Shown here: piece after piece, positions 1 to 64,000 of the stretch
Numbering within the stretch: the stretch's first letter is position 1
Layout of the letters: every line of letters starts with the position of its first letter
From: Fluviicola sp.
GTDB taxonomy: Bacteria; Bacteroidota; Bacteroidia; Flavobacteriales_D; Crocinitomicaceae
Length of the DNA stretch: 64,000 nt
Direction: 5' to 3'
Assembly (NCBI GenBank): GCA_002734085.1
Contig: NVXV01000014.1
Span: 1-64,000 of the forward strand
Position numbers and translations under genes: made by a program
The notes under the pieces: model-generated
What the model was told of the DNA's origin: nothing
The model's database searches: none
The model's input: the letters and a program-made list of their open reading frames with translations, nothing else

Positions 1-1
1 A

Positions 2-2092
2 GGAAGTGCTGGAACTGGTTCAACAGCACAGTGGTATTCAGGAACGTGTGGAGGAACTTCTGTAGGAAGTGGAAACTCAATCACAGTATCACCGACATCT
101 AATACAACCTATTTTGTAAGGTATGAAGGAACATGTAACACTACAACATGTGCGTCACAATTAGTAACAGTTAATCCGCTACCAAATGTACCAACAGCAT
201 CAGTAAGCCCGAGTGCGATATGCGAAGGAGGAAGTGCAACGCTTTCTAGTTCAGGATGCTCAGGAACAATAGAATGGTATACAAATAGTGGTGGGACAGG
301 AACTCCATTAGCAAGTACAACTGTATCACCAACAGGAACAACTACTTATTATGCATTTTGTACGGAAAATGGCTGTAGAAGTGCAACAGGAGGTAGCGTG
401 TCTTTAACAGTGAATTCAAACCCAACAGTAACCGTTCCATCAGGTGGGAATGTATGTGTAGGAGCGACCTTGAATTTAACTCCATCCACAGGTGGGACAT
501 GGTCAAGTAGTGATCCAAGTGTTGCAACAATAACAAATGGAGGAGTGGTAACAGGAGTTAATCAAGGGACAGCAGATATGACTTATACAGAAACATCAAC
601 GGGTTGTTCAAGTACTGCCTCAACAGGGACTATAACAGTTAATCCGTTACCAACATTTACGGTATCATTAACAGATCCAAGTTCATGTGGCGCAACAGAT
701 GGAATGATAACAATATCAGGGTTAAATCCATCAACAAGCTATGAGGTATCGATCGCTTCAGGAGCATTAAACCCAGAAAATTCAGATGGTTCAGGAGAAA
801 TCATACTCACAGGATTAGGTTCAGGGTCGTACTCACCAATAGAGGTTTCATTAAATAACTGTTCGACAATAGATAATGGAACTTATGATCTAAATGACCC
901 TTCTTCACCAGCAATTACTGTGCCTAACGGTGGTGAACTTTGCGAGGGGGAAATCTTAAACTTAACACCATCTTCGGGTGGAACATGGACAAGTAATGAC
1001 CCAAGTGTTGCTACTATAGATAATACAGGCTTATTAACAGGTATAGCAGCAGGGTCTACAACAGTGACATATACAGAAACAGCAACAGGTTGCTCAAGTA
1101 CTGCCTCAGCAGGAAGTATAACAGTAAATCCAATCCCAACCGTAACCGTTCCATCAGGTGGAAATGTTTGTGAAGGAGCTACCTTGAATTTAACTCCATC
1201 CACAGGCGGAACATGGTCAAGTAGTGATCCAAGTGTTGCAACAATAACAAATGCAGGAGAGGTAACAGGTATATCTGTTGGAACAGCTGATATGACATTT
1301 ACAAATACAACAACAGGCTGTTCAAGTGTAGCTTCTACAGGAACTATCACAGTAAATGCTTCACCAACAATTACAGTTCCAGCTGGAAATGAAATTTGCG
1401 TAGGTTCTACGTTGAATTTAGAGCCAACAACAGGTGGGACATGGACAAGTAATGATCCAGTAGTAGCAACAATAACAGGTGGAGGTGTAGTAACAGGAGT
1501 ATCACAAGGAACCACAGAGATGGTGTTTACAAGTACAGCGACAGGTTGTTCAAGTATAGCATCAGATGGAACAGTGATCGTAAATGCAACGCCAACCTTA
1601 ACAATAGGAGCCATTAATTGTAATAAGCCAACGAGTAGTTATTCAGTAGACTATACAACTAACGCGGGTGCGACTGTTACTGCGAGTGTAGGTAGTGTAA
1701 CGTCAACGGCTGTAACAGGAGTGCCAAATGACCAGCAAGTTGTTATAACGGCTACATCAGCGGGATGTCCTTCAGTGAATCAAACAGTTAGTACGGATGA
1801 ATGCGACGACGTAGTTGTCGATGTTTCAAATGGTGTATCTCCAAATAGTGATGGAATGAATGACTTTCTAGAGATCACAAACTTGGACGCATATCCAGAA
1901 CATAATTTATCAATCTATAACAGATGGGGAGATAAAGTATTTCAATCATCACCTTACGAAAATGATTGGAACGGTCAGAATAATGTTGGTGGTATCGGTG
2001 GAGAAGAGCTACCAGCTGGAACTTACTTCTACATTCTTGAGTTAGGAGAAAATGAAGATCCAATTAAAGGATATATTGAATTGAAGAGATAA
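2..2092 (+). CDS. Giant cell-surface adhesin, 3' part, with T9SS type B sorting domain
   Basis: The frame is open from base 2, so this is the last 696 residues of a larger gene truncated by the window edge; the ATG at 398 is internal. It is built of bacterial Ig-like modules of about 75 residues, each with a Cys-x-Gly, a GGTW and a DPxVATI motif (roughly bases 422-645, 902-1130, 1136-1355 and 1360-1590). The last 90 or so residues form a gliding-motility-type (CHU_C, type B) sorting domain with GVSPNSDGMND, IYNRWGDKVF and the WNG turn. Such proteins cross the outer membrane by the type IX system and stay on the surface. A PorP/SprF gene follows after 35 bases, the usual SprB-SprF style arrangement. 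The ligand is unknown. Confidence 0.9.
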   Translation, partial: GSAGTGSTAQWYSGTCGGTSVGSGNSITVSPTSNTTYFVRYEGTCNTTTCASQLVTVNPLPNVPTASVSPSAICEGGSATLSSSGCSGTIEWYTNSGGTGTPLASTTVSPTGTTTYYAFCTENGCRSATGGSVSLTVNSNPTVTVPSGGNVCVGATLNLTPSTGGTWSSSDPSVATITNGGVVTGVNQGTADMTYTETSTGCSSTASTGTITVNPLPTFTVSLTDPSSCGATDGMITISGLNPSTSYEVSIASGALNPENSDGSGEIILTGLGSGSYSPIEVSLNNCSTIDNGTYDLNDPSSPAITVPNGGELCEGEILNLTPSSGGTWTSNDPSVATIDNTGLLTGIAAGSTTVTYTETATGCSSTASAGSITVNPIPTVTVPSGGNVCEGATLNLTPSTGGTWSSSDPSVATITNAGEVTGISVGTADMTFTNTTTGCSSVASTGTITVNASPTITVPAGNEICVGSTLNLEPTTGGTWTSNDPVVATITGGGVVTGVSQGTTEMVFTSTATGCSSIASDGTVIVNATPTLTIGAINCNKPTSSYSVDYTTNAGATVTASVGSVTSTAVTGVPNDQQVVITATSAGCPSVNQTVSTDECDDVVVDVSNGVSPNSDGMNDFLEITNLDAYPEHNLSIYNRWGDKVFQSSPYENDWNGQNNVGGIGGEELPAGTYFYILELGENEDPIKGYIELKR
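431..546 (+). repeat. Near-identical DNA repeat, copy 1 (Ig module)
   Basis: About 115 bases that recur almost unchanged at 1145-1260, in the same reading frame and 714 bases apart. The two copies encode the Cys-x-Gly to VATITN part of an Ig-like module. The neighbouring modules at 902 and 1360 match much less well at the DNA level, so this pair points to recent duplication or gene conversion inside the adhesin gene. Confidence 0.85.
1145..1260 (+). repeat. Near-identical DNA repeat, copy 2 (Ig module)
   Basis: Second copy of the repeat at 431-546. The visible differences are a handful of mostly third-position changes plus one Gly/Ala and one Val/Glu substitution. Unequal crossing-over between the copies would change adhesin length by 714 bases without shifting frame. 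Confidence 0.85.
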
Positions 2093-2127
2093 TCGAGTTA
2101 AAAAAGATAGAATTTAAAATTTGAATT

Positions 2128-3045
2128 ATGAATAAATCAATAATTGGTGTAATTGTCGCACTATTTGTAAGTACCGTTGCATACGGTCAGAACAATTTGA
2201 ACATTACACAGTATATGATGCATCAGCCAATCTTAAACATGGCTTCAATAGCGGGTAATGACAACATAAATGCAGCGGCTGTTCATCGTCAACAATGGGT
2301 CGGATTTGATGGAGCACCAGCATCTTCATTTTTTAGTGTAAATGCTCCTATAAAAACGACTAATCTTCATATAGGAGGGATAGCTTCATTTGATCGAATT
2401 GGATCAAACTCAATTACTAAGGTAGACCTGGGAGTTGCTTATCGAATGAAATTAAATCCTAAAAACTATTTATCTCTTTCCTTGAAAGGTGGTGTAACCA
2501 ATACAAACGCAGATTATTCAAAATTGACATTAAATAGCCAGGGAGACCCGGAATTTGCTACAGGAACGGCAAGTGAGATACAACCGGACTTTGGATTTAG
2601 TGCTTATTTTTTCTCGAAAAAATATTACGTTGGTTTTGCAATTCCTTCGTTATTTAGAAATGCAAATTATTACCCAGAGAGTCAGTTGGTGGTTCCTCAG
2701 GATTTCCACTATTTTACTACTGCAGGATATAGATTCACTTTAAATGAGTCTTTTAAACTAGGTGTTTCCACCTTATTAAAAGGTGTGCTTGGATCGCCAA
2801 TACAAGCAGATTTAAATACACAGTTATTGTACAATGACTTTGTTGGTTTGGGATTGACTTATAGAACATCGAATGACCTAGCAGCAATTGTTTCAGTTAG
2901 GTTGATGGATAGATTTACTGTTTCTTACAGTTACGATTTTGGTTTTTCAGATCTTTCCAGATACCATAGTAATACGCATGAAATCATGTTAACTTTTGAT
3001 GCTCCATCGAGAGACTTACTTCCAGTAACGTCTCCAAGATTTTAA
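2128..3045 (+). CDS. PorP/SprF family T9SS outer membrane protein
   Basis: A 305-residue protein with a signal peptide (residues 1-20, cleavage after AYG) followed by the family's opening motif of the type Q-N-x-L-N-I-T-Q-Y-M-M-H-Q-P-I-L-N, then alternating beta strands of a predicted outer membrane barrel. PorP/SprF proteins in the type IX secretion pathway help export or anchor particular type B adhesins; in Flavobacterium johnsoniae SprF serves SprB. It lies between the Ig-repeat adhesin and a PorE-like gene with short spacers (35 and 33 bases), consistent with one operon. It is the most divergent of the four PorP/SprF copies in the window and the only one beside PorE, so it may be the core-machine PorP rather than an adhesin-specific SprF; that choice is inference. 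Confidence 0.88.
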   Translation: MNKSIIGVIVALFVSTVAYGQNNLNITQYMMHQPILNMASIAGNDNINAAAVHRQQWVGFDGAPASSFFSVNAPIKTTNLHIGGIASFDRIGSNSITKVDLGVAYRMKLNPKNYLSLSLKGGVTNTNADYSKLTLNSQGDPEFATGTASEIQPDFGFSAYFFSKKYYVGFAIPSLFRNANYYPESQLVVPQDFHYFTTAGYRFTLNESFKLGVSTLLKGVLGSPIQADLNTQLLYNDFVGLGLTYRTSNDLAAIVSVRLMDRFTVSYSYDFGFSDLSRYHSNTHEIMLTFDAPSRDLLPVTSPRF

Positions 3046-3078
3046 TCTTTTACTAAATAAATACATTTTAAACCAATC

Positions 3079-5199
3079 ATGAAGAACTTCTTAATAATTT
3101 TTACTGTTCTAGCTTTTATTTCTGAAACACTAGGACAAGATAAAGCCAATGAATACTACGAAGCTGGTTATTTCAAAGAAGCAAGTTTAATTTTTGAAAA
3201 AAAATTAGGCAAGGGAAAAGGAGATACAGAGTCGCTGCAAATCAAACTTGCGGACAGTTATTTTCAAATGAATGATTTTAAAAACAGTATTAAAATCTAC
3301 GAAGATTTATATAACAATGAAAACAAGGACTCATTAACTTTGATGAGGTTAGCTGAACTAAACAGAATGTTTTGTAAGTTTGATGAAGCTGGTAAATACT
3401 ATTCGGTTTACGCAGAAAATCATATTTCAGGATCAGGTGAAAAAGCTTTGTTTGACAAGGTTGTTGAATCAAAGATAAATTATCCTCAAAAAAATAATAG
3501 TGTCAATCAATCAATTGAATTAAGTGACTTAACATTACCAAAGTTTAAGCAGGGAATGGGGTATACATTCTTTGAAGACGGTAATTTACTTGCTGGAATT
3601 GAGCAGGAAAACAAAGAAACGAAAACGACATTTACAACGCTTGGTGAATACACGTATTCTACTGGTTTTAAGGAGGTAGAAGAGTTTAAGTTAAATGAAG
3701 AAACGCCGTTTTTTAATGCGTATCCAAGCTACAACAAAACATCTAAAACACTGTATTATACTGCCAACATTAGTAAAAAGAAAAGATCTTTTAAAGATGG
3801 TAAAAATGTCTTGCAAGTTTATTCTTATGATATTGAATCAGATGAGAATGAGCCAAAATTGTTAGCATTTAATAAGTCTCAATATAACTTTACACATCCT
3901 TCAATCACAACAGATGGAAAACGTTTGTATTTTGTTTCAGATATGCCTGGTGGATATGGTGGTTATGATGTTTATTACGTAGAAAAAACAGAAAATGGAT
4001 GGTCAGAGATTAAGAATTGTGGAAGTAATGTTAATACAGCTTTTAATGAGTTAACTCCATTTACTACTGGTGACTCTTTATTTTTCTCAAGTTATGGTCA
4101 TGATAACTACGGTGGGTCAGACATCTTTTTAAGTATAAAAGACGGAAATGAATTTACTAAAGCTGAAAATTTAGGGCTACCAGTGAATAGTTGTATGAAT
4201 GACTTCTCATTTATAATGACTAATGAGGCGGGAAGAGGAATACTTACCTCTGATAGAAATTCTTCAGAATCAAATAAAGATGATGTCTTTAAAGTATTTT
4301 TCCCTTTAGCTCCAAATTTAGTCATCGACGAATTAACAAGTGATCCGATCTCAGAAGTAGCGATAACAATAAATGAAGATCAACCGTTGGTTTCTGATGA
4401 AAAAGGAGAGTGGTCAAAAAGAATCTCTTTAGGAGAAAGTGTTTCTATTGAATTTGATAATCCTTATTATGAAACTAAAACATTAGAGTATACAGACGTT
4501 TCAAGCGATGACATAGAGGAAATTAAAAATGTAGTATTGACTCCTGTAATGATTTCAGGTCAAGTCGTTGACGATATAACTGGAAACCCTATAGAAGATG
4601 TTAAAGTTACACTCTACGAGAAAGTGGGAGACGATGAATGGAAGCTTGTAGAAGTTAAAAAATCAGATAACGAGGGTAAATGGGCTTTCCATGTTCGTAA
4701 GGATAAAGAATATAAAGTAGTGCAAGAAAAAGAAGATTATATTTCGCATAATGAAATAATTCCTCGTTACGACGATTCAAAAGAATTGAGAAATGAAGTA
4801 CTTTCAAGAATGAATCCTTTCTCAATGAAGTATGATGCTAGAAAGGACTTAGTTATTCAAATTGATAATATCTATTTTGATTTAAATAGCTCTTTTATTC
4901 AAAAAGAATCTTACCCAGTATTGGAGAAATTAAAAGATTTTTTAAATGATAACCCAGATGTAAAAGTTGAGCTGAGTGCACATACTGATTGCTTAGGAGA
5001 GGACAAATATAATTTATGGTTATCGAAAAGAAGAGCTAAAAGTAGTCGAGAGTACCTCGTTAATGCTGGGATTTCCTCAGAACGTATAGAATCAAAAGGC
5101 TATGGTGAACAAAGAATGATTGTTAAAGATTGTGAATTACAAAAGAAAGACGATTCTGAAGCTCAAAAAAACAGGAGAGTTGAAGTTAAAATTTTGTAA
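3079..5199 (+). CDS. porE: PorE-like peptidoglycan-binding OmpA family protein (TPR, WD40-like, CRD, OmpA)
   Basis: 706 residues. A signal peptide (about 1-19) precedes TPR-like helices (about 20-130), a PD40/WD40-like propeller (about 210-400, with THPSITTDGKRLYFVSD and GGYDVYY motifs), a carboxypeptidase-regulatory-like beta domain (about 491-560, starting ISGQVVDD) and an OmpA C-terminal domain (about 591-706, with IYFDLNSS, AHTD and LSKRRAKS). This domain order is that of Porphyromonas gingivalis PorE, a T9SS-associated lipoprotein that binds peptidoglycan and works with PorP. Here no lipobox cysteine is evident (cleavage would fall near ETLG-Q), which differs from a lipoprotein. The upstream PorP/SprF gene supports the assignment, though many OmpA proteins in this phylum share the architecture. 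Confidence 0.8.
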   Translation: MKNFLIIFTVLAFISETLGQDKANEYYEAGYFKEASLIFEKKLGKGKGDTESLQIKLADSYFQMNDFKNSIKIYEDLYNNENKDSLTLMRLAELNRMFCKFDEAGKYYSVYAENHISGSGEKALFDKVVESKINYPQKNNSVNQSIELSDLTLPKFKQGMGYTFFEDGNLLAGIEQENKETKTTFTTLGEYTYSTGFKEVEEFKLNEETPFFNAYPSYNKTSKTLYYTANISKKKRSFKDGKNVLQVYSYDIESDENEPKLLAFNKSQYNFTHPSITTDGKRLYFVSDMPGGYGGYDVYYVEKTENGWSEIKNCGSNVNTAFNELTPFTTGDSLFFSSYGHDNYGGSDIFLSIKDGNEFTKAENLGLPVNSCMNDFSFIMTNEAGRGILTSDRNSSESNKDDVFKVFFPLAPNLVIDELTSDPISEVAITINEDQPLVSDEKGEWSKRISLGESVSIEFDNPYYETKTLEYTDVSSDDIEEIKNVVLTPVMISGQVVDDITGNPIEDVKVTLYEKVGDDEWKLVEVKKSDNEGKWAFHVRKDKEYKVVQEKEDYISHNEIIPRYDDSKELRNEVLSRMNPFSMKYDARKDLVIQIDNIYFDLNSSFIQKESYPVLEKLKDFLNDNPDVKVELSAHTDCLGEDKYNLWLSKRRAKSSREYLVNAGISSERIESKGYGEQRMIVKDCELQKKDDSEAQKNRRVEVKIL

Positions 5200-5210
5200 T
5201 TTAGCACATT

Positions 5211-5726
5211 ATGCATCGTAGTAATGAATATATAAGCTTTTTTTTGGATCGATTTGATGTGATTTATAGGAATATTTCTATCATTAAACATGAGACAATC
5301 ACTCATATTTTGGCTGATCTGAAATCTTCACTTGAAATAAATTTCAACCTAAAAAAGAAAATATATTCTATTGTAAATGAATTGCTTGAAAACACCTTAA
5401 TTCATCAAAGTGGTGATGATAGTAAAGTTGAAATTGCTATATTGAAAAGTGAAAATGCTTACAGGGTTATTACCTTCAATACCTCTTCTCTTGATGAAAG
5501 CTATGATTTGTTGGAATATTCTTCAAATATTAATGCATTATCACACTCCGAGTTAAAAACTCAGTATAAAGAAAAACTTTTAACGGGAGAAATTAACCAA
5601 AAAGGTACGATAGGCGTAGGAATGGAGTTAATTCGTTTGAAATCTAAGAATAAAATATTAATTTCCACCGAAGAATATGATGATAAAAGAATGATTATTA
5701 TTGACGTTAAAATTGATATTGATTAG
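5211..5726 (+). CDS. SiaB-like protein kinase (DUF6272-type, GHKL ATPase fold)
   Basis: 171 residues, no signal peptide. It carries a degenerate histidine-kinase-like ATP site: an N-box NELLEN at residues 56-61 and a glycine-rich turn GTIGVGMELI near 132-141, but no H-box or sensor domain. This is the form of SiaB, which in Pseudomonas aeruginosa phosphorylates SiaC. The next gene encodes a SiaC-like protein, and that pairing is the main support. It starts 11 bases after the PorE-like gene, suggesting co-transcription with the T9SS module. No SiaA phosphatase or SiaD diguanylate cyclase lies nearby, so the output is unknown. Confidence 0.75.
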   Translation: MHRSNEYISFFLDRFDVIYRNISIIKHETITHILADLKSSLEINFNLKKKIYSIVNELLENTLIHQSGDDSKVEIAILKSENAYRVITFNTSSLDESYDLLEYSSNINALSHSELKTQYKEKLLTGEINQKGTIGVGMELIRLKSKNKILISTEEYDDKRMIIIDVKIDID

Positions 5727-5752
5727 CACTTGATCACAAAAAAATAATCTGA

Positions 5753-6148
5753 ATGCAGCGATTAAAAATCCAACCCACAGAAAGCAGTTTTAGCATAGAT
5801 CTTAATATCGAAAAGGGGGAGTTTATATTTTTAGGTGAATCTCGCCCTGAAAATGCACCTAGGTTTTTTGACCCTGTACTGGATTGGTTAAATGATTTTG
5901 AAAACCTGATGATAAATTCAAAACGAAACTATGATTTGAAAGTTATTTTCAAACTGGATTATTTTAACTCTACTTCGACTAAATACTTGGTTGATATTTC
6001 AAAGGTACTTAAACGTATTGGGGATATTGATAATGTGAACCAAACTGTTGAATGGTATTACAAAGAAATAGATGAGGACATAGAAGAAAGTGGTAGAGAG
6101 TTAATTGAGTGGACGGGGTTAGATATTCAGTTAATTCCTTATGATTAG
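5753..6148 (+). CDS. SiaC family regulatory phosphoprotein (DUF1987)
   Basis: 131 residues, cytoplasmic. It shows the SiaC family pattern: GESRPENAPRFFDPVLDWL at 28-46, KLDYFNSTSTK at 67-77 and an acidic WYYKEIDEDIEESG segment near 101-114. In Pseudomonas SiaC, phosphorylation of a threonine in the matching N-T-S-S segment controls whether SiaC activates the cyclase SiaD; by alignment from memory the equivalent residue here is Ser73, with Thr74 beside it. It follows the SiaB-like kinase by 26 bases. It meets the response regulator gene head-on with only two bases between the stop codons, leaving no room for a terminator. Confidence 0.85.
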   Translation: MQRLKIQPTESSFSIDLNIEKGEFIFLGESRPENAPRFFDPVLDWLNDFENLMINSKRNYDLKVIFKLDYFNSTSTKYLVDISKVLKRIGDIDNVNQTVEWYYKEIDEDIEESGRELIEWTGLDIQLIPYD

Positions 6149-6150
6149 GT

Positions 6151-6804
6151 CTAAATCATAAACTTTAAGATATCACGATTCTTATTTACCCAATCATTGA
6201 AAGAAATATCATGTGTTTTATCCATTTTAGATAATATTCTATTCTTATAATTATCAATTGATTTTTTCTTAACATTCATAATAGAAGAGACTTCTTCCGT
6301 GTTGTATCCGTTAAAAAAATTCGTTAATACTTCTCTCTCTCTATTTGTTAACTTATCAATTTTTGGCATTATGTTTTTTATAAATTGATCACTACTGTGA
6401 AACTCAAGAGCAAACCATTCAGAACAAACAAACAAGTTTGATGAGATTATTCTTAAAATAGACTCTGCCAGCATGTCGGGAGAAATATTCTTTGTGAAAT
6501 ATCCATTTGCCTCATATTTCTTAGAAATAAAAATAAATTCTTTTGCTGCTTTTGCAGTTAACATCAATACTTTTGATTTAATATTGTTTTGTCGTAATTG
6601 AAAGAGTGTTTTGATTCCATTGATTCTAGGCATTTCAATGTCTAACAATATTATATCTGGGTGTATTTTTTTTGTTAATTCAATTACTTCATTACCCGAA
6701 GAGGCTTCTTTAAAAGTAGTGTTTGGGAAATATTCCGTTAAAGCTATAATAAGTGATTTTCGAAATAATTCGTGATCATCTGCTATTAAAATAGTTGAAA
6801 CCAT
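6151..6804 (-). CDS. NarL/FixJ-type response regulator
   Basis: 217 residues from the ATG at 6804; an in-frame TTG 18 bases upstream is possible but less likely because the receiver begins MVSTILIADDHE. The receiver domain has the acidic pair D9-D10, the phospho-acceptor D55 in LLDIEMPRING, and the T/K switch residues (MLTAKA and the KNIS loop). The C-terminal half is a LuxR-type helix-turn-helix (KLTNREREVLTNFFNGYNTEEV and following). It should bind DNA when phosphorylated. No histidine kinase lies next to it, so its partner is elsewhere. It converges on the Sia-like pair. Confidence 0.88.
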   Translation of the reverse strand: MVSTILIADDHELFRKSLIIALTEYFPNTTFKEASSGNEVIELTKKIHPDIILLDIEMPRINGIKTLFQLRQNNIKSKVLMLTAKAAKEFIFISKKYEANGYFTKNISPDMLAESILRIISSNLFVCSEWFALEFHSSDQFIKNIMPKIDKLTNREREVLTNFFNGYNTEEVSSIMNVKKKSIDNYKNRILSKMDKTHDISFNDWVNKNRDILKFMI

Positions 6805-6893
6805 TATTTCAAATATACGCAAAACATCGTTGACTTTTTTGTTAAAAAATTGTTGAATCTATACTATTTTGATTAAAAGTCCTAAGCATCTCA

Positions 6894-6922
6894 TTGTAAG
6901 CAACTAAAAATCCATACATTTG
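6894..6922 (+). promoter_or_regulatory. Predicted Bacteroidota sigma-A promoter for the LamG/SprB adhesin
   Basis: A TTG at 6894-6896 is followed after 18 bases by TACATTTG at 6915-6922, matching the -33/-7 consensus of this phylum. The expected transcript start is about 6929, giving a leader of roughly 20 bases before the ATG at 6948. Confidence 0.6.
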
Positions 6923-6947
6923 AATCGTTTTTAAGATTTAATCTACT

Positions 6948-9900
6948 ATGCATTCAAAGTATACATTACTACTTCTCACTTTTCTCCTGTTTCACTTTAA
7001 ATTCGGTTTTGCTCAATCGAGTTCACTTTTTATGCCTAATGCTGTAAACTATATTGAAGTTGGTGACCTTGATGTTACTGGAGATCAATTAACGGTAGAA
7101 GCATTAATACACTACACAGGGGTTTCCAATAACGTAGTATCAAAACATACAGATCCGTCGAATGTAAATTACTTATTACGTATTGGTAGTTTTGAAATCA
7201 CAACGACCAATGGTTTTGCAAATTTTGGAGGTGTTGCTGCTGCTGGAGTAAATCTAGTGCAAGGTGAAACCTATCACATTGCGGCTACTTACAATGGCCA
7301 ATTTTTAAGGTATTATGTAAATGGTTGCATGACAGGAGAAATGCCATGGACAGGAGATATGGCTCAGAGTAACTTGGTAACAGCAATAGGGCAACAATCA
7401 GCTTGTCAATGTGAACAATTCAGAGGGTTTATTGATGAGGTTAGAATTTGGAATGTAGCGAGAACGCAGCAAGAAATCGCAGATAATATGTTGGATCTAC
7501 CAAATCCGACGGTCGAACCTGGTTTATTAGCATATTATAAATTTGATGGGAACTTTGTAAACAATCAGGGCAACGCTGTATGGGATGGTGTTCCTATTGG
7601 GAACCCTCAATTGCAATTGATACCAGATCCTTATCCTCATGCAATGAATGCCAGTGTGAGTGCTTCGGATCCTTTATGTAATGGTGAAAGTAATGGTGTG
7701 ATAAACGTTGCTGGAAGTGGAGCTTACTTGCCGTATGAGTATTCTTTAGATGGAGTGAATTACGTACCAAACAGCACTTTTCAAAGCCTACCTGATGGAA
7801 ACTACACAGTTTATGCAAGGCCTGAGAATAATAATGATTGTATAGTGACTAATCCTATCGTTATTAATAATCCAGCACCTATCACTTCAAATATTACAAC
7901 AACAGACGTATCTTGTTTTGGAGGAAGTGATGGAGCTGCAACGATAAATCCAACAGGGGGGAATGGACCAAATTTCTCCCATTTATGGAATCCAAATACT
8001 ACAACAGATTTAACAATTCAGGATTTACCTCAAGGAAATTATGATGTTGACATTACAGATAGTTGTAAGTCTTTTGGTACTGAGTTGGTTTCAAACGGAC
8101 ACTTTGAAAATGGTTATATCGATTTTACAACAGATTATACTCAGGGAGTTTATGCAAGCCAAATGCCGGGAGATGAATATGCCATTTCTTTTGACCCAAG
8201 CTTATATCACAGTGGTTTTGTTGGAAATGGAGCTGGAGGAGCAGGAAATTTTATGATTGTTAATTCTAGTGCAACAGCCAACCAAAATGTTTGGTGCCAA
8301 AGTATTCCAGTCACTCCGAATACCTATTATAACTTTTCTTTGATGATTAGTTCAATGTTTACGGTTTCTCCTGCAAATTTGGAGATTTTAATTAATGGAG
8401 TGCCTCTTCCTACTAACGCAATTGCACCAGGAGCTACTAACGTTTGGGACGTATATGAAGAATCTTGGTTCTCTGGAGCATCAGCCCAAGCTGATATCTG
8501 TATCGTAAACACAAACACTGCCAGTAACGGAAATGATTTTGGAATTGATAATATCTCTTTTAAGGAATGTGCGTCATGTACACAGAACTTCCCTTTTACA
8601 ATAAACGAACCTACACCATTAGCTATCAATGCAAATACTGTTTCGGAAAGCTGTGTAGGAGCAAGTGATGGTGAAATTGAAATCATTATAAATGGAGGGA
8701 CTCCAAATTATACCTATAGTATAGATAATGGAGTAACATTTCAGCCAAATAATATTTTTACAAACCTTAGTGCAGGTACTTATGATGTAGTGGTACGTGA
8801 TTTAAATGATTGTGAAATAACTTTAGCTGTAATAATAGATGCACTTCCTTCTGTTACTTTTGATGTAAACCTTATAGATCCGCTATGTTTTGGAGATAAT
8901 ACAGGAAGTATTGAATTTGTAAATATTGTTGATGGTACGGCGCCGTATAACTTTAGTATTGATAATGGAACAAACTTTCAAGTAAATCAACTTTTTAATA
9001 ATCAAGCTTCAGGGATTTATGACGTTGTTGTAATGGATGATAATGGTTGTCAAACTAGTGAACAAGTTGAACTTTTTGATCCGCAAGAAATTACTACTGA
9101 ATTTGACATAACATCAGTGAGTTGTTTTGGAGATGATGATGGTGTAATCACATTTATAAATACACAAGGTGGAACTGGTAATTATGAATTTAGCATTGAT
9201 AATGGCACAGTTTTTCAAGCGGGAAATCAATTTGGGAATTTATTAGAGGGAAACTATGACGTTGTAGTGAGAGACGCTAACGGATGTGAAATATTCGACA
9301 ACGTTAATGTTATTAGTCCAGCAATTTTAAGTTTTGAAATAGAATCAACTGACCTTGTTTGTTTTGAAGACAATTCTGGAGAAATAGAGTTTACCAATAC
9401 CGCTGGAGGTACACCTAATTATGAGTTTAGTATTGATGCTGGAACAAACTTTCAGGCAAATCCACTTTTTACTACTTTGACTTCTGGAATGTATAATCTC
9501 GTATTGCGCGATCAAAATGGTTGTACGCTAACAGATCAAATAGTTTTGATTGAACCTGATCAAATTGAAATAACTCCTTTAGAAATTGACGTTACGTGCC
9601 ACGGATACTGTGATGGAATTTTGGGTGCCAGTGTACTTGGTGGAAATTTGCCATATAATTATTTTTGGTCGGGAAATGGAATAGATGCTACTGGAGTAGA
9701 AGTAACTGATTTATGCGCTGGGGATTATAACCTATATGTTCAAGATGTTAATGGATGTAATCAGTCTGAGAATATGACGATAAGTCAGCCAGGTCCAATT
9801 ATAGCAAGTTTTTATACTGAGGAGACTGAAGTGTCTATATTGAATACTGAAGTAAACTTTGTGAATACATCACAAGGGGCAAGTAATTACGAATGGGATT

Positions 9901-10331
9901 TTGATGATAATAGTCAAACTTCAAATGAAATTAATCCGATGCACAACTTTCCAGAAGAACCGGGAAGTTATAATGTTCAATTAGTTGCATTTAACGATAA
10001 TAATTGTTCTGATACAGTTTATGGATTAGTAAAAATAAATGACGAACTCATATTTTACGTTCCGAATACTTTTACACCTGATGCGGATCAACATAATGAA
10101 ATTTTTGCACCAATATTTTATTCTGGCTATGAGCCAGGAGATTATAACTTTATGATATTTAATAGATGGGGAGAACTCATTTTTAAAACGAGATCGCCAA
10201 ATATAGGTTGGGATGGTACATACCAAGGGATTCCGTCGGTTGAAGGGACCTACGTATGGAAACTTGATTTTAGAGAAACCATGACAGATAAACGACATGT
10301 TTACTCTGGTCACATTAACTTGTTGAAGTAG
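6948..10331 (+). CDS. LamG/SprB-repeat adhesin with T9SS type B sorting domain
   Basis: 1127 residues with a signal peptide (about 1-22, ending GFAQ). A laminin-G/concanavalin-like domain occupies about 25-200, ending in GFIDEVRIWNVART, which is typical of LamG-like modules. SprB-type repeats (VSCFGDDDG, then YEFSIDNGT, then GNYDVVVRDANGC) run from about 235 to 350 and 560 to 955. They are interrupted near 375-545 by a galactose-binding-like module beginning GTELVSNGHFENG. One PKD-like domain (about 960-1030) precedes the type B sorting domain with FYVPNTFTPDADQHNE, IFNRWGELIF and GWDGTYQG. Likely an exported, surface-bound adhesin or gliding protein. No SprF gene is adjacent. The sorting domain is of the same cysteine-free subtype as the next gene. 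Confidence 0.9.
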   Translation: MHSKYTLLLLTFLLFHFKFGFAQSSSLFMPNAVNYIEVGDLDVTGDQLTVEALIHYTGVSNNVVSKHTDPSNVNYLLRIGSFEITTTNGFANFGGVAAAGVNLVQGETYHIAATYNGQFLRYYVNGCMTGEMPWTGDMAQSNLVTAIGQQSACQCEQFRGFIDEVRIWNVARTQQEIADNMLDLPNPTVEPGLLAYYKFDGNFVNNQGNAVWDGVPIGNPQLQLIPDPYPHAMNASVSASDPLCNGESNGVINVAGSGAYLPYEYSLDGVNYVPNSTFQSLPDGNYTVYARPENNNDCIVTNPIVINNPAPITSNITTTDVSCFGGSDGAATINPTGGNGPNFSHLWNPNTTTDLTIQDLPQGNYDVDITDSCKSFGTELVSNGHFENGYIDFTTDYTQGVYASQMPGDEYAISFDPSLYHSGFVGNGAGGAGNFMIVNSSATANQNVWCQSIPVTPNTYYNFSLMISSMFTVSPANLEILINGVPLPTNAIAPGATNVWDVYEESWFSGASAQADICIVNTNTASNGNDFGIDNISFKECASCTQNFPFTINEPTPLAINANTVSESCVGASDGEIEIIINGGTPNYTYSIDNGVTFQPNNIFTNLSAGTYDVVVRDLNDCEITLAVIIDALPSVTFDVNLIDPLCFGDNTGSIEFVNIVDGTAPYNFSIDNGTNFQVNQLFNNQASGIYDVVVMDDNGCQTSEQVELFDPQEITTEFDITSVSCFGDDDGVITFINTQGGTGNYEFSIDNGTVFQAGNQFGNLLEGNYDVVVRDANGCEIFDNVNVISPAILSFEIESTDLVCFEDNSGEIEFTNTAGGTPNYEFSIDAGTNFQANPLFTTLTSGMYNLVLRDQNGCTLTDQIVLIEPDQIEITPLEIDVTCHGYCDGILGASVLGGNLPYNYFWSGNGIDATGVEVTDLCAGDYNLYVQDVNGCNQSENMTISQPGPIIASFYTEETEVSILNTEVNFVNTSQGASNYEWDFDDNSQTSNEINPMHNFPEEPGSYNVQLVAFNDNNCSDTVYGLVKINDELIFYVPNTFTPDADQHNEIFAPIFYSGYEPGDYNFMIFNRWGELIFKTRSPNIGWDGTYQGIPSVEGTYVWKLDFRETMTDKRHVYSGHINLLK

Positions 10332-10448
10332 TTTTTCTCTGTTTTGTAATGTAACTTTTGAAAGTATTTAAAGAAAGTATTGAAAAAGGCAACTTATTTA
10401 TTTTTAATACGTTAAGAATAGAGGTTTATGTTTTAAAATTCTACTACT

Positions 10449-13400
10449 ATGTTAAAAAAATTAAGATGCTTAATATTTTTACTTATTACTCCATTTCTAA
10501 TAAATGCTCAAGAAATTTGTGATAACGGTATAGATGACACTGGAAATGGCTTGATTGATTTAAATGATCCCGATTGCGATTGTGATGGGTTTGGGCAATC
10601 TCAAGCTATTCCTTCTTTAATTCCCAACCCTTCTTTTGAAGATAATTCTTGTTGTCCGTCATCATACTCTCAATTAAGTTGTGCAGATACTTGGATTCAA
10701 GCAACTACAGCAACATCAGATTATTTTAACTGTGGCTACTCTTTTGGTGCTTCTGATAACGCTGGTTTAACTCCACCTGATGGAGATGCTTATGTAGGAG
10801 CAATCTACAGTGATGGTTGGATGGAGTATGTAGGAGCCTGCCTTCTTCAACCTATGAATGCTGGAGAAACATACACACTTTCTTTTAATATTGCTTCTGT
10901 TCCTATGGATAATTTTGGTGGAACATGTAATATGAATTATAGCGATGTAGATGTGACCATTTACGGCTCTGATAATTGTGGAGCTTTACCAGTTGGAACA
11001 ACAGGTTGCCCATCAAATGCATCAGCGCAGTGGGATATAATTTCTACTGAGACCTATTCTCCAGATGGAAATTGGGAAATCATTACTTTTGAAATTACAC
11101 CAACGCAAAATATTAATGCCGTAATGATCGGAGCTCCTTGTACATTACCTCCTGATTACAATGGCAGTTGTTATGCGTATTTCATGTATGATAATCTAAT
11201 TCTTGCTTCAAACAGCTTTTTTAACTCCTTAAACATTGACCAACAAGGCTCTTTTTGTTCAAACGATTTAACATTAGAAGCAACTGCTGATAGTGTAGGA
11301 GGTGATTGGCAATGGTACTTTGAAGGTGTAGCATTAGTTGGAGAAACAGATGCTATATTAGATCTATCTGGTTTAGGGCTGGGAGAAGGAGAATACAACG
11401 TTATGTATACTATTGGTGATGATTGTGATGTCGAAAATCATATTGTTGATCCCCCTCAATTACCAGTTCCTGGTTTTGAATTTTCTGATGTTTGTTTTGA
11501 AACTGTAAATACCTTTATTGATACTTCCTGGATAGATGCAACTGGAGGAGTCGTTATTGATAGTTGGGATTGGGATTTCGATGATGGGAATGTTTCTGCA
11601 AGTCAAAATCCAAATCATACTTATTTAAACCCCGGTAACTATGATGTTACTCTTGTGGTTGAAGGTAATAATGGCTGTATTGATTCTATTACTCAGTCGG
11701 TAGAAGTTTTCTCACTTCCAACAGCAGACTTTGAGAATGATAGTGTTTGTGTTGGAAATAGCACAAGCTTTGTTGATTTATCCAATGCAAACGGAGGGTC
11801 AGCAATTGATGATTGGCAATGGGATTTCGATGATGGTTCAAACGCAATTATTCAAAATCCGAATAATACATATGCTAGTAGTGGGACCTATAACGTAAGC
11901 TTAACTGTCACAAATGTTTCGGGTTGTTCAGATGATACGACTCATGATGTTATGGTTTATCAAGTTCCAACGGCTGATTTCACATTTAATAATGAATGTT
12001 ATTATGAGAATATAGTATTTAATGAAGACGCAGTTCCATATGCGAATGAATACGAGTGGTTTTTTGATGATGGAAATACTTCTTCAGCGGCTAACCCATC
12101 TCACTTATATAATTCAGCAGGAGAGTATAACGTGTCTTTGGTTGTAGCAATTGATGGTTTTTGTCATGATACCATAACTCAAACCGTATATGCCTATGCC
12201 AAACCTGAAGCTGCATTTAACGTGGATGGTGTTTGTGAGGATGTGACGTCAGAATTTAATAATTTATCAACGGTAGACGATATTAATGGTGACCTAATCA
12301 ATGGATGGCAGTGGGGTTTTGGTGATGGAGCTACTTCAGTAAATGAGAATCCGACTAATACGTATGATTTAGAAAATGAATACGATGTTTCATTGATTGT
12401 AACTACTAATTTTGGATGTAAAGATACGATTGAAGAAACTGCAACTGTTTGGCCAAATCCAGTCGTAGACTTTAGTCCAACGGATGTGTGTTTAGATAAC
12501 GCTACAGAATTTATGGATGAGTCAACAATTTCAAATACAAATACGAATAATAATATAACAGATTGGGACTGGGATTTTGGAGATGGAGGAAGCGCAACTC
12601 AACAAAACCCTACATATACCTATGATTCAGATGGTGCATATAATACAACATTGATTGTTACAACAAATAACGGATGTACAAGTGAAGAGACTTTACCAGT
12701 AACGGTTCATCCTCTTCCTGTAGCAAGCTTTAATGGTATTAATTTATCGGGGTGTACACCAATTTGTCCAGAGATTACTTCTACATCAATTGTGAACAAC
12801 CCTTCAAATATAGTCGATTACGAATGGACTCTTTCAAATGGGATTTCTCAAAACGGTGCAAGTCCAAATTTTAGTGAATGCTTTGAAAATGAAACAAGCA
12901 ATACGCAAATTTTTGGATTAACCTTAACAGTTACAACGGATCAAGGCTGCCAAGACACCTATAATGAAGCAAACTACATCGAGGTCTATCATTTACCTTA
13001 TGCTTCGTTTTACTATGAGCCAGAAGAGTTAGATATAATTAACTCTGAAGTGGATTTTATTAATACTTCGAATTATGCTGATATTTATAACTGGACCTTC
13101 GAAGGCATAGGTACTAGCTCTGATTTTAATCCAACTGTTAATTATCCAGATGAACCAGAAAGTTATGAGGTAGAGTTGGTAGCACTTACTGATGAAGGTT
13201 GTTCGGATACGGCTAGAACGGTAATTACCATTTTAGATCGTATTATATTTTATGTGCCAAATACATTCACACCAGATAATGATAACTTTAATGAAATGTT
13301 TCAACCTGTTTTTTACTCAGGATTTGATCCTCAAGATTACAACCTGTTGATTTTTAATCGATGGGGAGAAGTTGTATTTGAGTCAAATGACGCGAGTATT

Positions 13401-13535
13401 GGTTGGGATGGTACTTACGGTGTCGACAATACAAACATTGTGAAGGATGGTACGTATGTATGGAAGATAGAATTCAAAGAAACCATGTCTGATAAGCGAC
13501 ATGTTCATACGGGGCATGTAAATGTGCTTAAGTAA
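10449..13535 (+). CDS. PKD-repeat adhesin with T9SS type B sorting domain
   Basis: 1028 residues with a signal peptide (about 1-20, ending LINAQ). The mature start EICDNGIDDTGNGLIDLND is a short acidic, metal-binding-like motif. A cysteine-rich galactose-binding-like domain follows (to about 250). Then come five clear PKD domains with WDWDFDDGN or WDFGDGG signatures and NPxxTYxxxGxYxVxLxV strands (about bases 11470-12720), plus two divergent ones. The C-terminal sorting domain (FYVPNTFTPDNDNFNE, IFNRWGEVVF, GWDGTYG) closely matches that of the upstream adhesin, so the pair probably uses the same outer membrane partner. The 117-base spacer from the upstream gene shows no convincing promoter. 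Confidence 0.9.
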   Translation: MLKKLRCLIFLLITPFLINAQEICDNGIDDTGNGLIDLNDPDCDCDGFGQSQAIPSLIPNPSFEDNSCCPSSYSQLSCADTWIQATTATSDYFNCGYSFGASDNAGLTPPDGDAYVGAIYSDGWMEYVGACLLQPMNAGETYTLSFNIASVPMDNFGGTCNMNYSDVDVTIYGSDNCGALPVGTTGCPSNASAQWDIISTETYSPDGNWEIITFEITPTQNINAVMIGAPCTLPPDYNGSCYAYFMYDNLILASNSFFNSLNIDQQGSFCSNDLTLEATADSVGGDWQWYFEGVALVGETDAILDLSGLGLGEGEYNVMYTIGDDCDVENHIVDPPQLPVPGFEFSDVCFETVNTFIDTSWIDATGGVVIDSWDWDFDDGNVSASQNPNHTYLNPGNYDVTLVVEGNNGCIDSITQSVEVFSLPTADFENDSVCVGNSTSFVDLSNANGGSAIDDWQWDFDDGSNAIIQNPNNTYASSGTYNVSLTVTNVSGCSDDTTHDVMVYQVPTADFTFNNECYYENIVFNEDAVPYANEYEWFFDDGNTSSAANPSHLYNSAGEYNVSLVVAIDGFCHDTITQTVYAYAKPEAAFNVDGVCEDVTSEFNNLSTVDDINGDLINGWQWGFGDGATSVNENPTNTYDLENEYDVSLIVTTNFGCKDTIEETATVWPNPVVDFSPTDVCLDNATEFMDESTISNTNTNNNITDWDWDFGDGGSATQQNPTYTYDSDGAYNTTLIVTTNNGCTSEETLPVTVHPLPVASFNGINLSGCTPICPEITSTSIVNNPSNIVDYEWTLSNGISQNGASPNFSECFENETSNTQIFGLTLTVTTDQGCQDTYNEANYIEVYHLPYASFYYEPEELDIINSEVDFINTSNYADIYNWTFEGIGTSSDFNPTVNYPDEPESYEVELVALTDEGCSDTARTVITILDRIIFYVPNTFTPDNDNFNEMFQPVFYSGFDPQDYNLLIFNRWGEVVFESNDASIGWDGTYGVDNTNIVKDGTYVWKIEFKETMSDKRHVHTGHVNVLK

Positions 13536-13556
13536 ACGTATAATTCCTTCGATGGG

Positions 13557-13584
13557 TTGACCTTTATCAATTTTTATATATTTT
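13557..13584 (+). promoter_or_regulatory. Possible promoter of the phytochrome operon
   Basis: TTG at 13557-13559, a 17-base spacer, then TATATTTT at 13577-13584. This is one base off the TAnnTTTG consensus. The expected start is near 13591, just before the ATG at 13605. Confidence 0.4.
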
Positions 13585-13604
13585 AGTAGAAGATTTAAGT
13601 ATAT

Positions 13605-14000
13605 ATGATTGCAGAAGGGAAGTTATGTGTTTTAATAGATGATGATGACGATGATCAGTTGATTTTTTCTACCACTATTAAAAAACACTTCAAAGGATAC
13701 GAATTCCTTTCATTTTCAAGCTTTAATGATGCTGAACCAACATTGGGAAAGAGGGCAGAAGATATTGGCGTTGTTTTTATTGATTTGAATATGCCTCGAA
13801 TAAATGGTAAGGAGGGATTGGCACAATTGCGAAACGATCCATTGTATAAGTCTAAGCCTCTGATAATTTATTCCACATCTAATAATCCAGACGATGTTAA
13901 AGAATGTATAAAAAGTGGGGCGACAGCATTTATTACAAAACCATCGAAAATAAATACCCTTATCTCAGAATTATCAAATTACCTAGTGAGTTCTAATTGA
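13605..14000 (+). CDS. Single-domain response regulator (Rcp1-like receiver)
   Basis: 131 residues forming one receiver domain with no output domain. It has an unusually long acidic run, VLIDDDDDDQ, the phospho-acceptor D60 in VFIDLNMPRING, a YSTS switch segment and the KPSK lysine. It overlaps the heme oxygenase gene by one base (TGATG), and the phytochrome kinase follows, so it is the obvious phosphate acceptor for that kinase. Phytochromes are often partnered with such small receivers (Rcp1 in cyanobacteria). The downstream target is not visible. Confidence 0.88.
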   Translation: MIAEGKLCVLIDDDDDDQLIFSTTIKKHFKGYEFLSFSSFNDAEPTLGKRAEDIGVVFIDLNMPRINGKEGLAQLRNDPLYKSKPLIIYSTSNNPDDVKECIKSGATAFITKPSKINTLISELSNYLVSSN

Positions 14001-14560
14001 TGAAATTAATAGCTAAACTTAGAGAGTCTACGAGAGATCAGCATGCCCAGTTAGATCAAATATCAGAAATGAAACGATTGACATCAACCGATGTAGAGAT
14101 CAAGGATTATAAAAATTATTTACGGGCATTTCTTAAGATATACTCTACTATCGAAAGTGAAATCTATAATTATACTTCAGCTTATATTAAAGAAATCAAC
14201 TTGAACCAACGTTTACCTCAATTGAAAAATGATTTGGAACAATTAAAGGTTGGACAGCCGCCGATGGAAGTTGATAAAAAACTAATTTTAAATCACAAAG
14301 AGTACTTGGGAGCACTGTATGTAATGGAAGGTTCACGTTTGGGCGGCAACCTAATTGGAAAACATTTATCAAGTCATCTGAGCATGGATGAAAATAATCT
14401 TTCGTTTTTGATCTCACCACCGACAGTTAAGTGGTCTCAAATTATTTTATTATTAAATGAACAACCTGAAGAGAATCATGTTGAAGTTATAAAAGGAGCT
14501 CAGAAGGTTTTTAAGTATTTCTACGATGAACTTTCTGATTTTTATAAGGAAATTGAATGA
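14000..14560 (+). CDS. bphO: Biliverdin-producing heme oxygenase
   Basis: 186 residues from the ATG at 14000 (a TTG three bases upstream is the alternative). It opens heme to biliverdin, the chromophore of the phytochrome encoded next. Visible features are the N-terminal LRESTRDQHAQLD with the proximal heme-ligand histidine (His15) and the distal-helix motif YVMEGSRLGGNLIG typical of BphO-type enzymes. Length fits the bacterial family. It overlaps both neighbours by one and four bases, so the three proteins should be translationally coupled. Confidence 0.92.
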   Translation: MKLIAKLRESTRDQHAQLDQISEMKRLTSTDVEIKDYKNYLRAFLKIYSTIESEIYNYTSAYIKEINLNQRLPQLKNDLEQLKVGQPPMEVDKKLILNHKEYLGALYVMEGSRLGGNLIGKHLSSHLSMDENNLSFLISPPTVKWSQIILLLNEQPEENHVEVIKGAQKVFKYFYDELSDFYKEIE

Positions 14561-16809
14561 AAGATATTTCGTATACTAAATACAGTACACTTGAAAATTG
14601 CGAGAGTGAACCTTTAAGTTTTTTAGGTAGCATTCAACCTTTTGGGGTGTTAATTGCATATAATTACCAAAATGATTTAGTATCTTTTTGTAGTAAAAAT
14701 ATTACGGACGAATTAGGATTTTCATTAGAAAAAATTCTAGGATTAAATTATGAAAGTCTGAAGAACTTATTGGGGGTTAATATAGACCTTCAACAAATTT
14801 CACAAAATAAGAACAATACGAATTTGTCAAGTGTAAATCTGCGTTTAAACAACAATGATTATTCTTTGACTATCAAAAGAATGGATAATCACTTGTTGTT
14901 TGAGCTTGAACATCTTCCTGATGGATTTGAGACGCAACATGACTTTTATTTACGGACCAATGATTTTATCAATAAAATCAATCAGGCTGAATCATTTTAT
15001 GAGTTTTCGACGAGCGTTGCAGATGAAATTCGTAGAATTATAGGTTATGATAGAGTAATGATCTATCGCTTTGACCCTGACTATAATGGTGAAGTTTATG
15101 CTGAGAGTAAAAATGATGATTTAGAACCTTTTCTAGGGTTAAATTATCCGCATTCAGATATTCCATCACAGGCTAGAGAATTATACAAGAAGCAGTCGAT
15201 TCGTATGATTCCAGATGTGAATTATATACCCACTCCTATAATTGCTTTAAATGATGAAAGTAGTCATCAAGATCTCGATATAAGTAAATGTATTCTTAGA
15301 AGTGTTTCTCCAATTCATATTAAGTATTTAAAAAATATGGGAGTTTCAGCTACACTAACTATTTCCATTATGATTAATGAGCAATTGTGGGGTATGATCG
15401 CGTGTCACAATTACTCTCCAAAGAAAGTTTTACTTTATAATAGAACTTCAGCACTTATGCAGTCAGAGTTTTATGCAGCTCAAATACATCGATGGGAGAG
15501 GTCAGAAGAATATAATAAAGTGCAGGAAAAAGAACATATTTATCAAACGATCTTGGAAGATGTGTTGCGTTCAGGTAATATTTTCGAATCAGTTTCATCA
15601 ACGCCATACTTTCTTGGGTTGACAGATGCTACGGGCGGAGCAATTTTACGTGATGGGAAAGTTCATACCTGCGGAGAGACTCCTGATGTAGATTTTATAA
15701 GAAGAATACAGGAATATATGAAATCGAATGGTGAGAGAGTTTTTCTTTCAAATACATTTTCTGATTATCTTAAAGAGGCGGATAGATATAAAAAAATTGC
15801 AAGTGGTGTATTGTATTTCTCACTTCATAAAGAGTCAGATAGTGCCGTGATGTGGTTTCGTAAACAATTATCAGGAGGGAAAAAGTGGGGTGGCAATCCT
15901 AATGAACAAACTGAAAAATTAAAAATACTAACACCTAGAAGCTCCTTTAAAACATGGGAAGAAGATGTCAAAGGTAAAAGTGCGAAGTGGTTTGCGCATG
16001 AGATTCAGGCAGGACTAAGGTTAGGGAATTATCTAGAAAGAGAGATTTATATTAAAAATTTGAAGTCTCAAAAGGCACAGTTAGAAAAAATCACAAGTGA
16101 ATTAAAAAGTAAAAATGAAGAGTTGAGTCAATTCAATTGGATCAGTAGTCATGATATGAAGGAGCCACTTCGTAAGATCCGCTTATTTATTGACCAAATA
16201 GAAATGGAAGAGCATGAACTAAGTGAAAATCAGAAGAACTATTTCAGTCGTATTGATAAGGCGGCAGATAGAATGCAACAATTAATAAATGATTTGTTGA
16301 ACTACGCGAAACTGAATGATGAGGAAGTTTTTGAAAGTAAGTCATTAAAAACAGTTATTGACGAGGTTGTAGACGCTACAATTTCTTTCGAAGATATTGC
16401 TTTAACCTTTGATGTTGATGAATTTCCAGTGGTGAATATTATTGATTTTCAAATCGCACAGTTGTTTTCAAATCTCATAAGTAATTCGATAAAGTTTAAG
16501 CATCCAGAAAGAGAGGTTTCCATTAAAATTGAAAATGTATTACCTACTCAAATTGAATTGGATAAAATGGGATTCGAAGAAGGCGATTACGTTAAAATCG
16601 TTTATAGTGATAATGGTATTGGTTTTAGTGGTGAATTTAATGAACGAATATTTGAAGTGTTCCAAAGATTACATGATACCAATAAATTTGATGGAACAGG
16701 AATAGGGCTGGCAATCTGTAAAAAAATTGTCGAAACGCATAATGGATTTATTCAAGCTAAGGGAAGTGAAGGTGAAGGGGTTATTTTCGAAATATTTTTA
16801 AAAAAGTAA
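14557..16809 (+). CDS. bphP: Bacteriophytochrome histidine kinase
   Basis: 750 residues: PAS (about 1-120), GAF (about 140-310), PHY (about 320-505), then HisKA and HATPase. The biliverdin-binding cysteine is Cys15 in ENCESEP, the position used by bacterial phytochromes. The GAF domain carries the HSDIPSQAREL motif with Asp201. The PHY tongue has WGGNP and PRSSF, which fold over the chromophore. The kinase core has His532 in SSHDMKEPLRKI and an ATP site with NLISNSIKFKHP, DNGIGF and GTGIGLAICKKI. It senses red/far-red light in the cytoplasm and should phosphorylate the receiver encoded two genes upstream. All key residues are present, so it looks functional. Confidence 0.95.
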   Translation: MKDISYTKYSTLENCESEPLSFLGSIQPFGVLIAYNYQNDLVSFCSKNITDELGFSLEKILGLNYESLKNLLGVNIDLQQISQNKNNTNLSSVNLRLNNNDYSLTIKRMDNHLLFELEHLPDGFETQHDFYLRTNDFINKINQAESFYEFSTSVADEIRRIIGYDRVMIYRFDPDYNGEVYAESKNDDLEPFLGLNYPHSDIPSQARELYKKQSIRMIPDVNYIPTPIIALNDESSHQDLDISKCILRSVSPIHIKYLKNMGVSATLTISIMINEQLWGMIACHNYSPKKVLLYNRTSALMQSEFYAAQIHRWERSEEYNKVQEKEHIYQTILEDVLRSGNIFESVSSTPYFLGLTDATGGAILRDGKVHTCGETPDVDFIRRIQEYMKSNGERVFLSNTFSDYLKEADRYKKIASGVLYFSLHKESDSAVMWFRKQLSGGKKWGGNPNEQTEKLKILTPRSSFKTWEEDVKGKSAKWFAHEIQAGLRLGNYLEREIYIKNLKSQKAQLEKITSELKSKNEELSQFNWISSHDMKEPLRKIRLFIDQIEMEEHELSENQKNYFSRIDKAADRMQQLINDLLNYAKLNDEEVFESKSLKTVIDEVVDATISFEDIALTFDVDEFPVVNIIDFQIAQLFSNLISNSIKFKHPEREVSIKIENVLPTQIELDKMGFEEGDYVKIVYSDNGIGFSGEFNERIFEVFQRLHDTNKFDGTGIGLAICKKIVETHNGFIQAKGSEGEGVIFEIFLKK

Positions 16810-16878
16810 AGGTTTGTTGCTATATCACTATTGTCTGATATTTTATATCCTCTCAATTTATTTGAGGTAGCGCTTTGT

Positions 16879-16914
16879 AAAAAGGTTAGCTCGCGAGTAG
16901 AGCCAGTCCTAACT
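16879..16914 (-). terminator. Possible terminator of uvrB
   Basis: On the minus strand a GTTAG/CTAAC stem that includes the uvrB stop codon is followed by CTTTTT. The stem is only five base pairs with a long loop that contains a CTCGCGAG palindrome, so support is moderate. Confidence 0.35.
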
Positions 16915-18915
16915 TTTATCTTCCAATAATTTTTTCAATTTGTACATTTCGTCTCTCAATCGAGCAGCTTCAATGAAGTCTAGCTCTTTTGCAGCTTTTT
17001 TCATTTGTTTTTCAGCATTCGTTATACTCTTTTTTAGTTGATCTGAGGACATGTAGGATTGTACGGGATCAGCCACTAGACTTGTGGTTCCGATAGATTC
17101 AAATTCTTCATCTTCTTCCGTTCTATAATGAAAAGCATTTTTGTTCGTCTTGTTGAGAGCCGTTGGCTCTAGACCATGTTCTTCATTGTAGGCTTGCTGA
17201 ATAGCTCTTCTTCTATTCGTTTCATCAATTGTACGTTCCATAGACTTGGTAACTTTGTCAGCATACATAATAACCATTCCGTTTACATTTCTTGCTGCCC
17301 GACCAACCGTTTGGACAAGTGATCTTTCGTTCCGAAGAAATCCTTCTTTATCAGCATCCAAAATAGCGACTAAACTAACTTCAGGTAAATCTAGTCCCTC
17401 ACGTAGTAAGTTTACTCCAATCAATACATCAAAATCACCAGCTCTAAGTTGCTGTAGAATCTCCACTCGTTCTAGAGTATCTACTTCACTGTGGATATAG
17501 CGGCAAAGAATTCCCATTCTATCCAGGTACTTTTGTAATTCCTCCGCCATTCGTTTGGTCAATGTGGTAACTAAAGTTCGTTCTTTTAAATCTATGCGTT
17601 TTTGAATTTCTTCGATTAAATCGTCAATTTGATTTAGGCTTGGACGTACTTTGATTTCTGGGTCAAGAAGACCTGTAGGACGAATGACTTGCTCAACAAT
17701 AATACCGTCAGACTCCTCAATTTCGAAGTCGGCGGGAGTGGCACTCACATATATAACTTGATTTAAAAGGGAGTGAAACTCCTCAAACTTTAGTGGACGG
17801 TTATCCATAGCAGCTTGTAATCTGAATCCATGCTCAACTAAATTGATTTTCCGAGCGCGGTCACCACCATACATTGCTCGAACTTGAGGTAATGTAACAT
17901 GACTTTCATCGATTACCATCATGAAATCTTTCGGGAAGTAATCTAACAAACAGAATGGGCGTGTTCCTGCGGCTCTTTTGTCGAAATATCTTGAATAATT
18001 CTCTATACCCGAGCAATAGCCTAATTCTCGAATCATTTCTAAGTCGTATTCTGTTCTTTCCTTCAGGCGGTTGGCTTCGATTCCTTTACCTTCACTTTTA
18101 AAGGATTCTACTTGAAGCATCATATCGTCCTGAATTTGTACAATAGCTTGTTGCGTGGTTTCAGGTGAACTCACGAAAATATTCGCTGGATAAATATTGA
18201 TAGCCTCTAACTCTTCAATCGTTTTATTACTCTCGGGGTCAATGGTGCTGATGTTTTCAATGTCGTCACCCCAGAAATCCACGCGCAACGCATAGTCAGC
18301 GTAAGCTAAATAAATATCGACTGTATCTCCTTTCACACGAAATGTACCGCGCTTGAATTCGTCTCCAGCTCGGGAGTATAGATTTTCAACGAGTTTAAAT
18401 AAAAACTTATTTCTACTTATAACATCACCTTTCGAAACAGGAATAATACTTTTTTCGAATTCGTTTGGATTTCCAATACCATAGATACAAGAAACGGAAG
18501 AAACTACAATCACATCTCTACGTCCAGAGAGCAAAGCAGATGTTGCTGATAGACGCAATTTTTCTATTTCATCATTTATGGCTAAATCTTTCTCAATATA
18601 CGTATCAGTAACTGGCAGGTAAGCTTCGGGTTGATAGTAATCATAATAAGAAACAAAATATTCTACTGCATTATCTGGAAAGAATTGTTTGAACTCATTA
18701 TAAAGTTGTGCTGCAAGTGTCTTATTATGTGATAATATTAAAGTAGGTTTATCGACTTCTTGAATTACGTTTGCTACGGTAAAGGTTTTCCCACTTCCTG
18801 TTACACCTAATAAAGTTTGGCTTTCGGTACCTCCTTTTATTCCTGAAGAAAGTTGCTTTATTGCTTCGGGTTGGTCACCTGTTGGTTCAAAAGGGGAAAC
18901 GAGTTTAAAATCCAT
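16909..18915 (-). CDS. uvrB: UvrABC excinuclease subunit B
   Basis: 668 residues from the ATG at 18915; the longer frame to a TTG at 18942 is less likely because MDFKLVSPFEPTGDQPEAI is the standard UvrB start. UvrB is the DNA-damage verification helicase of nucleotide excision repair. Visible motifs are Walker A GVTGSGKT, the beta-hairpin region YYDYYQPEAYLP, the DESH motif II, QTVGRAARN (motif VI) and a C-terminal UvrB/UvrC-interaction helix pair. Length is normal. It lies downstream of, and in the same direction as, the primary sigma factor. Confidence 0.98.
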   Translation of the reverse strand: MDFKLVSPFEPTGDQPEAIKQLSSGIKGGTESQTLLGVTGSGKTFTVANVIQEVDKPTLILSHNKTLAAQLYNEFKQFFPDNAVEYFVSYYDYYQPEAYLPVTDTYIEKDLAINDEIEKLRLSATSALLSGRRDVIVVSSVSCIYGIGNPNEFEKSIIPVSKGDVISRNKFLFKLVENLYSRAGDEFKRGTFRVKGDTVDIYLAYADYALRVDFWGDDIENISTIDPESNKTIEELEAINIYPANIFVSSPETTQQAIVQIQDDMMLQVESFKSEGKGIEANRLKERTEYDLEMIRELGYCSGIENYSRYFDKRAAGTRPFCLLDYFPKDFMMVIDESHVTLPQVRAMYGGDRARKINLVEHGFRLQAAMDNRPLKFEEFHSLLNQVIYVSATPADFEIEESDGIIVEQVIRPTGLLDPEIKVRPSLNQIDDLIEEIQKRIDLKERTLVTTLTKRMAEELQKYLDRMGILCRYIHSEVDTLERVEILQQLRAGDFDVLIGVNLLREGLDLPEVSLVAILDADKEGFLRNERSLVQTVGRAARNVNGMVIMYADKVTKSMERTIDETNRRRAIQQAYNEEHGLEPTALNKTNKNAFHYRTEEDEEFESIGTTSLVADPVQSYMSSDQLKKSITNAEKQMKKAAKELDFIEAARLRDEMYKLKKLLEDKS

Positions 18916-18970
18916 ACTACAAAAATAGTGGATTAATTCCAACTCCGAAGAACCTAGAATTGGAAAGTGA

Positions 18971-18992
18971 AATAGAAATGTATTTTTCTATT
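18971..18992 (-). terminator. Palindromic hairpin between sigA and uvrB
   Basis: A perfect 8-base inverted repeat (AATAGAAA / TTTCTATT, 6-base loop) lies six bases after the sigma factor stop. There is no clear T-run in the minus direction, so it may be a weak terminator or an RNA-processing hairpin. Confidence 0.25.
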
Positions 18993-18997
18993 ATTTT

Positions 18998-19867
18998 TTA
19001 CCCAAGATAAGCTTTAAGCATCTTACTTCTAGATGTATGTTTCAGTCTTCGGATTGCCTTTTCTTTAATTTGACGTACTCTTTCACGTGTTAAATCAAAT
19101 CGTGTTCCGATCTCATCTAAACTCATTTGACGTTTTCCATCTAACCCAAAATAAAGCTTCAATACATCTGCTTCACGCATAGTTAATGTCGTAAGAGAAC
19201 GATTGATTTCTTTCTGAAGTGATTCGTGAATCAAGTCTTTTTCAGGAGTAGGCAGACCATCATTGGGTAAAATATCATACATGCTTGAACTTGATTCATC
19301 TCCTTCTTTCAAGGGTGCATCCATAGAAACATGTCTACCAGAAGATGAAAGGGCCTGCTTTACATCACTTATTGTAAGGTCTAAATATTCTGCTAATTCA
19401 TCAGCAGATGGAGGTCTTTCAAGTTTTTGTTCTAATTCAGAATAAGCTCGATTAATTTTTCCAATAGAACCAATTTTATTTAAAGGTAAACGTACAATAC
19501 GCGCTTGTTCTGCAAGTGCTTGCAAGATTGACTGACGAATCCACCAAACGGCATATGAGATGAATTTAAAACCTCTTGTTTCATCAAATCGTTGAGCAGC
19601 TTTGATTAGACCTAAGTTTCCTTCATTAATTAAGTCAGGTAAAGTCAACCCTTGATTTTGATATTGTTTAGCCACAGAAACAACGAAACGTAGGTTTGCT
19701 CTAGTCAAACGATCTAGTGCTTTTTGATCCCCCATTTTTATCCTACGAGCTAATTCAACTTCCTCTTGTGCAGAAATTAAATCGACACGACCAATCTCGA
19801 CAAGATACTTGTCTAAAGAAGCAGTTTCTCTGTTGGTGACCTGTTTACTTATTTTTAATTGTCTCAT
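18998..19867 (-). CDS. rpoD: Primary RNA polymerase sigma factor (RpoD/SigA family)
   Basis: 289 residues, the short form of the housekeeping sigma factor typical of this phylum (no long N-terminal region 1.1). Region 1.2 ([16 protein letters not shown]), region 2 ([45 protein letters not shown]), region 3 and region 4 ([20 protein letters not shown]) are all present. It directs recognition of the TTG/TAnnTTTG promoters seen elsewhere in the window. The divergent 241-base spacer to dapD carries its control region, but no convincing promoter could be picked on this strand. Confidence 0.97.
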
Positions 19868-20077
19868 ATCTTTTTATTTAATTTTAGCACGAATTAAGTG
19901 GTGAAATCATGCAATTGTTTATTCTTTTATACTAGTTAAACGTAAAAACCAGTTAAATAGTTGGCTATTTTCTATTTTTTTTGTAAAGAAGCTTTGTTTT
20001 TTCTTTAATAGCTGACTATTTATGTGTGAAAAAAATGAATAATTCGAACTTGTAACCATCTATGGATATAAGACTAT

Positions 20078-20085
20078 TATCTTTG
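20078..20085 (+). promoter_or_regulatory. Candidate -7 box for dapD
   Basis: TATCTTTG matches the TAnnTTTG box and lies 23 bases before the ATG. No TTG sits at the expected -33 spacing; the nearest is 25 bases upstream. Confidence 0.4.
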
Positions 20086-20108
20086 CTGATTAAAGAATCA
20101 AGGAAAAA

Positions 20109-20915
20109 ATGAAAGATATAATTGAAAAGGCATGGGAAGATCGTTCTCTCTTAGGAAATAAAGAGGTAGTTGAGGCGATTGAATCAGTGATTGAAGGACT
20201 GGATAAAGGAGCCTACCGCGTTGCAGAGCCATCTGGAAATGGTTGGCAGGTAAATGAGTGGATTAAAAAGGCTGTTGTACTTTATTTCCCTATTAGAAAG
20301 ATGGAAACGATTGAAGTCGGTCCTTTTGAATTCCATGATAAAATGGCTTTGAAAAAGAATTATAAAGAATTAGGAGTTCGTGTAGTACCTCATGCTGTAG
20401 CACGGTACGGAGCTTATATTTCAAAAGGTGTAATTATGATGCCTTCTTATGTAAATATTGGAGCTTATGTAGATGAAGGAACAATGGTTGATACATGGGC
20501 TACTGTTGGTTCTTGTGCTCAAATTGGTAAAAATGTACATCTGAGTGGAGGAGTAGGTATTGGAGGAGTATTAGAGCCTTTACAAGCTGCACCAGTTGTA
20601 ATAGAGGATGGTGCATTCATTGGTTCTCGTTGTATCGTAGTTGAAGGAGTCAGAGTTCGTGAAGAAGCAGTACTAGGAGCAAACGTTGTTCTTACAAAGT
20701 CAACTAAGATTATAGATGTTACAGGTGATGAGTCAGTTGAAATTAAAGGTGAAGTACCAAAGCGAAGTGTTGTAATTCCAGGATCATATACTAAATCTTT
20801 TCCTGCAGGAGAATATCAAGTCCCTTGTGCTTTAATCATAGGTAAACGAAAAGCTAGTACAGATCTCAAGACCTCATTAAATGATGCGTTGAGAGAACAT
20901 AATGTTGCTGTTTAA
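20109..20915 (+). CDS. dapD: 2,3,4,5-tetrahydropyridine-2,6-dicarboxylate N-succinyltransferase
   Basis: 268 residues, close to the usual length of about 270. It transfers succinyl from succinyl-CoA to tetrahydrodipicolinate in the lysine/diaminopimelate pathway. The N-terminal helical domain is followed by a left-handed beta-helix of hexapeptide repeats (around 100-200) with signature stretches VPHAVARYGAYISKGV, GAYVDEGTMVDTWATVGSCAQIG and GGVLEPLQA. It provides diaminopimelate for peptidoglycan. It is followed 33 bases later by meaB in the same direction; the two are functionally unrelated apart from both touching succinyl-CoA metabolism. Confidence 0.97.
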   Translation: MKDIIEKAWEDRSLLGNKEVVEAIESVIEGLDKGAYRVAEPSGNGWQVNEWIKKAVVLYFPIRKMETIEVGPFEFHDKMALKKNYKELGVRVVPHAVARYGAYISKGVIMMPSYVNIGAYVDEGTMVDTWATVGSCAQIGKNVHLSGGVGIGGVLEPLQAAPVVIEDGAFIGSRCIVVEGVRVREEAVLGANVVLTKSTKIIDVTGDESVEIKGEVPKRSVVIPGSYTKSFPAGEYQVPCALIIGKRKASTDLKTSLNDALREHNVAV

Positions 20916-20948
20916 AGTTTGATTATCTTTACATAAGAGATTGATAAT

Positions 20949-21980
20949 ATGGATACAGGTCGCTTAAAAGAATGGATGGAAAAACGTCAACAACGAAAAA
21001 CGTCGTTGAACCATGACGAATTGCTAAAAGGAATTTTGGCTGGTGATATTCAGTCTTTAAGTGGAGCAATTACTTTATTAGAAAGTAATAAAAAGGAAGA
21101 TCAAATTGTTGCTCGAAATCTTGTGTCGAGTTGTTTATCACATTCAGGTAGATCAATTCGTATTGGGATTACAGGTGTTCCGGGAGTAGGAAAGAGTACT
21201 TTTATAGAGTCCTTTGGTCAGTTAATTATTGAAAAAGGTAATAAAATTGCTGTTCTTGCAGTAGATCCCTCTTCCGAAAAAAGCGGGGGTAGTATTCTTG
21301 GAGATAAGACGAGAATGAATGATCTTTCACAGTCTAAGAATGCGTTTATTCGGCCTTCAGCTGCAGGCAAGTCTCTTGGTGGTGTAGCTCGTAAAACAAG
21401 AGAATCAATCATCTTATGTGAAGCTGCTGGATTTGATTATATCTTTATTGAGACGGTTGGTGTAGGTCAGTCTGAAACTGCAGTACACTCTATGGTAGAC
21501 TTTTTTCTACTATTAATGTTGGCAGGAGCAGGAGATGAATTGCAAGGCATTAAGCGCGGTATTATGGAAATGGCCGATGCGCTTGTAATAACAAAAGCAG
21601 ACGGTGATAATCTCGGTAAAGCTCAACTGGCTCGAAAAGAATATCAAAATGCAATGCATCTATTTCCCCCAAATGAAAATGAATGGACGCCACAAGCTTT
21701 GGTTTCATCAGCAATAGAAAACCTCAATATTGATAAGGTTCTTAATACACTAGAAAAATTTGTTAATCATACTAAAGTAAACGGCTCACTTTTACAGAAG
21801 CGTAAAAAACAGGATAAATACTGGTTACACGAGACAATATCTGATGTATTACTTTCTGATTTTTACGATTCTGAAGTTTTAGAAAAGGAAATTAAATCTG
21901 TTGAATTAGATGTTGTAGAAGGTAGAATAACCTCTTTTGAAGGAGCCGAATTTTTAATTGAAAAATACAGAGGTAAATGA
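20949..21980 (+). CDS. meaB: Methylmalonyl-CoA mutase-associated GTPase MeaB
   Basis: 343 residues of the MeaB/ArgK G3E GTPase family, which guards and loads the B12-dependent methylmalonyl-CoA mutase. Walker A GVPGVGKST (about 78), the DPSSEKSGGSILGDKTRM switch region, the ETVGVGQSE motif and the base-recognition TKAD are all visible. The mutase subunits are not in the window. Its stop overlaps the start of the next gene (ATGA). Confidence 0.95.
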   Translation: MDTGRLKEWMEKRQQRKTSLNHDELLKGILAGDIQSLSGAITLLESNKKEDQIVARNLVSSCLSHSGRSIRIGITGVPGVGKSTFIESFGQLIIEKGNKIAVLAVDPSSEKSGGSILGDKTRMNDLSQSKNAFIRPSAAGKSLGGVARKTRESIILCEAAGFDYIFIETVGVGQSETAVHSMVDFFLLLMLAGAGDELQGIKRGIMEMADALVITKADGDNLGKAQLARKEYQNAMHLFPPNENEWTPQALVSSAIENLNIDKVLNTLEKFVNHTKVNGSLLQKRKKQDKYWLHETISDVLLSDFYDSEVLEKEIKSVELDVVEGRITSFEGAEFLIEKYRGK

Positions 21981-22741
21981 GATTGCTCTTATTATTTATA
22001 CTATTTATAGCGCTTCTTTTAGTTTCGTGTGAGAACACTGAGAAGGAGGTTCGAAAAGGTGAGAAATCACTAAATGCATCAGAAATTATAGACAGATCTT
22101 ATAAATTCTACAATGTAGAACGATTACAAGAAAAAGATATTTCGTTTAGATTTCGTATCCATGATTATAGCTTTCTAAGAGAGGAAAATGGTATTGCTCG
22201 ACACAGAAAAACAGTAGACACTAATAGTATCGAAATCAAAGACGTTTGGAAAAATGGTGAGGTACAACGATTTCTAGATGATAGTTTAGTAGTTATTACC
22301 AAAAAGCAAGAAAAAGCATATCGAAATTCAATAAATTCAGTTTTTTATTTCGCTTTTCTACCAAAGGGTTTAACGGATCCAGCTGTTAATACTGAGTTGG
22401 TGGAAGAAGTAAATATTAAGGGGAGAGATTATTATAAAGTGCGGGTAACTTTCGACGAAGAGGGTGGAGGAGAAGATCATAATGATATATTCCTTTATTG
22501 GTTTGATAAAGAAGACTTTTCAATGGACTATGTAGCTTATCAGTACTTTACGGAAGCAGGAGGTATTCGATTTCGTGAAGCTATAAATTCACGTCAAATA
22601 GAAGGAATTACATTTCAGGATTATGTCAATTATAAACCGGAAACTAAAGATCTTAAATTAGAGCATTCAGATCAGGCATTTGAGAATGATGAGTTGATTG
22701 AAGTTTCTAGAATTGAGTTGGAGAATTTAGAGGTGTACTGA
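21977..22741 (+). CDS. DUF6503-like lipoprotein of unknown function
   Basis: 254 residues with a lipoprotein signal: hydrophobic residues 4-15 and a lipobox LVSC with the lipidated cysteine near position 18. The mature part is beta-rich with conserved aromatic stretches (NIKGRDYYKVRVTF, DIFLYWFDKEDFSMDY), resembling LolA-like folds predicted for DUF6503 proteins of Bacteroidota. It overlaps meaB by four bases. I infer a periplasmic, membrane-anchored location; no activity can be read from the sequence. Confidence 0.7.
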   Translation: MRLLLLFILFIALLLVSCENTEKEVRKGEKSLNASEIIDRSYKFYNVERLQEKDISFRFRIHDYSFLREENGIARHRKTVDTNSIEIKDVWKNGEVQRFLDDSLVVITKKQEKAYRNSINSVFYFAFLPKGLTDPAVNTELVEEVNIKGRDYYKVRVTFDEEGGGEDHNDIFLYWFDKEDFSMDYVAYQYFTEAGGIRFREAINSRQIEGITFQDYVNYKPETKDLKLEHSDQAFENDELIEVSRIELENLEVY

Positions 22742-22815
22742 TTTATATTAAGTATAGAATTCTGATTTTAGTGTTTTAGTTCTTTGTTAATTGAATTATA
22801 CTTAAACCAAAAAAA

Positions 22816-22895
22816 GGAACCGAAGAATATTGAATACGGATTTAAGAATTTCGAACTCGCTACTTCTAAAATCTGCGGTTCCATATTCAGTATTC
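22816..22895. repeat. Interleaved imperfect inverted repeats between the lipoprotein gene and ffh
   Basis: The 236-base spacer 22742-22977 holds GGAACCG (22816) matched by CGGTTCC (22876), and GAATATTGAATAC (22825) matched with two mismatches by ATATTCAGTATTC (22883). The arms are in order A-B-A'-B', so they cannot form one simple hairpin but could form a pseudoknot. No open frame or terminator was found here. Confidence 0.45.
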
Positions 22896-22977
22896 TGCCT
22901 TCAAAAAAGTACTTTGTCTAAAATATATAAATCGTTTTTAACTTGAAGTTCGAATTTTAGTAAGATCTCTTCAAATC

Positions 22978-24321
22978 CTACATTCCAGGCATGCCACCCC
23001 CCTTCATTTGCTTCATCATGTTCATCATGTTCTTCTTATTACTCATAAGCTTCATCATCTTCTTTGTGTCATTAAATTGTTTTAATAACTTATTGACTTC
23101 TTGAATATTCTGACCACTTCCTTGAGCAATTCTTTTCTTACGACTACTATCAATTATGCCAGGGTTTTCTCTTTCTTGAGGATTCATTGATTGAATCATC
23201 GCTTCGATATGTTTGAAAGCATCATCTTCCAATTCAACACCTTTCATTGCTTTGCCCATTCCTGGAATCATTCCCATGAGGTCTTTAACATTCCCCATTT
23301 TTTTAACTTGTTGCAGTTGACCTAAGAAATCGTTGAAATCAAATTGATTTTTCTTAATACGTTTCTGAAGTTTTTGCGCTTCTTTTTCATCGTATTGCTC
23401 TTGAGCTTTTTCTACAAGTGAAACTACATCACCCATTCCAAGAATACGATCTGCCATTCTCTTTGGGTAGAAAATGTCAATAGCATCCATTTTCTCACCA
23501 GTACCAACAAATTTAATGGGTTTGTTTACTACAGCCTTAATTGAAATCGCAGCACCCCCTCTTGTATCACCATCGAGTTTTGTTAAAATTACACCATTGA
23601 AATCGATACGTTCATTGAATGTCTTGGCAGTGTTCACAGCATCTTGTCCAGTCATAGCATCAACCACAAATAGTGTCTCAGTAGGCTGTATTGCTGTTTT
23701 AACGTCTGAAATCTCATTCATCATCTGCTCGTCAACAGCTAATCGACCAGCGGTATCAATAATCACCACATTGTGTCCATTACTCCTCGCGTGCTTAATT
23801 GCGTCTTCTGCAATTTTTACAGGATTCTTTTCTTCTTTGTTAGAGAAAACTTCAACTCCAATTTGTTCACCAAGAACATGTAATTGATCAATAGCAGCAG
23901 GACGGTAGACATCACAAGCTACAAGTAGCGGATTCTTTCCTTTTTTCGTTTTTAAGAAGTTAGCAAGTTTACCCGAAAAAGTTGTTTTACCCGAACCTTG
24001 AAGTCCAGCCATCAAAATTATACCTGGATTTCCTTGGTAATTAACCTCTTCTTGTTCACCCCCCATCAATTCGATGAGTTCTTCATGGCAAATCTTAATC
24101 ATTAACTGACCTGGAGAGACGGCGTTAAGTACATCGCGACCTAATGCTTTTTCTTTGACAGTTTTTGTAAAATCTTTTGCGGTATTAAAGTTAACATCAG
24201 CATCAAGCAATGCACGACGCACTTCCTTTAGTGTTTCAGCTACATTTATTTCAGAAATTTGGCCTTGACCTTTAAGGACTTTAAATGCTTTTTCAAATTT
24301 ATCCGTAAGATTCTCAAACAT
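22978..24321 (-). CDS. ffh: Signal recognition particle protein Ffh
   Basis: 447 residues, normal length. The N domain is followed by the G domain with GLQGSGKTTFSGKLA, DVYRPAAIDQL, DTAGR and TKLDGDTRGGAA, then a methionine-rich M domain ending in MKQMKGGGMPGM that binds the 4.5S RNA and signal sequences. It delivers nascent membrane proteins to the FtsY receptor. The start ATG is supported by a well-formed promoter just upstream. Confidence 0.98.
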   Translation of the reverse strand: MFENLTDKFEKAFKVLKGQGQISEINVAETLKEVRRALLDADVNFNTAKDFTKTVKEKALGRDVLNAVSPGQLMIKICHEELIELMGGEQEEVNYQGNPGIILMAGLQGSGKTTFSGKLANFLKTKKGKNPLLVACDVYRPAAIDQLHVLGEQIGVEVFSNKEEKNPVKIAEDAIKHARSNGHNVVIIDTAGRLAVDEQMMNEISDVKTAIQPTETLFVVDAMTGQDAVNTAKTFNERIDFNGVILTKLDGDTRGGAAISIKAVVNKPIKFVGTGEKMDAIDIFYPKRMADRILGMGDVVSLVEKAQEQYDEKEAQKLQKRIKKNQFDFNDFLGQLQQVKKMGNVKDLMGMIPGMGKAMKGVELEDDAFKHIEAMIQSMNPQERENPGIIDSSRKKRIAQGSGQNIQEVNKLLKQFNDTKKMMKLMSNKKNMMNMMKQMKGGGMPGM

Positions 24322-24348
24322 GTCTAAATCAGTTTAATTTTAAGGCTA

Positions 24349-24378
24349 CAAAGTTAATAAAAACAAAGAATATATCAA
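24349..24378 (-). promoter_or_regulatory. Predicted sigma-A promoter of ffh
   Basis: On the minus strand TTG (24378-24376), a 19-base spacer and TAACTTTG (24356-24349) match the Bacteroidota consensus exactly. The inferred transcript start near 24342 leaves a leader of about 20 bases. Confidence 0.65.
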
Positions 24379-24436
24379 TAATGATTTTTTTCATTTATTA
24401 ATTAAATAAACACAGCTTAAAAAGTAAAAAATGTTT

Positions 24437-24444
24437 TATATTTG
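24437..24444 (+). promoter_or_regulatory. Candidate -7 box for the SGNH-like lipoprotein gene
   Basis: TATATTTG matches TAnnTTTG and sits 16 bases before the ATG at 24461. No TTG at -33 spacing was found. The close spacing favours the second in-frame ATG (24467) as a possible alternative start. Confidence 0.35.
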
Positions 24445-24460
24445 TTAAGAATGTAACTCT

Positions 24461-25819
24461 ATGGAAATGAAATTAAAACTTTACGCTACGCTACTCATCG
24501 GTTTAATAATATTTGGATGTCAAAAAGAAGATGATTTAGATCGTCTTGCTGAATTAAGTTTTGACCGCCCAGCCGCTATTGGTGGAAGAACTTTAGCTGG
24601 ATATCAAGATGGTGCTCTTTATGTTAAAGGACAAGAAAACTCAATTCCTAATTTGATTTTTGAACAAGTAGAGCAGTATGGTGGTACTACTTTTAACGTA
24701 AATAAAATGAATGCTTCTGGTAGTGTAGGAGTAGGTATTAATCCAAAACCTTGGACTTCAATATTTCAAACAAAGAGTAGCTTGGGAATGAGAACAGACT
24801 GTAATGGAGATGTAAGTTTAGGTCCAGTAAAAGAACTTTACACAACTACAGACCTTCCAGATTTTGATAACTCTTCAGCAATGGTTAATAATCAAAATCA
24901 ATGTATTCCGTTTGCAAAAATGAATGACCTGAATGACCCGAATTTTGGTTTATCATACAGTAACGGAAATAATTTTCCATATTACCATAGAAAAGCAGAG
25001 AATCCTGGAGCGTCAACGATGCTTTCCGAGTTAGTTGATTACAACCCGAGTTTTCTAATTGCTTGGCTGGGAATGGAAGATATTTATTCTTATGCCTTAG
25101 ATGGTGGTTATGGTCACACTATTCCTTCTCCAGCGGACTTTGAAACAAAGTTAGATTCAATTCTAGCTATTATGAATGCGAATGGTACTAAAGGTGTTTT
25201 GGCTAACATTCCATCAATTGAAGACTTACCTTATTTTAATTTAATTCCTTACAACAATGCGAATTTGACTCAAGATCAGGCAGATCAATTAAATACATTT
25301 TATTCGGCTGCGGGAGCAAATCACATCAGTTTTAGTGAGGGGCCAAATCCTTTTGTTATGGAGGATCCAGACGCGCCGAATGGATTAAGACAAATCATGC
25401 AGGGAGAATACTTGACTCTAACTGTACCTCTCGATTCGATGCGTTGTTTTTTATACGGACTTCAAGGGAAATATATGATCGATAGATATGTGCTTAGTTT
25501 AACAGAGGTTTCAGAAGTAAATAGTGCGATCATTTCTTATAATCAAATAATTGCAGATTTGGCCGATAAATATGACTTTGCCTTGTTTGATGCTAACTCG
25601 TTCTATCATAACATGAAATCAGGTATGAAATGGAATGGTGTGGATTATAGTTTTGAATTTGTTAGTGGTGGATTTATAGGGCTTGATGGAGTTTATCCAA
25701 ATCAAAAAGGTCATGAACTTTTGGCAAATGAAATGATTAGAGCAATCAATGCAAAGTATGGTAGTGCAATTCCTAACGTAAACTGTTTTGATTGTGATGG
25801 TTCTATTTTCCCAGAGTAA
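24461..25819 (+). CDS. SGNH/GDSL-fold outer membrane lipoprotein lacking the catalytic residues
   Basis: 452 residues with a lipoprotein signal (lipobox IFGC, cysteine near 20). Family hallmarks are clear: the stretch AGYQDGALYVKGQENSIPN after block I, the block III region AWLGMED, and the C-terminal LDGVYPNQKGHELLANEMI with INAKYGS. In active relatives block I reads GNSLTAG, block III GNND and block V DGVHP. Here they read GGRTLAG, GMED and DGVYP: the nucleophile serine is Arg43, the oxyanion asparagine is Glu206 and the base histidine is Tyr412, leaving only Asp409. It is therefore probably a non-catalytic, perhaps carbohydrate- or lipid-binding, surface protein. It lies 19 bases before the Asp-box protein gene. 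Confidence 0.8.
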   Translation: MEMKLKLYATLLIGLIIFGCQKEDDLDRLAELSFDRPAAIGGRTLAGYQDGALYVKGQENSIPNLIFEQVEQYGGTTFNVNKMNASGSVGVGINPKPWTSIFQTKSSLGMRTDCNGDVSLGPVKELYTTTDLPDFDNSSAMVNNQNQCIPFAKMNDLNDPNFGLSYSNGNNFPYYHRKAENPGASTMLSELVDYNPSFLIAWLGMEDIYSYALDGGYGHTIPSPADFETKLDSILAIMNANGTKGVLANIPSIEDLPYFNLIPYNNANLTQDQADQLNTFYSAAGANHISFSEGPNPFVMEDPDAPNGLRQIMQGEYLTLTVPLDSMRCFLYGLQGKYMIDRYVLSLTEVSEVNSAIISYNQIIADLADKYDFALFDANSFYHNMKSGMKWNGVDYSFEFVSGGFIGLDGVYPNQKGHELLANEMIRAINAKYGSAIPNVNCFDCDGSIFPE

Positions 25820-25838
25820 ATAAAACGTTTCATTTATC

Positions 25839-27410
25839 ATGAGGATTTTCTTTATTCTTTTAATTTCAGTTCTTTTCACCAAGGGCTTGCTTGCTCAAAA
25901 TGTCAATATTTCAAATGGTGCGGCTTTTGAAGGAGAGCCTTTTATTGCTATAAACCCCAATGATAGTCAACACTTAGTTGTTGCATGGATGGGATTCAAA
26001 CTCGGTCAAGAAATAATTATTAAAACGAGAACAACATTTGATGGAGGGCAGACCTGGAGCGCTACGAATGAGTTTACGCATCTTCAGTCTGGTTATGGCA
26101 GTGCTGATCCTTCCTTAAAAATCGACAATAGCGGTAATGCTTATTTGTGTTACATTGATTATGATAACGATAATTTTACGGGAGGTCAAGTTTTGGTTTC
26201 TAAATCGAATGACGGAGGTTTAAATTGGGGAAATCCAGTTACAGCTGTTAATACAACAGATTGTCCGGATAAGTTATGCATTGATAGACCTTGGATGGTG
26301 ATTGATAATTCTGGTAGTGCTCTTGATGGGACTATTTACGTAACCTCGATGAATGCGAATCAGCCAACAATAGTTGATCCTCCGTATAACCCTTATTTAG
26401 CAGTTAGTACAGACGGGGGAAACACTTTTGATACACCGAGATTTCTAGATACTATGGGTTACTATTCGGGGGATCAAATAACTCAACCAATGCCAACTCC
26501 AACAATAGGCGCTGATGGGACATTTTACGCTATATACCCTAGTTATGAAACATCTCAAAGCGTATTTGCCCAATACATAATGGCTCAATCGGATGATGCT
26601 GGTATATCTTTAGATCACAATGTGACTCATCAAGCTTCTTCAGGGCTTTCGTCACCATTGGCAAAAAAAGCTCCATTATTAATTTCAAATCCTAATGATG
26701 CTTCTCAGTTAGGTTATCTTTTTTTGAAGGAGGATAATGGTGATTTAGATATTTATTTTTCAGAGTCACTCGATTTTGGAATCAACTGGTCAACAGCAAT
26801 TAGAGTAAATGATGATGTTGTTGGAAATGGTATCATGCAAGATTTAGTTTGGGGAGAATTTAATGAACAAGGAGATGTTGTAGTTTGTTGGAGGGACAGA
26901 AGAAACGGAGGTGCTGGTTATGATGTTCCTACAGAAATTATGGGAGCAACCCGTTTTTCTGACTCCACTAATTTCTCATCCAACTTTACAATCACAGATC
27001 AATTGGTTAACCATGAGGCAGTTTTAGAAGGGTCGGGAAATGATTTTATGTCCGTTGAGTATAGTGGAGATACAATACATGTTGTTTGGGGAGATACAAG
27101 ATCTGGAGTATTAAATATTTATTACAACAAAATGAGTGTTGTCGATCAAACATCCAACATTCAAAGTATTGCTAAGTCTGATTGGAATTTTTTAAATCTA
27201 TTTCCAAATCCAGCTGAAGAGTTTATTACTTTAGACGAAAACTTGATAGGTTACGACTTTAATATAATTGATGAACAGGGTAGGGTTATTGAAACTGGAA
27301 AGCTCTCCGAAAAGTCTAAAATTGTAATAAGTGAACTTGAGAGAGGAACATTCATAATTTACCTTTCAAATAGTGAAAGTATTGCTACTTTTAAGTTTGT
27401 TAAAGAGTAG
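25839..27410 (+). CDS. Secreted sialidase-like (Asp-box/BNR propeller) protein with T9SS type A sorting domain
   Basis: 523 residues with a signal peptide (about 1-20, ending LLAQ). Asp-box turns recur: TFDGGQTW, SNDGGLNW, STDGGNTF and FGINW, the signature of sialidase-like six-bladed propellers. A type A sorting domain occupies about 450-523 (LFPNPAEEFITL, then IIDEQGRVI and TFIIYLSN). Sialidases need an arginine triad, a Tyr/Glu pair and an FRIP-like motif; I could not identify these, so enzymatic activity is uncertain and other Asp-box functions remain possible. It forms a likely two-gene unit with the SGNH-like lipoprotein. Confidence 0.75.
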   Translation: MRIFFILLISVLFTKGLLAQNVNISNGAAFEGEPFIAINPNDSQHLVVAWMGFKLGQEIIIKTRTTFDGGQTWSATNEFTHLQSGYGSADPSLKIDNSGNAYLCYIDYDNDNFTGGQVLVSKSNDGGLNWGNPVTAVNTTDCPDKLCIDRPWMVIDNSGSALDGTIYVTSMNANQPTIVDPPYNPYLAVSTDGGNTFDTPRFLDTMGYYSGDQITQPMPTPTIGADGTFYAIYPSYETSQSVFAQYIMAQSDDAGISLDHNVTHQASSGLSSPLAKKAPLLISNPNDASQLGYLFLKEDNGDLDIYFSESLDFGINWSTAIRVNDDVVGNGIMQDLVWGEFNEQGDVVVCWRDRRNGGAGYDVPTEIMGATRFSDSTNFSSNFTITDQLVNHEAVLEGSGNDFMSVEYSGDTIHVVWGDTRSGVLNIYYNKMSVVDQTSNIQSIAKSDWNFLNLFPNPAEEFITLDENLIGYDFNIIDEQGRVIETGKLSEKSKIVISELERGTFIIYLSNSESIATFKFVKE

Positions 27411-27617
27411 ACTCTAGTCATTTCAACTCATAAGTTTTTTACAAGTATGTTGTTTAAATGAATTAGATACGCATCCCTTGATTCGTTATGGCTTCTTCTA
27501 TTCAGAGTATATGTACATATTTTAATGAGAATAGTAGTATTTAATTATAGAGTCTTTTAACACATTTTAATTTAGAATTAGGGGGTAGTTAGTAGACCGA
27601 GTGAAATACAAGAATAA

Positions 27618-27647
27618 AAAAAGGAGAACAGAAATGTTCTCCTTTTT
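27618..27647. terminator. Bidirectional rho-independent terminator
   Basis: A perfect 13-bp stem (AAAAAGGAGAACA / TGTTCTCCTTTTT) with a GAAA tetraloop, flanked by A and T runs on both sides. It sits between converging genes and can serve the Asp-box gene on plus and the esterase gene on minus. The remainder of the spacer (27411-27617) shows nothing recognisable. Confidence 0.9.
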
Positions 27648-27669
27648 ATGTATACAGGTTTTCTTTGTA

Positions 27670-28917
27670 TTACTTAACAATAAATTTCTTTGTTTCTGTT
27701 CCGAAGAAAGATTGAACTTTTATAAAGTAAATTCCATCATTTAATTTTGATGTATTTATTGTTGTAGAGTTTGTGTTGTTTAACTCCGCTTCTTCAACAA
27801 TTCTTCCATTCATATCTAGAATAGCATACGAATTGATATTGTAATCAGACGTAATTGTCATTTTCGTAGAAACTGGGTTGGGATATAACTGGAGATTAGC
27901 TTTAGATAAGTCTTCTAATGAAGAAGTCGAATAATCATAACAATAGTCCGCATCACCACAAACAAAGTGAAGTAAAAACTGAGTCATGAATGCTTCTGTT
28001 GTATCAGTGTATTGAGCACTCCCATCGTGAGGAATGTGCCCAGCACCCCAGAATGGTTTAAAGCAGTTCTTAAGACCAATATTTTCTGCTCTTAAGTGAA
28101 TAGATTGACTTCCGTCAACTTCCATAATTTCAGTAAACCCAACTGAAATCATATCCGTTCCAAATGGAACCGTTCCATCTTCACTTCCATGTAAACTCAA
28201 AACAGGAGTATCTCCAGATTGTATCCAAGTTGTATCACCAATAGCCCCAGCTAGGTTGATAATACCAGTAACGTTCGAAGAATAGCCAGGATTACCTGTA
28301 ACACCTTCTAAGCCACCTTGAATACTTGGATCGTTCATATCAATGAACGCTGGTATTTCACTCACCTCATCTAAGTATGCTAGGTGTAAAGCTGTAAAAC
28401 CTCCAGCAGAACTACCAACTAAATAGATGTGATTAGTATCAATTCCATAAGGGTTTGCATTTTCAACAACAGACCTCTTAAAAAATCGAACTGCCGCACG
28501 AGCATCCTGAGTTGCACGCATAACTGCTTCAGAAGCATCTGATTCATCTGGTCCAGATAAAAGGTTCTTCATACCTAATCTGTAGTTCATAGAAGAAGTT
28601 ACATACCCTTTTCTCGCGAACATTTCTGCTAATGGTTTTACATCAGATCCTTCTTTACTACCTGCGATAAATGTACCACCATGGATAAAAATAAGTAAAG
28701 GTCTTGCTGTTTCTGTATCACCTGTTGGTTCATATACATCCAGTTCTACATCCTCATTTCCTGAGTTGTTATATGTCACGTTATTTCCGTAAACAATATT
28801 CGCAGTAAGATCAAAATCTGCAAAGATTTCATCACTATAACGTCCTCCTGAACAATCTTGTGCTTGCACAGTAATCATACTGGATATAGCCAGCCCTAAT
28901 AAGTAAACTTTTTTCAT
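27670..28917 (-). CDS. Secreted alpha/beta hydrolase (carboxylesterase type) with T9SS type A sorting domain
   Basis: 415 residues with a signal peptide (about 1-20, ending VQAQ). The oxyanion-hole motif HGG is at 79-81, the nucleophile elbow GSSAGG puts the catalytic serine at 170, and an acidic DGT loop and GAGHIPH histidine follow, completing a plausible triad. The last 75 or so residues form a type A sorting domain (LYPNPVSTKMTI, then YAILDMNGRIVEE and GIYFIKVQ). It is probably an extracellular esterase acting on lipids or acylated polysaccharides. It follows the FadL-type porin gene by 17 bases on the same strand, so the two may be co-expressed. Confidence 0.88.
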   Translation of the reverse strand: MKKVYLLGLAISSMITVQAQDCSGGRYSDEIFADFDLTANIVYGNNVTYNNSGNEDVELDVYEPTGDTETARPLLIFIHGGTFIAGSKEGSDVKPLAEMFARKGYVTSSMNYRLGMKNLLSGPDESDASEAVMRATQDARAAVRFFKRSVVENANPYGIDTNHIYLVGSSAGGFTALHLAYLDEVSEIPAFIDMNDPSIQGGLEGVTGNPGYSSNVTGIINLAGAIGDTTWIQSGDTPVLSLHGSEDGTVPFGTDMISVGFTEIMEVDGSQSIHLRAENIGLKNCFKPFWGAGHIPHDGSAQYTDTTEAFMTQFLLHFVCGDADYCYDYSTSSLEDLSKANLQLYPNPVSTKMTITSDYNINSYAILDMNGRIVEEAELNNTNSTTINTSKLNDGIYFIKVQSFFGTETKKFIVK

Positions 28918-28934
28918 AGTTATTGATTTTTAAT

Positions 28935-30158
28935 TTATAATTTATAGGAAATTGAGATACCAGGGATAAAGGCTCTAGAAGTCCATCTACCTTCAAACCC
29001 AGTTTCTAAATTTGTATCCTTTCTTTCGTTTCCATGAATATACATGAAAGAGGCATCGATTTGGAATTTTTTAATTTGATAAGAGGCACCTACTGTCAAT
29101 CCTATCTTATCCATATCTGGAGTTTCAGGTGTCATGTAGCCATCTTGTACAGGAGTAAAATCGTAGTATGCTCCAGCTCGCAACATTAATTTTTCATTTA
29201 CGATATGCTCCAGTCCACCTCTAATGATAACAACATTTTTATATCTTCTCGGCGAGTTGGCATCTTCTAATTGTTCAGTATTGTCTTCAAAATCAAATGA
29301 AAGAGTGTCGTAGCTACTCCATGCAACATAGTTCAGATCGAAATTAAATGTCGTTTTTTCTGTTGCTTTAATAGAGACTCCAAAATTCAGAACACTTGGA
29401 AGTCTTATTTTTGAATCAAAATTAGTAGTTGGGAAATTTTCGTTTAATACTTCTGGTACATCAAATCGCGCTTCACCACCATCTAAAGAAACTTGAACTC
29501 CTGATCTAAAACTTAAACCTAATGAAATATTGTCAGCTAATTCGTAAAAAACACCAACATTGAATCCATGTCCTATACCGCCTCCAGATAAGTTGGCCTC
29601 ACCATAGCTACCGTCAGAATGCTGAACAGGCACTGCACGACGTAAATTAAAGTCTCCAGTACTTAATACATAAGCTGCTCCAATTCCCAATTTTTCATTA
29701 ATCTTATATGCTATCGTACCTTGATAAAATATTGCAGCAAGAGACATTTCTCTGAGTAGAAATTTCCCCTTCCAGTCATCATCATAGCTTATTCCACTTC
29801 CAAAAGGTGTATAAGCGGATAATCCAAAAACGATTGGTGAATCTTCCGAAGGTCTGATGGCAATATGTCCATGAAAAGGAGTTCCAAGACCACTCGTAGA
29901 TTGAGCAGTGTAGATACCAGGTTTGTGTTCGCGATAACCTACACTTGAAGAGATTAAGTTTATACCAATAAGTACTTCCGTTCCTGAAAAAGCTAGTGCT
30001 CCAGGGTTAAAGAATCCACTTGCTGCACCTAAACGCATTCCAGTTCCAGTATGCCCCATGCCTGAGCTCCTTTGACCTTGTAAATTCACTTGAAATCCTC
30101 CAGCATTAGCTGAAATACATAATATAAGGGCGAAAATAGTAGTAAACGTAGCTTTCAA
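28935..30158 (-). CDS. OmpP1/FadL family outer membrane transporter
   Basis: 407 residues starting at a TTG (no in-frame ATG upstream), with a signal peptide ending SANAGG. The mature N-terminus GGFQVNLQGQRSSGMGHTGTG and the following AASGFFNPGALAF match FadL/TodX channels, where this segment plugs the barrel; NPA becomes NPG here. The rest is a series of amphipathic strands ending in an aromatic-rich C-terminus. FadL channels import long-chain fatty acids and other hydrophobic molecules. The downstream esterase could release the substrates it takes up; that link is inferred from gene order only. Confidence 0.9.
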   Translation of the reverse strand: MKATFTTIFALILCISANAGGFQVNLQGQRSSGMGHTGTGMRLGAASGFFNPGALAFSGTEVLIGINLISSSVGYREHKPGIYTAQSTSGLGTPFHGHIAIRPSEDSPIVFGLSAYTPFGSGISYDDDWKGKFLLREMSLAAIFYQGTIAYKINEKLGIGAAYVLSTGDFNLRRAVPVQHSDGSYGEANLSGGGIGHGFNVGVFYELADNISLGLSFRSGVQVSLDGGEARFDVPEVLNENFPTTNFDSKIRLPSVLNFGVSIKATEKTTFNFDLNYVAWSSYDTLSFDFEDNTEQLEDANSPRRYKNVVIIRGGLEHIVNEKLMLRAGAYYDFTPVQDGYMTPETPDMDKIGLTVGASYQIKKFQIDASFMYIHGNERKDTNLETGFEGRWTSRAFIPGISISYKL

Positions 30159-30318
30159 TTTTTCTATATTTTCGATAAATGTAAAAAATTAAATTGATAT
30201 TAATTCATTGTTATGTATAAAATTATTAATCTTCAGAGTAGATTTAACAAATTGTTCATTAGTTGGTTGGGGTTATATAGTATAAAAAGTACCTCTTTTT
30301 TAAAAAAGTATATAGATA

Positions 30319-30351
30319 TTGATGGTAATACCGAATTTTAATCTATCTTTG
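30319..30351 (+). promoter_or_regulatory. Predicted promoter of rpsO-pnp
   Basis: TTG at 30319-30321, a 22-base spacer and TATCTTTG at 30344-30351. The leader begins with a small hairpin (GTGTT-AGAG-AACAC, 30357-30370) 30 bases before the rpsO start, which could be a processing or S15-binding element. The rest of the 241-base spacer upstream shows no gene. Confidence 0.5.
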
Positions 30352-30399
30352 TCGCCGTGTTAGAGAACACATACATAAAAATCATTAAATAATATTGGC

Positions 30400-30669
30400 A
30401 TGTATTTAAGTACAGATGAGAAAAAGAAGATTTTCAAAAAGCATGGAAAATCAGAAAACGACACAGGTTCGGCAGAAGGTCAAATTGCGTTGTTTACTTA
30501 CAGAATCAGTCATTTGACTGGTCATTTGAAGAATAATCGTAAAGATTATGGAACGCAAAGAGCGCTTCAATTATTAGTAGGAAAAAGAAGAAGTCTTTTA
30601 GATTACTTAAAACAAAAAGACATCGAGCGATATAGAGCTATTGTTAAAGAATTAGGATTGAGAAGATAA
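30400..30669 (+). CDS. rpsO: 30S ribosomal protein S15
   Basis: 89 residues, the normal length. It has the family core [49 protein letters not shown] in uninterrupted form (segments [11 protein letters not shown] and RRSLLDYL are diagnostic). S15 binds 16S rRNA early in assembly of the small subunit platform. As in most bacteria it sits directly upstream of pnp, with a terminator-like hairpin between them. Confidence 0.98.
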
Positions 30670-30693
30670 TTTTAATTCGAAATATTATAAAAG

Positions 30694-30733
30694 AAAGGGG
30701 GGCAGTCGAAGTAATTCGAAGTTCCCCTTTTTT
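30694..30733 (+). terminator. Terminator or attenuating hairpin between rpsO and pnp
   Basis: AAAGGGG (30694-30700) pairs with CCCCTTT (30724-30730), followed by a T-run. An inner TCGAA/TTCGA hairpin closes the loop. In other bacteria the rpsO-pnp junction is a site of partial termination and RNase processing, so read-through into pnp is likely. Confidence 0.8.
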
Positions 30734-30807
30734 GTTAAAAATGACATTTTGTCTTAAGGTCTTAACATCTTAAAATCCTAATGTCTCAAAAATGTAAATA
30801 AATAAAT

Positions 30808-32949
30808 ATGAATATAGGAATAAAAAAGTCCATCACTACAGGAGGTAAAGAAATTACCTTGGAGACTGGAAAATTGGCGAAACAAGCCGATGGGTCAGTA
30901 GTGTTACAAATGGGCAACACAGTAATGCTGGCTACAGTAGTTTCAGCAAAAGAAGCGAAAGAAGGAATGAACTTCTTTCCATTAACAGTTGATTACCGTG
31001 AAAAATTTGCGGCAGCTGGAAGAATTCCAGGAGGATTCTTAAGAAGAGAGGGTCGTCCTTCAGATATGGAAATCTTAATCATGCGATTAGTTGACCGTGC
31101 GCTTCGTCCATTGTTTAACGACGATTATCGTGCAGAAACACAAATCATGATTCAGTTGATGTCTTATGATGGTGAACACCTACCAGATGCATTAGCAGGA
31201 TTCGCTGCATCAGCAGCTTTAGCTGTTTCGGATATACCATTTAATGGTCCAATGTCTGAAGTTCGTGTAGCAAGAGTAGATGGTCAGTTCATCGTTAATC
31301 CATTGAAATCTGAATTAGACAAAGCTGATATGGAAATCATGATGGCTGGAACTATGAAGGATGTTGTTATGATTGAAGGTGAAATGGAATTTATCCAAGA
31401 AGCTGAATTAGTTGAAGCAATCAAAATTGGCCATGAGGCTATTAAGGAGCAATGTCAGTTCCAATTAGATTTAGCTGCTGAAATACCTTCGGCAAATCCA
31501 AAGAGAGAATATAATCACATTGATACAAACGAAGAAGTAGAAAAGAAAGTACATGACTTCGCTTTCGACAAACTAAAAGCCGTTGCCCGCAAAGGTAATG
31601 CTGATAGAACGGAACGTGCTAATGACTTTAAAGCTATAAAGGAAGAATTAGAAGCACAGTTTTCTGAGGAGGAACTTGAAGAATTAGGAGGTTTTATTAG
31701 TACATACTATAAAAAATCAATGAAGGAAGCTGTTAGAGACGTTATGTTAAATGAACGTATTCGTCTAGATGGTCGTAAATTCGATGAAATTCGTCCGATT
31801 TGGTGTGAGATTGATTATTTACCAATGGTACATGGTTCCTCTGTGTTTACAAGAGGTGAAACGCAATCATTAACAACACTTACACTTGGAGGTAAACTTC
31901 AAGAACAGATGATTGATGCAGCAACTTATCAAGGTACTGAAAATTTTATGTTGCACTATAACTTCCCGCCATTTAGTACAGGTGAAGCTTACCCAATTCG
32001 TGGGGTTTCACGTAGAGAAGTGGGGCATGGTAATTTAGCACTTAGAGCATTGAAACCAGTACTTCCAGACGACAATCCATATACGATTCGTTTGGTGTCT
32101 GAAATTTTAGAGTCAAATGGTTCGTCTTCAATGGCAACTGTTTGTGCTGGAACTTTAGCACTTATGGACGGTGGTATTCCAATCAAAGCACCAGTTTCTG
32201 GTATTGCGATGGGATTAGTCATGAATGCTGAAGGAAAATATGCTGTTTTATCTGATATTTTAGGAGATGAAGATCACTTAGGTGACATGGATTTTAAAAT
32301 TACTGGTACTGCTGAAGGAATCACTGCTTGTCAAATGGATATTAAAGTGGATGGACTTCCTTATGAAGTGTTGATTGAAGCATTGGAACAAGCGAAAGCT
32401 GGTCGAATTCATATTCTAGGAAAACTAACAGAAACTATTTCTGAACCTAGAACTGAATTGAAACCAAATGCTCCACGTGTAGAGTCATTCAAAGTGCCGA
32501 ACGAGGCTATTGGTGCAATCATAGGACCTGGTGGTAAAATCATCCAGCAGATTCAAAAAGATACTGGAGCAACAGTAACAATTGATGAAGATCCATCAAC
32601 TGGTGAAGGTGTTGTTCAGATTTTAGCTGAAGGTAAAGAAGCAATGGATGCTGCAAACAAAGCAGTTCGTCAAATTGCATTCCCACCAACTGTTGAAGAA
32701 GGTGAGATATATGAAGGAAAAGTAAAATCAGTTCAGGCTTACGGTGTGTTTGTTGAAATAATGCCAGGTACAGATGGATTGATTCACGTTTCTGAATATG
32801 CTCATGAACGTATCAATAAAATGGAAGATGTAGCTAAAGAGGGTGACCTTTTGAAGTTTAAAGTTGTTGGAAGAGACCCAAAATCTAAAAAGTGGAAACT
32901 TTCTAGAAAAGTGTTGCTTCCAAAACCAGAAAAAACGGATGCTGAATAA
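30808..32949 (+). CDS. pnp: Polynucleotide phosphorylase
   Basis: 713 residues, normal length. Two RNase PH-like domains (about 10-225 and 310-540) flank a helical linker, followed by KH ([21 protein letters not shown], about 555-615) and S1 ([32 protein letters not shown], about 630-700) RNA-binding domains. It degrades RNA 3'-5' by phosphorolysis. FTRGETQSL and [11 protein letters not shown] in the second core domain carry the phosphate-binding and catalytic region. It is transcribed with rpsO. Confidence 0.98.
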
Positions 32950-32970
32950 AAGATAGATCACAACGATACA

Positions 32971-33007
32971 AATGCCACTCAATTAATTTTTGAGTGGCAT
33001 TTTTTTG
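32971..33007 (+). terminator. Rho-independent terminator of pnp
   Basis: A perfect 12-bp stem (AATGCCACTCAA / TTGAGTGGCATT) with a 7-base loop, then a T-run, 21 bases after the pnp stop codon. Confidence 0.93.
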
Positions 33008-33094
33008 TTTAAAAAGTTGTAGGCTATTTTTTTAACTTTTAATAAGGAAAGAGTTATTTTACATTAAATCAATATCTTAGATAGATAGAATTTA

Positions 33095-33102
33095 TATATT
33101 TG
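33095..33102 (+). promoter_or_regulatory. Candidate -7 box for the CUB/SprB adhesin gene
   Basis: TATATTTG matches TAnnTTTG, 31 bases before the ATG at 33134. No TTG lies at the expected -33 position. Confidence 0.35.
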
Positions 33103-33133
33103 GATTACTATAACTTGTGAAACCGTATTAACT

Positions 33134-36100
33134 ATGAAAACTCTATTCGTATTCCGTACGGAATATCTCATCTTATTGATGATTTTACTATTCCCCGTTT
33201 GTGATTCTAATGCTCAAACGACATACAACATGACGAATGGCACCGTGAATACTTGCGATGCTTATATTTATGATGACGGTGGTCCATCGGGAGATTATTC
33301 TGAAACGAATTATGAAATGACAATTTGTGCTGCGTCAGGAACTGATTTATACTTCGTTTTAGAGACTTTAGGTTTAGGTTCAGCGTTTAATGGAGACGTT
33401 GATATATTAATTATTTATGAAGGAACCGGAACAGGAGGTACAGTTTTATTTGATTCTGATGTCGATACTGCTCCCACAGGTATAATTTTATCAGGGGCCC
33501 CATGTATAACAATAACTATTGATACAGATCCTCATTTTTTTGATACAGACCCAGGTGCTGGTTTTGAATTGTTAGTTTCATGTACATTACCTGAAACATG
33601 TGGAGATGGAATTTTAAATAACGGCGAAGCACAAATTGATTGTGGTGGGCCCAACTGTTCTCCTTGTTATCAACCTACATCTTGCGGTGGCGTGATTGTT
33701 CAAAATGGCGATTTTGAAACAATCGATGCATTTGGATGTGCAAATAATACGGATTCAGAAATTCATTCTAATGCCACTAGTGTTGAAAGTTGGTATGGAA
33801 CTACTGAAGAAAGTGGTCCCCAGGGAGGAATTACGCCAGATTATTGGACAATTGCAGGTTGTGGTGTTAGTCCTAATATTACTGGTTCTGTTGGACCGTG
33901 TGGTTCGGGACAAGGAGCATTAGGTTTCTTCCCTGCGAGAGAAGAGATACAAAGTGCATTGGCTCAACCATTAGAAGCTGGCAAACAATATTGCTTAACT
34001 GTTGATGTGGCGGCTAGTAGTTCTAATGGTGAAACAGCAGATTTATTTTTCTGGTTTCACAATGAAGTTTTTTCAAATGGAACGGGTATTTATGATCTTG
34101 TTGCAGATAATGGTGGAGCTATTAATATTGTTACAGGTCCAGTTGGCGCCACTCCACAAATAGTCAATGACCCTTTAAATGTTTTTACTAACTCATGTCA
34201 ACAATTTACGAGTTCGTTTTGTGCTACAGGTGGAGAATCATATATAGTTGCAGGTGGCTCCTACGCAACGGGTCTTGCTTACTTGATTATTGATAATTTA
34301 GTTGTTTCAGAAGCTTGTCCATTAGATTTTAATTCTGATATACTTGTTGTTGGTACTCCAGATTGTGCTGGGAACTGTGTTGAACTTGTTGCTCAGACTT
34401 CGAATCAATCAGGAGGTTGTGAAGTAACCAATGATTTTGAATTTCAATGGTATGAAGACGGAGTTTTGATGCCTGGAGAAATAAATGATACACTAACAAA
34501 TGTTTGCCCAACAGGAGCAGTTATATATTCTGTTGAGATTACATATACGGCAGGTTGCACATCTTATACTAAACCAGCTGTTGAAACGTCTATTCCTTTA
34601 TGTGGTTCATTTACAGTAAATGTAGATGCTACACCATCAACGATTTGTGATGGAGATTGTACTGATTTAACTGCAACACCTTCACCCGCTGGGGCTTATA
34701 CTTATTCTTGGACTGAGCAAGGAGATCCAACTGTTTTAGGTACAACAGATGTTATTAATGTTTGCCCAACCGCTACAACTACATATGAAGTGGAAGTTGA
34801 TGATGGAGCAAGTACTGTAGTTGAAACAGTTGTAGTAACAGTCAACCCATTACCAACGATTGATGCAGGAGCAGACGAAACAATTTGTGATGGAGGGAGT
34901 GTAAATCTGACAGCTACAGGAGGTGATACATATGTTTGGGATAACGGATTAGGGGCTGGAGCATCTCATACTGTTAGTCCATCAACTACAACAACATATA
35001 CTGTAACAGGTACAGACGCAAGTGGGTGTGAAAATACAGATCAGGTAACGATTACGGTCAATGGTACAGGAGCGTCTTTAACGATAACTGGAACAGATGT
35101 TTCATGTTTTGGTGATACAGATGGGACAGCTACGGTAGTGGCTTCAGGTACAGGGCCATTTACATACGATTGGCAACCAACTGGAGGCTTATCAGATGTG
35201 GCAAATGGACTTTCACCAGGTACATATACTGTAGAAGTTACAGATGGAAACGGGTGCGTATCGAATGAAACAATTGATATTGATGAACCATTGGAGCTTA
35301 CAGTAAGTACCTCTTCAACTGATTCTGATTGTACAATAGATAATGGAACAGCTACAGCAACACCTTCAGGAGGAACAGGGGCTTACAGTTATGGTTGGAC
35401 ACCAAGTGGACAAAATACCGCGACAGCTAATAATTTAGGAGCTGGCTCGTATGACGTAACTGTTACGGATGATAATGGATGTCAGGCAACAGAGAGCGTG
35501 ATAGTAGGTAATGTGAATGGTCCAACAATAACAGTGGATAATGTGACTGATATTTCATGTGCAGGAGAGACTGACGGTTCGGCAAGTATTACAGCTAATA
35601 ATGGAACTCCAGGGTATACTTACGATTGGCAACCATCTGGAGGTTCAGCGAATAATGCCTCTGGATTAAGTGCAGGTTCTTACACAGTAATTGTAACAGA
35701 TGCGGCAGGATGCATTGCTTCAGAAATTATTGAAATAACAGAACCAAACGCAATAGTTATTGATGCTGTTGTAACGGATTCAGATTGTGGAGAATCAAAT
35801 GGGTCGATTGCATTAACTGCTACTGGTGGAGCTGGAGGATATACGTATGCTTGGACACCAGCTAATGGTTCAAACGCAACAATTACAGATTTAGATCAAG
35901 GTACATATGATGTTGTTGTAACTGATGCAAATGGATGTGAGGAAACAGGAAGCTACCAGGTAGACGTGATAGGTGGTTTGGATGTGACCATTTCACCAAA
36001 TCCTGGCGTTATACAATCAGGAGAAGAAGTAGGATTAACGACAACGGTTACGCCAGGAATAACAGGAGGAACTTATACTTGGTCACCCTCTGATGGACTG

Positions 36101-36499
36101 AGTTGTAACGATTGTTCTGATCCAATAGCATCTCCCTCATCAACAACAACATATACAGTTACTGTGGTATCAGACGATGGATGTGTAGGAGTTGATTCAG
36201 TAACGGTAGTTGTAATAAATCCTTGTGAAGGAGCCGGCTTACCAACCATATTCTCTCCAAATGGAGATGGAAAAAATGATCATTTATGTGTAATTAGTGA
36301 TTGCGTAAGTACAATGGATCTAAGCGTTTATAATAGATGGGGTGAAAGAGTTTTTCAATCAACTTCTCAAGAAGATTGTTGGGATGGAATTTTTAGAGGA
36401 GAACCAGTTAACTCTGGGGTGTTTGTATATAAATTAAGTATTGTTCTCACCGACGGAGAGGAGATTGATAAAACAGGAAATATAACAGTTGTCAGATAA
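33134..36499 (+). CDS. CUB-like/SprB-repeat adhesin with cysteine-type T9SS type B sorting domain
   Basis: 1121 residues with a signal peptide (about 1-28, ending SNAQ). The N-terminus has a CUB-like beta domain (about 35-155). A short cysteine motif follows (CGDGILNNGEAQIDCGGPNCSPC, about 156-178, of the kind found in large surface proteins), then a galactose-binding-like domain, Ig-like modules (about 490-650) and four SprB repeats (TDVSCFGDTDGTATV, then GTYTVEVTDGNGC; about 650-945). A conserved GLSCNDCSDPIASPSSTT box precedes the type B sorting domain (FSPNGDGKNDHLCV, VYNRWGERVF, CWDGIFRGE), which has cysteines absent from the adhesins at 6.9-13.5 kb. A PorP/SprF gene follows after 23 bases and is the probable export partner. 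Confidence 0.9.
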   Translation: MKTLFVFRTEYLILLMILLFPVCDSNAQTTYNMTNGTVNTCDAYIYDDGGPSGDYSETNYEMTICAASGTDLYFVLETLGLGSAFNGDVDILIIYEGTGTGGTVLFDSDVDTAPTGIILSGAPCITITIDTDPHFFDTDPGAGFELLVSCTLPETCGDGILNNGEAQIDCGGPNCSPCYQPTSCGGVIVQNGDFETIDAFGCANNTDSEIHSNATSVESWYGTTEESGPQGGITPDYWTIAGCGVSPNITGSVGPCGSGQGALGFFPAREEIQSALAQPLEAGKQYCLTVDVAASSSNGETADLFFWFHNEVFSNGTGIYDLVADNGGAINIVTGPVGATPQIVNDPLNVFTNSCQQFTSSFCATGGESYIVAGGSYATGLAYLIIDNLVVSEACPLDFNSDILVVGTPDCAGNCVELVAQTSNQSGGCEVTNDFEFQWYEDGVLMPGEINDTLTNVCPTGAVIYSVEITYTAGCTSYTKPAVETSIPLCGSFTVNVDATPSTICDGDCTDLTATPSPAGAYTYSWTEQGDPTVLGTTDVINVCPTATTTYEVEVDDGASTVVETVVVTVNPLPTIDAGADETICDGGSVNLTATGGDTYVWDNGLGAGASHTVSPSTTTTYTVTGTDASGCENTDQVTITVNGTGASLTITGTDVSCFGDTDGTATVVASGTGPFTYDWQPTGGLSDVANGLSPGTYTVEVTDGNGCVSNETIDIDEPLELTVSTSSTDSDCTIDNGTATATPSGGTGAYSYGWTPSGQNTATANNLGAGSYDVTVTDDNGCQATESVIVGNVNGPTITVDNVTDISCAGETDGSASITANNGTPGYTYDWQPSGGSANNASGLSAGSYTVIVTDAAGCIASEIIEITEPNAIVIDAVVTDSDCGESNGSIALTATGGAGGYTYAWTPANGSNATITDLDQGTYDVVVTDANGCEETGSYQVDVIGGLDVTISPNPGVIQSGEEVGLTTTVTPGITGGTYTWSPSDGLSCNDCSDPIASPSSTTTYTVTVVSDDGCVGVDSVTVVVINPCEGAGLPTIFSPNGDGKNDHLCVISDCVSTMDLSVYNRWGERVFQSTSQEDCWDGIFRGEPVNSGVFVYKLSIVLTDGEEIDKTGNITVVR

Positions 36500-36522
36500 T
36501 TTATTAAGTTAAATTAAGAACT

Positions 36523-37563
36523 ATGAAGAATTTATTTGAAATTATAATTTTCGTATCTGGTTTGATGGTAAGCACATTGTTTGCACAAGATATTCACTTT
36601 ACTCAAATGCGTTATTCACCATTAAATTTAAACCCAGCATTGGCTGGAGCAGAACAAAATCTTCAAGCAGTTGTGAACTATAGAGATCAATGGAGGAGTG
36701 TAGCTACTCCTTATCAAACGATTGGAGCATCCGTTGATGGTCGATTTAAAGAAAAGCGAGGAGGAAATGGAGTCTTGGCTTGGGGCGTTAATTTTTTTAA
36801 TGACAGAGCGGGAGATGCTCGAATGACAACTACTAATGCAAATCTTAACCTCGGATATCATTTATTCTTAAATAGAAATAGTTCTTTGGGACTTGCAATA
36901 CAAGGTGGTTTTGGGCAAAGAGGAATAGACCCTGCAGGAGGTACGTGGTCTAGCCAATTTGCCAATGGTGAATTTAATACAGCTCTTCCAAGTGGTGAGA
37001 ATTTTGATCAAATGAATTTTTCGCACTTTGATGCAGGTGCTGGAATCGTATATCACTATAAGGAAAAAGAAGGGTATATGCGAGGGAATGATCAATTCAC
37101 TTTAACGGCAGGATTATCTGCGTTTCATGTTAACCAACCTTCATCTTCTTTCCTTGTGGGCGGCCAAGATGATTTAGCAATTCGATTTTCAGGGTTTGTT
37201 TATGCTGACTTTGGCGTTAGTAAATCTAATTTTTCAATTGCTCCAGCGATATACTATAACAGACAAGGACCGCATCAAGAAATTTTAGCAGGTTCGTATT
37301 TGAGGGTACTTTTAAAAGAGGGGTCAAAAAGAACGGGATTCATTAAACAACTGGCAACTTCTTATGGTATATTTTATAGGTTTGGAGATGCTTTTGCTGC
37401 CAAATTTATGATTGAATATTCTAATTATGCGCTAGGATTTGCTTATGACTTTAACGTTTCATCACTTACGACCGTTTCAAATTCGAGAGGTGGAGTAGAA
37501 TTTTTCCTTAGGTTTGTCTTACCAAATCCATTTGGACATTCATCTAAGGCGAGAATTAATTAA
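36523..37563 (+). CDS. PorP/SprF family T9SS outer membrane protein (paralogue 2)
   Basis: 346 residues with a signal peptide (about 1-21, ending LFAQ). It has the family opening DIHFTQMRYSPLNLNPALAGAEQ and predicted barrel strands to an aromatic C-terminal region. It lies directly downstream of the CUB/SprB adhesin, as sprF follows sprB in Flavobacterium, so it probably helps export or anchor that protein. It is very similar to the paralogue at 48454 (shared QRGI, NFxQMNFSHFDAGAG and MRGNDQF stretches) and nearly identical to it over the last 78 bases. Confidence 0.92.
   Translation: MKNLFEIIIFVSGLMVSTLFAQDIHFTQMRYSPLNLNPALAGAEQNLQAVVNYRDQWRSVATPYQTIGASVDGRFKEKRGGNGVLAWGVNFFNDRAGDARMTTTNANLNLGYHLFLNRNSSLGLAIQGGFGQRGIDPAGGTWSSQFANGEFNTALPSGENFDQMNFSHFDAGAGIVYHYKEKEGYMRGNDQFTLTAGLSAFHVNQPSSSFLVGGQDDLAIRFSGFVYADFGVSKSNFSIAPAIYYNRQGPHQEILAGSYLRVLLKEGSKRTGFIKQLATSYGIFYRFGDAFAAKFMIEYSNYALGFAYDFNVSSLTTVSNSRGGVEFFLRFVLPNPFGHSSKARIN
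37486..37563 (+). repeat. Conserved 78-base 3' end of PorP/SprF paralogue 2
   Basis: It matches 49414-49491 with four mismatches in 78 bases including the stop codon, although upstream parts of the two genes differ much more. This suggests gene conversion or a strongly constrained end. Confidence 0.85.
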
Positions 37564-37566
37564 ATG

Positions 37567-37595
37567 TTGTTTGAAAGATAAATTTCTTATATTTA
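37567..37595 (+). promoter_or_regulatory. Possible promoter of the TPR-HTH regulator gene
   Basis: TTG at 37567-37569, an 18-base spacer and TATATTTA at 37588-37595, one base from consensus. The predicted leader before the ATG at 37618 is about 15 bases. Confidence 0.45.
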
Positions 37596-37617
37596 ACACG
37601 GTTTATAATTTTTCTAA

Positions 37618-39390
37618 ATGAAATTAACGGGACAAAAAAATCTAATTTTATTTCTTTTTGTTCTTCTTTGTTTTCCTAGCTTAACTCAATCTTCAAAAGA
37701 TTCTTTATTAGATGTAATTTCGAATACAAATAATAAAATTGATAAAGCTGCATCATACCTTGAACTATCTAAATTTTATTTTGAAACTGATTTTGGACTA
37801 TATATCAGCTACAATCGGAAAGCCGAATCACTATTGAATTCACTTAATTACAGCAATAAGGAAATTCAAAATGAATTTCCTAACCATGATATTTTTGATT
37901 TAAGATATAAATTAAATACAAACTTAGGGCATCATCACTATTTTAAAACTGATTTAGATTCAGCACTATATTATTTTAAAAAAGCTGAGAATATCTCAAG
38001 AGAAATAAATTCGTCAGAGAAAATTGTTAACTCAATTATCAATATAGCATTAATAAAAATTGAAAAAGGTAATTTTAAAAATACATATAGTGAATTAAAA
38101 TCATTACTTAATTCTGATTTAGAAATTTCCTTGTATGATGAAGCTAAAATTATTAGTAGAATAAGTAAGATACTTTATTTATTAGAGCAGAGTGAAAATG
38201 CACTACCGTATGCTTATCGACAATTAAATTTAGGATATGAATTGAAGGATTCAAGTATGATTTCTAAATCGCTATCAAATTTAGGAGTGTTTTATTTAAA
38301 TATGAATGAAATTGATTCTGCAGAATATTATATCAACGAAGCATTAAATCTAAGTATTAAAATGAATCGGGTTAATAGTATAATAATTAATAGAGCAAAT
38401 TTAGCAGAATTGTATTACAGAAATGGCCATTTTGAAAAATCAGAACTTCTGAATAGAGAGAGTTTGAAGTTGGCTAGAGAAAAAAATCTTAGGTATAACT
38501 TAGCTGGATGTTTAACAGATGTTATAACATATTCACTAATAAACGGTGACTTTTCTGAAACTGAAACTTTAATAAGTGAATTCGATTCCTTAAGTCCAAT
38601 GCTTAAAGAAGTAGAATGTAAAATTTGGTACTATCAGACAAAAAAAAGAATTGCTGAAGTTAAAGAGAATTGGAGTGATGTAATGGTTTTTAATACCAAA
38701 ATAGATAGTGTAAAATTGTTTGTAGACAATAAAGAGATTAACAAATATATTATAGAGAATGAGTTACAATCTCAGTTCGAAATAGTAAAAGAAAATCTTC
38801 AGACTAAATATAAAAATGAAGTATCAAATCAAAATGATAATTTCAAATTTTGGATGTTCCTTTTAATCACATTTTTCACTGTACTTCTTGCCTTAAGTGT
38901 TTTTTATTATAGATATCGAAAACGTCTATCTAAGTCAACTGAAAATCAACTAACATTTAAAGTCCAAGAACAAAGTCAAAAACTAACTTCACTGTCTTTA
39001 AGGTTAAATCAATCTAAAGAATATTTTAAAAATATTAGTACGATTACAAGTAAATTAGAAAGAGGAGAGTCTAAAATTGAAAATTCTTTAGTAGAATTAA
39101 AAACACAATTAAAAGAAGGAGCCCGAAAAGACAATGACTGGATTTTGTTTCAGGAGCATTTTAATGAACTTAATCCAAATTTCATAAAAGAAATTTCGTC
39201 TAAGTATCCTGAATTAACACCTCATGAATTAAGATTATGTTCTTTGCTAAAGTTGAACCTTTCAAGTTCTGAAATTTCTGATCTACTATCTATAACTCAA
39301 AAATCCTTAAGGAATTTAAAGTATCGAGTTCATAAAAAAATGAACCTGCCCAAAGGACAAAAACTATCAACTTATTTATTAAAATCATAA
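37618..39390 (+). CDS. Membrane-tethered TPR sensor with LuxR-like DNA-binding C-terminus
   Basis: 590 residues: signal peptide (about 1-23), periplasmic tetratricopeptide helices (about 30-390, with repeats such as YYFKKAENISREIN and AEYYINEALNLSIKMN), one membrane span (about 408-432), a cytoplasmic coiled coil (about 435-510) and a C-terminal helix-turn-helix (about 530-590: YPELTPHELRLCSLLKLNLSSSEISDLL, then SLRNLKYRVHKKM). This layout is common in Bacteroidota and suggests a one-piece sensor that regulates transcription from the membrane. It stands alone with its own promoter in the middle of the second adhesin cluster, so neighbouring surface genes are the obvious candidate targets; that is inference. 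Base composition is more AT-rich than its neighbours. Confidence 0.82.
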   Translation: MKLTGQKNLILFLFVLLCFPSLTQSSKDSLLDVISNTNNKIDKAASYLELSKFYFETDFGLYISYNRKAESLLNSLNYSNKEIQNEFPNHDIFDLRYKLNTNLGHHHYFKTDLDSALYYFKKAENISREINSSEKIVNSIINIALIKIEKGNFKNTYSELKSLLNSDLEISLYDEAKIISRISKILYLLEQSENALPYAYRQLNLGYELKDSSMISKSLSNLGVFYLNMNEIDSAEYYINEALNLSIKMNRVNSIIINRANLAELYYRNGHFEKSELLNRESLKLAREKNLRYNLAGCLTDVITYSLINGDFSETETLISEFDSLSPMLKEVECKIWYYQTKKRIAEVKENWSDVMVFNTKIDSVKLFVDNKEINKYIIENELQSQFEIVKENLQTKYKNEVSNQNDNFKFWMFLLITFFTVLLALSVFYYRYRKRLSKSTENQLTFKVQEQSQKLTSLSLRLNQSKEYFKNISTITSKLERGESKIENSLVELKTQLKEGARKDNDWILFQEHFNELNPNFIKEISSKYPELTPHELRLCSLLKLNLSSSEISDLLSITQKSLRNLKYRVHKKMNLPKGQKLSTYLLKS

Positions 39391-39461
39391 GTTTATATTC
39401 ATATATGTATTGAAAATCAACTGCTTAAGTTAGTGGGGACGTTTTGAGGACGCTAAACTCC

Positions 39462-39491
39462 TTGGTTTAAGAAATTGTATACATAGGTTTG
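39462..39491 (+). promoter_or_regulatory. Predicted promoter of the GH56-like/adhesin operon
   Basis: TTG at 39462-39464, a 19-base spacer and TAGGTTTG at 39484-39491 match the phylum consensus. The expected start is near 39498, about 36 bases before the ATG at 39534. The following genes to 49491 are spaced by 13-28 bases and may all depend on it. Confidence 0.55.
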
Positions 39492-39533
39492 TTTCGTATT
39501 GATTTGATTACTACGGATTATTAAACATAAACT

Positions 39534-41024
39534 ATGTATATTATGATTAGAATTTCATTAACACTACTAAGCTTATTCATGTTTTCAACTTTGTTATATT
39601 CACAAGTGAAAACCAATAGCTCACCACAAGTTTATTTTGTTTTCAATTATAACGAAGGATCTCCATTTCATGAGAGAACAGGAGATACTGTTCCAATTGC
39701 AGAAGAGAAAAGGATAGTTGGACCAAGAGTATTTACTTTGAACACAGATTCAAACTGTGTTACGTACGTTCATAATATCCTTCCATCTTTCGCCGGATTA
39801 AAAAACCCATGGGATTATGCCACCGGGTATGCGTTAAATCCTTGCTCTGCCGGAGGCGGGATGAAACCATGCCAATTTTTAAATGGTAATGGGACAGAAC
39901 TTGATACTGCTTTAATTATAGAAAATGCTGAAAAAGCAGCTTCTGAATATACATGGTATAGGCTTCCTCAAGATGTAATAGATGGTAAAGTTAAACACCT
40001 TATGATCGATTATGAATGGGGTGTACCTCACGACTCATTATGGGGTTGGTACTATCAAACTCAAAGTAAATTCAAAGACACAACTCTCATTGACTATTAT
40101 GAATTTTCTATTGCTGATTCTGTAAACATTTCAAGAAAATTATATAATGACCTCCATGTTCTTCATTGGAAATATTACACAAATAAACTCAAGGAACTTT
40201 TGCCTGAGGTGAATTTAGGGTTTTATGCCTTGCCTGCTATGAATAGATTGGGACAGGCACATAGAAATAAAGTTCGCTACAAGAAACCAGGAACGGAAAT
40301 GCCCGATGAAGTGTTTGATCATATTGTTGATAATTGGCTCGGATTGAATACAATACAAACTCTTTACCATCACAATTATGTCAATATGAAATCAGGTAAT
40401 TTTTTTGACAATAATTTGGATGATGTAGCTAAGTATACGAAAGCAAATGCAGTATCCAATAAAGTCAAATTTCATGATGACCCAAGATTATCTCATAAAG
40501 ACTTCACAGTTGGGTTCTGGATGGCCTTTTTTCAATGGGATGTAGACTATACTGCTAAACTTAAAACTTTCGAAGACGCATTAGATTCGTTGAGTAAATC
40601 AGGTATAAACAAAATTTGGCTAAGCAGTGGTTCCTGGAAAAAAGATGGTTCAAACACAGCGTTTTTAGATCAGCTCGAGAATGCAGGTGTTACAATTGAA
40701 GAGTTTTGGCAGGATATAACAGATATTTGCGAAAGAACAATTTTGAAAGACGGATGTTCACAACATTTATCAGTAGAAAATCAGGAAGGTAAGGTGAGTA
40801 ACGAAGTCACAATTAATGTGTTCCCAAATCCCGCAAAGAATTCAGTTAATATTGATGTTAATAGAGCAAACTACAACCTTAGATTGATAGACTTATCTGG
40901 TAAAATTTTATTAAATGAACTAGACATCAAAAAGATTGATTTAAGTGAATTTACTAGTGGAATGTACATCATGTCTATCGAAACGGACAATCAAATGTTT
41001 CAGAAGAAATTGATTATTAACTAA
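39534..41024 (+). CDS. GH56 (hyaluronidase)-like secreted protein with T9SS type A sorting domain
   Basis: 496 residues; the second in-frame ATG (39543) is an equally good start. A signal peptide ends near LLYSQ. By eye the body follows the order of eukaryotic GH56 hyaluronidases: an opening strand QVYFVFNYNEGSP; then VKHLMIDYEWGVP, with Asp159 and Glu161 in the place of the GH56 catalytic D-x-E; then NLGFYALPAMN where hyaluronidases have GFYxFPDCYN; then a NTIQTLYHHNYVN segment; and a final KSGINKIWLSSGSW like the GxVLWxS strand, followed by a cysteine pair. A type A sorting domain closes it (about 425-496: NVFPNPAKNSVNI and GMYIMSIETDN). A function cutting glycosaminoglycan-like polymers is inferred. 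The next gene starts 13 bases later. Confidence 0.55.
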   Translation: MYIMIRISLTLLSLFMFSTLLYSQVKTNSSPQVYFVFNYNEGSPFHERTGDTVPIAEEKRIVGPRVFTLNTDSNCVTYVHNILPSFAGLKNPWDYATGYALNPCSAGGGMKPCQFLNGNGTELDTALIIENAEKAASEYTWYRLPQDVIDGKVKHLMIDYEWGVPHDSLWGWYYQTQSKFKDTTLIDYYEFSIADSVNISRKLYNDLHVLHWKYYTNKLKELLPEVNLGFYALPAMNRLGQAHRNKVRYKKPGTEMPDEVFDHIVDNWLGLNTIQTLYHHNYVNMKSGNFFDNNLDDVAKYTKANAVSNKVKFHDDPRLSHKDFTVGFWMAFFQWDVDYTAKLKTFEDALDSLSKSGINKIWLSSGSWKKDGSNTAFLDQLENAGVTIEEFWQDITDICERTILKDGCSQHLSVENQEGKVSNEVTINVFPNPAKNSVNIDVNRANYNLRLIDLSGKILLNELDIKKIDLSEFTSGMYIMSIETDNQMFQKKLIIN

Positions 41025-41037
41025 GAATAGACGTGTC

Positions 41038-44000
41038 ATGAGAATTTTAGTATTTACAATTTTTCTTTTTTTTCAGTTTACAGTTTTACACAGTAGATCC
41101 GTGGAAGATACACTACTATTTAGTAGTATAGAATCAAATGAATTGTGTTTTGTTGAAAATATTGGACAATTTGAATGTAGTGATCAGTCGGATTCGAAAG
41201 GAGTATTCTTCAAACTGGAACAACCAGGGTTTAATATTTGGATAACTGAGAGAGGGCTAACTTATCAGTTTTTGAAATGGGAGAAGAAGATAAATACTGA
41301 TGATTTTGGAACTAAAACTAAGATTAAAAATACGTCATGGAAAAGAATTGATATGTCGTTTAAGAACACTACAATATCAAAAGAACAAATTTTCCCTGAA
41401 AATATAAACCGAGAAAAAGGTCAAACTTTTTATTTAAAAAACTCCGTTGAAAAATCTGAAGTTAAATCTTTTAAAAAGTTAATAATTAAAGAAATATACA
41501 ATGGGATTGATTGGGTTTTGTTCATAGGCAAAAATGGTGAATTAAAATCTGAGTTTTTAATTCATCCCTTTGCAGATATCAATCAACTGACAATGGTTTA
41601 TGAAGGTGCTGGAGATATTGAAATTAAAAAAAATAGAATTGATGTAAGCACTTCATTTGGTAATTTGGTTGAGGGAGAATTATTATGCTTTCATGAAAAG
41701 GATAGTTCTCTGGTAGAATCGAAATACAGTTTCAATGAAAATGATATTCCATCTTATATAGGGTATGGTATAAATGATACCAACGGAAGAAGTAGTTCAG
41801 TAATGAATAACTCTATTTTTTCTTTTGAAGTACAAATTGAAGTCCCTCAATATGATAAAACTAAAGAATTAATTCTTGATCCAGAACTTAAATGGGGTAG
41901 TTTTTTTGGAGGAAATGGGGTTGATGGTTTTATGGCCGTAGAACACGACTCTAATAATAATATTTATGTGACAGGATATACAACGAGTACTACTTTCCCA
42001 ATCGTAGATATTGGAGGATTTTATCAAGGGAATTACAATGATGGACTATCTTATGGGGATGCATTCATTCTGAAGTTTGATCAAATGGGAGCTATAGTTT
42101 GGTCAACATACATTGGTGGTGATCAAGATGATCAAGCTTATGATATTATTATTGATGGAAATGGCAATCCATATATTGTTGGCTGGACAAACTCTAGTGA
42201 TTTCCCTATTCAAAATGCATTTCAACCCACCAACAATGGAGGTACAGACGGATTTGTGACTAAATTTGATAGTGATGGTAATTTGCTTTGGTCTTCGTTT
42301 GTTGGGGGCTCAGAAATGGATCGTATTCATAGCGTGACTTTCGATACCGATCAAAATGTATTTTTATGTGGAGGAACACGTTCATTAGATTTCCCTGTTT
42401 TAGATGCAGGAACTTATTATCAATCTGTATTTAGTGGAGGTTCTGGATTTGGGCAAGATGTTGGTGGAGATGGCTTTATTTTAAAAATGGATGCTAATGG
42501 TGTTTTATTGTGGGGAACATACTATGGAGGTTCTTCTGCAGATCAGGCAAGTTCAATAGCGATTGACCAAGACGATAATGTAAGTATCATAGGAACAACT
42601 TTTTCTAATGACTTACCATTGAATAACCCTTTTCAAAATAATTTAGCTGGTAGTTCTGATGTTTTTCTGAGCAAGTTTGATAATTCTGGTAATTTATTGT
42701 TCGCAACATACTATGGTGGACTGGATACCGATAGAGGGTTTGCAGTTGGTGTCAATAATTATAACGAGATTATTATTGCAGGTGATACAAAATCAAACAA
42801 TCTTCCTTTATTCGATATAGGGTCCTTTTTTCAAGGGTCCTATATCGGCGGTGGTTTTGGTGGAGTTGGTGGAGATGCATTTATTTCTAAATTTTCAGAA
42901 AATGGTAATCTAGAATGGGGAACTTATTACGGCGGAAATAATTTTGATAACTTTTCTTCTTTTGACGGATTAAAAATTGATGATTGTAATAATATATTTT
43001 TAATTCTCGAGTCGGCATCTTCTGATCTTAATCTAATTTCAAATGAAAGCTGTCATTTTAATGATTTGTCATTTGGGGGGGGAGTCGAGAGAGATAATGT
43101 TATTTTAAAGTTTGACATTCAAGGTAATTTACTTTGGAATACCTATATTGGAGGAAATCAAAAAGATAGTAGGGGAGGAATAACAATTGATAACAATCAA
43201 AATATTTTTGTAGTAGGGGAGTTTGTCAATTATGCAAGTGGTTCAAGCCTGCCCATGCTAGATCAGGGAGGTCCTAGTTTCTTTGATAATTCTCCAAATG
43301 GGTCAGATGATAGTTATATCCTAAAATTCTCTACCGTAGAACTATCCGTTAACACACAAGTTACAGAACCTAATGATTGTTGTAATGGCGAGCTCGTTTT
43401 TGAAATAAACTGTGATAAACCGCCATATTCATTTACTTGGAGCACAGGAGATAGTAAATTGAATATTTTTGAAAATACGGACACGCTTAAAAATTTGTGT
43501 GCAGGAAATTATTGGGTTGAAATTTCTAGTAACTGTCAAGATGTTGATACACTATTCTTTACGCTAAATGGGTCTCAATCTACAACTTTTGAGATAGATA
43601 CAGCAATTTGCAAGGGAGATACACTACAACTTAATAATGTAAATTATTTTTTAACGGGTGAATATAGTGATACAATTTTTGGAGGAGCGATAAATGGTTG
43701 TGATAGTATTATTTCATTATCATTAAATGTATTGGATACTATGTCAGTGCAAATTCAAGGACCTGGCTTGGTTTGTGTTAAAGCTCCATCAATATTTTAC
43801 ACTTCAACAGTAAGTAGTGGCAATTGGACTGCAAGCTGTGGGGTTTGCATTGATAGTGCTTCTGGAGAATTAAATGTTTTGCAAGCGGGAATAGGAACAC
43901 ATATAATTTATTTTAATTCTGATGGAATTTGTAGTGATTCTGACTCAATAATAGTAGAAATCATGGATGCCCCAAGTGGAATAATACATGGTGGCGATAC

Positions 44001-44490
44001 TCTTATTTATCAAGGAGATGAAGTTCAGTTAGATTTGGAAGTAGACTTAGATGATGATTTTCAAGTGCAGTGGATTCCAAGTATTGGATTGAATTGTTCC
44101 AGTTGTTTAAATCCAGTTGCAAGTCCGAGTAGTACAACTCAATACAATGTTCTTATTACTACCGAATCTGGTTGTATTCTACAATTATTAACAACTATTT
44201 ATGTGGACAAGGATTGTGACAGTGTGCACTTTCCTACTTTGTTTTCACCTAATAATGATGGAATAAATGATCTTTTTTGTCCATTAGGCAGCTGTATTGA
44301 ATCAGTTAACTACAAAATTTATAATAGATGGGGAGAAAACATATTTAGCTCTACTTCAGTGAATAATTGCTGGGACGGAACTTATAAGGGGGAAAAAGTT
44401 AATTCAGGAGTGTATGTTTATAAATGTTCATCAATATTGAGTAATGGACGTTTAGTGGAAAATAGTGGACAAATCAATGTCCTAAAGTAA
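41038..44490 (+). CDS. SBBP beta-propeller adhesin (DUF7948 N-terminus) with cysteine-type T9SS type B sorting domain
   Basis: 1150 residues with a signal peptide (about 1-20). The N-terminal part (about 37-280) opens with FVENIGQFE, the mark of DUF7948-type domains found before SBBP propellers. About ten SBBP-type repeats follow (280-770), each with a WSTYIGG-like strand, an acidic D-x-x-N-x-Y/V-x-x-G turn and SxxFP. Then come a short SprB-like region and the GLNCSSCLNPVASPSSTT box. The type B sorting domain has FSPNNDGINDLFC, IYNRWGENIF and CWDGTYKGE, with cysteines at the same places as the adhesin at 33134. It forms a tandem pair with the next gene, which shares its layout. Confidence 0.88.
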   Translation: MRILVFTIFLFFQFTVLHSRSVEDTLLFSSIESNELCFVENIGQFECSDQSDSKGVFFKLEQPGFNIWITERGLTYQFLKWEKKINTDDFGTKTKIKNTSWKRIDMSFKNTTISKEQIFPENINREKGQTFYLKNSVEKSEVKSFKKLIIKEIYNGIDWVLFIGKNGELKSEFLIHPFADINQLTMVYEGAGDIEIKKNRIDVSTSFGNLVEGELLCFHEKDSSLVESKYSFNENDIPSYIGYGINDTNGRSSSVMNNSIFSFEVQIEVPQYDKTKELILDPELKWGSFFGGNGVDGFMAVEHDSNNNIYVTGYTTSTTFPIVDIGGFYQGNYNDGLSYGDAFILKFDQMGAIVWSTYIGGDQDDQAYDIIIDGNGNPYIVGWTNSSDFPIQNAFQPTNNGGTDGFVTKFDSDGNLLWSSFVGGSEMDRIHSVTFDTDQNVFLCGGTRSLDFPVLDAGTYYQSVFSGGSGFGQDVGGDGFILKMDANGVLLWGTYYGGSSADQASSIAIDQDDNVSIIGTTFSNDLPLNNPFQNNLAGSSDVFLSKFDNSGNLLFATYYGGLDTDRGFAVGVNNYNEIIIAGDTKSNNLPLFDIGSFFQGSYIGGGFGGVGGDAFISKFSENGNLEWGTYYGGNNFDNFSSFDGLKIDDCNNIFLILESASSDLNLISNESCHFNDLSFGGGVERDNVILKFDIQGNLLWNTYIGGNQKDSRGGITIDNNQNIFVVGEFVNYASGSSLPMLDQGGPSFFDNSPNGSDDSYILKFSTVELSVNTQVTEPNDCCNGELVFEINCDKPPYSFTWSTGDSKLNIFENTDTLKNLCAGNYWVEISSNCQDVDTLFFTLNGSQSTTFEIDTAICKGDTLQLNNVNYFLTGEYSDTIFGGAINGCDSIISLSLNVLDTMSVQIQGPGLVCVKAPSIFYTSTVSSGNWTASCGVCIDSASGELNVLQAGIGTHIIYFNSDGICSDSDSIIVEIMDAPSGIIHGGDTLIYQGDEVQLDLEVDLDDDFQVQWIPSIGLNCSSCLNPVASPSSTTQYNVLITTESGCILQLLTTIYVDKDCDSVHFPTLFSPNNDGINDLFCPLGSCIESVNYKIYNRWGENIFSSTSVNNCWDGTYKGEKVNSGVYVYKCSSILSNGRLVENSGQINVLK

Positions 44491-44518
44491 TTGTTCGAAT
44501 AGTATAAAACACGGAATT

Positions 44519-47500
44519 ATGAAAACGGATCAAAACTATTTAATTGTTTTAGCTTCATTGTTGGCATTCAATTTTAACATAATTGTAAAAGCACAGGAGA
44601 GTTTAGTTAATGAAGATAGAAAAAGAGAGAGTACTTTGTGTTTTATAGAAAATAAAGGACAGTTTAAAGATGATCAAATACTCTATAAATTTTCTTCACA
44701 AGGGCTCAATTTATTAATTTCAGAAGGGGGAGTTACTTTTCAATTGTTTAAGAAACAAAAGGAAAAAGAGGAAGGTAAAAATACAAGTAGTAACTTAATG
44801 CTTAGAAATGCTATTATTTCTGTTGAAACTATAAAGCTAGATTTATTTAAAGGAAAAATTGAAAAAGAGAATATCATTCCGCAAAATAAATTAAATTCTT
44901 ATTTCAATTATTTTTCTCCAAAAACTCCAGATGGTGTAAAAGAAGTTAAAAAATTTCAAAATCTTTTAATCAAAGATGTTTACAAAAATATTGATTGGAA
45001 ATTTTATATTTCAAAGGAAGGGTATTTGAAATATGATTTTATTGTAAGAGAAGGGGGAGACTATAAGGATATTTTACTTCAATACTCTTCGCTTAGCCCT
45101 TTAAATATTTCTGAAAAAGGAGAATTAATTCTACAAACAAATATTGGTAAAATTAAAGAGAATAAGCCTGTTAGTTTTTATAAAAACAGAGAATTAGAAA
45201 CAACATTTAATATTCGTTCTCAAGAAAGAAAGATAACAGAAAAGAATACAATTTACAAGTCTTTAATTTATTTTAAAATCGATTCAAATGTCAATGAAGA
45301 TTTATTCAATTCTGAATTAGTAATTGATCCACAGATAAATTGGTCAACATTTTTTGGTGGTACAAGTAATGATGAGTTTCAAGAACTAAAAAGTGATAGT
45401 CAGGGAAACTTATATGGCGCGGGTTTAACCTGGTCAAATGATTTCCCTACTCAGGATGCAGGGGTCTATTATAAAGGAAATATTGATGGAAATCGAGATA
45501 TAGTAATTTCAAAGTTCAATAATGATGGAGAATTGATATGGTCTACATATTATGGAGGTTCCTCCATAGATGAAGGGCATTCACTAGAAATTGACTATAA
45601 CGATAATCTTTTTGTTACTGGTGTCTCCATATCAAATGATTTCCCGTTAGAAGACGTGGGAGGGTATTTCCAAAATTTTGGTGGTGTGATGGATGCTTTC
45701 GTTTTGAAGTTTGATTCAAATGGAAATAGAATATGGGCCACTATGTTAGGTGGCTCGGGTGCTGATGTTGGCAATTCAATTGCTTCAGATTCTGATGGAA
45801 ATATAATTGTTGTTGGTTGGACTTCATCTACAGATTATCCTACCGAAGACCTTGGAGGAACTTCATTTTTTGAGGGAAACTATACCTCTATGCAAGATAT
45901 ATTCATTACTAAATTTAATGCAGACGGAACAATGTATTGGTCAACCTATTTTGGAGCAGCAAATGATGTTGCAAAGTCTGTTGATACTGATAGTAATAAC
46001 TCCATATTTATTACGGGTGCAACTTCAGATTGTTCTGGTAGTTGGACATTTCAAGATGGAGGCGGATATTTTCAAAATAGTCATCCAGGAGGACAATGTG
46101 ATAAGACTTTTATTTTGAAGTTCTCTGAGATTGCTGAATTGCAATGGTCTACTTACATCGCTGGATCCGGTTTTGATATAGCTAATTCCATTATAGTAGA
46201 TAAAAATGATGATGTTATTTTATTAGGACATACTAATTCTCTAAATTTTCCAACAATGGATAATGGTACTTTTTTTCAGCCCACAAATGCTGGGGGAATG
46301 GATCTATTTATCTCTAAATTTGATAATATTGGAGAAATGATTTGGTCAACATATTATGGAGGGGAGGGGCAAGATGTTACAACAACTACTGATAACTTGA
46401 GTTTTTCTGAGTGTAATAATATTTATTTATTAAATCGAACAAATTCAAACAATTTACCCTTTCAAATTCCATTTGATGGTGGATCCTATAGTCATACTAT
46501 AAATGGTGGTGCAAACGATAAGTTTCTTTCTGTTTTCTGTCCTAATGGAAACTTGTTTTGGAATACATATTTAGGTGGAGATGGGGATGAAAATAAAGGA
46601 GCTATTGATGTCGATGTGAATGATAATATTTTTATATCAACAACATTGGATGCTAACTCTGCAAATGCTTCATCTTATCCTATTGTAAGTTCAGGTTCAA
46701 GTTTTCAAGAGAATAATTTAATTGGTGATGAAGATATTTATTTGATGAAAATAGTACAGGGGGAAGAAGATCATGAAATCACGAAAACAGATGTTAGTGC
46801 TTGTGGAGGTTGCGATGGAGCTGCATCTATTTCTGTTGAAGGATTGTGCTTACCCATATCTTATTATTGGAGCAATGGAGAGTCAACTATCGGTAGTGAT
46901 CAGTATTCTAATTCTATTTCGGGATTATGCGCTGGTACATACAGTGTAACCATCGTTAGCTTTTGCGATTCAATTGTGGACAGTATAGATGTTATAAGTG
47001 TTGGAGACGAACCAGATCTAACATTATCTGCAACAGATGTAACTTGTTATGGATTTGACAATGGGTCTGCTACAGTAGAGGCAGTTGGAAATAATCCTTT
47101 TACTTATGAGTGGATTCAGATTCCTAGCACAGATAGCATTGTAGAAAACTTATCTCCTGGAAATTATATTGTTGAAGTAACTGATAATAATGGTTGTACT
47201 TCAATTGATTCTATTGAAGTATTTGAGCCAGATTTATTGGAAATATCTTTAAATTCAACTCCAACAGATTGTAATATTAATAATGGTACGGCTCAAGTCA
47301 TTCCCGTTGGTGGAACGAGTGGCTATTCATTTGAATGGAACCCAGGTGGATATGTAACTGCTAATATTTCTAGTCTAGGTGAAGGAACATATAGTGTTAT
47401 CGTAACAGACGATAATGGTTGTCAAGCAATTGATTCTGTAATTGTTGAATCTTTGAACTCACCTATCATTTCAATCGACTCATTATCTGATGTGTCTTGT

Positions 47501-48439
47501 TGGGGAGGTTCAGATGGTTATGCATCAATTAACGTGAATGGCGGAGTTCCGAGTTATGATTTTCAGTGGTCACCTTCCGTTAGTACTACGAATACAGCAA
47601 GTGGATTATCAGCTGGAACTTACATTTTAGTTGTTACTGATAATTCAGGGTGTGAGGCGATAGAGGAGGTAATTATTGCTCAACCTGATTCAATATCAAT
47701 AATTAGTAATGTTGTTGAATCAGACTGTGGTCAAGAAAATGGTTCAATCGAAGTGTTTGGAAATGGAGGTACATCACCATATACATATAACTGGTTGCAA
47801 ACCATTGGAGATAGCTCTTACGTTGATAGTTTAAGTATTGGTAATTATCAATTAGAAATCGTCGATGATAATGGATGTTCTCAAAATTTCAATTTCACAG
47901 TTGATGTATCAAATATTCTTGATGTAGAAATTGTTCCCAGTACTATAACAATTGAGGAAGGTGGAAGTATCGATCTTGAATCTTATGTAGATCCTTTTTC
48001 TACAGGGTTAACTTACGAATGGTTTCCAACGGAAGGACTAAGCTGCTTAGATTGCTCTAATCCAATAGCGTCGCCAGATCAAACTACAGCTTATACTTTA
48101 ATTGTATCTTCAATTGATGGGTGTGTATCACAGACATCAGTTGTAATCAATGTAATTCAAAGTTGTCAAGGAACATTTTTGCCATCAATGTTTTCACCAA
48201 ACGGAGATGGAAATAACGATCACTTTTGTTTGCTATCAGACTGTGTTATTCAAATGGAGTTGAAAATTTATGATCGATGGGGGGAACTTTTGTTTACATC
48301 ATCTTCAGTAAATATATGTTGGGATGGAACTTATAGGAATGAATTGGTTGAATCTGGATCATATGTGTATAAATTAAATGCAGTGTTGAATACGGGAAAA
48401 TCGGTTAAAAAATCAGGAAATGTTACAGTTATTTATTAA
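44519..48439 (+). CDS. SBBP/SprB-repeat adhesin (DUF7948 N-terminus) with cysteine-type T9SS type B sorting domain
   Basis: 1306 residues; signal peptide about 1-25. The N-terminal domain opens with CFIENKGQFKDD (about 40), followed by SBBP-type propeller repeats (about 275-745; WSTFFGGTSNDE, WSTYYGGSSIDE, WATMLGGSGADV and others). Unlike its upstream paralogue it then carries about five SprB repeats (about 750-1125; TDVTCYGFDNGSATV, GTYSVIVTDDNGC). The GLSCLDCSNPIASPDQTT box and a cysteine-type sorting domain (FSPNGDGNNDHFC, IYDRWGELLF, CWDGTYRNE) end the protein. A PorP/SprF gene follows after 14 bases. It therefore looks like a hybrid of the adhesins at 33134 and 41038. Confidence 0.9.
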   Translation: MKTDQNYLIVLASLLAFNFNIIVKAQESLVNEDRKRESTLCFIENKGQFKDDQILYKFSSQGLNLLISEGGVTFQLFKKQKEKEEGKNTSSNLMLRNAIISVETIKLDLFKGKIEKENIIPQNKLNSYFNYFSPKTPDGVKEVKKFQNLLIKDVYKNIDWKFYISKEGYLKYDFIVREGGDYKDILLQYSSLSPLNISEKGELILQTNIGKIKENKPVSFYKNRELETTFNIRSQERKITEKNTIYKSLIYFKIDSNVNEDLFNSELVIDPQINWSTFFGGTSNDEFQELKSDSQGNLYGAGLTWSNDFPTQDAGVYYKGNIDGNRDIVISKFNNDGELIWSTYYGGSSIDEGHSLEIDYNDNLFVTGVSISNDFPLEDVGGYFQNFGGVMDAFVLKFDSNGNRIWATMLGGSGADVGNSIASDSDGNIIVVGWTSSTDYPTEDLGGTSFFEGNYTSMQDIFITKFNADGTMYWSTYFGAANDVAKSVDTDSNNSIFITGATSDCSGSWTFQDGGGYFQNSHPGGQCDKTFILKFSEIAELQWSTYIAGSGFDIANSIIVDKNDDVILLGHTNSLNFPTMDNGTFFQPTNAGGMDLFISKFDNIGEMIWSTYYGGEGQDVTTTTDNLSFSECNNIYLLNRTNSNNLPFQIPFDGGSYSHTINGGANDKFLSVFCPNGNLFWNTYLGGDGDENKGAIDVDVNDNIFISTTLDANSANASSYPIVSSGSSFQENNLIGDEDIYLMKIVQGEEDHEITKTDVSACGGCDGAASISVEGLCLPISYYWSNGESTIGSDQYSNSISGLCAGTYSVTIVSFCDSIVDSIDVISVGDEPDLTLSATDVTCYGFDNGSATVEAVGNNPFTYEWIQIPSTDSIVENLSPGNYIVEVTDNNGCTSIDSIEVFEPDLLEISLNSTPTDCNINNGTAQVIPVGGTSGYSFEWNPGGYVTANISSLGEGTYSVIVTDDNGCQAIDSVIVESLNSPIISIDSLSDVSCWGGSDGYASINVNGGVPSYDFQWSPSVSTTNTASGLSAGTYILVVTDNSGCEAIEEVIIAQPDSISIISNVVESDCGQENGSIEVFGNGGTSPYTYNWLQTIGDSSYVDSLSIGNYQLEIVDDNGCSQNFNFTVDVSNILDVEIVPSTITIEEGGSIDLESYVDPFSTGLTYEWFPTEGLSCLDCSNPIASPDQTTAYTLIVSSIDGCVSQTSVVINVIQSCQGTFLPSMFSPNGDGNNDHFCLLSDCVIQMELKIYDRWGELLFTSSSVNICWDGTYRNELVESGSYVYKLNAVLNTGKSVKKSGNVTVIY

Positions 48440-48453
48440 TTAAAATTTAGGTT

Positions 48454-49491
48454 ATGCAAAATTTATTTAGATTAATTATTTTGGTGGCTTTTAGCACAAA
48501 TTTTGCCTTTAGTCAGGATATTCATTTTTCACAAATGAAATATTCACCATTAAATTTGAACCCTGCGATGGCTGGTGCTGAACAAAACCTCCAAGCTGTT
48601 GTAAATTACAGAAACCAGTGGAGTAGTATTGTTTTCCCATTTCAAACTATTGGAGCTTCATTCGATATGAGATTCAAAGAAAAAAGATCAAGTAAAGGGT
48701 TTTTAGCCGCAGGATTGAATCTTTTTAATGATCAAGCAGGAGACATTCGGATGACCACTACTAATGTTAGCTTAAACCTAGCATACCATTTGCGCTTAAA
48801 TAATTTAAGTACACTTGGTGTTGCAATTCAAGGTGGTTTAGGTCAGAGAGGAATAAATCCTGAAAACGGAACATGGTCTAATCAATTCAATGGATCTGGC
48901 TTTAATACGAATATGTCAAGTGGTGAAAATTTTGAACAAATGAATTTTAGCCATTTTGATGCAGGAGCAGGGTTTGTATATCACTACAGAAAGAATGAAC
49001 GATATATGAGAGGGAATGATCAATTTTCTTTAACCGCAGGTATTGCGGCTTTCCACCTTAATAGGCCTAGTTCCACTTTTTTATCAGGAGGGGAGGACGA
49101 TCTGGCTATTCGTTATACAGGATTCGTAAACGCAGATATTGGGATAAGTAATACAAGTTTATCCTTGGTACCAGCAATATACTACAATCTACAAGGACCG
49201 CATCAAGAGTTGTTAGGAGGAACTTATTTCCGAATAATGGTAATAGAAGGATCAAAAATAACGGGATTTATTAAAGAGCTTGCATTATCTTATGGTGCTT
49301 TTTATAGGGTTGGAGACGCTTTTGTTAACAAATTACTTATTGAATATTCTAATTATTCATTAGGAATATCGTATGATATTAATGCTTCATCACTAGCGAC
49401 AGCGTCAAAAGGAAGAGGTGGAGTAGAATTTTTCCTGAGGTTTGTCTTACCAAATCCATTTGGGTATTCTTCTAAGGCGAGAATTAATTAA
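48454..49491 (+). CDS. PorP/SprF family T9SS outer membrane protein (paralogue 3)
   Basis: 345 residues with a signal peptide (about 1-21, ending AFSQ) and the family start DIHFSQMKYSPLNLNPAMAGAEQ. It sits immediately downstream of the SBBP/SprB adhesin and is the closest relative in the window of the protein at 36523. Both follow an adhesin with a cysteine-type sorting domain, so the pair probably recognises that sorting-domain subtype. Confidence 0.92.
   Translation: MQNLFRLIILVAFSTNFAFSQDIHFSQMKYSPLNLNPAMAGAEQNLQAVVNYRNQWSSIVFPFQTIGASFDMRFKEKRSSKGFLAAGLNLFNDQAGDIRMTTTNVSLNLAYHLRLNNLSTLGVAIQGGLGQRGINPENGTWSNQFNGSGFNTNMSSGENFEQMNFSHFDAGAGFVYHYRKNERYMRGNDQFSLTAGIAAFHLNRPSSTFLSGGEDDLAIRYTGFVNADIGISNTSLSLVPAIYYNLQGPHQELLGGTYFRIMVIEGSKITGFIKELALSYGAFYRVGDAFVNKLLIEYSNYSLGISYDINASSLATASKGRGGVEFFLRFVLPNPFGYSSKARIN
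49414..49491 (+). repeat. Conserved 78-base 3' end of PorP/SprF paralogue 3
   Basis: Partner of the repeat at 37486-37563. Only four bases differ, three of them in one short patch, and both copies end at the stop codon. Confidence 0.85.
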
Positions 49492-49596
49492 TTGTATAAA
49501 TTCTTCAACGGATTTTATTTAATTTACGTAATGTTTAAAAGTATATCTGATTTATCTTAAATTTGAAGAAGAATACTTTTAAAACTGACTTAAATT

Positions 49597-50622
49597 ATGA
49601 AACATTTATTTGTCTTCTTAATATCTTTAATTACGTTAATGAGTGTGAGAGCGCAAGACGTCCATTTCTCTCAAATGAAATTTTCACCATTTACTGTTAA
49701 TCCAGCTTTGGCAGGGTTGGAGAATGATATAAGAGCAATTGTAAATTATCGTTCTCAATGGAATAGTGTAGCTGCGCCTTTTACAACTATTGGTGCTTCC
49801 TATGACATGCGTATTTTTGAAAGCAAGAACGGAGGATTTTTAGCTGGTGGTCTAAATTTTTATCATGATGTTGCTGGAGATATGAAAATGACTACTTCGA
49901 ATGTGAATTTAAATGTTGCTTATCATTTAGCGATTAATAGTGAAAGTTCTTTTGGAGCTGCTATTCAGGTTGGTTATGCTCAAAGAGGAATAGGAACAAC
50001 AGATGGGAGCTGGGAAAGTCAGTATGATGGATCCTCGTTTAACAGTAATATTGCAAGTGGAGAAAGTTTCGGGAATATGAATTTTGGTCATTTAGATGCT
50101 GGAGCAGGATTTGTTTATAATTATGACTCAAGAAGAAATAATAATTTTTCAAGCGAAGGTTTCTCTTTAACGGCAGGAATTTCAGCTTTTCATTTAAACC
50201 AACCTGATTATTCTTTTATCGTTGGTGGAGAAGATGATTTGCAAATGCGTATAGCTGGATTTTTACAATCTGAATTTGCCATTGGTGATACTAAATGGGA
50301 ATTGATGCCTGCATTATATTATCAAAGACAAGGAGGACATCAAGAAATTTTTGGTGGTACGTATTTTAATTACAATATTCGATCAGGTTCTCAGCGTACA
50401 GGATTTGTTGAGAATTTTTCAATTGGCTATGGTGCTTTTTACAGGTTTGGAGATGCTTTTGTAAATAAAATACTAATTACTTACTCTAATTACAGTTTAG
50501 GATTCGCTTATGATGTAAATGTATCCTCTTTAACTCAAGCTACAAGAGCCAGAGGTGGCTTAGAGTTTATGCTTCGTTATGTGTTTGATAATAGTACAAG
50601 AAGTAGGGCTAGAATAAACTAA
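49597..50622 (+). CDS. PorP/SprF family T9SS outer membrane protein (paralogue 4)
   Basis: 341 residues with a signal peptide (about 1-19, ending VRAQ) and the opening DVHFSQMKFSPFTVNPALAGLE. It has the same barrel layout as paralogues 2 and 3 but is clearly more diverged and ends ...YVFDNSTRSRARIN. It is second in a tandem pair with a 105-base spacer. A TAAATTTG at 49558-49565 could be its own -7 box. The tandem may supply one partner for each of the two SBBP adhesins upstream. Confidence 0.92.
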   Translation: MKHLFVFLISLITLMSVRAQDVHFSQMKFSPFTVNPALAGLENDIRAIVNYRSQWNSVAAPFTTIGASYDMRIFESKNGGFLAGGLNFYHDVAGDMKMTTSNVNLNVAYHLAINSESSFGAAIQVGYAQRGIGTTDGSWESQYDGSSFNSNIASGESFGNMNFGHLDAGAGFVYNYDSRRNNNFSSEGFSLTAGISAFHLNQPDYSFIVGGEDDLQMRIAGFLQSEFAIGDTKWELMPALYYQRQGGHQEIFGGTYFNYNIRSGSQRTGFVENFSIGYGAFYRFGDAFVNKILITYSNYSLGFAYDVNVSSLTQATRARGGLEFMLRYVFDNSTRSRARIN

Positions 50623-50623
50623 A

Positions 50624-50656
50624 AAAGTGATTGCCTCATGTTGAAACAATCACTTT
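50624..50656. terminator. Bidirectional rho-independent terminator
   Basis: A perfect 10-bp stem (AAAGTGATTG / CAATCACTTT) with a 13-base loop between converging genes, preceded by A-rich and followed by T-rich sequence. Confidence 0.85.
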
Positions 50657-50680
50657 ATTTATCTCGTGGATATCAATTCT

Positions 50681-51484
50681 TTAAAAATTTAAACTGATTC
50701 CTGCAGAAAACGGATAATATTCTGGACCCTTATTATTTTCGAATAATGGAGTTAAAGCATAATTAGCAAATGCGGTAAAACTTCCCACTCCCATCCGAAC
50801 ACTTGCATCAACTAAAAAAGGTGAAATGTGATAGTGTCCACGATTGATGTCTTTTCGATTTTGATCATCTACGCTATATTTTTGTTTTACTCGTGAACCA
50901 ATTCTATAACTCACTACAGCACCTACAGAGAAATGAAAACTTTTATCTGGGTCCTTACCAGGCATAAACGTCAGGTAAGCTGGAACACTTATATAACTGG
51001 TGTTTAAAAAATTCTTATCGAATGTTTTAATGCTATCAGGTGCAGAAAAAATAGTTGTATCATTATAAGATAAAGTAGAAGTAGTACTCTTAAAAGCATA
51101 ACGATTAAATCTAAAGCCTAATCCCGTCATAAGTCTAAAGTGTTCTGTCCCTAATTTTTGATTGAACTCAAGAATATTGAGATTAATCATAAAACTTTTT
51201 GCATAATCCAGTTCGAGATAGACGTTATTTGGGTCACTATTTATCTCAAATCCTTGAGATGTTGAATAACCATTTATTCCGAACTCAATTCCTCGCCAAT
51301 GATTAACATCCCAATTGTTATCTTTCTTGACTTCAATACTATCTCCCTCACCATGAATTGTAATTATTTTTCCTTTGTAAGAAATACGAGTTGTATCTTT
51401 TGATTCCTCTTTTTCTTCTTGTCCAAATGAACTTATTGAGATCATTAAAATGGACGCTGTTAATGCAATAAATTTTAATTTCAT
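50681..51484 (-). CDS. Outer membrane beta-barrel protein, likely target of the adjacent ECF sigma factor
   Basis: 267 residues with a signal peptide (about 1-21, ending SSFGQ) and an acidic linker (EEKEESKDTT). Antiparallel strands follow, resembling the PorT-like barrels common in this phylum, ending in the aromatic C-terminus FSAGISLNF expected for outer membrane insertion. Specific function is unknown. Its upstream region carries the same two-part promoter as the ECF sigma operon 1.6 kb away, which links it to envelope-stress-type control. It is separated from the anti-sigma gene by 129 bases, so it is a separate transcript. Confidence 0.8.
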   Translation of the reverse strand: MKLKFIALTASILMISISSFGQEEKEESKDTTRISYKGKIITIHGEGDSIEVKKDNNWDVNHWRGIEFGINGYSTSQGFEINSDPNNVYLELDYAKSFMINLNILEFNQKLGTEHFRLMTGLGFRFNRYAFKSTTSTLSYNDTTIFSAPDSIKTFDKNFLNTSYISVPAYLTFMPGKDPDKSFHFSVGAVVSYRIGSRVKQKYSVDDQNRKDINRGHYHISPFLVDASVRMGVGSFTAFANYALTPLFENNKGPEYYPFSAGISLNF

Positions 51485-51504
51485 ACTATTTGATTTTGTT
51501 TGTT

Positions 51505-51535
51505 TGCAAGACGGGTGAGTGTCTAAAATGTTACA
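51505..51535 (-). promoter_or_regulatory. ECF-type promoter of the outer membrane barrel gene
   Basis: On the minus strand TGTAACATTTT (51535-51525), exactly 11 bases, then CGTCTTGCA (51513-51505). The same two blocks with the same spacing precede the ECF sigma gene. CGTC is the classic form of an ECF -10 element and TGTAAC a plausible -35. The start codon is 20 bases further on. Confidence 0.75.
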
Positions 51536-51613
51536 GGTGAAAATATATTATTTTGTTTTTTATGAAATTTCGCTTGAAATATGCTGAAAATCTGACTTTT
51601 ATAAACAGGGAAA

Positions 51614-52675
51614 TTACTTTTTGTTTATACGCTCTATTTTGAAACTACCAAGCTGAAAAATAGTAGAAGTTGATTGCTCTGTTTTCGTTTGCGCAATTAC
51701 TTCTTGTCCTGTTAGTGATTTACTTCCTTTATTTATTAGTGATAAAATATTTGGTCGTCCGTTATCTGATAAAAGTTCTTTTTCTTTTGCCTTCTCCCCT
51801 AGGAATGCTAAAAGAGATGGTGGTGTTTTCATTTTTTTATTAGACTGCGTTTTTAATTCTTTATTCTCATCTTCTTTATTATTCAAACTAGCTATAACTT
51901 GATTCAACTCAGGATTCTTTTTGAGAATAGCATTTTCTCTTCTTTCAGAAATGTTGTTAAAATGATTCTTTCTATTGTTGTCATCAGATTTTGTTGAATC
52001 GCCAACTTTATTCTTATCAAATTCACTTTCAGTTTTATTGTTAACCACAAAGCTCATATTACTGTTTTGTTCTTCAGTATTTTTATTTACTAAAAAGTTA
52101 GAAACATCGAAAGTGCCTTCTTTTTGAATGACTGGTCTTAAGTCTGGTCGATTATTTTCAAATGTATATTTTGGACTGATGTTAATAGTGTTTTGTAATA
52201 AGGCATTTAAGATAAGCCCAATTATAAGAATGGCAGCAATTCTTGGAGACCAATAAAATAATCCTTTTGATTTATCACTATTTGCTATCGAGTGAAGTGA
52301 TTCTTTCTCTTTGAAAATCGCAACTGATGGCTTTAATGAAAGCTTAGAGAATTGATTAAACTCTAAATTAAACTCAGGGTTTTTAGAAATAAAATCAGTT
52401 ACCTTATTTTGACCTGAAGTATCTAAATCTCCCTCATGATAAGCAATAAAGAAGTGTTTTCTATTGGCTGGAGTAATAGAGTCAAAAGTTAATAGTTCTT
52501 TATCGATATGTTCTGTAATTTCATCTTCTAGAATTGGAAAATCGTCAATCAGGTCAGTGTCAAGATCAGGGTTTGATGCTAGGAAAGAGTTTAATTCATA
52601 TAGCAATTCATCAGAAAGATTTCCCTCTGACAAATCGAGTAAATAAGCCTCGTAGTTACTTCTATTAATTCTCAT
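51614..52675 (-). CDS. Probable transmembrane anti-sigma factor with duplicated N-terminal module
   Basis: 353 residues. The cytoplasmic part holds two related units: YEAYLLDLSEGNLSDELLYELNSFLASNPDLD (8-39) and HFFIAYHEGDLDTSGQNKVTDFISKNPEFN (74-103), i.e. L-x-E-G-x-L, then F-L/I-x-x-N-P. This pattern recurs in Bacteroidota anti-sigma-like proteins. One membrane span follows (about 143-161), then a low-complexity Asn/Lys-rich periplasmic region and a conserved-looking tail (FQLGSFKIERINKK). It overlaps the ECF sigma gene by four bases (ATGA), the usual sigma/anti-sigma arrangement. There is no zinc-finger anti-sigma motif and no FecR domain, so it is assigned by position and topology. Confidence 0.65.
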   Translation of the reverse strand: MRINRSNYEAYLLDLSEGNLSDELLYELNSFLASNPDLDTDLIDDFPILEDEITEHIDKELLTFDSITPANRKHFFIAYHEGDLDTSGQNKVTDFISKNPEFNLEFNQFSKLSLKPSVAIFKEKESLHSIANSDKSKGLFYWSPRIAAILIIGLILNALLQNTINISPKYTFENNRPDLRPVIQKEGTFDVSNFLVNKNTEEQNSNMSFVVNNKTESEFDKNKVGDSTKSDDNNRKNHFNNISERRENAILKKNPELNQVIASLNNKEDENKELKTQSNKKMKTPPSLLAFLGEKAKEKELLSDNGRPNILSLINKGSKSLTGQEVIAQTKTEQSTSTIFQLGSFKIERINKK

Positions 52676-53151
52676 ATTACAGCATCAATTTTACCAATGA
52701 ACTTTTGTAAATGTTTTCTAGCTCTGTAGATATATACTTTTACTTGTGTTTCATTTATTTCTAATATATCACCAATTTCTTTGTAATTATACCCTTCATA
52801 ATCCTTGAGTAAAACAGCTGAACGTTGAATCTCACTCAACTGATTTAATGCTTTGTGCAAAACCTCATTAACATCGTGATTCTGAGTTGTCGTATAAGGA
52901 TCTATATGGTGGTCTTCTATTGAAATTACTTTTGACTTACGAGTATAATCTATAAAACCATTGTATAGTGTTCTAAATAAGTACGACTTTACTTTTTCAA
53001 AATTAATTGTGTCTTTTTTAATCCAAACTTTTTCAAATGCGTCTTGAACGAAATCCCTAGAAATAGATTCGTTTTTGCATAATTTTAATGCAAATCGATA
53101 CAGTCGATCACTGAATTCTTCAACGGCGATATGATACTCATTTGTGTCCAA
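52672..53151 (-). CDS. ECF RNA polymerase sigma factor
   Basis: 159 residues with sigma regions 2 (FSDRLYRFALKLCKNESISRDFVQDAFEKVWIKK, about 13-46) and 4 (LNQLSEIQRSAVLLKDYEGYNYKEIGDILEI, about 105-136, with VKVYIYRARKHL). The only start is TTG at 53151; no in-frame ATG precedes region 2. Its promoter ends six bases upstream of that TTG, so the message would be nearly leaderless. The promoter matches that of the outer membrane barrel gene, which suggests autoregulation. The anti-sigma gene overlaps its end. Confidence 0.92.
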   Translation of the reverse strand: MDTNEYHIAVEEFSDRLYRFALKLCKNESISRDFVQDAFEKVWIKKDTINFEKVKSYLFRTLYNGFIDYTRKSKVISIEDHHIDPYTTTQNHDVNEVLHKALNQLSEIQRSAVLLKDYEGYNYKEIGDILEINETQVKVYIYRARKHLQKFIGKIDAVI

Positions 53152-53156
53152 GTCTG

Positions 53157-53187
53157 TGCAAGACGAATAACTTTTAAAAATGTTACA
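53157..53187 (-). promoter_or_regulatory. Autoregulatory ECF-type promoter of the sigma operon
   Basis: On the minus strand TGTAACATTTT (53187-53177), an 11-base spacer and CGTCTTGCA (53165-53157), identical in blocks and spacing to 51535-51505. Both copies have an extra C before TGTAAC. The remainder of the 215-base spacer upstream of the pabB-like gene shows no other clear element. Confidence 0.75.
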
Positions 53188-53366
53188 GCTAAATCTAATT
53201 TATTTTTAAAAAAGGGGATAATATATTTTAAATATACACTTCTTTCGTGAAGTATTCATTGGTAATACAATAAACCAAGAGATAAACTATCACAAACATT
53301 TTTATGCAATTCATTCTTCAATTATATTAAATTCGTAGTTTAAATGTAAGAGTTTATCCAATAAAA

Positions 53367-54560
53367 ATGCCAGATATTAAAGTATTTCTTAATAATAATT
53401 TAGGTTACAAATTACTTGCCTTTTCATCAAAGAATTCTAAAAAGTTCATTGAAGGAGAGGATTTTGATAATCTAGATCAATTCTTAGAGACAAACAAGGA
53501 GGCTTATGTTTTTGGCTTTTTAACATATGACTTGAAAAATAAGATTGAAAATCTTGAATCAAGGAGTAAAAGCCGCATTGATTTTCCAGGGTTTTGTTTT
53601 TTTGTACCTGAAATTCTTGTAAAAATCGAAGAAGATAATTCTTATAGTTATATTGTTGGAAATGAATCTCGTGTTAACAACAAAATAGTTCAGGATTTTT
53701 TACGAAATAGACTTAATGATCAACCGAACGCTGTGGAATTGAATGAGGCATTCAGTAAGGAGGATTATATTGCTAATATTGAGGCATTAAAAAGGCACAT
53801 TCAAGAAGGAGATATTTATGAGATAACTTTTTGCCAGGAGTTTTATAATGAGAATGCAAAAATAAATCCTGTATCTACTTATTTTAAATTGAATGCAAAA
53901 ACGGACGCACCATTTTCATGTTATCTACAGCTGGGGGAGAAGCATTTAATTTCTGGAAGTCCAGAACGATTTATTAAGAAAAAGGATGATAAAATTACAT
54001 CCCAGCCAATAAAAGGAACTGCGAGAAGAAGTAATGATCCAATTGAAGATGAAAAAATTAAGACAGAACTCTTTAAAAGTAAAAAAGAACGTTCTGAAAA
54101 TGTTATGATTGTCGATCTCGTTAGAAATGATTTGTCAAGAATAGCAGCAAAGAATAGCGTTACCGTAGAAGAGTTGTTCGGTGTATATACATTTAATACT
54201 GTTCATCAATTGATTTCTACTGTTTCTGCCAATCTAAAAAAGGAAGTTTCATTTTCAGGTGTCATTCGAGCTATGTTTCCCATGGGTAGTATGACTGGCG
54301 CACCGAAAATAAAGGCCATGGAGCTGATAGAAAAGTATGAGACTTTCAAAAGGGGACTATTTTCTGGAAGTGTGGGTTATATAAAACCGAATGGAGACTT
54401 TGATTTTAATGTGGTTATTCGTAGTATTTTGTTTGATGAAGCTACCGGGCAGTTAACTTGCCCTGTTGGGGGAGCCATCACAATTCAATCTGATCCTGTA
54501 AAAGAATATGAAGAATGTCTGATAAAAGTTCAAGCACTAAAAGATGTTTTAAATGAGTAG
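53367..54560 (+). CDS. pabB: Aminodeoxychorismate synthase component I
   Basis: 397 residues of the chorismate-binding family; shorter than E. coli PabB because the N-terminal half is reduced. The signature SQPIKGTARR carries the lysine that marks PabB rather than anthranilate synthase (which has PIAGT). SPERF, the VDLVRNDLSRI helix, MFPMGSMTGAPK and the FNVVIRSI strand complete the active site. It makes 4-amino-4-deoxychorismate for folate synthesis. It overlaps tilS by eight bases, so the pair is translationally coupled. Confidence 0.88.
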   Translation: MPDIKVFLNNNLGYKLLAFSSKNSKKFIEGEDFDNLDQFLETNKEAYVFGFLTYDLKNKIENLESRSKSRIDFPGFCFFVPEILVKIEEDNSYSYIVGNESRVNNKIVQDFLRNRLNDQPNAVELNEAFSKEDYIANIEALKRHIQEGDIYEITFCQEFYNENAKINPVSTYFKLNAKTDAPFSCYLQLGEKHLISGSPERFIKKKDDKITSQPIKGTARRSNDPIEDEKIKTELFKSKKERSENVMIVDLVRNDLSRIAAKNSVTVEELFGVYTFNTVHQLISTVSANLKKEVSFSGVIRAMFPMGSMTGAPKIKAMELIEKYETFKRGLFSGSVGYIKPNGDFDFNVVIRSILFDEATGQLTCPVGGAITIQSDPVKEYEECLIKVQALKDVLNE

Positions 54561-55770
54561 TTCGCGAAATCATATTGATTATTGGATTGCTTGTAGTGGA
54601 GGAGCCGATTCTGTTGTTCTTGTTCGTTTGTTTAAGGAGCTAGGTAAAAGTTTTGGAATTTTACACTGTAACTTTAAGTTAAGAGGAAATGATTCAGATG
54701 AAGATGAAAATTTTGTTAGGAATTTAGCTGCTGAAATTAAGGTCCCTTTAAAAGTTAAAAATTTTGATGTCCAAAAATATATCAAAATGAATGGTGGTAA
54801 TACACAGTTGGCTGCTCGCAATTTGCGTTATGAATGGTTTGATGAAATAAAATCAAAATTAGAAGCAAATATTGTTTTAGGCCACCACAAGGATGACCAA
54901 ATTGAAACTTTTTTTCTTCAGTTGAGAAGAGGTGGTAAATTAAAAGGATTGTCGGGTATGCCTAAAAACAGGGCGAATTATTTACGTCCTTTGCTTGATT
55001 ACACAAAAGGTGAGATTTATAATTTGGCCAAAATTAATTCGTGGTTTTGGAGGGAAGATGTCTCAAATAAAAAGTCAGATTATTTGAGGAATTTGTATCG
55101 GAATGAACTGATTCCTGCTTTTGAAGATGTTGAATCGATTAAAAATCAAGCTATTGATCTAATTGAGGGTTTTCAATCTTTATTGCTTTTAACAGAACAG
55201 TATTTAACCGACCAATATGATTTTTCAAAAGAGTTGAAGGTTAGTTTTGCTAAATGGGATCTCATGCCATACTGGATGAAGCATATTTTGCTTTCTAAAT
55301 CGGAATTATTTCCAATTTCTGTTAAGGAGGTTGAAAGGCTAAGAACTTCAGAAAAGGGAAAGTCTTTAAAAACCCAATCAAAAGCAATTTGGAATGAAGG
55401 AGATGGCTTTTTAATAGTTAATAGCAGTGATAAAACTCTAGATTTTAACTGTGAAATAGATTTGATTCGCGTTGAAGAAGTCATATTCGAAGAAGGGATC
55501 GTTTTTATTGATAAAGACAAGGTAAAGGGTGCATTAAGTATCCGCAAGTGGGAGAAAGGTGAGTCATTTTATCCCTTAGGTATGCTAGAGCAAAAGAAAG
55601 TTTCTAAGTTTTTAAGAGACCGCAAAGTAGATTCAAGTAAAAAAAGAAGTCATTTTGTAATTGTTGATGATTCGAATCAAATTGTTGGAGTCCTAAAAAT
55701 GTGTCCTGATAATCGTTTTAAAATAGATGAGGACTCGTCATGGGCTTATAGGGTTAAATATTTATCTTAA
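54553..55770 (+). CDS. tilS: tRNA(Ile)-lysidine synthetase
   Basis: 405 residues. The PP-loop ATP site CSGGADS (about 14-20) is followed by NFKLRGNDSDEDENFVRNLA, GHHKDDQIETFFLQLRRGG and LRPLLDYTKGEIY, all diagnostic of TilS. The C-terminal domain (about 330-405) contains REWKEG-like IRKWEKGESFYPLGM and a VSKFLRDRKV segment. It converts C34 of the minor tRNA-Ile to lysidine so that it reads AUA. The gene runs on from pabB. Confidence 0.95.
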   Translation: MSSSRNHIDYWIACSGGADSVVLVRLFKELGKSFGILHCNFKLRGNDSDEDENFVRNLAAEIKVPLKVKNFDVQKYIKMNGGNTQLAARNLRYEWFDEIKSKLEANIVLGHHKDDQIETFFLQLRRGGKLKGLSGMPKNRANYLRPLLDYTKGEIYNLAKINSWFWREDVSNKKSDYLRNLYRNELIPAFEDVESIKNQAIDLIEGFQSLLLLTEQYLTDQYDFSKELKVSFAKWDLMPYWMKHILLSKSELFPISVKEVERLRTSEKGKSLKTQSKAIWNEGDGFLIVNSSDKTLDFNCEIDLIRVEEVIFEEGIVFIDKDKVKGALSIRKWEKGESFYPLGMLEQKKVSKFLRDRKVDSSKKRSHFVIVDDSNQIVGVLKMCPDNRFKIDEDSSWAYRVKYLS

Positions 55771-55818
55771 GAAATAACTAATTAATTGTTAAAAATTTCA
55801 TCTTTATCGAATATGTCT

Positions 55819-55826
55819 TATATTTG
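55819..55826 (+). promoter_or_regulatory. Candidate -7 box of the small lipoprotein gene
   Basis: TATATTTG, 20 bases before the ATG at 55846, fits TAnnTTTG. The nearest TTG is 30 bases upstream, too far for a standard -33 element. Confidence 0.4.
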
Positions 55827-55845
55827 TCAAAAAAATATTTAAATT

Positions 55846-56262
55846 ATGAAAACAATTAAAATTTTATCATTAGCTCTATTGGCTATGACCTTTGTATTAG
55901 GTTCTTGTAGTAAGTATGAAGAAGGTCCAGCATTTTCTTTAAGAACTAAAAAAGCGCGATTAGCAGGTGAGTGGAAAGCAGACAAGTACATTGACTCAAA
56001 CGGAAATGAAGAAAATGCAAACGATGATGGTACTATTGAATTTACTAAAGATAATACATTTATCGTTAAGTCTGGAAACTTCTCAACAACTGGTACTTGG
56101 GAGTTTACTAAAGATAAAGAGTATGTAGAAACTGAGTTTACATATACATCAGGTGGCGTTACTGTAACAGAAACAAATGAATCTAAAATACTTAGACTCA
56201 AAAATGATGAGTTATGGTTAGAAGATGAAGATGGTGATCAAACTCATTATGTCCCAGCATAG
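55846..56262 (+). CDS. Small lipocalin-like lipoprotein
   Basis: 138 residues with a lipoprotein signal (hydrophobic 6-20, lipobox LGSC with the cysteine near 21). The mature part resembles the lipocalin-like family of Bacteroidota: LAGEWKADKYIDSNG, TIEFTKDNTFIV, TGTWEFTKDKEYVETEF and a closing LKNDELWLEDEDG, i.e. the G-x-W and GxW-like strand pairs of a small barrel. The molecule bound is unknown. It is monocistronic, with its own -7 box and a good terminator. Confidence 0.8.
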   Translation: MKTIKILSLALLAMTFVLGSCSKYEEGPAFSLRTKKARLAGEWKADKYIDSNGNEENANDDGTIEFTKDNTFIVKSGNFSTTGTWEFTKDKEYVETEFTYTSGGVTVTETNESKILRLKNDELWLEDEDGDQTHYVPA

Positions 56263-56287
56263 TAATAGATTATCTTAATTTTATTAT

Positions 56288-56318
56288 AAAGAGTGCTTTT
56301 AGGGCACTCTTTTTTTTG
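56288..56318 (+). terminator. Rho-independent terminator of the lipoprotein gene
   Basis: A perfect 9-bp stem (AAAGAGTGC / GCACTCTTT) with a 7-base loop, followed by a run of T. Confidence 0.92.
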
Positions 56319-56348
56319 TACATATCCTTTCTGTTTCCACTACTTTCT

Positions 56349-56356
56349 TATCTTTG
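56349..56356 (+). promoter_or_regulatory. Candidate -7 box of the polysaccharide operon
   Basis: TATCTTTG, 37 bases before the ATG at 56394. A TTG lies 30 bases upstream at 56316, too far for a standard pair. It is the only promoter-like element before eight closely packed genes. Confidence 0.4.
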
Positions 56357-56393
56357 TTTGTTATTTACATAGATAATTTAGAACTAATATAAT

Positions 56394-57527
56394 ATGAAGA
56401 AAATCCAAATGGTTGACCTTATTTCTCAATACGAGAAAATCAAACCAGAGGTAAAGACTGCTATCGATGATATACTTGATAATGCACAGTTTATTAATGG
56501 CCCAGATGTTAAGTCATTCCAATCAGAATTAGAAGCCTATCTTGGTGTTAAGCATGTGATACCTTGTGCAAATGGTACTGATGCGTTGCAGATTTCAATG
56601 ATGGCCTTAGGGTTGAAGCCTGGAGATGAGGTGATAACTCCTTCTTATACATATATAGCAACTACGGAAGTTATAGGGCTTTTAAGGCTTAAACCAGTAT
56701 TTGTAGATTGTGAAAAAGACACTTTCAATATTTCTCCCGAAGCAATAGAGAAAGCAATTACTCCAAATACGAAAGCAATTGTTCCAGTTCATCTTTATGG
56801 TCAGTCTTGTGATATGGAAGCAATAATGGAAATTGCTAAAAAACATAGTTTATATGTAATAGAAGATAACGCACAAGCGATTGGTTCTGATTATACTTTT
56901 TCTAACGGAGAAACTGTAAAAACGGGAGGAATTGGAGATATAGGCTGTACAAGCTTTTTTCCATCAAAAAACCTAGGTTGTTATGGTGATGGTGGTGCTA
57001 TTTGCACCAATAATGATGAACTGGCTGTTAAGCTTCAAATGGTGGCGAATCATGGTCAAAGCAAAAGATATTATCATGATATGGTTGGATGTAATTCTAG
57101 GTTAGATACGATACAAGCAGCTGTTCTAAGGATAAAGCTTCGAAAGTTAAATGATTATATTGATTCAAGAAGAAAAGCAGCTGATTTTTATGATGCGAGT
57201 TTTGGAAAATTAGCTCATATTCATACGCCTCATAGAGCTGACAATACGAAACATGTATTTCATCAATACACATTGCAATTAGACGATGTTATTAATAGAG
57301 ATGGGTTAGTGGAGTACTTAGCCTCAAAAAATATTCCTGCAATGATATATTATCCCGTCCCAGCTCATAGACAAAAAATGTTTGCCGAGTTAGATACTGA
57401 ATGCGGCGATTTAACAAATACGGATTGGTTGACAAGTCGTGTTTTTTCGTTGCCTATGCATACTGAATTAGACGAAGAACAATTGAATTACATCTGTAAT
57501 GCTGTTAAATCATATTTAGAATTATGA
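56394..57527 (+). CDS. Sugar aminotransferase, WbpE-like (DegT/DnrJ/EryC1 family)
   Basis: 377 residues. PLP enzyme with the family start VDLISQYEKIKPEV, the CANGTDALQISMMALGLKPGDEVITPSYTY region, the VIEDNAQAIG aspartate and the Schiff-base lysine in TSFFPSKNLGCYGDGGA. It closely follows the pattern of Pseudomonas WbpE, which adds the 3-amino group to UDP-3-keto-GlcNAc uronic acid. WbpD-, WbpB- and WbpA-type genes downstream in the same operon support that substrate. It overlaps the next gene by four bases. Confidence 0.88.
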   Translation: MKKIQMVDLISQYEKIKPEVKTAIDDILDNAQFINGPDVKSFQSELEAYLGVKHVIPCANGTDALQISMMALGLKPGDEVITPSYTYIATTEVIGLLRLKPVFVDCEKDTFNISPEAIEKAITPNTKAIVPVHLYGQSCDMEAIMEIAKKHSLYVIEDNAQAIGSDYTFSNGETVKTGGIGDIGCTSFFPSKNLGCYGDGGAICTNNDELAVKLQMVANHGQSKRYYHDMVGCNSRLDTIQAAVLRIKLRKLNDYIDSRRKAADFYDASFGKLAHIHTPHRADNTKHVFHQYTLQLDDVINRDGLVEYLASKNIPAMIYYPVPAHRQKMFAELDTECGDLTNTDWLTSRVFSLPMHTELDEEQLNYICNAVKSYLEL

Positions 57528-58849
57528 AAAAAGTTGCTGTTGTAGGTACCGGGTATGTTGGATTAGTGACTGGAACTTGTTTTGCGGAAACTGGAAATCA
57601 GGTTGTATGTGTTGATATAGATAAGAGTAAAGTAGAACGCATGAAAAATGGTGAAGTTCCTATCTATGAACCACACCTTGATGTTATCTTTGAACGAAAT
57701 ATTAAACAAAATAGGCTTCACTTTACGACAGATTTAGCCAGTGCCGTTAAGGATGCTGAAATTATTTTTCTTGCACTTCCTACGCCTCCAGGCGAAGATG
57801 GTTCAGCAGATCTTAGTTATGTGCTAGGTGTGGCAAAAGAGTTAGGCCAATTAATTACTGAATATAAAGTTATTGTTGATAAATCTACCGTTCCTGTTGG
57901 TACAGCAGAAAAGGTCGAGGCCGCAATCAAAAAGGAAACAGATACTCCTTTTGCTGTAGTTTCAAATCCTGAATTTTTGCGTGAAGGATTCGCTGTTGAT
58001 GATTTTTTAAATCCTGATAGAGTAGTAGTAGGGACTTCTGATTCGAAAGCTATACAAATCATGAAGGAGTTATATCAACCTTTTATTCGTGACGGTCATC
58101 CTTTAATTATTATGGATGAAAAATCAGCTGAATTAACCAAATATGCAGCTAACTCCTTTTTAGCAACAAAAATTACGTTTATGAACGAAGTCGCTAACTT
58201 TTGCGAAATTGTTGGTGCTGATGTTGATAAAGTTAGAGAAGGCATCGGGTCTGATAGTCGAATTGGTCATCGCTTCTTGTATCCCGGAATTGGATTCGGG
58301 GGAAGTTGTTTTCCAAAGGATGTAAGTGCACTTTTAAAAAGTGGTAATGAAGTGGGATACAATTTTTCAATAATTGATGCAGTCCTTGAAGTCAATGATA
58401 GACAAAAAACAAAAATATTTGATAAAGTCATTAACCATTATGGAGATTTGAAAGGAAAACACTTTGCTCTTTGGGGACTTGCCTTCAAACCAGATACCGA
58501 TGATATAAGAGAAGCTCCAGCTTTATATTTGATTGATAAGTTAATCAACGCAGGTGCTACAGTTACTGCATTTGACCCCGAAGCGATGGATAATATTAAA
58601 TCCGAAATAGGAGATAGGATTAATTATGCTTCAAATCAATATGAGGCAGTTGAAAATGCAGATGCATTGCTAATTGCAACAGAATGGTCTGTATTTAGAA
58701 ATCCTGATTTCTCAGCGCTTAGCTCATCCTTAAAAGAGCCTGTTATTTTTGATGGTAGAAATTTATTTGAATTACAGGATATGAAAAACAAAGGTTTTTT
58801 CTATAGTTCAATTGGCCGCCAAACCATTTTACCAAAAGTACATCACTAA
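57524..58849 (+). CDS. ugd: UDP-glucose 6-dehydrogenase
   Basis: 441 residues. NAD-binding [17 protein letters not shown] (about 7-23), [48 protein letters not shown] and the catalytic-cysteine motif [11 protein letters not shown] are all intact, giving a standard Ugd of normal length. It oxidises UDP-glucose to UDP-glucuronate. The next gene, a UDP-glucuronate decarboxylase that overlaps it by one base, uses the product. Confidence 0.95.
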
Positions 58850-59838
58850 TGGACAAAAAACGAATTTTAATTACCGGAGCAGCCGGATTCTTAGGTTCTC
58901 ATCTGTGTGATCGGTTTATTGCAGATGAATATCATGTTATAGCCATGGACAACCTGATTACTGGTAGACTTAAGAATATTGAACATTTATTTCCTTTAGA
59001 AAATTTTGAGTTTTATAATCATGATGTTTCAAATTTTATCCATGTTCCTGGTAAATTAGATTATATCTTACATTTTGCATCACCAGCTAGTCCTATTGAT
59101 TACTTGAAAATACCTATACAGACATTAAAAGTTGGCTCACTTGGAATTCACAATTGTTTAGGTCTCGCTAGAGCAAAAAAAGCAAGAGTTTTGATCGCTT
59201 CTACATCTGAGGTTTATGGAGATCCTGAGGTACACCCACAAACTGAAGAATATTGGGGGAATGTTAATCCAATAGGACCAAGAGGAGTTTACGATGAAGC
59301 AAAACGTTTTCAAGAAGCGATGACGATGGCCTATCATACTTATCATGGATTAGAAACTAGAATTGTTCGAATTTTTAATACCTATGGACCACGAATGAGA
59401 CTGAATGATGGTCGCGTATTGCCTGCATTTATTGGACAAGCGCTACGAGGTGAGGACATCACTGTTTTTGGAGATGGTTCACAAACACGCTCTTTTTGTT
59501 ATGTTGATGATTTGATTGAAGGAATTGTTCGATTATTACATTCAGATTATGAAAAACCTGTAAACATTGGCAACCCTGACGAAATATCAATTCAGGATTT
59601 TGCAGAAGAGATTATTAAACTAACAGGTACAGATCAAAAAGTTGTATATAAAGATTTACCTCAAAATGATCCAAAACAGAGACAGCCTAACATAGACAAA
59701 GCACGTTCAATTCTGAATTGGGAGCCGAAAATATCAAGGTCTGATGGTTTAAAGCTTACATACCAGTATTTTAAAAATTTGCCTGAAGATGAGCTATATA
59801 AAAAAGATCATTATAACTTTGAAAAGTTTATAAAATAG
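58849..59838 (+). CDS. UDP-glucuronate decarboxylase (UDP-xylose synthase)
   Basis: 329 residues, extended SDR family. The Rossmann motif [36 protein letters not shown], the catalytic Y-x-x-x-K in [27 protein letters not shown] and [13 protein letters not shown] match UXS enzymes almost word for word. It turns UDP-glucuronate into UDP-xylose. Paired with ugd immediately upstream, so the operon supplies a pentose for surface glycan. Confidence 0.93.
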
Positions 59839-59841
59839 AAA

Positions 59842-60414
59842 ATGGATTATTTCGCACACGAAACGGCTGTAATTGATAAAGGTTGTATTATCGGAGATGG
59901 TACTAAAATATGGCACTTTTCTCATCTTATGACGAATGCTAAGATTGGTGAAAAATGTAATATTGGACAAAATGTTGTTATTTCTCCAGATGTTATTCTT
60001 GGGAATAATGTGAAAGTCCAAAATAATGTTTCTATTTACACTGGTGTTGAATGTGAAGATGATGTTTTTTTAGGACCATCTATGGTTTTCACAAATGTTA
60101 TTAACCCGAGAAGCGCTGTAAATAGAAGAGGTGAATATAGTAAAACTATAGTGAGAAAAGGCGCGACAATTGGAGCAAATGCAACAATAGTTTGTGGCCA
60201 TAACATTGGAGAATTTGCCTTTATAGGAGCGGGAGCAGTAGTCACTAAAGAAATTTTCCCGTATGCATTAGTTGTTGGTAATCCAGCGAAACAAATTGGA
60301 TGGATGAGTGAATATGGTCATCGATTAGACTTTGATAATAACAATATAGCTGTTTGTGAGGAAAGCAATGAAAAGTATACTTTAGAAAATAATCGCGTTA
60401 AAAAAATTGAATAG
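59842..60414 (+). CDS. N-acetyltransferase, WbpD-like (left-handed beta-helix)
   Basis: 190 residues. Hexapeptide repeats run through the protein (GDGTKIWHFSHLM, IGEKCNIGQNVVIS, VKVQNNVSIYTGV), with GPSMVFTNVINPRS, KGATIGANATIVCG and GAGAVVTKE, the pattern of WbpD/WlbB acetyltransferases. The C-terminal extension with YGHRLDF and CEESNEKY also matches WbpD. It is predicted to acetylate the 3-amino group made by the WbpE-like enzyme, giving a UDP-2,3-diacetamido uronic acid. Confidence 0.92.
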   Translation: MDYFAHETAVIDKGCIIGDGTKIWHFSHLMTNAKIGEKCNIGQNVVISPDVILGNNVKVQNNVSIYTGVECEDDVFLGPSMVFTNVINPRSAVNRRGEYSKTIVRKGATIGANATIVCGHNIGEFAFIGAGAVVTKEIFPYALVVGNPAKQIGWMSEYGHRLDFDNNNIAVCEESNEKYTLENNRVKKIE

Positions 60415-60415
60415 A

Positions 60416-61453
60416 ATGATCACAGAAGATCAAAAAGTGAAATTTGTTGTAATCGGTTCTGGACACATTGGGAAGCGTCATGCTGTAATGGCGCAACGAA
60501 ATGAAGAAGCTGAATTGATGGCTATGGTTGACATTAAACCGGAGTCAGAATTAGGGTTAGAAGATTTTAACGTCCCATTCTTTAATAGTATTGAGGAATT
60601 ATTGAAATCGGGAATTAAATTTGATGTTGCGAGTGTATGTACCCCAAATGGTTTACATGCTGAACAGAGTATTCAGCTTTTAGAGGCGAATAAGCACGTA
60701 GTTTGTGAAAAGCCAATGGGATTGTCGAAAGATAATTGTGAACGCGTTATTTTTAAAGCACTACAGATGTCAAAGCACGTGTTTTGTGTTATGCAGAATA
60801 GATATTCTCCTCCTTCTGAATGGATCAAATCTGTTATTGAAGATAACATACTTGGAGATATTTATATGGTACAACTCAATTGTTACTGGAATCGTGATGC
60901 ACGTTATTACAAGAAAGGAGGATGGAAAGGTACTGCTGATCTGGACGGTGGAACTTTGTTTACACAATTTTCTCATTTTATTGATATCATGTATTGGTTA
61001 TTTGGAGATATAAAAAATATCCAAGGAAAATTTAATGATTTTACACACCAAGAGTCAACAGATTTTGAAGATTCAGGATTTGTAAGTTTTGATTTTGTTC
61101 AAGGTGGAATGGGGAGCATTAACTACTCAACAGCTGTAGCAAATCAAAACTTAGAAAGCTCTATTACAATAATTGGTGAAAAAGGAAGTATAAAAATAGG
61201 TGGTCAGTATATGAATGAAGTTGAGGTTTGTAATGTGCAAGACTATGAGCTCCCTAAACTAGCACCAACCAATCCTGGAAATGATTATGGAACCTATAAA
61301 GGCTCTGCCGCCAATCATCACTATATCATAGAAAATGTAGTAAATACTTTAAAAGGTAGAACAACAGCTACAACGAATGCATTAGAAGGACTAAAAGTAG
61401 TAGAAATAATAGAAAGAATATATAAAGTACGAGATGAACAATTCAATTTATAA
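60416..61453 (+). CDS. Sugar 3-dehydrogenase, WbpB/WlbA-like (Gfo/Idh/MocA family)
   Basis: 345 residues from the ATG at 60416, which directly follows the previous stop; a TTG at 60407 would lengthen it by three residues. N-terminal Rossmann GSGHIGKRHA, the VCTPNGLHAEQ and VCEKPMGLS motifs (with the EKP lysine), and a C-terminal alpha/beta domain with GGTLFTQFSHFIDIMYWLFGD place it with WbpB/WlbA. These oxidise the 3-hydroxyl of UDP-GlcNAc uronic acid. It overlaps the next gene by 20 bases. Confidence 0.88.
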   Translation: MITEDQKVKFVVIGSGHIGKRHAVMAQRNEEAELMAMVDIKPESELGLEDFNVPFFNSIEELLKSGIKFDVASVCTPNGLHAEQSIQLLEANKHVVCEKPMGLSKDNCERVIFKALQMSKHVFCVMQNRYSPPSEWIKSVIEDNILGDIYMVQLNCYWNRDARYYKKGGWKGTADLDGGTLFTQFSHFIDIMYWLFGDIKNIQGKFNDFTHQESTDFEDSGFVSFDFVQGGMGSINYSTAVANQNLESSITIIGEKGSIKIGGQYMNEVEVCNVQDYELPKLAPTNPGNDYGTYKGSAANHHYIIENVVNTLKGRTTATTNALEGLKVVEIIERIYKVRDEQFNL

Positions 61454-62738
61454 TAAGATATTAAATGGCGAGGAAAAACTCGCTGTTATTGGTTTAGGAT
61501 ATGTCGGATTACCAATAGCACTTGAATTTGCTAGAAAAATCAAAGTTATCGGTTTCGATATAAATGAAGAACGCGTTGAAATGATGCGCAATAACGTGGA
61601 TCCAAGTAAAGAACTAGACGCTTCTGAATTTGATGGTTGTGATATAGAGTTTACAGCAAATCCTGATGATTTGAAGGATGCAACATTCTTTGTTGTAGCG
61701 GTTCCAACTCCTATCGATGAATCAAACTTACCAAATTTAGCTCCATTATTGGGTGCCTCAAGAACTGTAGGTAAAATACTCAAAAAAGGAGATTATGTAG
61801 TGTTTGAATCAACTGTTTACCCTGGTTGTACAGAAGAAGATTGTATTCCTATTTTGGAAAAAGAGTCTGGCTTAAAATGGAAAGAAGACTTCATGGTTGG
61901 ATATTCACCTGAACGTATAAATCCAGGAGACAAGATACATACGCTACAAAGTGTTGTGAAAGTAGTTTCAGGTTGTTGTGATGAGTCTTTGGATAATATT
62001 GCAAAGATATATGAATTAGTTGTTACAGCAGGGGTACATAGAGCTAGTACTATAAAGGTTGCTGAGGCTGCAAAAATTATTGAAAACACGCAACGTGATG
62101 TGAATATTTCACTGATAAATGAACTTTCTATTATTTTCAATAAACTTGGAATTAATACTTATGATGTACTTGCTGCGGCCGGAACAAAGTGGAATTTCTT
62201 GAAATTTACACCTGGTTTAGTAGGAGGACATTGTATTGGAGTTGATCCATATTACCTAACACATAAAGCGAAACAGGCGGGATATCACGCTAAGGTTATT
62301 AATAGTGGACGTTACGTAAATGACTCAATGGGTTTCTATATAGGAAAACAATGTGTTAAAAAGATGATTGCTCAGGGCAAGAATATGAATGATGCAAAAG
62401 TTCTTGTTATGGGAACTACTTTCAAGGAAAATGTGAGTGACATTAGAAACTCTAAAGTTATTGACGTTATCAATGAATTAAAATCATTTTCTGTTCATGT
62501 AGACGCGGTTGATCCATATGCTTCTTCTAAAGAAATGGAACACGAATATGGTGTGAAATTAGCGGATTCAATTAGCGATGATTATGATGCAGTCATTGTA
62601 GCAGTAAATCATGAACAATACTTAGAACTGAAAGAGGAAGACTTTAAAAAATATTTGAAAGGAGGAAAAGGTGTGTTTGTTGATGTAAAAGGCATTTATA
62701 AAGACCAAATTAAAGAAATAGAATACTGGAGTTTGTAA
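61434..62738 (+). CDS. UDP-N-acetylhexosamine 6-dehydrogenase (WbpA/TviB type)
   Basis: 434 residues. GLGYVGLPIALEFA (about 20-33), VPTPIDESNLPNL, ESTVYPGCTEEDC, GYSPERINPGDK and the catalytic cysteine in VGGHCIGVDPYYLTHKA mark the TviB/VipA branch of nucleotide-sugar dehydrogenases. It differs from the Ugd at 57524 and from the WecC branch. It should oxidise UDP-GlcNAc or UDP-GalNAc at C6, providing the substrate for the WbpB-like enzyme. Which of the two sugars cannot be told from sequence alone. Confidence 0.9.
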   Translation: MNNSIYNKILNGEEKLAVIGLGYVGLPIALEFARKIKVIGFDINEERVEMMRNNVDPSKELDASEFDGCDIEFTANPDDLKDATFFVVAVPTPIDESNLPNLAPLLGASRTVGKILKKGDYVVFESTVYPGCTEEDCIPILEKESGLKWKEDFMVGYSPERINPGDKIHTLQSVVKVVSGCCDESLDNIAKIYELVVTAGVHRASTIKVAEAAKIIENTQRDVNISLINELSIIFNKLGINTYDVLAAAGTKWNFLKFTPGLVGGHCIGVDPYYLTHKAKQAGYHAKVINSGRYVNDSMGFYIGKQCVKKMIAQGKNMNDAKVLVMGTTFKENVSDIRNSKVIDVINELKSFSVHVDAVDPYASSKEMEHEYGVKLADSISDDYDAVIVAVNHEQYLELKEEDFKKYLKGGKGVFVDVKGIYKDQIKEIEYWSL

Positions 62739-62739
62739 A

Positions 62740-63801
62740 ATGAATTGGGAAAAAGTCATACTAATTACTGGAGGAGCTGGATTTATTGGTTCACATGTGG
62801 TGAGACTCTTCGTGAAATCATATCCGAATTACCGCGTGGTAAATTTTGACAAACTTACTTACGCAGGAAATTTAGAGAACCTTAAGGATATTGAAAACGC
62901 TACAAATTATGAGTTTGTAAAAGGAGACATCTGTGAGATTGATGATATAATTGACGTCTTTGAAAAATACAAAGTAACGGATGTTATTCATCTTGCAGCA
63001 GAGTCTCACGTAGATAGATCGATTAGTGGACCAATGGAGTTTGTTCTTTCAAACGTTGTGGGTACGGTAAACTTGATGAATGTAGCAAAGAATGTTTGGA
63101 AGCTTATAGATAACAACGTCTTTTATCACATTTCAACAGATGAGGTATATGGAAGTTTAGGAGATATAGGTTATTTTAAAGAAACAACTTCATATGACCC
63201 GAGGAGTCCTTATTCTGCATCTAAAGCGAGCTCAGATCATTTTGTACGCGCATATTTTCATACTTATAACTTTCCAATTAAAATTTCGAATTGTTCAAAT
63301 AACTACGGTAGTTATCAATTTCCAGAAAAGCTTATCCCATTGATGATTCATAACGCTGTAAATAAAAAGGATCTACCTATTTATGGTAATGGATTAAATA
63401 TTAGAGATTGGTTGTGGGTTGAGGATCATGCTAATGCGATTGATTTAATATTTCACAAAGGAAAAATTGGTGAAACCTATAATATTGGTGGACTTAATGA
63501 ATGGACAAATATCAATTTGGTTAAAAAAATTGCGAACATCATTGATGAAAAACTGGGTCGGCAAGCTGGTGAAACGGAGAAACAAATTACTTTTATTAAA
63601 GATAGGGCAGGGCATGATAAGAGATATGCAATTGATGCTTCTAAAATTGAGAGTGAATTAGGCTGGACCCCTTCTATCGATTTTGAAACAGGTTTAAATA
63701 ATACGATTGATTGGTATTTGAATAACTCAGAATGGTTAGAAAAAGTAATTTCTGGAGATTATCAATCTTATTATGAAAATCAGTATTTAAACCGAGATTA
63801 G
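62740..63801 (+). CDS. rfbB: dTDP-glucose 4,6-dehydratase
   Basis: 353 residues. GGAGFIGSHVVRLF, NFDKLTYAGNLENL, HLAAESHVDRSI, the active-site STDEVYG and YSASKAS, and NNYGSYQFPEKLIPLMI with RDWLWVEDH are diagnostic of RmlB/RfbB. It makes dTDP-4-keto-6-deoxyglucose, the precursor of rhamnose and amino-deoxy sugars. The genes for the later steps are not in the window. It follows the dehydrogenase gene after one base. Confidence 0.95.
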   Translation: MNWEKVILITGGAGFIGSHVVRLFVKSYPNYRVVNFDKLTYAGNLENLKDIENATNYEFVKGDICEIDDIIDVFEKYKVTDVIHLAAESHVDRSISGPMEFVLSNVVGTVNLMNVAKNVWKLIDNNVFYHISTDEVYGSLGDIGYFKETTSYDPRSPYSASKASSDHFVRAYFHTYNFPIKISNCSNNYGSYQFPEKLIPLMIHNAVNKKDLPIYGNGLNIRDWLWVEDHANAIDLIFHKGKIGETYNIGGLNEWTNINLVKKIANIIDEKLGRQAGETEKQITFIKDRAGHDKRYAIDASKIESELGWTPSIDFETGLNNTIDWYLNNSEWLEKVISGDYQSYYENQYLNRD

Positions 63802-63810
63802 TAAAGAGTT

Positions 63811-64000
63811 ATGGGACTATTTAAATCACTTTTTCAGTCTAAAAAAAATAATACACCTTTTGACTTGAGTGATTTAAAAGTTGATGTTCACAGTCACTTA
63901 ATTCCAGGGATAGACGATGGATCTCAATCTATGGAAGAATCCATAGGAATGTTGCTAAAGTTTGTAGACCTTGGTTATAAAAAAGTAATTACTACTCCGC
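63811..64000 (+). CDS. CpsB/YwqE-type tyrosine-protein phosphatase, 5' part
   Basis: Only the first 63 residues are present; the gene runs off the window end. After a short basic leader (MGLFKSLFQSKKNN) comes KVDVHSHLIPGIDDGS, with the metal-binding H-x-H of PHP-family phosphatases that dephosphorylate the tyrosine kinases controlling polysaccharide export. MEESIGMLLKFVDLGYKKVITTP continues the typical fold. Its place at the end of the sugar operon suggests capsule/exopolysaccharide export genes lie just beyond. Confidence 0.85.
   Translation, partial: MGLFKSLFQSKKNNTPFDLSDLKVDVHSHLIPGIDDGSQSMEESIGMLLKFVDLGYKKVITTP

What the first reader, a model, noticed from the sequence alone, without database searches (positions are those of the whole stretch)
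51505..53187. Two copies of an exactly spaced ECF promoter link an ECF sigma operon and a nearby outer membrane barrel gene
TGTAACATTTT-N11-CGTCTTGCA occurs on the minus strand upstream of the sigma factor (53187-53157) and the barrel gene (51535-51505). The 20 block bases are identical and the spacers unrelated in sequence but equal in length. CGTC is typical of ECF -10 elements. This gives a directly readable motif for a small regulon: sigma, duplicated-module anti-sigma and barrel.
Basis: partly seen in the sequence, partly recalled or inferred. Interest (0 to 1): 0.65.

Follow-up and report, generated by a model that had tools for sequence, protein, structure and literature searches.

The report
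Twin ECF promoters wiring sigma and barrel
A small stress-type sigma factor appears to switch on its own operon and a neighbouring outer membrane barrel gene from two matching promoters, and this pairing is kept in many Bacteroidota, which suggests a simple envelope-sensing feedback loop that can be tested.

Summary
In detail: TGTAACATTTT-N11-CGTCTTGCA occurs twice, exactly as stated, before an ECF sigma gene and a PF13568 barrel gene, and nowhere else in the 4.03 Mb genome at up to 3 mismatches. Comparison supports the interpretation. The wider core TGTAAC-N16/17-CGTC precedes sigma in 33/40 relatives' loci and 68/80 named loci, barrel in 46/86 (70/86 with the first -10 base free) and 42/58, anti-sigma in 0/41 and 0/79. 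Of 27 barrels with no sigma gene within 5 kb, 25 keep it with that base free (9 as CGTC). A longer consensus (not matching this genome's own two sites) gives 66 sites in 118 genomes: 19 before sigma, 19 barrel, 8 TonB_C-like genes, 20 elsewhere, against 20 in the reversed control. A shorter core shows no excess (58 against 59); position distinguishes it. This is most likely an autoregulated sigma/anti-sigma/barrel module widespread in Bacteroidota, resembling a split form of Bacteroides' dual membrane-spanning anti-sigmas. Transcript starts, sigma dependence and barrel to anti-sigma contact are inferred.

The parts
53157..53187 (-). ECF promoter (inferred) of the sigma operon: -35 TGTAAC 53187-53182, 16 bases, -10 CGTC 53165-53162
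   Evidence: exact match; same core before sigma in 33/40 relatives' loci and 68/80 named loci
52672..53151 (-). ECF sigma factor, 159 aa, TTG start 10 nt after CGTC
   Evidence: Sigma70_r4_2 7.7e-18, Sigma70_r2 3.8e-9; the TTG aligns with the first Met of relatives
51614..52675 (-). anti-sigma factor (inferred), 353 aa; its start overlaps the sigma stop (ATGA)
   Evidence: no Pfam family above cutoff, no NCBIfam match; order sigma then anti-sigma recurs; AF2 model
52559..52669 (-). anti-sigma module 1, residues 3-39
   Evidence: hhalign to module 2, probability 98.8
52367..52477 (-). anti-sigma module 2, residues 67-103
   Evidence: helices 72-80 and 86-98 in the model
52187..52267 (-). membrane helix (predicted), residues 137-163
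   Evidence: long hydrophobic helix in the model; Ala147 and Ala148 invariant in 38 sequences
51617..51748 (-). C-terminal helix plus three strands, residues 310-353, consensus FxxGxFxxxRKxxK
   Evidence: conserved tail; pLDDT 60-68 for residues 311-330, 81-89 for 331-353
51505..51535 (-). ECF promoter (inferred) of the barrel gene: -35 TGTAAC 51535-51530, 16 bases, -10 CGTC 51513-51510
   Evidence: exact match; same core before barrel in 46/86 relatives' frames, 70/86 as NGTC, and 42/58 named loci
50681..51484 (-). outer membrane beta-barrel protein, 267 aa: signal-like helix 2-20, strands 31-54, then barrel; ATG 25 nt after CGTC
   Evidence: PF13568 9.3e-8, 32.8 bits, cutoff 27; AF2 pLDDT 85.5; Foldseek hits to Ail, OmpA and OmpX type barrels, best E 5.3e-4

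Best explanation
The two elements are promoters of the same ECF sigma factor. One drives the sigma/anti-sigma operon (autoregulation), the other the barrel gene. Shown here: the sequence elements, their position, their recurrence before sigma and barrel and not before anti-sigma, and the predicted make-up of the proteins. Inferred: the sigma is held at the inner membrane by the two-module cytoplasmic part of the anti-sigma; a signal about the outer membrane reaches the anti-sigma through its disordered periplasmic tether and conserved C-terminal fold; released sigma then transcribes its own operon and the barrel gene, and in some relatives a small TonB_C-like secreted protein. The barrel would be the main product, and possibly also the outer membrane partner that resets the loop (see the section on the most novel reading; this last step is not part of the confidence given here).
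For: Only two sites in the genome at up to 3 mismatches. Core before sigma 33/40 and 68/80, barrel 46/86 and 42/58, anti-sigma 0/41 and 0/79 (window and motif-chosen loci left out of the first figures; second figures; four loci are in both sets). Opposite strand 0 or 1 per set; Markov resamples mean at most 0.02 per set for CGTC and 0.12 for NGTC. Barrels not next to sigma keep the element with a free first -10 base: 33/39 as counted (one of the 39, G111, is in fact linked), and 25/27 with over 5 kb known on both sides. Longer consensus: 66 sites in 118 genomes, 46 of them before sigma, barrel or TonB_C-like genes, 20 others, reversed control 20. Sigma and barrel occur together: 80 both, 3 sigma only, 11 barrel only, 24 neither of 118 genomes, at barrel E below 1e-12 (78, 5, 5, 30 at 1e-20). 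In one clade of 22 genomes the first -10 base is not C at 20/22 sigma and 21/22 barrel promoters; two genomes of one genus have AGTAAC at both. CGTC lies 10 nt (sigma) and 25 nt (barrel) before the start codons.
Against: No transcript data. Seven of 44 sigma genes (four even with a free first -10 base), 40 of 87 barrels (16 with a free base) and, in the named loci, 12 of 80 sigma genes and 16 of 58 barrels lack the core in the stretch scanned. G077 has both genes and neither promoter. TGTAAC-N16-CGTCTT is no commoner over 119 genomes than its control (58 sites listed, control sum 59), and the loosest core in this genome is below its control (7 against 12). The longer consensus does not match the window's own two sites. 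The agreement of the -10 base is in effect one joint event and that of spacer length is not significant on a tree, so the Fisher values overstate it. Anti-sigma function is inferred from position and architecture; no known anti-sigma family or fold matched.
Confidence: 0.85

Rival explanations
1. The elements are ECF promoters but are read by another ECF sigma of the genome, or by several with overlapping specificity.
For: The genome encodes a second sigma that matches the same profile (G000:C22:57613, E 8.5e-51). The authors of PMC9723704 leave open that the CGT-box motif of F. psychrophilum serves several sigma factors (passages).
Against: Placement before this sigma's own operon in many genera; sigma and barrel co-occur.
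Confidence: 0.1
2. A rival for the second layer only, compatible with the wiring above: the barrel is just an output, an effector that repairs or remodels the outer membrane, and the anti-sigma senses something else through its C-terminal fold.
For: The barrel gene is unlinked in many genomes yet mostly keeps the promoter, as expected of a plain target. Known ECF regulons contain envelope effectors (recalled).
Against: Co-occurrence and adjacency in distant Bacteroidota suggest more than a casual target but do not exclude this.
Confidence: 0.5
3. Chance similarity or a repeat with no promoter function.
For: Short cores are not enriched genome-wide (7 against 12; 58 against 59 in 119 genomes).
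Against: Spacers differ while core bases are kept; 0 of 124 anti-sigma genes (two overlapping sets) carry it, most sigma genes do.
Confidence: 0.01

Closest known systems
[quoted passage not shown]
   Same: Bacteroidota; sigma and anti-sigma genes together; cytoplasmic domain, membrane helix, long disordered tether; a beta-barrel belongs to the system; the own operon is among the main targets (PMC13088901, passages read)
   Different: In Dma the barrel is the C-terminal domain of the anti-sigma itself. Here the anti-sigma ends in a small helix-strand fold and the barrel is a separate gene with its own promoter. No fusion was seen in the 14 class loci examined. The ECF group of this sigma was not determined, and homology to Dma was not tested.
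Sigma/anti-sigma pair M0N98_03761/03760 of Phocaeicola vulgatus, said there to resemble EcfO of B. fragilis
   Same: Bacteroidales sigma with an anti-sigma linked to an outer membrane barrel; induced on toxin treatment, likely by envelope stress (PMC9308784, passages read)
   Different: Barrel fused to the anti-sigma
NF058625, GFO_1088 / PG0214 family ECF sigma
   Same: Best NCBIfam match of the sigma, 116.2 bits over residues 1-155
   Different: Below the curated cutoff of 130, as are three relatives: near it, not a member
SM6 promoter motif of Flavobacterium psychrophilum
   Different: Listed targets are T9SS parts and others; no barrel twin in the passages read; sequences not compared
Bacillus subtilis SigW/SigM-type promoters (TGAAAC, CGTA; recalled)
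   Same: Similar -35 and -10 and spacing (recalled); the sigma matches the SigM_subfam model below its cutoff and SigW structures by sequence
   Different: Other phylum; anti-sigma type and regulon differ (recalled)

Membership tests
ECF sigma factors (sigma-70 family) | regions 2 and 4, short protein | tested here: met
   Pfam r2 and r4 above cutoffs, 159 aa
ECF sigma factors (sigma-70 family) | bipartite promoter, autoregulation | tested here: inconclusive
   sequence and recurrence support it; no transcript or binding data
NF058625 GFO_1088/PG0214 sigma | score above 130 bits | tested here: not met
   116.2 bits; three relatives 116.1-127.6
Dma dual membrane-spanning anti-sigma | C-terminal beta-barrel in the same protein | tested here: not met
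   353 aa ending in a helix plus three strands; no fusion in 14 class loci, one of them with the anti-sigma cut by a contig end
Dma dual membrane-spanning anti-sigma | membrane helix and disordered periplasmic tether | tested here: met
   prediction only: helix 137-163, then pLDDT 40-63 over residues 171-290
Dma dual membrane-spanning anti-sigma | N-terminal domain binds the cognate sigma | not testable with these tools
   gene order and overlap only
Dma dual membrane-spanning anti-sigma | cognate sigma of group ECF21 | not testable with these tools
   no ECF classifier at hand
PF13568 OMP_b-brl_2 | score above cutoff, barrel fold | tested here: met
   32.8 bits against 27; barrel model
Known anti-sigma domain families in Pfam | match to a curated anti-sigma model | tested here: not met
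   no such match at E up to 0.1

The most novel reading that the evidence does not exclude
A split cross-envelope sensor: an inner membrane anti-sigma with a long tether reads the state of a separate outer membrane barrel through its conserved C-terminal strands, and the barrel's own supply is set by the sigma, so that the cell measures outer membrane assembly by a product of the same loop. It would be a two-gene counterpart of the fused Dma proteins.
Probability: 0.3. Interest if true: 0.75.

Novelty: new variant of a known kind. Interest (0 to 1): 0.55.

Why it matters
How Bacteroidota watch their outer membrane is largely open (recalled). A regulon this small, with a promoter that can be read by eye and recurs over many families, gives a defined reporter and a defined sensor candidate in species that can be cultured. 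It also gives a promoter rule (TGTAAC-N16/17-GTC close before a gene) that may help annotate ECF targets in the phylum.

Tried and rejected
Third target in this genome: of the five further core sites, one lies 30 nt before a CAAX-type protease gene (C1:58787; PF02517), three lie inside open frames of 152, 642 and 826 aa, and one 113 nt before an 82-aa frame. The protease has no match at E 1e-15 in the 29 other genomes searched and the site count is below the control, so it is not claimed.

Co-variation as proof: promoters of sigma and barrel agree in the class of the first -10 base (C or not) in 61/65 genomes and in spacer length in 55/65, but the tree shows 2 and 3 changes for the base and 7 and 7 for the spacer, with too few independent pairs. 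It is reported as one joint event.

Specificity residues in sigma: the clade without the fixed C differs at many columns, which is confounded by descent; nothing is claimed.

Fused barrels: long anti-sigma frames (577-738 aa among those listed, whose list was cut) turned out to hold extra copies of the module or over-long frames, no barrel (14 loci).

TonB_C-like third target in this genome: the four TonB_C proteins found lie in frames of 228-831 aa, so the small form seen in relatives was not found.

Fold search of the anti-sigma: no hit at E 0.001. Sequence search against solved structures: nothing convincing for anti-sigma or barrel, ECF sigmas for sigma. Defence library: nothing. Literature: one paper in the held library holds TGTAAC, sigma factor and Bacteroid together, on Bradyrhizobium. 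The listings of searches (titles and starts of abstracts, top rows only) showed no report of this module; PMC12045153, PMC12578637, PMC7406223, PMC12596196 and PMC12611786 were searched by term only. The PNAS 2024 Dma1 paper is not held. A report elsewhere is possible.

Rows chosen or dropped: one search set aside stretches under 200 bases (1 anti-sigma, 2 barrels) and included the window and 11 loci (L153-L163) fetched because a motif match lay there; one search repeats the count without these (sigma 33/40, anti-sigma 0/41, barrel 46/86). The 87 barrel frames include second copies in some genomes. One search leaves out genomes with sigma or barrel score under 170 bits; its pair tables use the 65 of 81 genomes with both promoters. 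It calls G111 unlinked although its sigma and barrel fragment lie on one contig; G099 has a second, weaker barrel beside its sigma. One search did not list 127 genomes without a match, nor all matches. Alignments A1, A2, A3 hold 38, 44 and 30 sequences that I picked from 46, 90 and 50 found. The lists were typed with sigma E up to 1e-57. Two sites that the script counted under sigma (21 sigma, 6 TonB_C) are by position the TonB_C-like promoters (G031:C1:155384, G028:C19:234353); the text uses 19, 19, 8, 20. One of the 20 others (G080:C23:47517) lies 1.8 kb after a sigma promoter near a contig end and is probably a barrel promoter. The 266 sites come from overlapping loci, some fetched twice or for the motif. 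Control sums (59, 20) and the 58 rows were added up by hand.

Full report
What is there. In the whole 4.03 Mb genome no other place matches with up to 3 mismatches, and the reversed pattern has none. The element at 53157-53187 lies 10 nt before the TTG start of a 159-aa ECF sigma gene; the one at 51505-51535 lies 25 nt before the ATG of a 267-aa PF13568 barrel gene (distances counted from CGTC). Between them is a 353-aa gene whose start overlaps the sigma stop. The TTG start is supported by the alignment, where it falls on the first Met of relatives.

How often it recurs. The core TGTAAC-N16/17-CGTC was sought from 200 bases before to 120 after the opening of each frame. In loci of relatives fetched around barrel matches, it precedes 33/40 sigma genes and 46/86 barrel frames (36/40 and 70/86 with the first -10 base free) and 0/41 anti-sigma genes (with the window and 11 loci fetched for a motif match the figures are 37/44, 47/87, 71/87 and 0/45). 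In 80 named loci chosen only by similarity of the sigma protein the counts are 68/80 sigma, 42/58 barrel, 0/79 anti-sigma. First-order Markov resamples of the same stretches gave means of at most 0.02 per set (0.12 with the free base), the opposite strand 0 or 1. Four loci are in both sets. The named loci include Flavobacteriales, Crocinitomicaceae, Prolixibacteraceae, Marinifilum, Draconibacterium and Carboxylicivirga records.

What is constant. In 74 sigma and 69 barrel promoters found in 81 genomes, mostly C precedes GTC, usually an A follows three bases later, and a T-rich stretch after TGTAAC is common (that search required TGTAAC and GTC, so those letters are constant by construction).

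Linked and unlinked barrels. Of 81 genomes with both genes, 42 have them in one fetched stretch and 39 were counted as not; the barrel promoter (free first -10 base) is present in 36/42 and 33/39 (G111 among the 39 is in fact linked). Of the 39, 27 have over 5 kb known on both sides of the barrel, and 25 of these keep the promoter, 9 of them with CGTC. This suggests that the barrel is a target in its own right and not a passenger of the operon.

Regulon size. TGTAAC-N16-CGTCTT alone is no commoner over 119 genomes than its reversed control (58 against 59). The longer consensus TGTAAC-N16/17-CGTC-N-TAC gives 66 sites in 118 genomes against 20 in the control; it does not match the window's own two sites, which read CGTCTTGC. 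After one correction (see Tried and rejected), 19 face sigma, 19 the barrel, 8 a small secreted TonB_C-like protein, and 20 other places, so the excess over the control is accounted for by three kinds of gene. Of 266 core sites in the fetched loci, 121 precede sigma, 92 barrel, 14 TonB_C-like genes, 7 others, and 32 no frame of 70 aa starting within 90 nt; these loci were chosen around sigma, barrel or motif. The TonB_C-like protein was recognised by PF03544 in one example and scored below the cutoff in another.

Coupled change. In one clade of 22 genomes the first -10 base is not C at 20 sigma and 21 barrel promoters. In G092 and G103, of one genus, both promoters read AGTAAC. This fits one sigma reading both, but the first is in effect one event, and neither base nor spacer association is significant on the tree.

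The proteins. The anti-sigma has two copies of a helical module (I..NyEa..LD..EGnL......FL...P.L), confirmed by hhalign; some relatives have more. Then come a predicted membrane helix (137-163), a disordered stretch, and a C-terminal helix with three strands (310-353; the last 23 residues at pLDDT 81-89) whose consensus FxxGxFxxxRKxxK recurs in the family. No known family or fold matched. The barrel model is confident overall (pLDDT 85.5) with a poorly placed N-terminal group of strands that carries a conserved DTTR motif; Foldseek finds Ail, OmpA and OmpX type barrels.

How it most likely works. General knowledge of ECF systems (recalled): the anti-sigma holds the sigma until a signal releases it, and the sigma then drives its own operon and targets. 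Shown here: the promoter-like wiring. Inferred: the sensing part is the periplasmic tail of the anti-sigma and the signal comes from the outer membrane. For the fused relatives, vesiculation and a response to envelope-damaging toxin are reported (PMC13088901, PMC9308784, passages read). A loop in which the sigma makes the barrel, and barrel assembly restores the anti-sigma, would be homeostatic. A short likeness between the anti-sigma tail and the barrel's N-terminal strands (12 columns, probability 43.6, a single comparison) is a lead only.

Relation to the known. It works like Dma/Das systems in its parts but is not filed as a member, since the defining fused barrel is absent. The sigma is near NF058625 but below its cutoff. 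In F. psychrophilum a CGT-box ECF motif with mapped starts has been described (PMC9723704, passages read); whether it is the same element could not be checked.

Limits. No expression data.

Noticed in passing
window 53151; L125, L126, L127, L129 (same genus); L128, L154 (same family): The sigma gene starts with TTG or GTG in all seven, and in four of them only 10-12 nt after CGTC, so the transcript would be nearly leaderless with a weak start codon; relatives elsewhere mostly use ATG.
   Followed up: partly
L064, L066, L081 (= L206), L103, L136, L138, L140, L147, L152, L265, L267, L269, L344: Small secreted TonB_C-like proteins of 111-125 aa carry the same promoter core and sometimes lie next to the sigma operon.
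   Followed up: partly
L262-L276: The cytoplasmic module of the anti-sigma varies in number between families of the class, from two to about six copies counted by eye.
   Followed up: partly
G000 contig C1:58787-58812: A core promoter-like site 30 nt before a CAAX-type (PF02517) protease gene that has no match in 29 other genomes searched; possibly chance.
   Followed up: partly
L043, L162: In two genomes of one genus (G053, G038) a similar site precedes a large secreted protein that by eye is of the same family, a possible lineage-specific target; the L162 site also lies inside a long frame of the other strand.
   Followed up: no
window 44519-50622: Two tandem PorP/SprF family genes on the plus strand, downstream of a 1306-aa protein with repeated stretches.
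   Followed up: no
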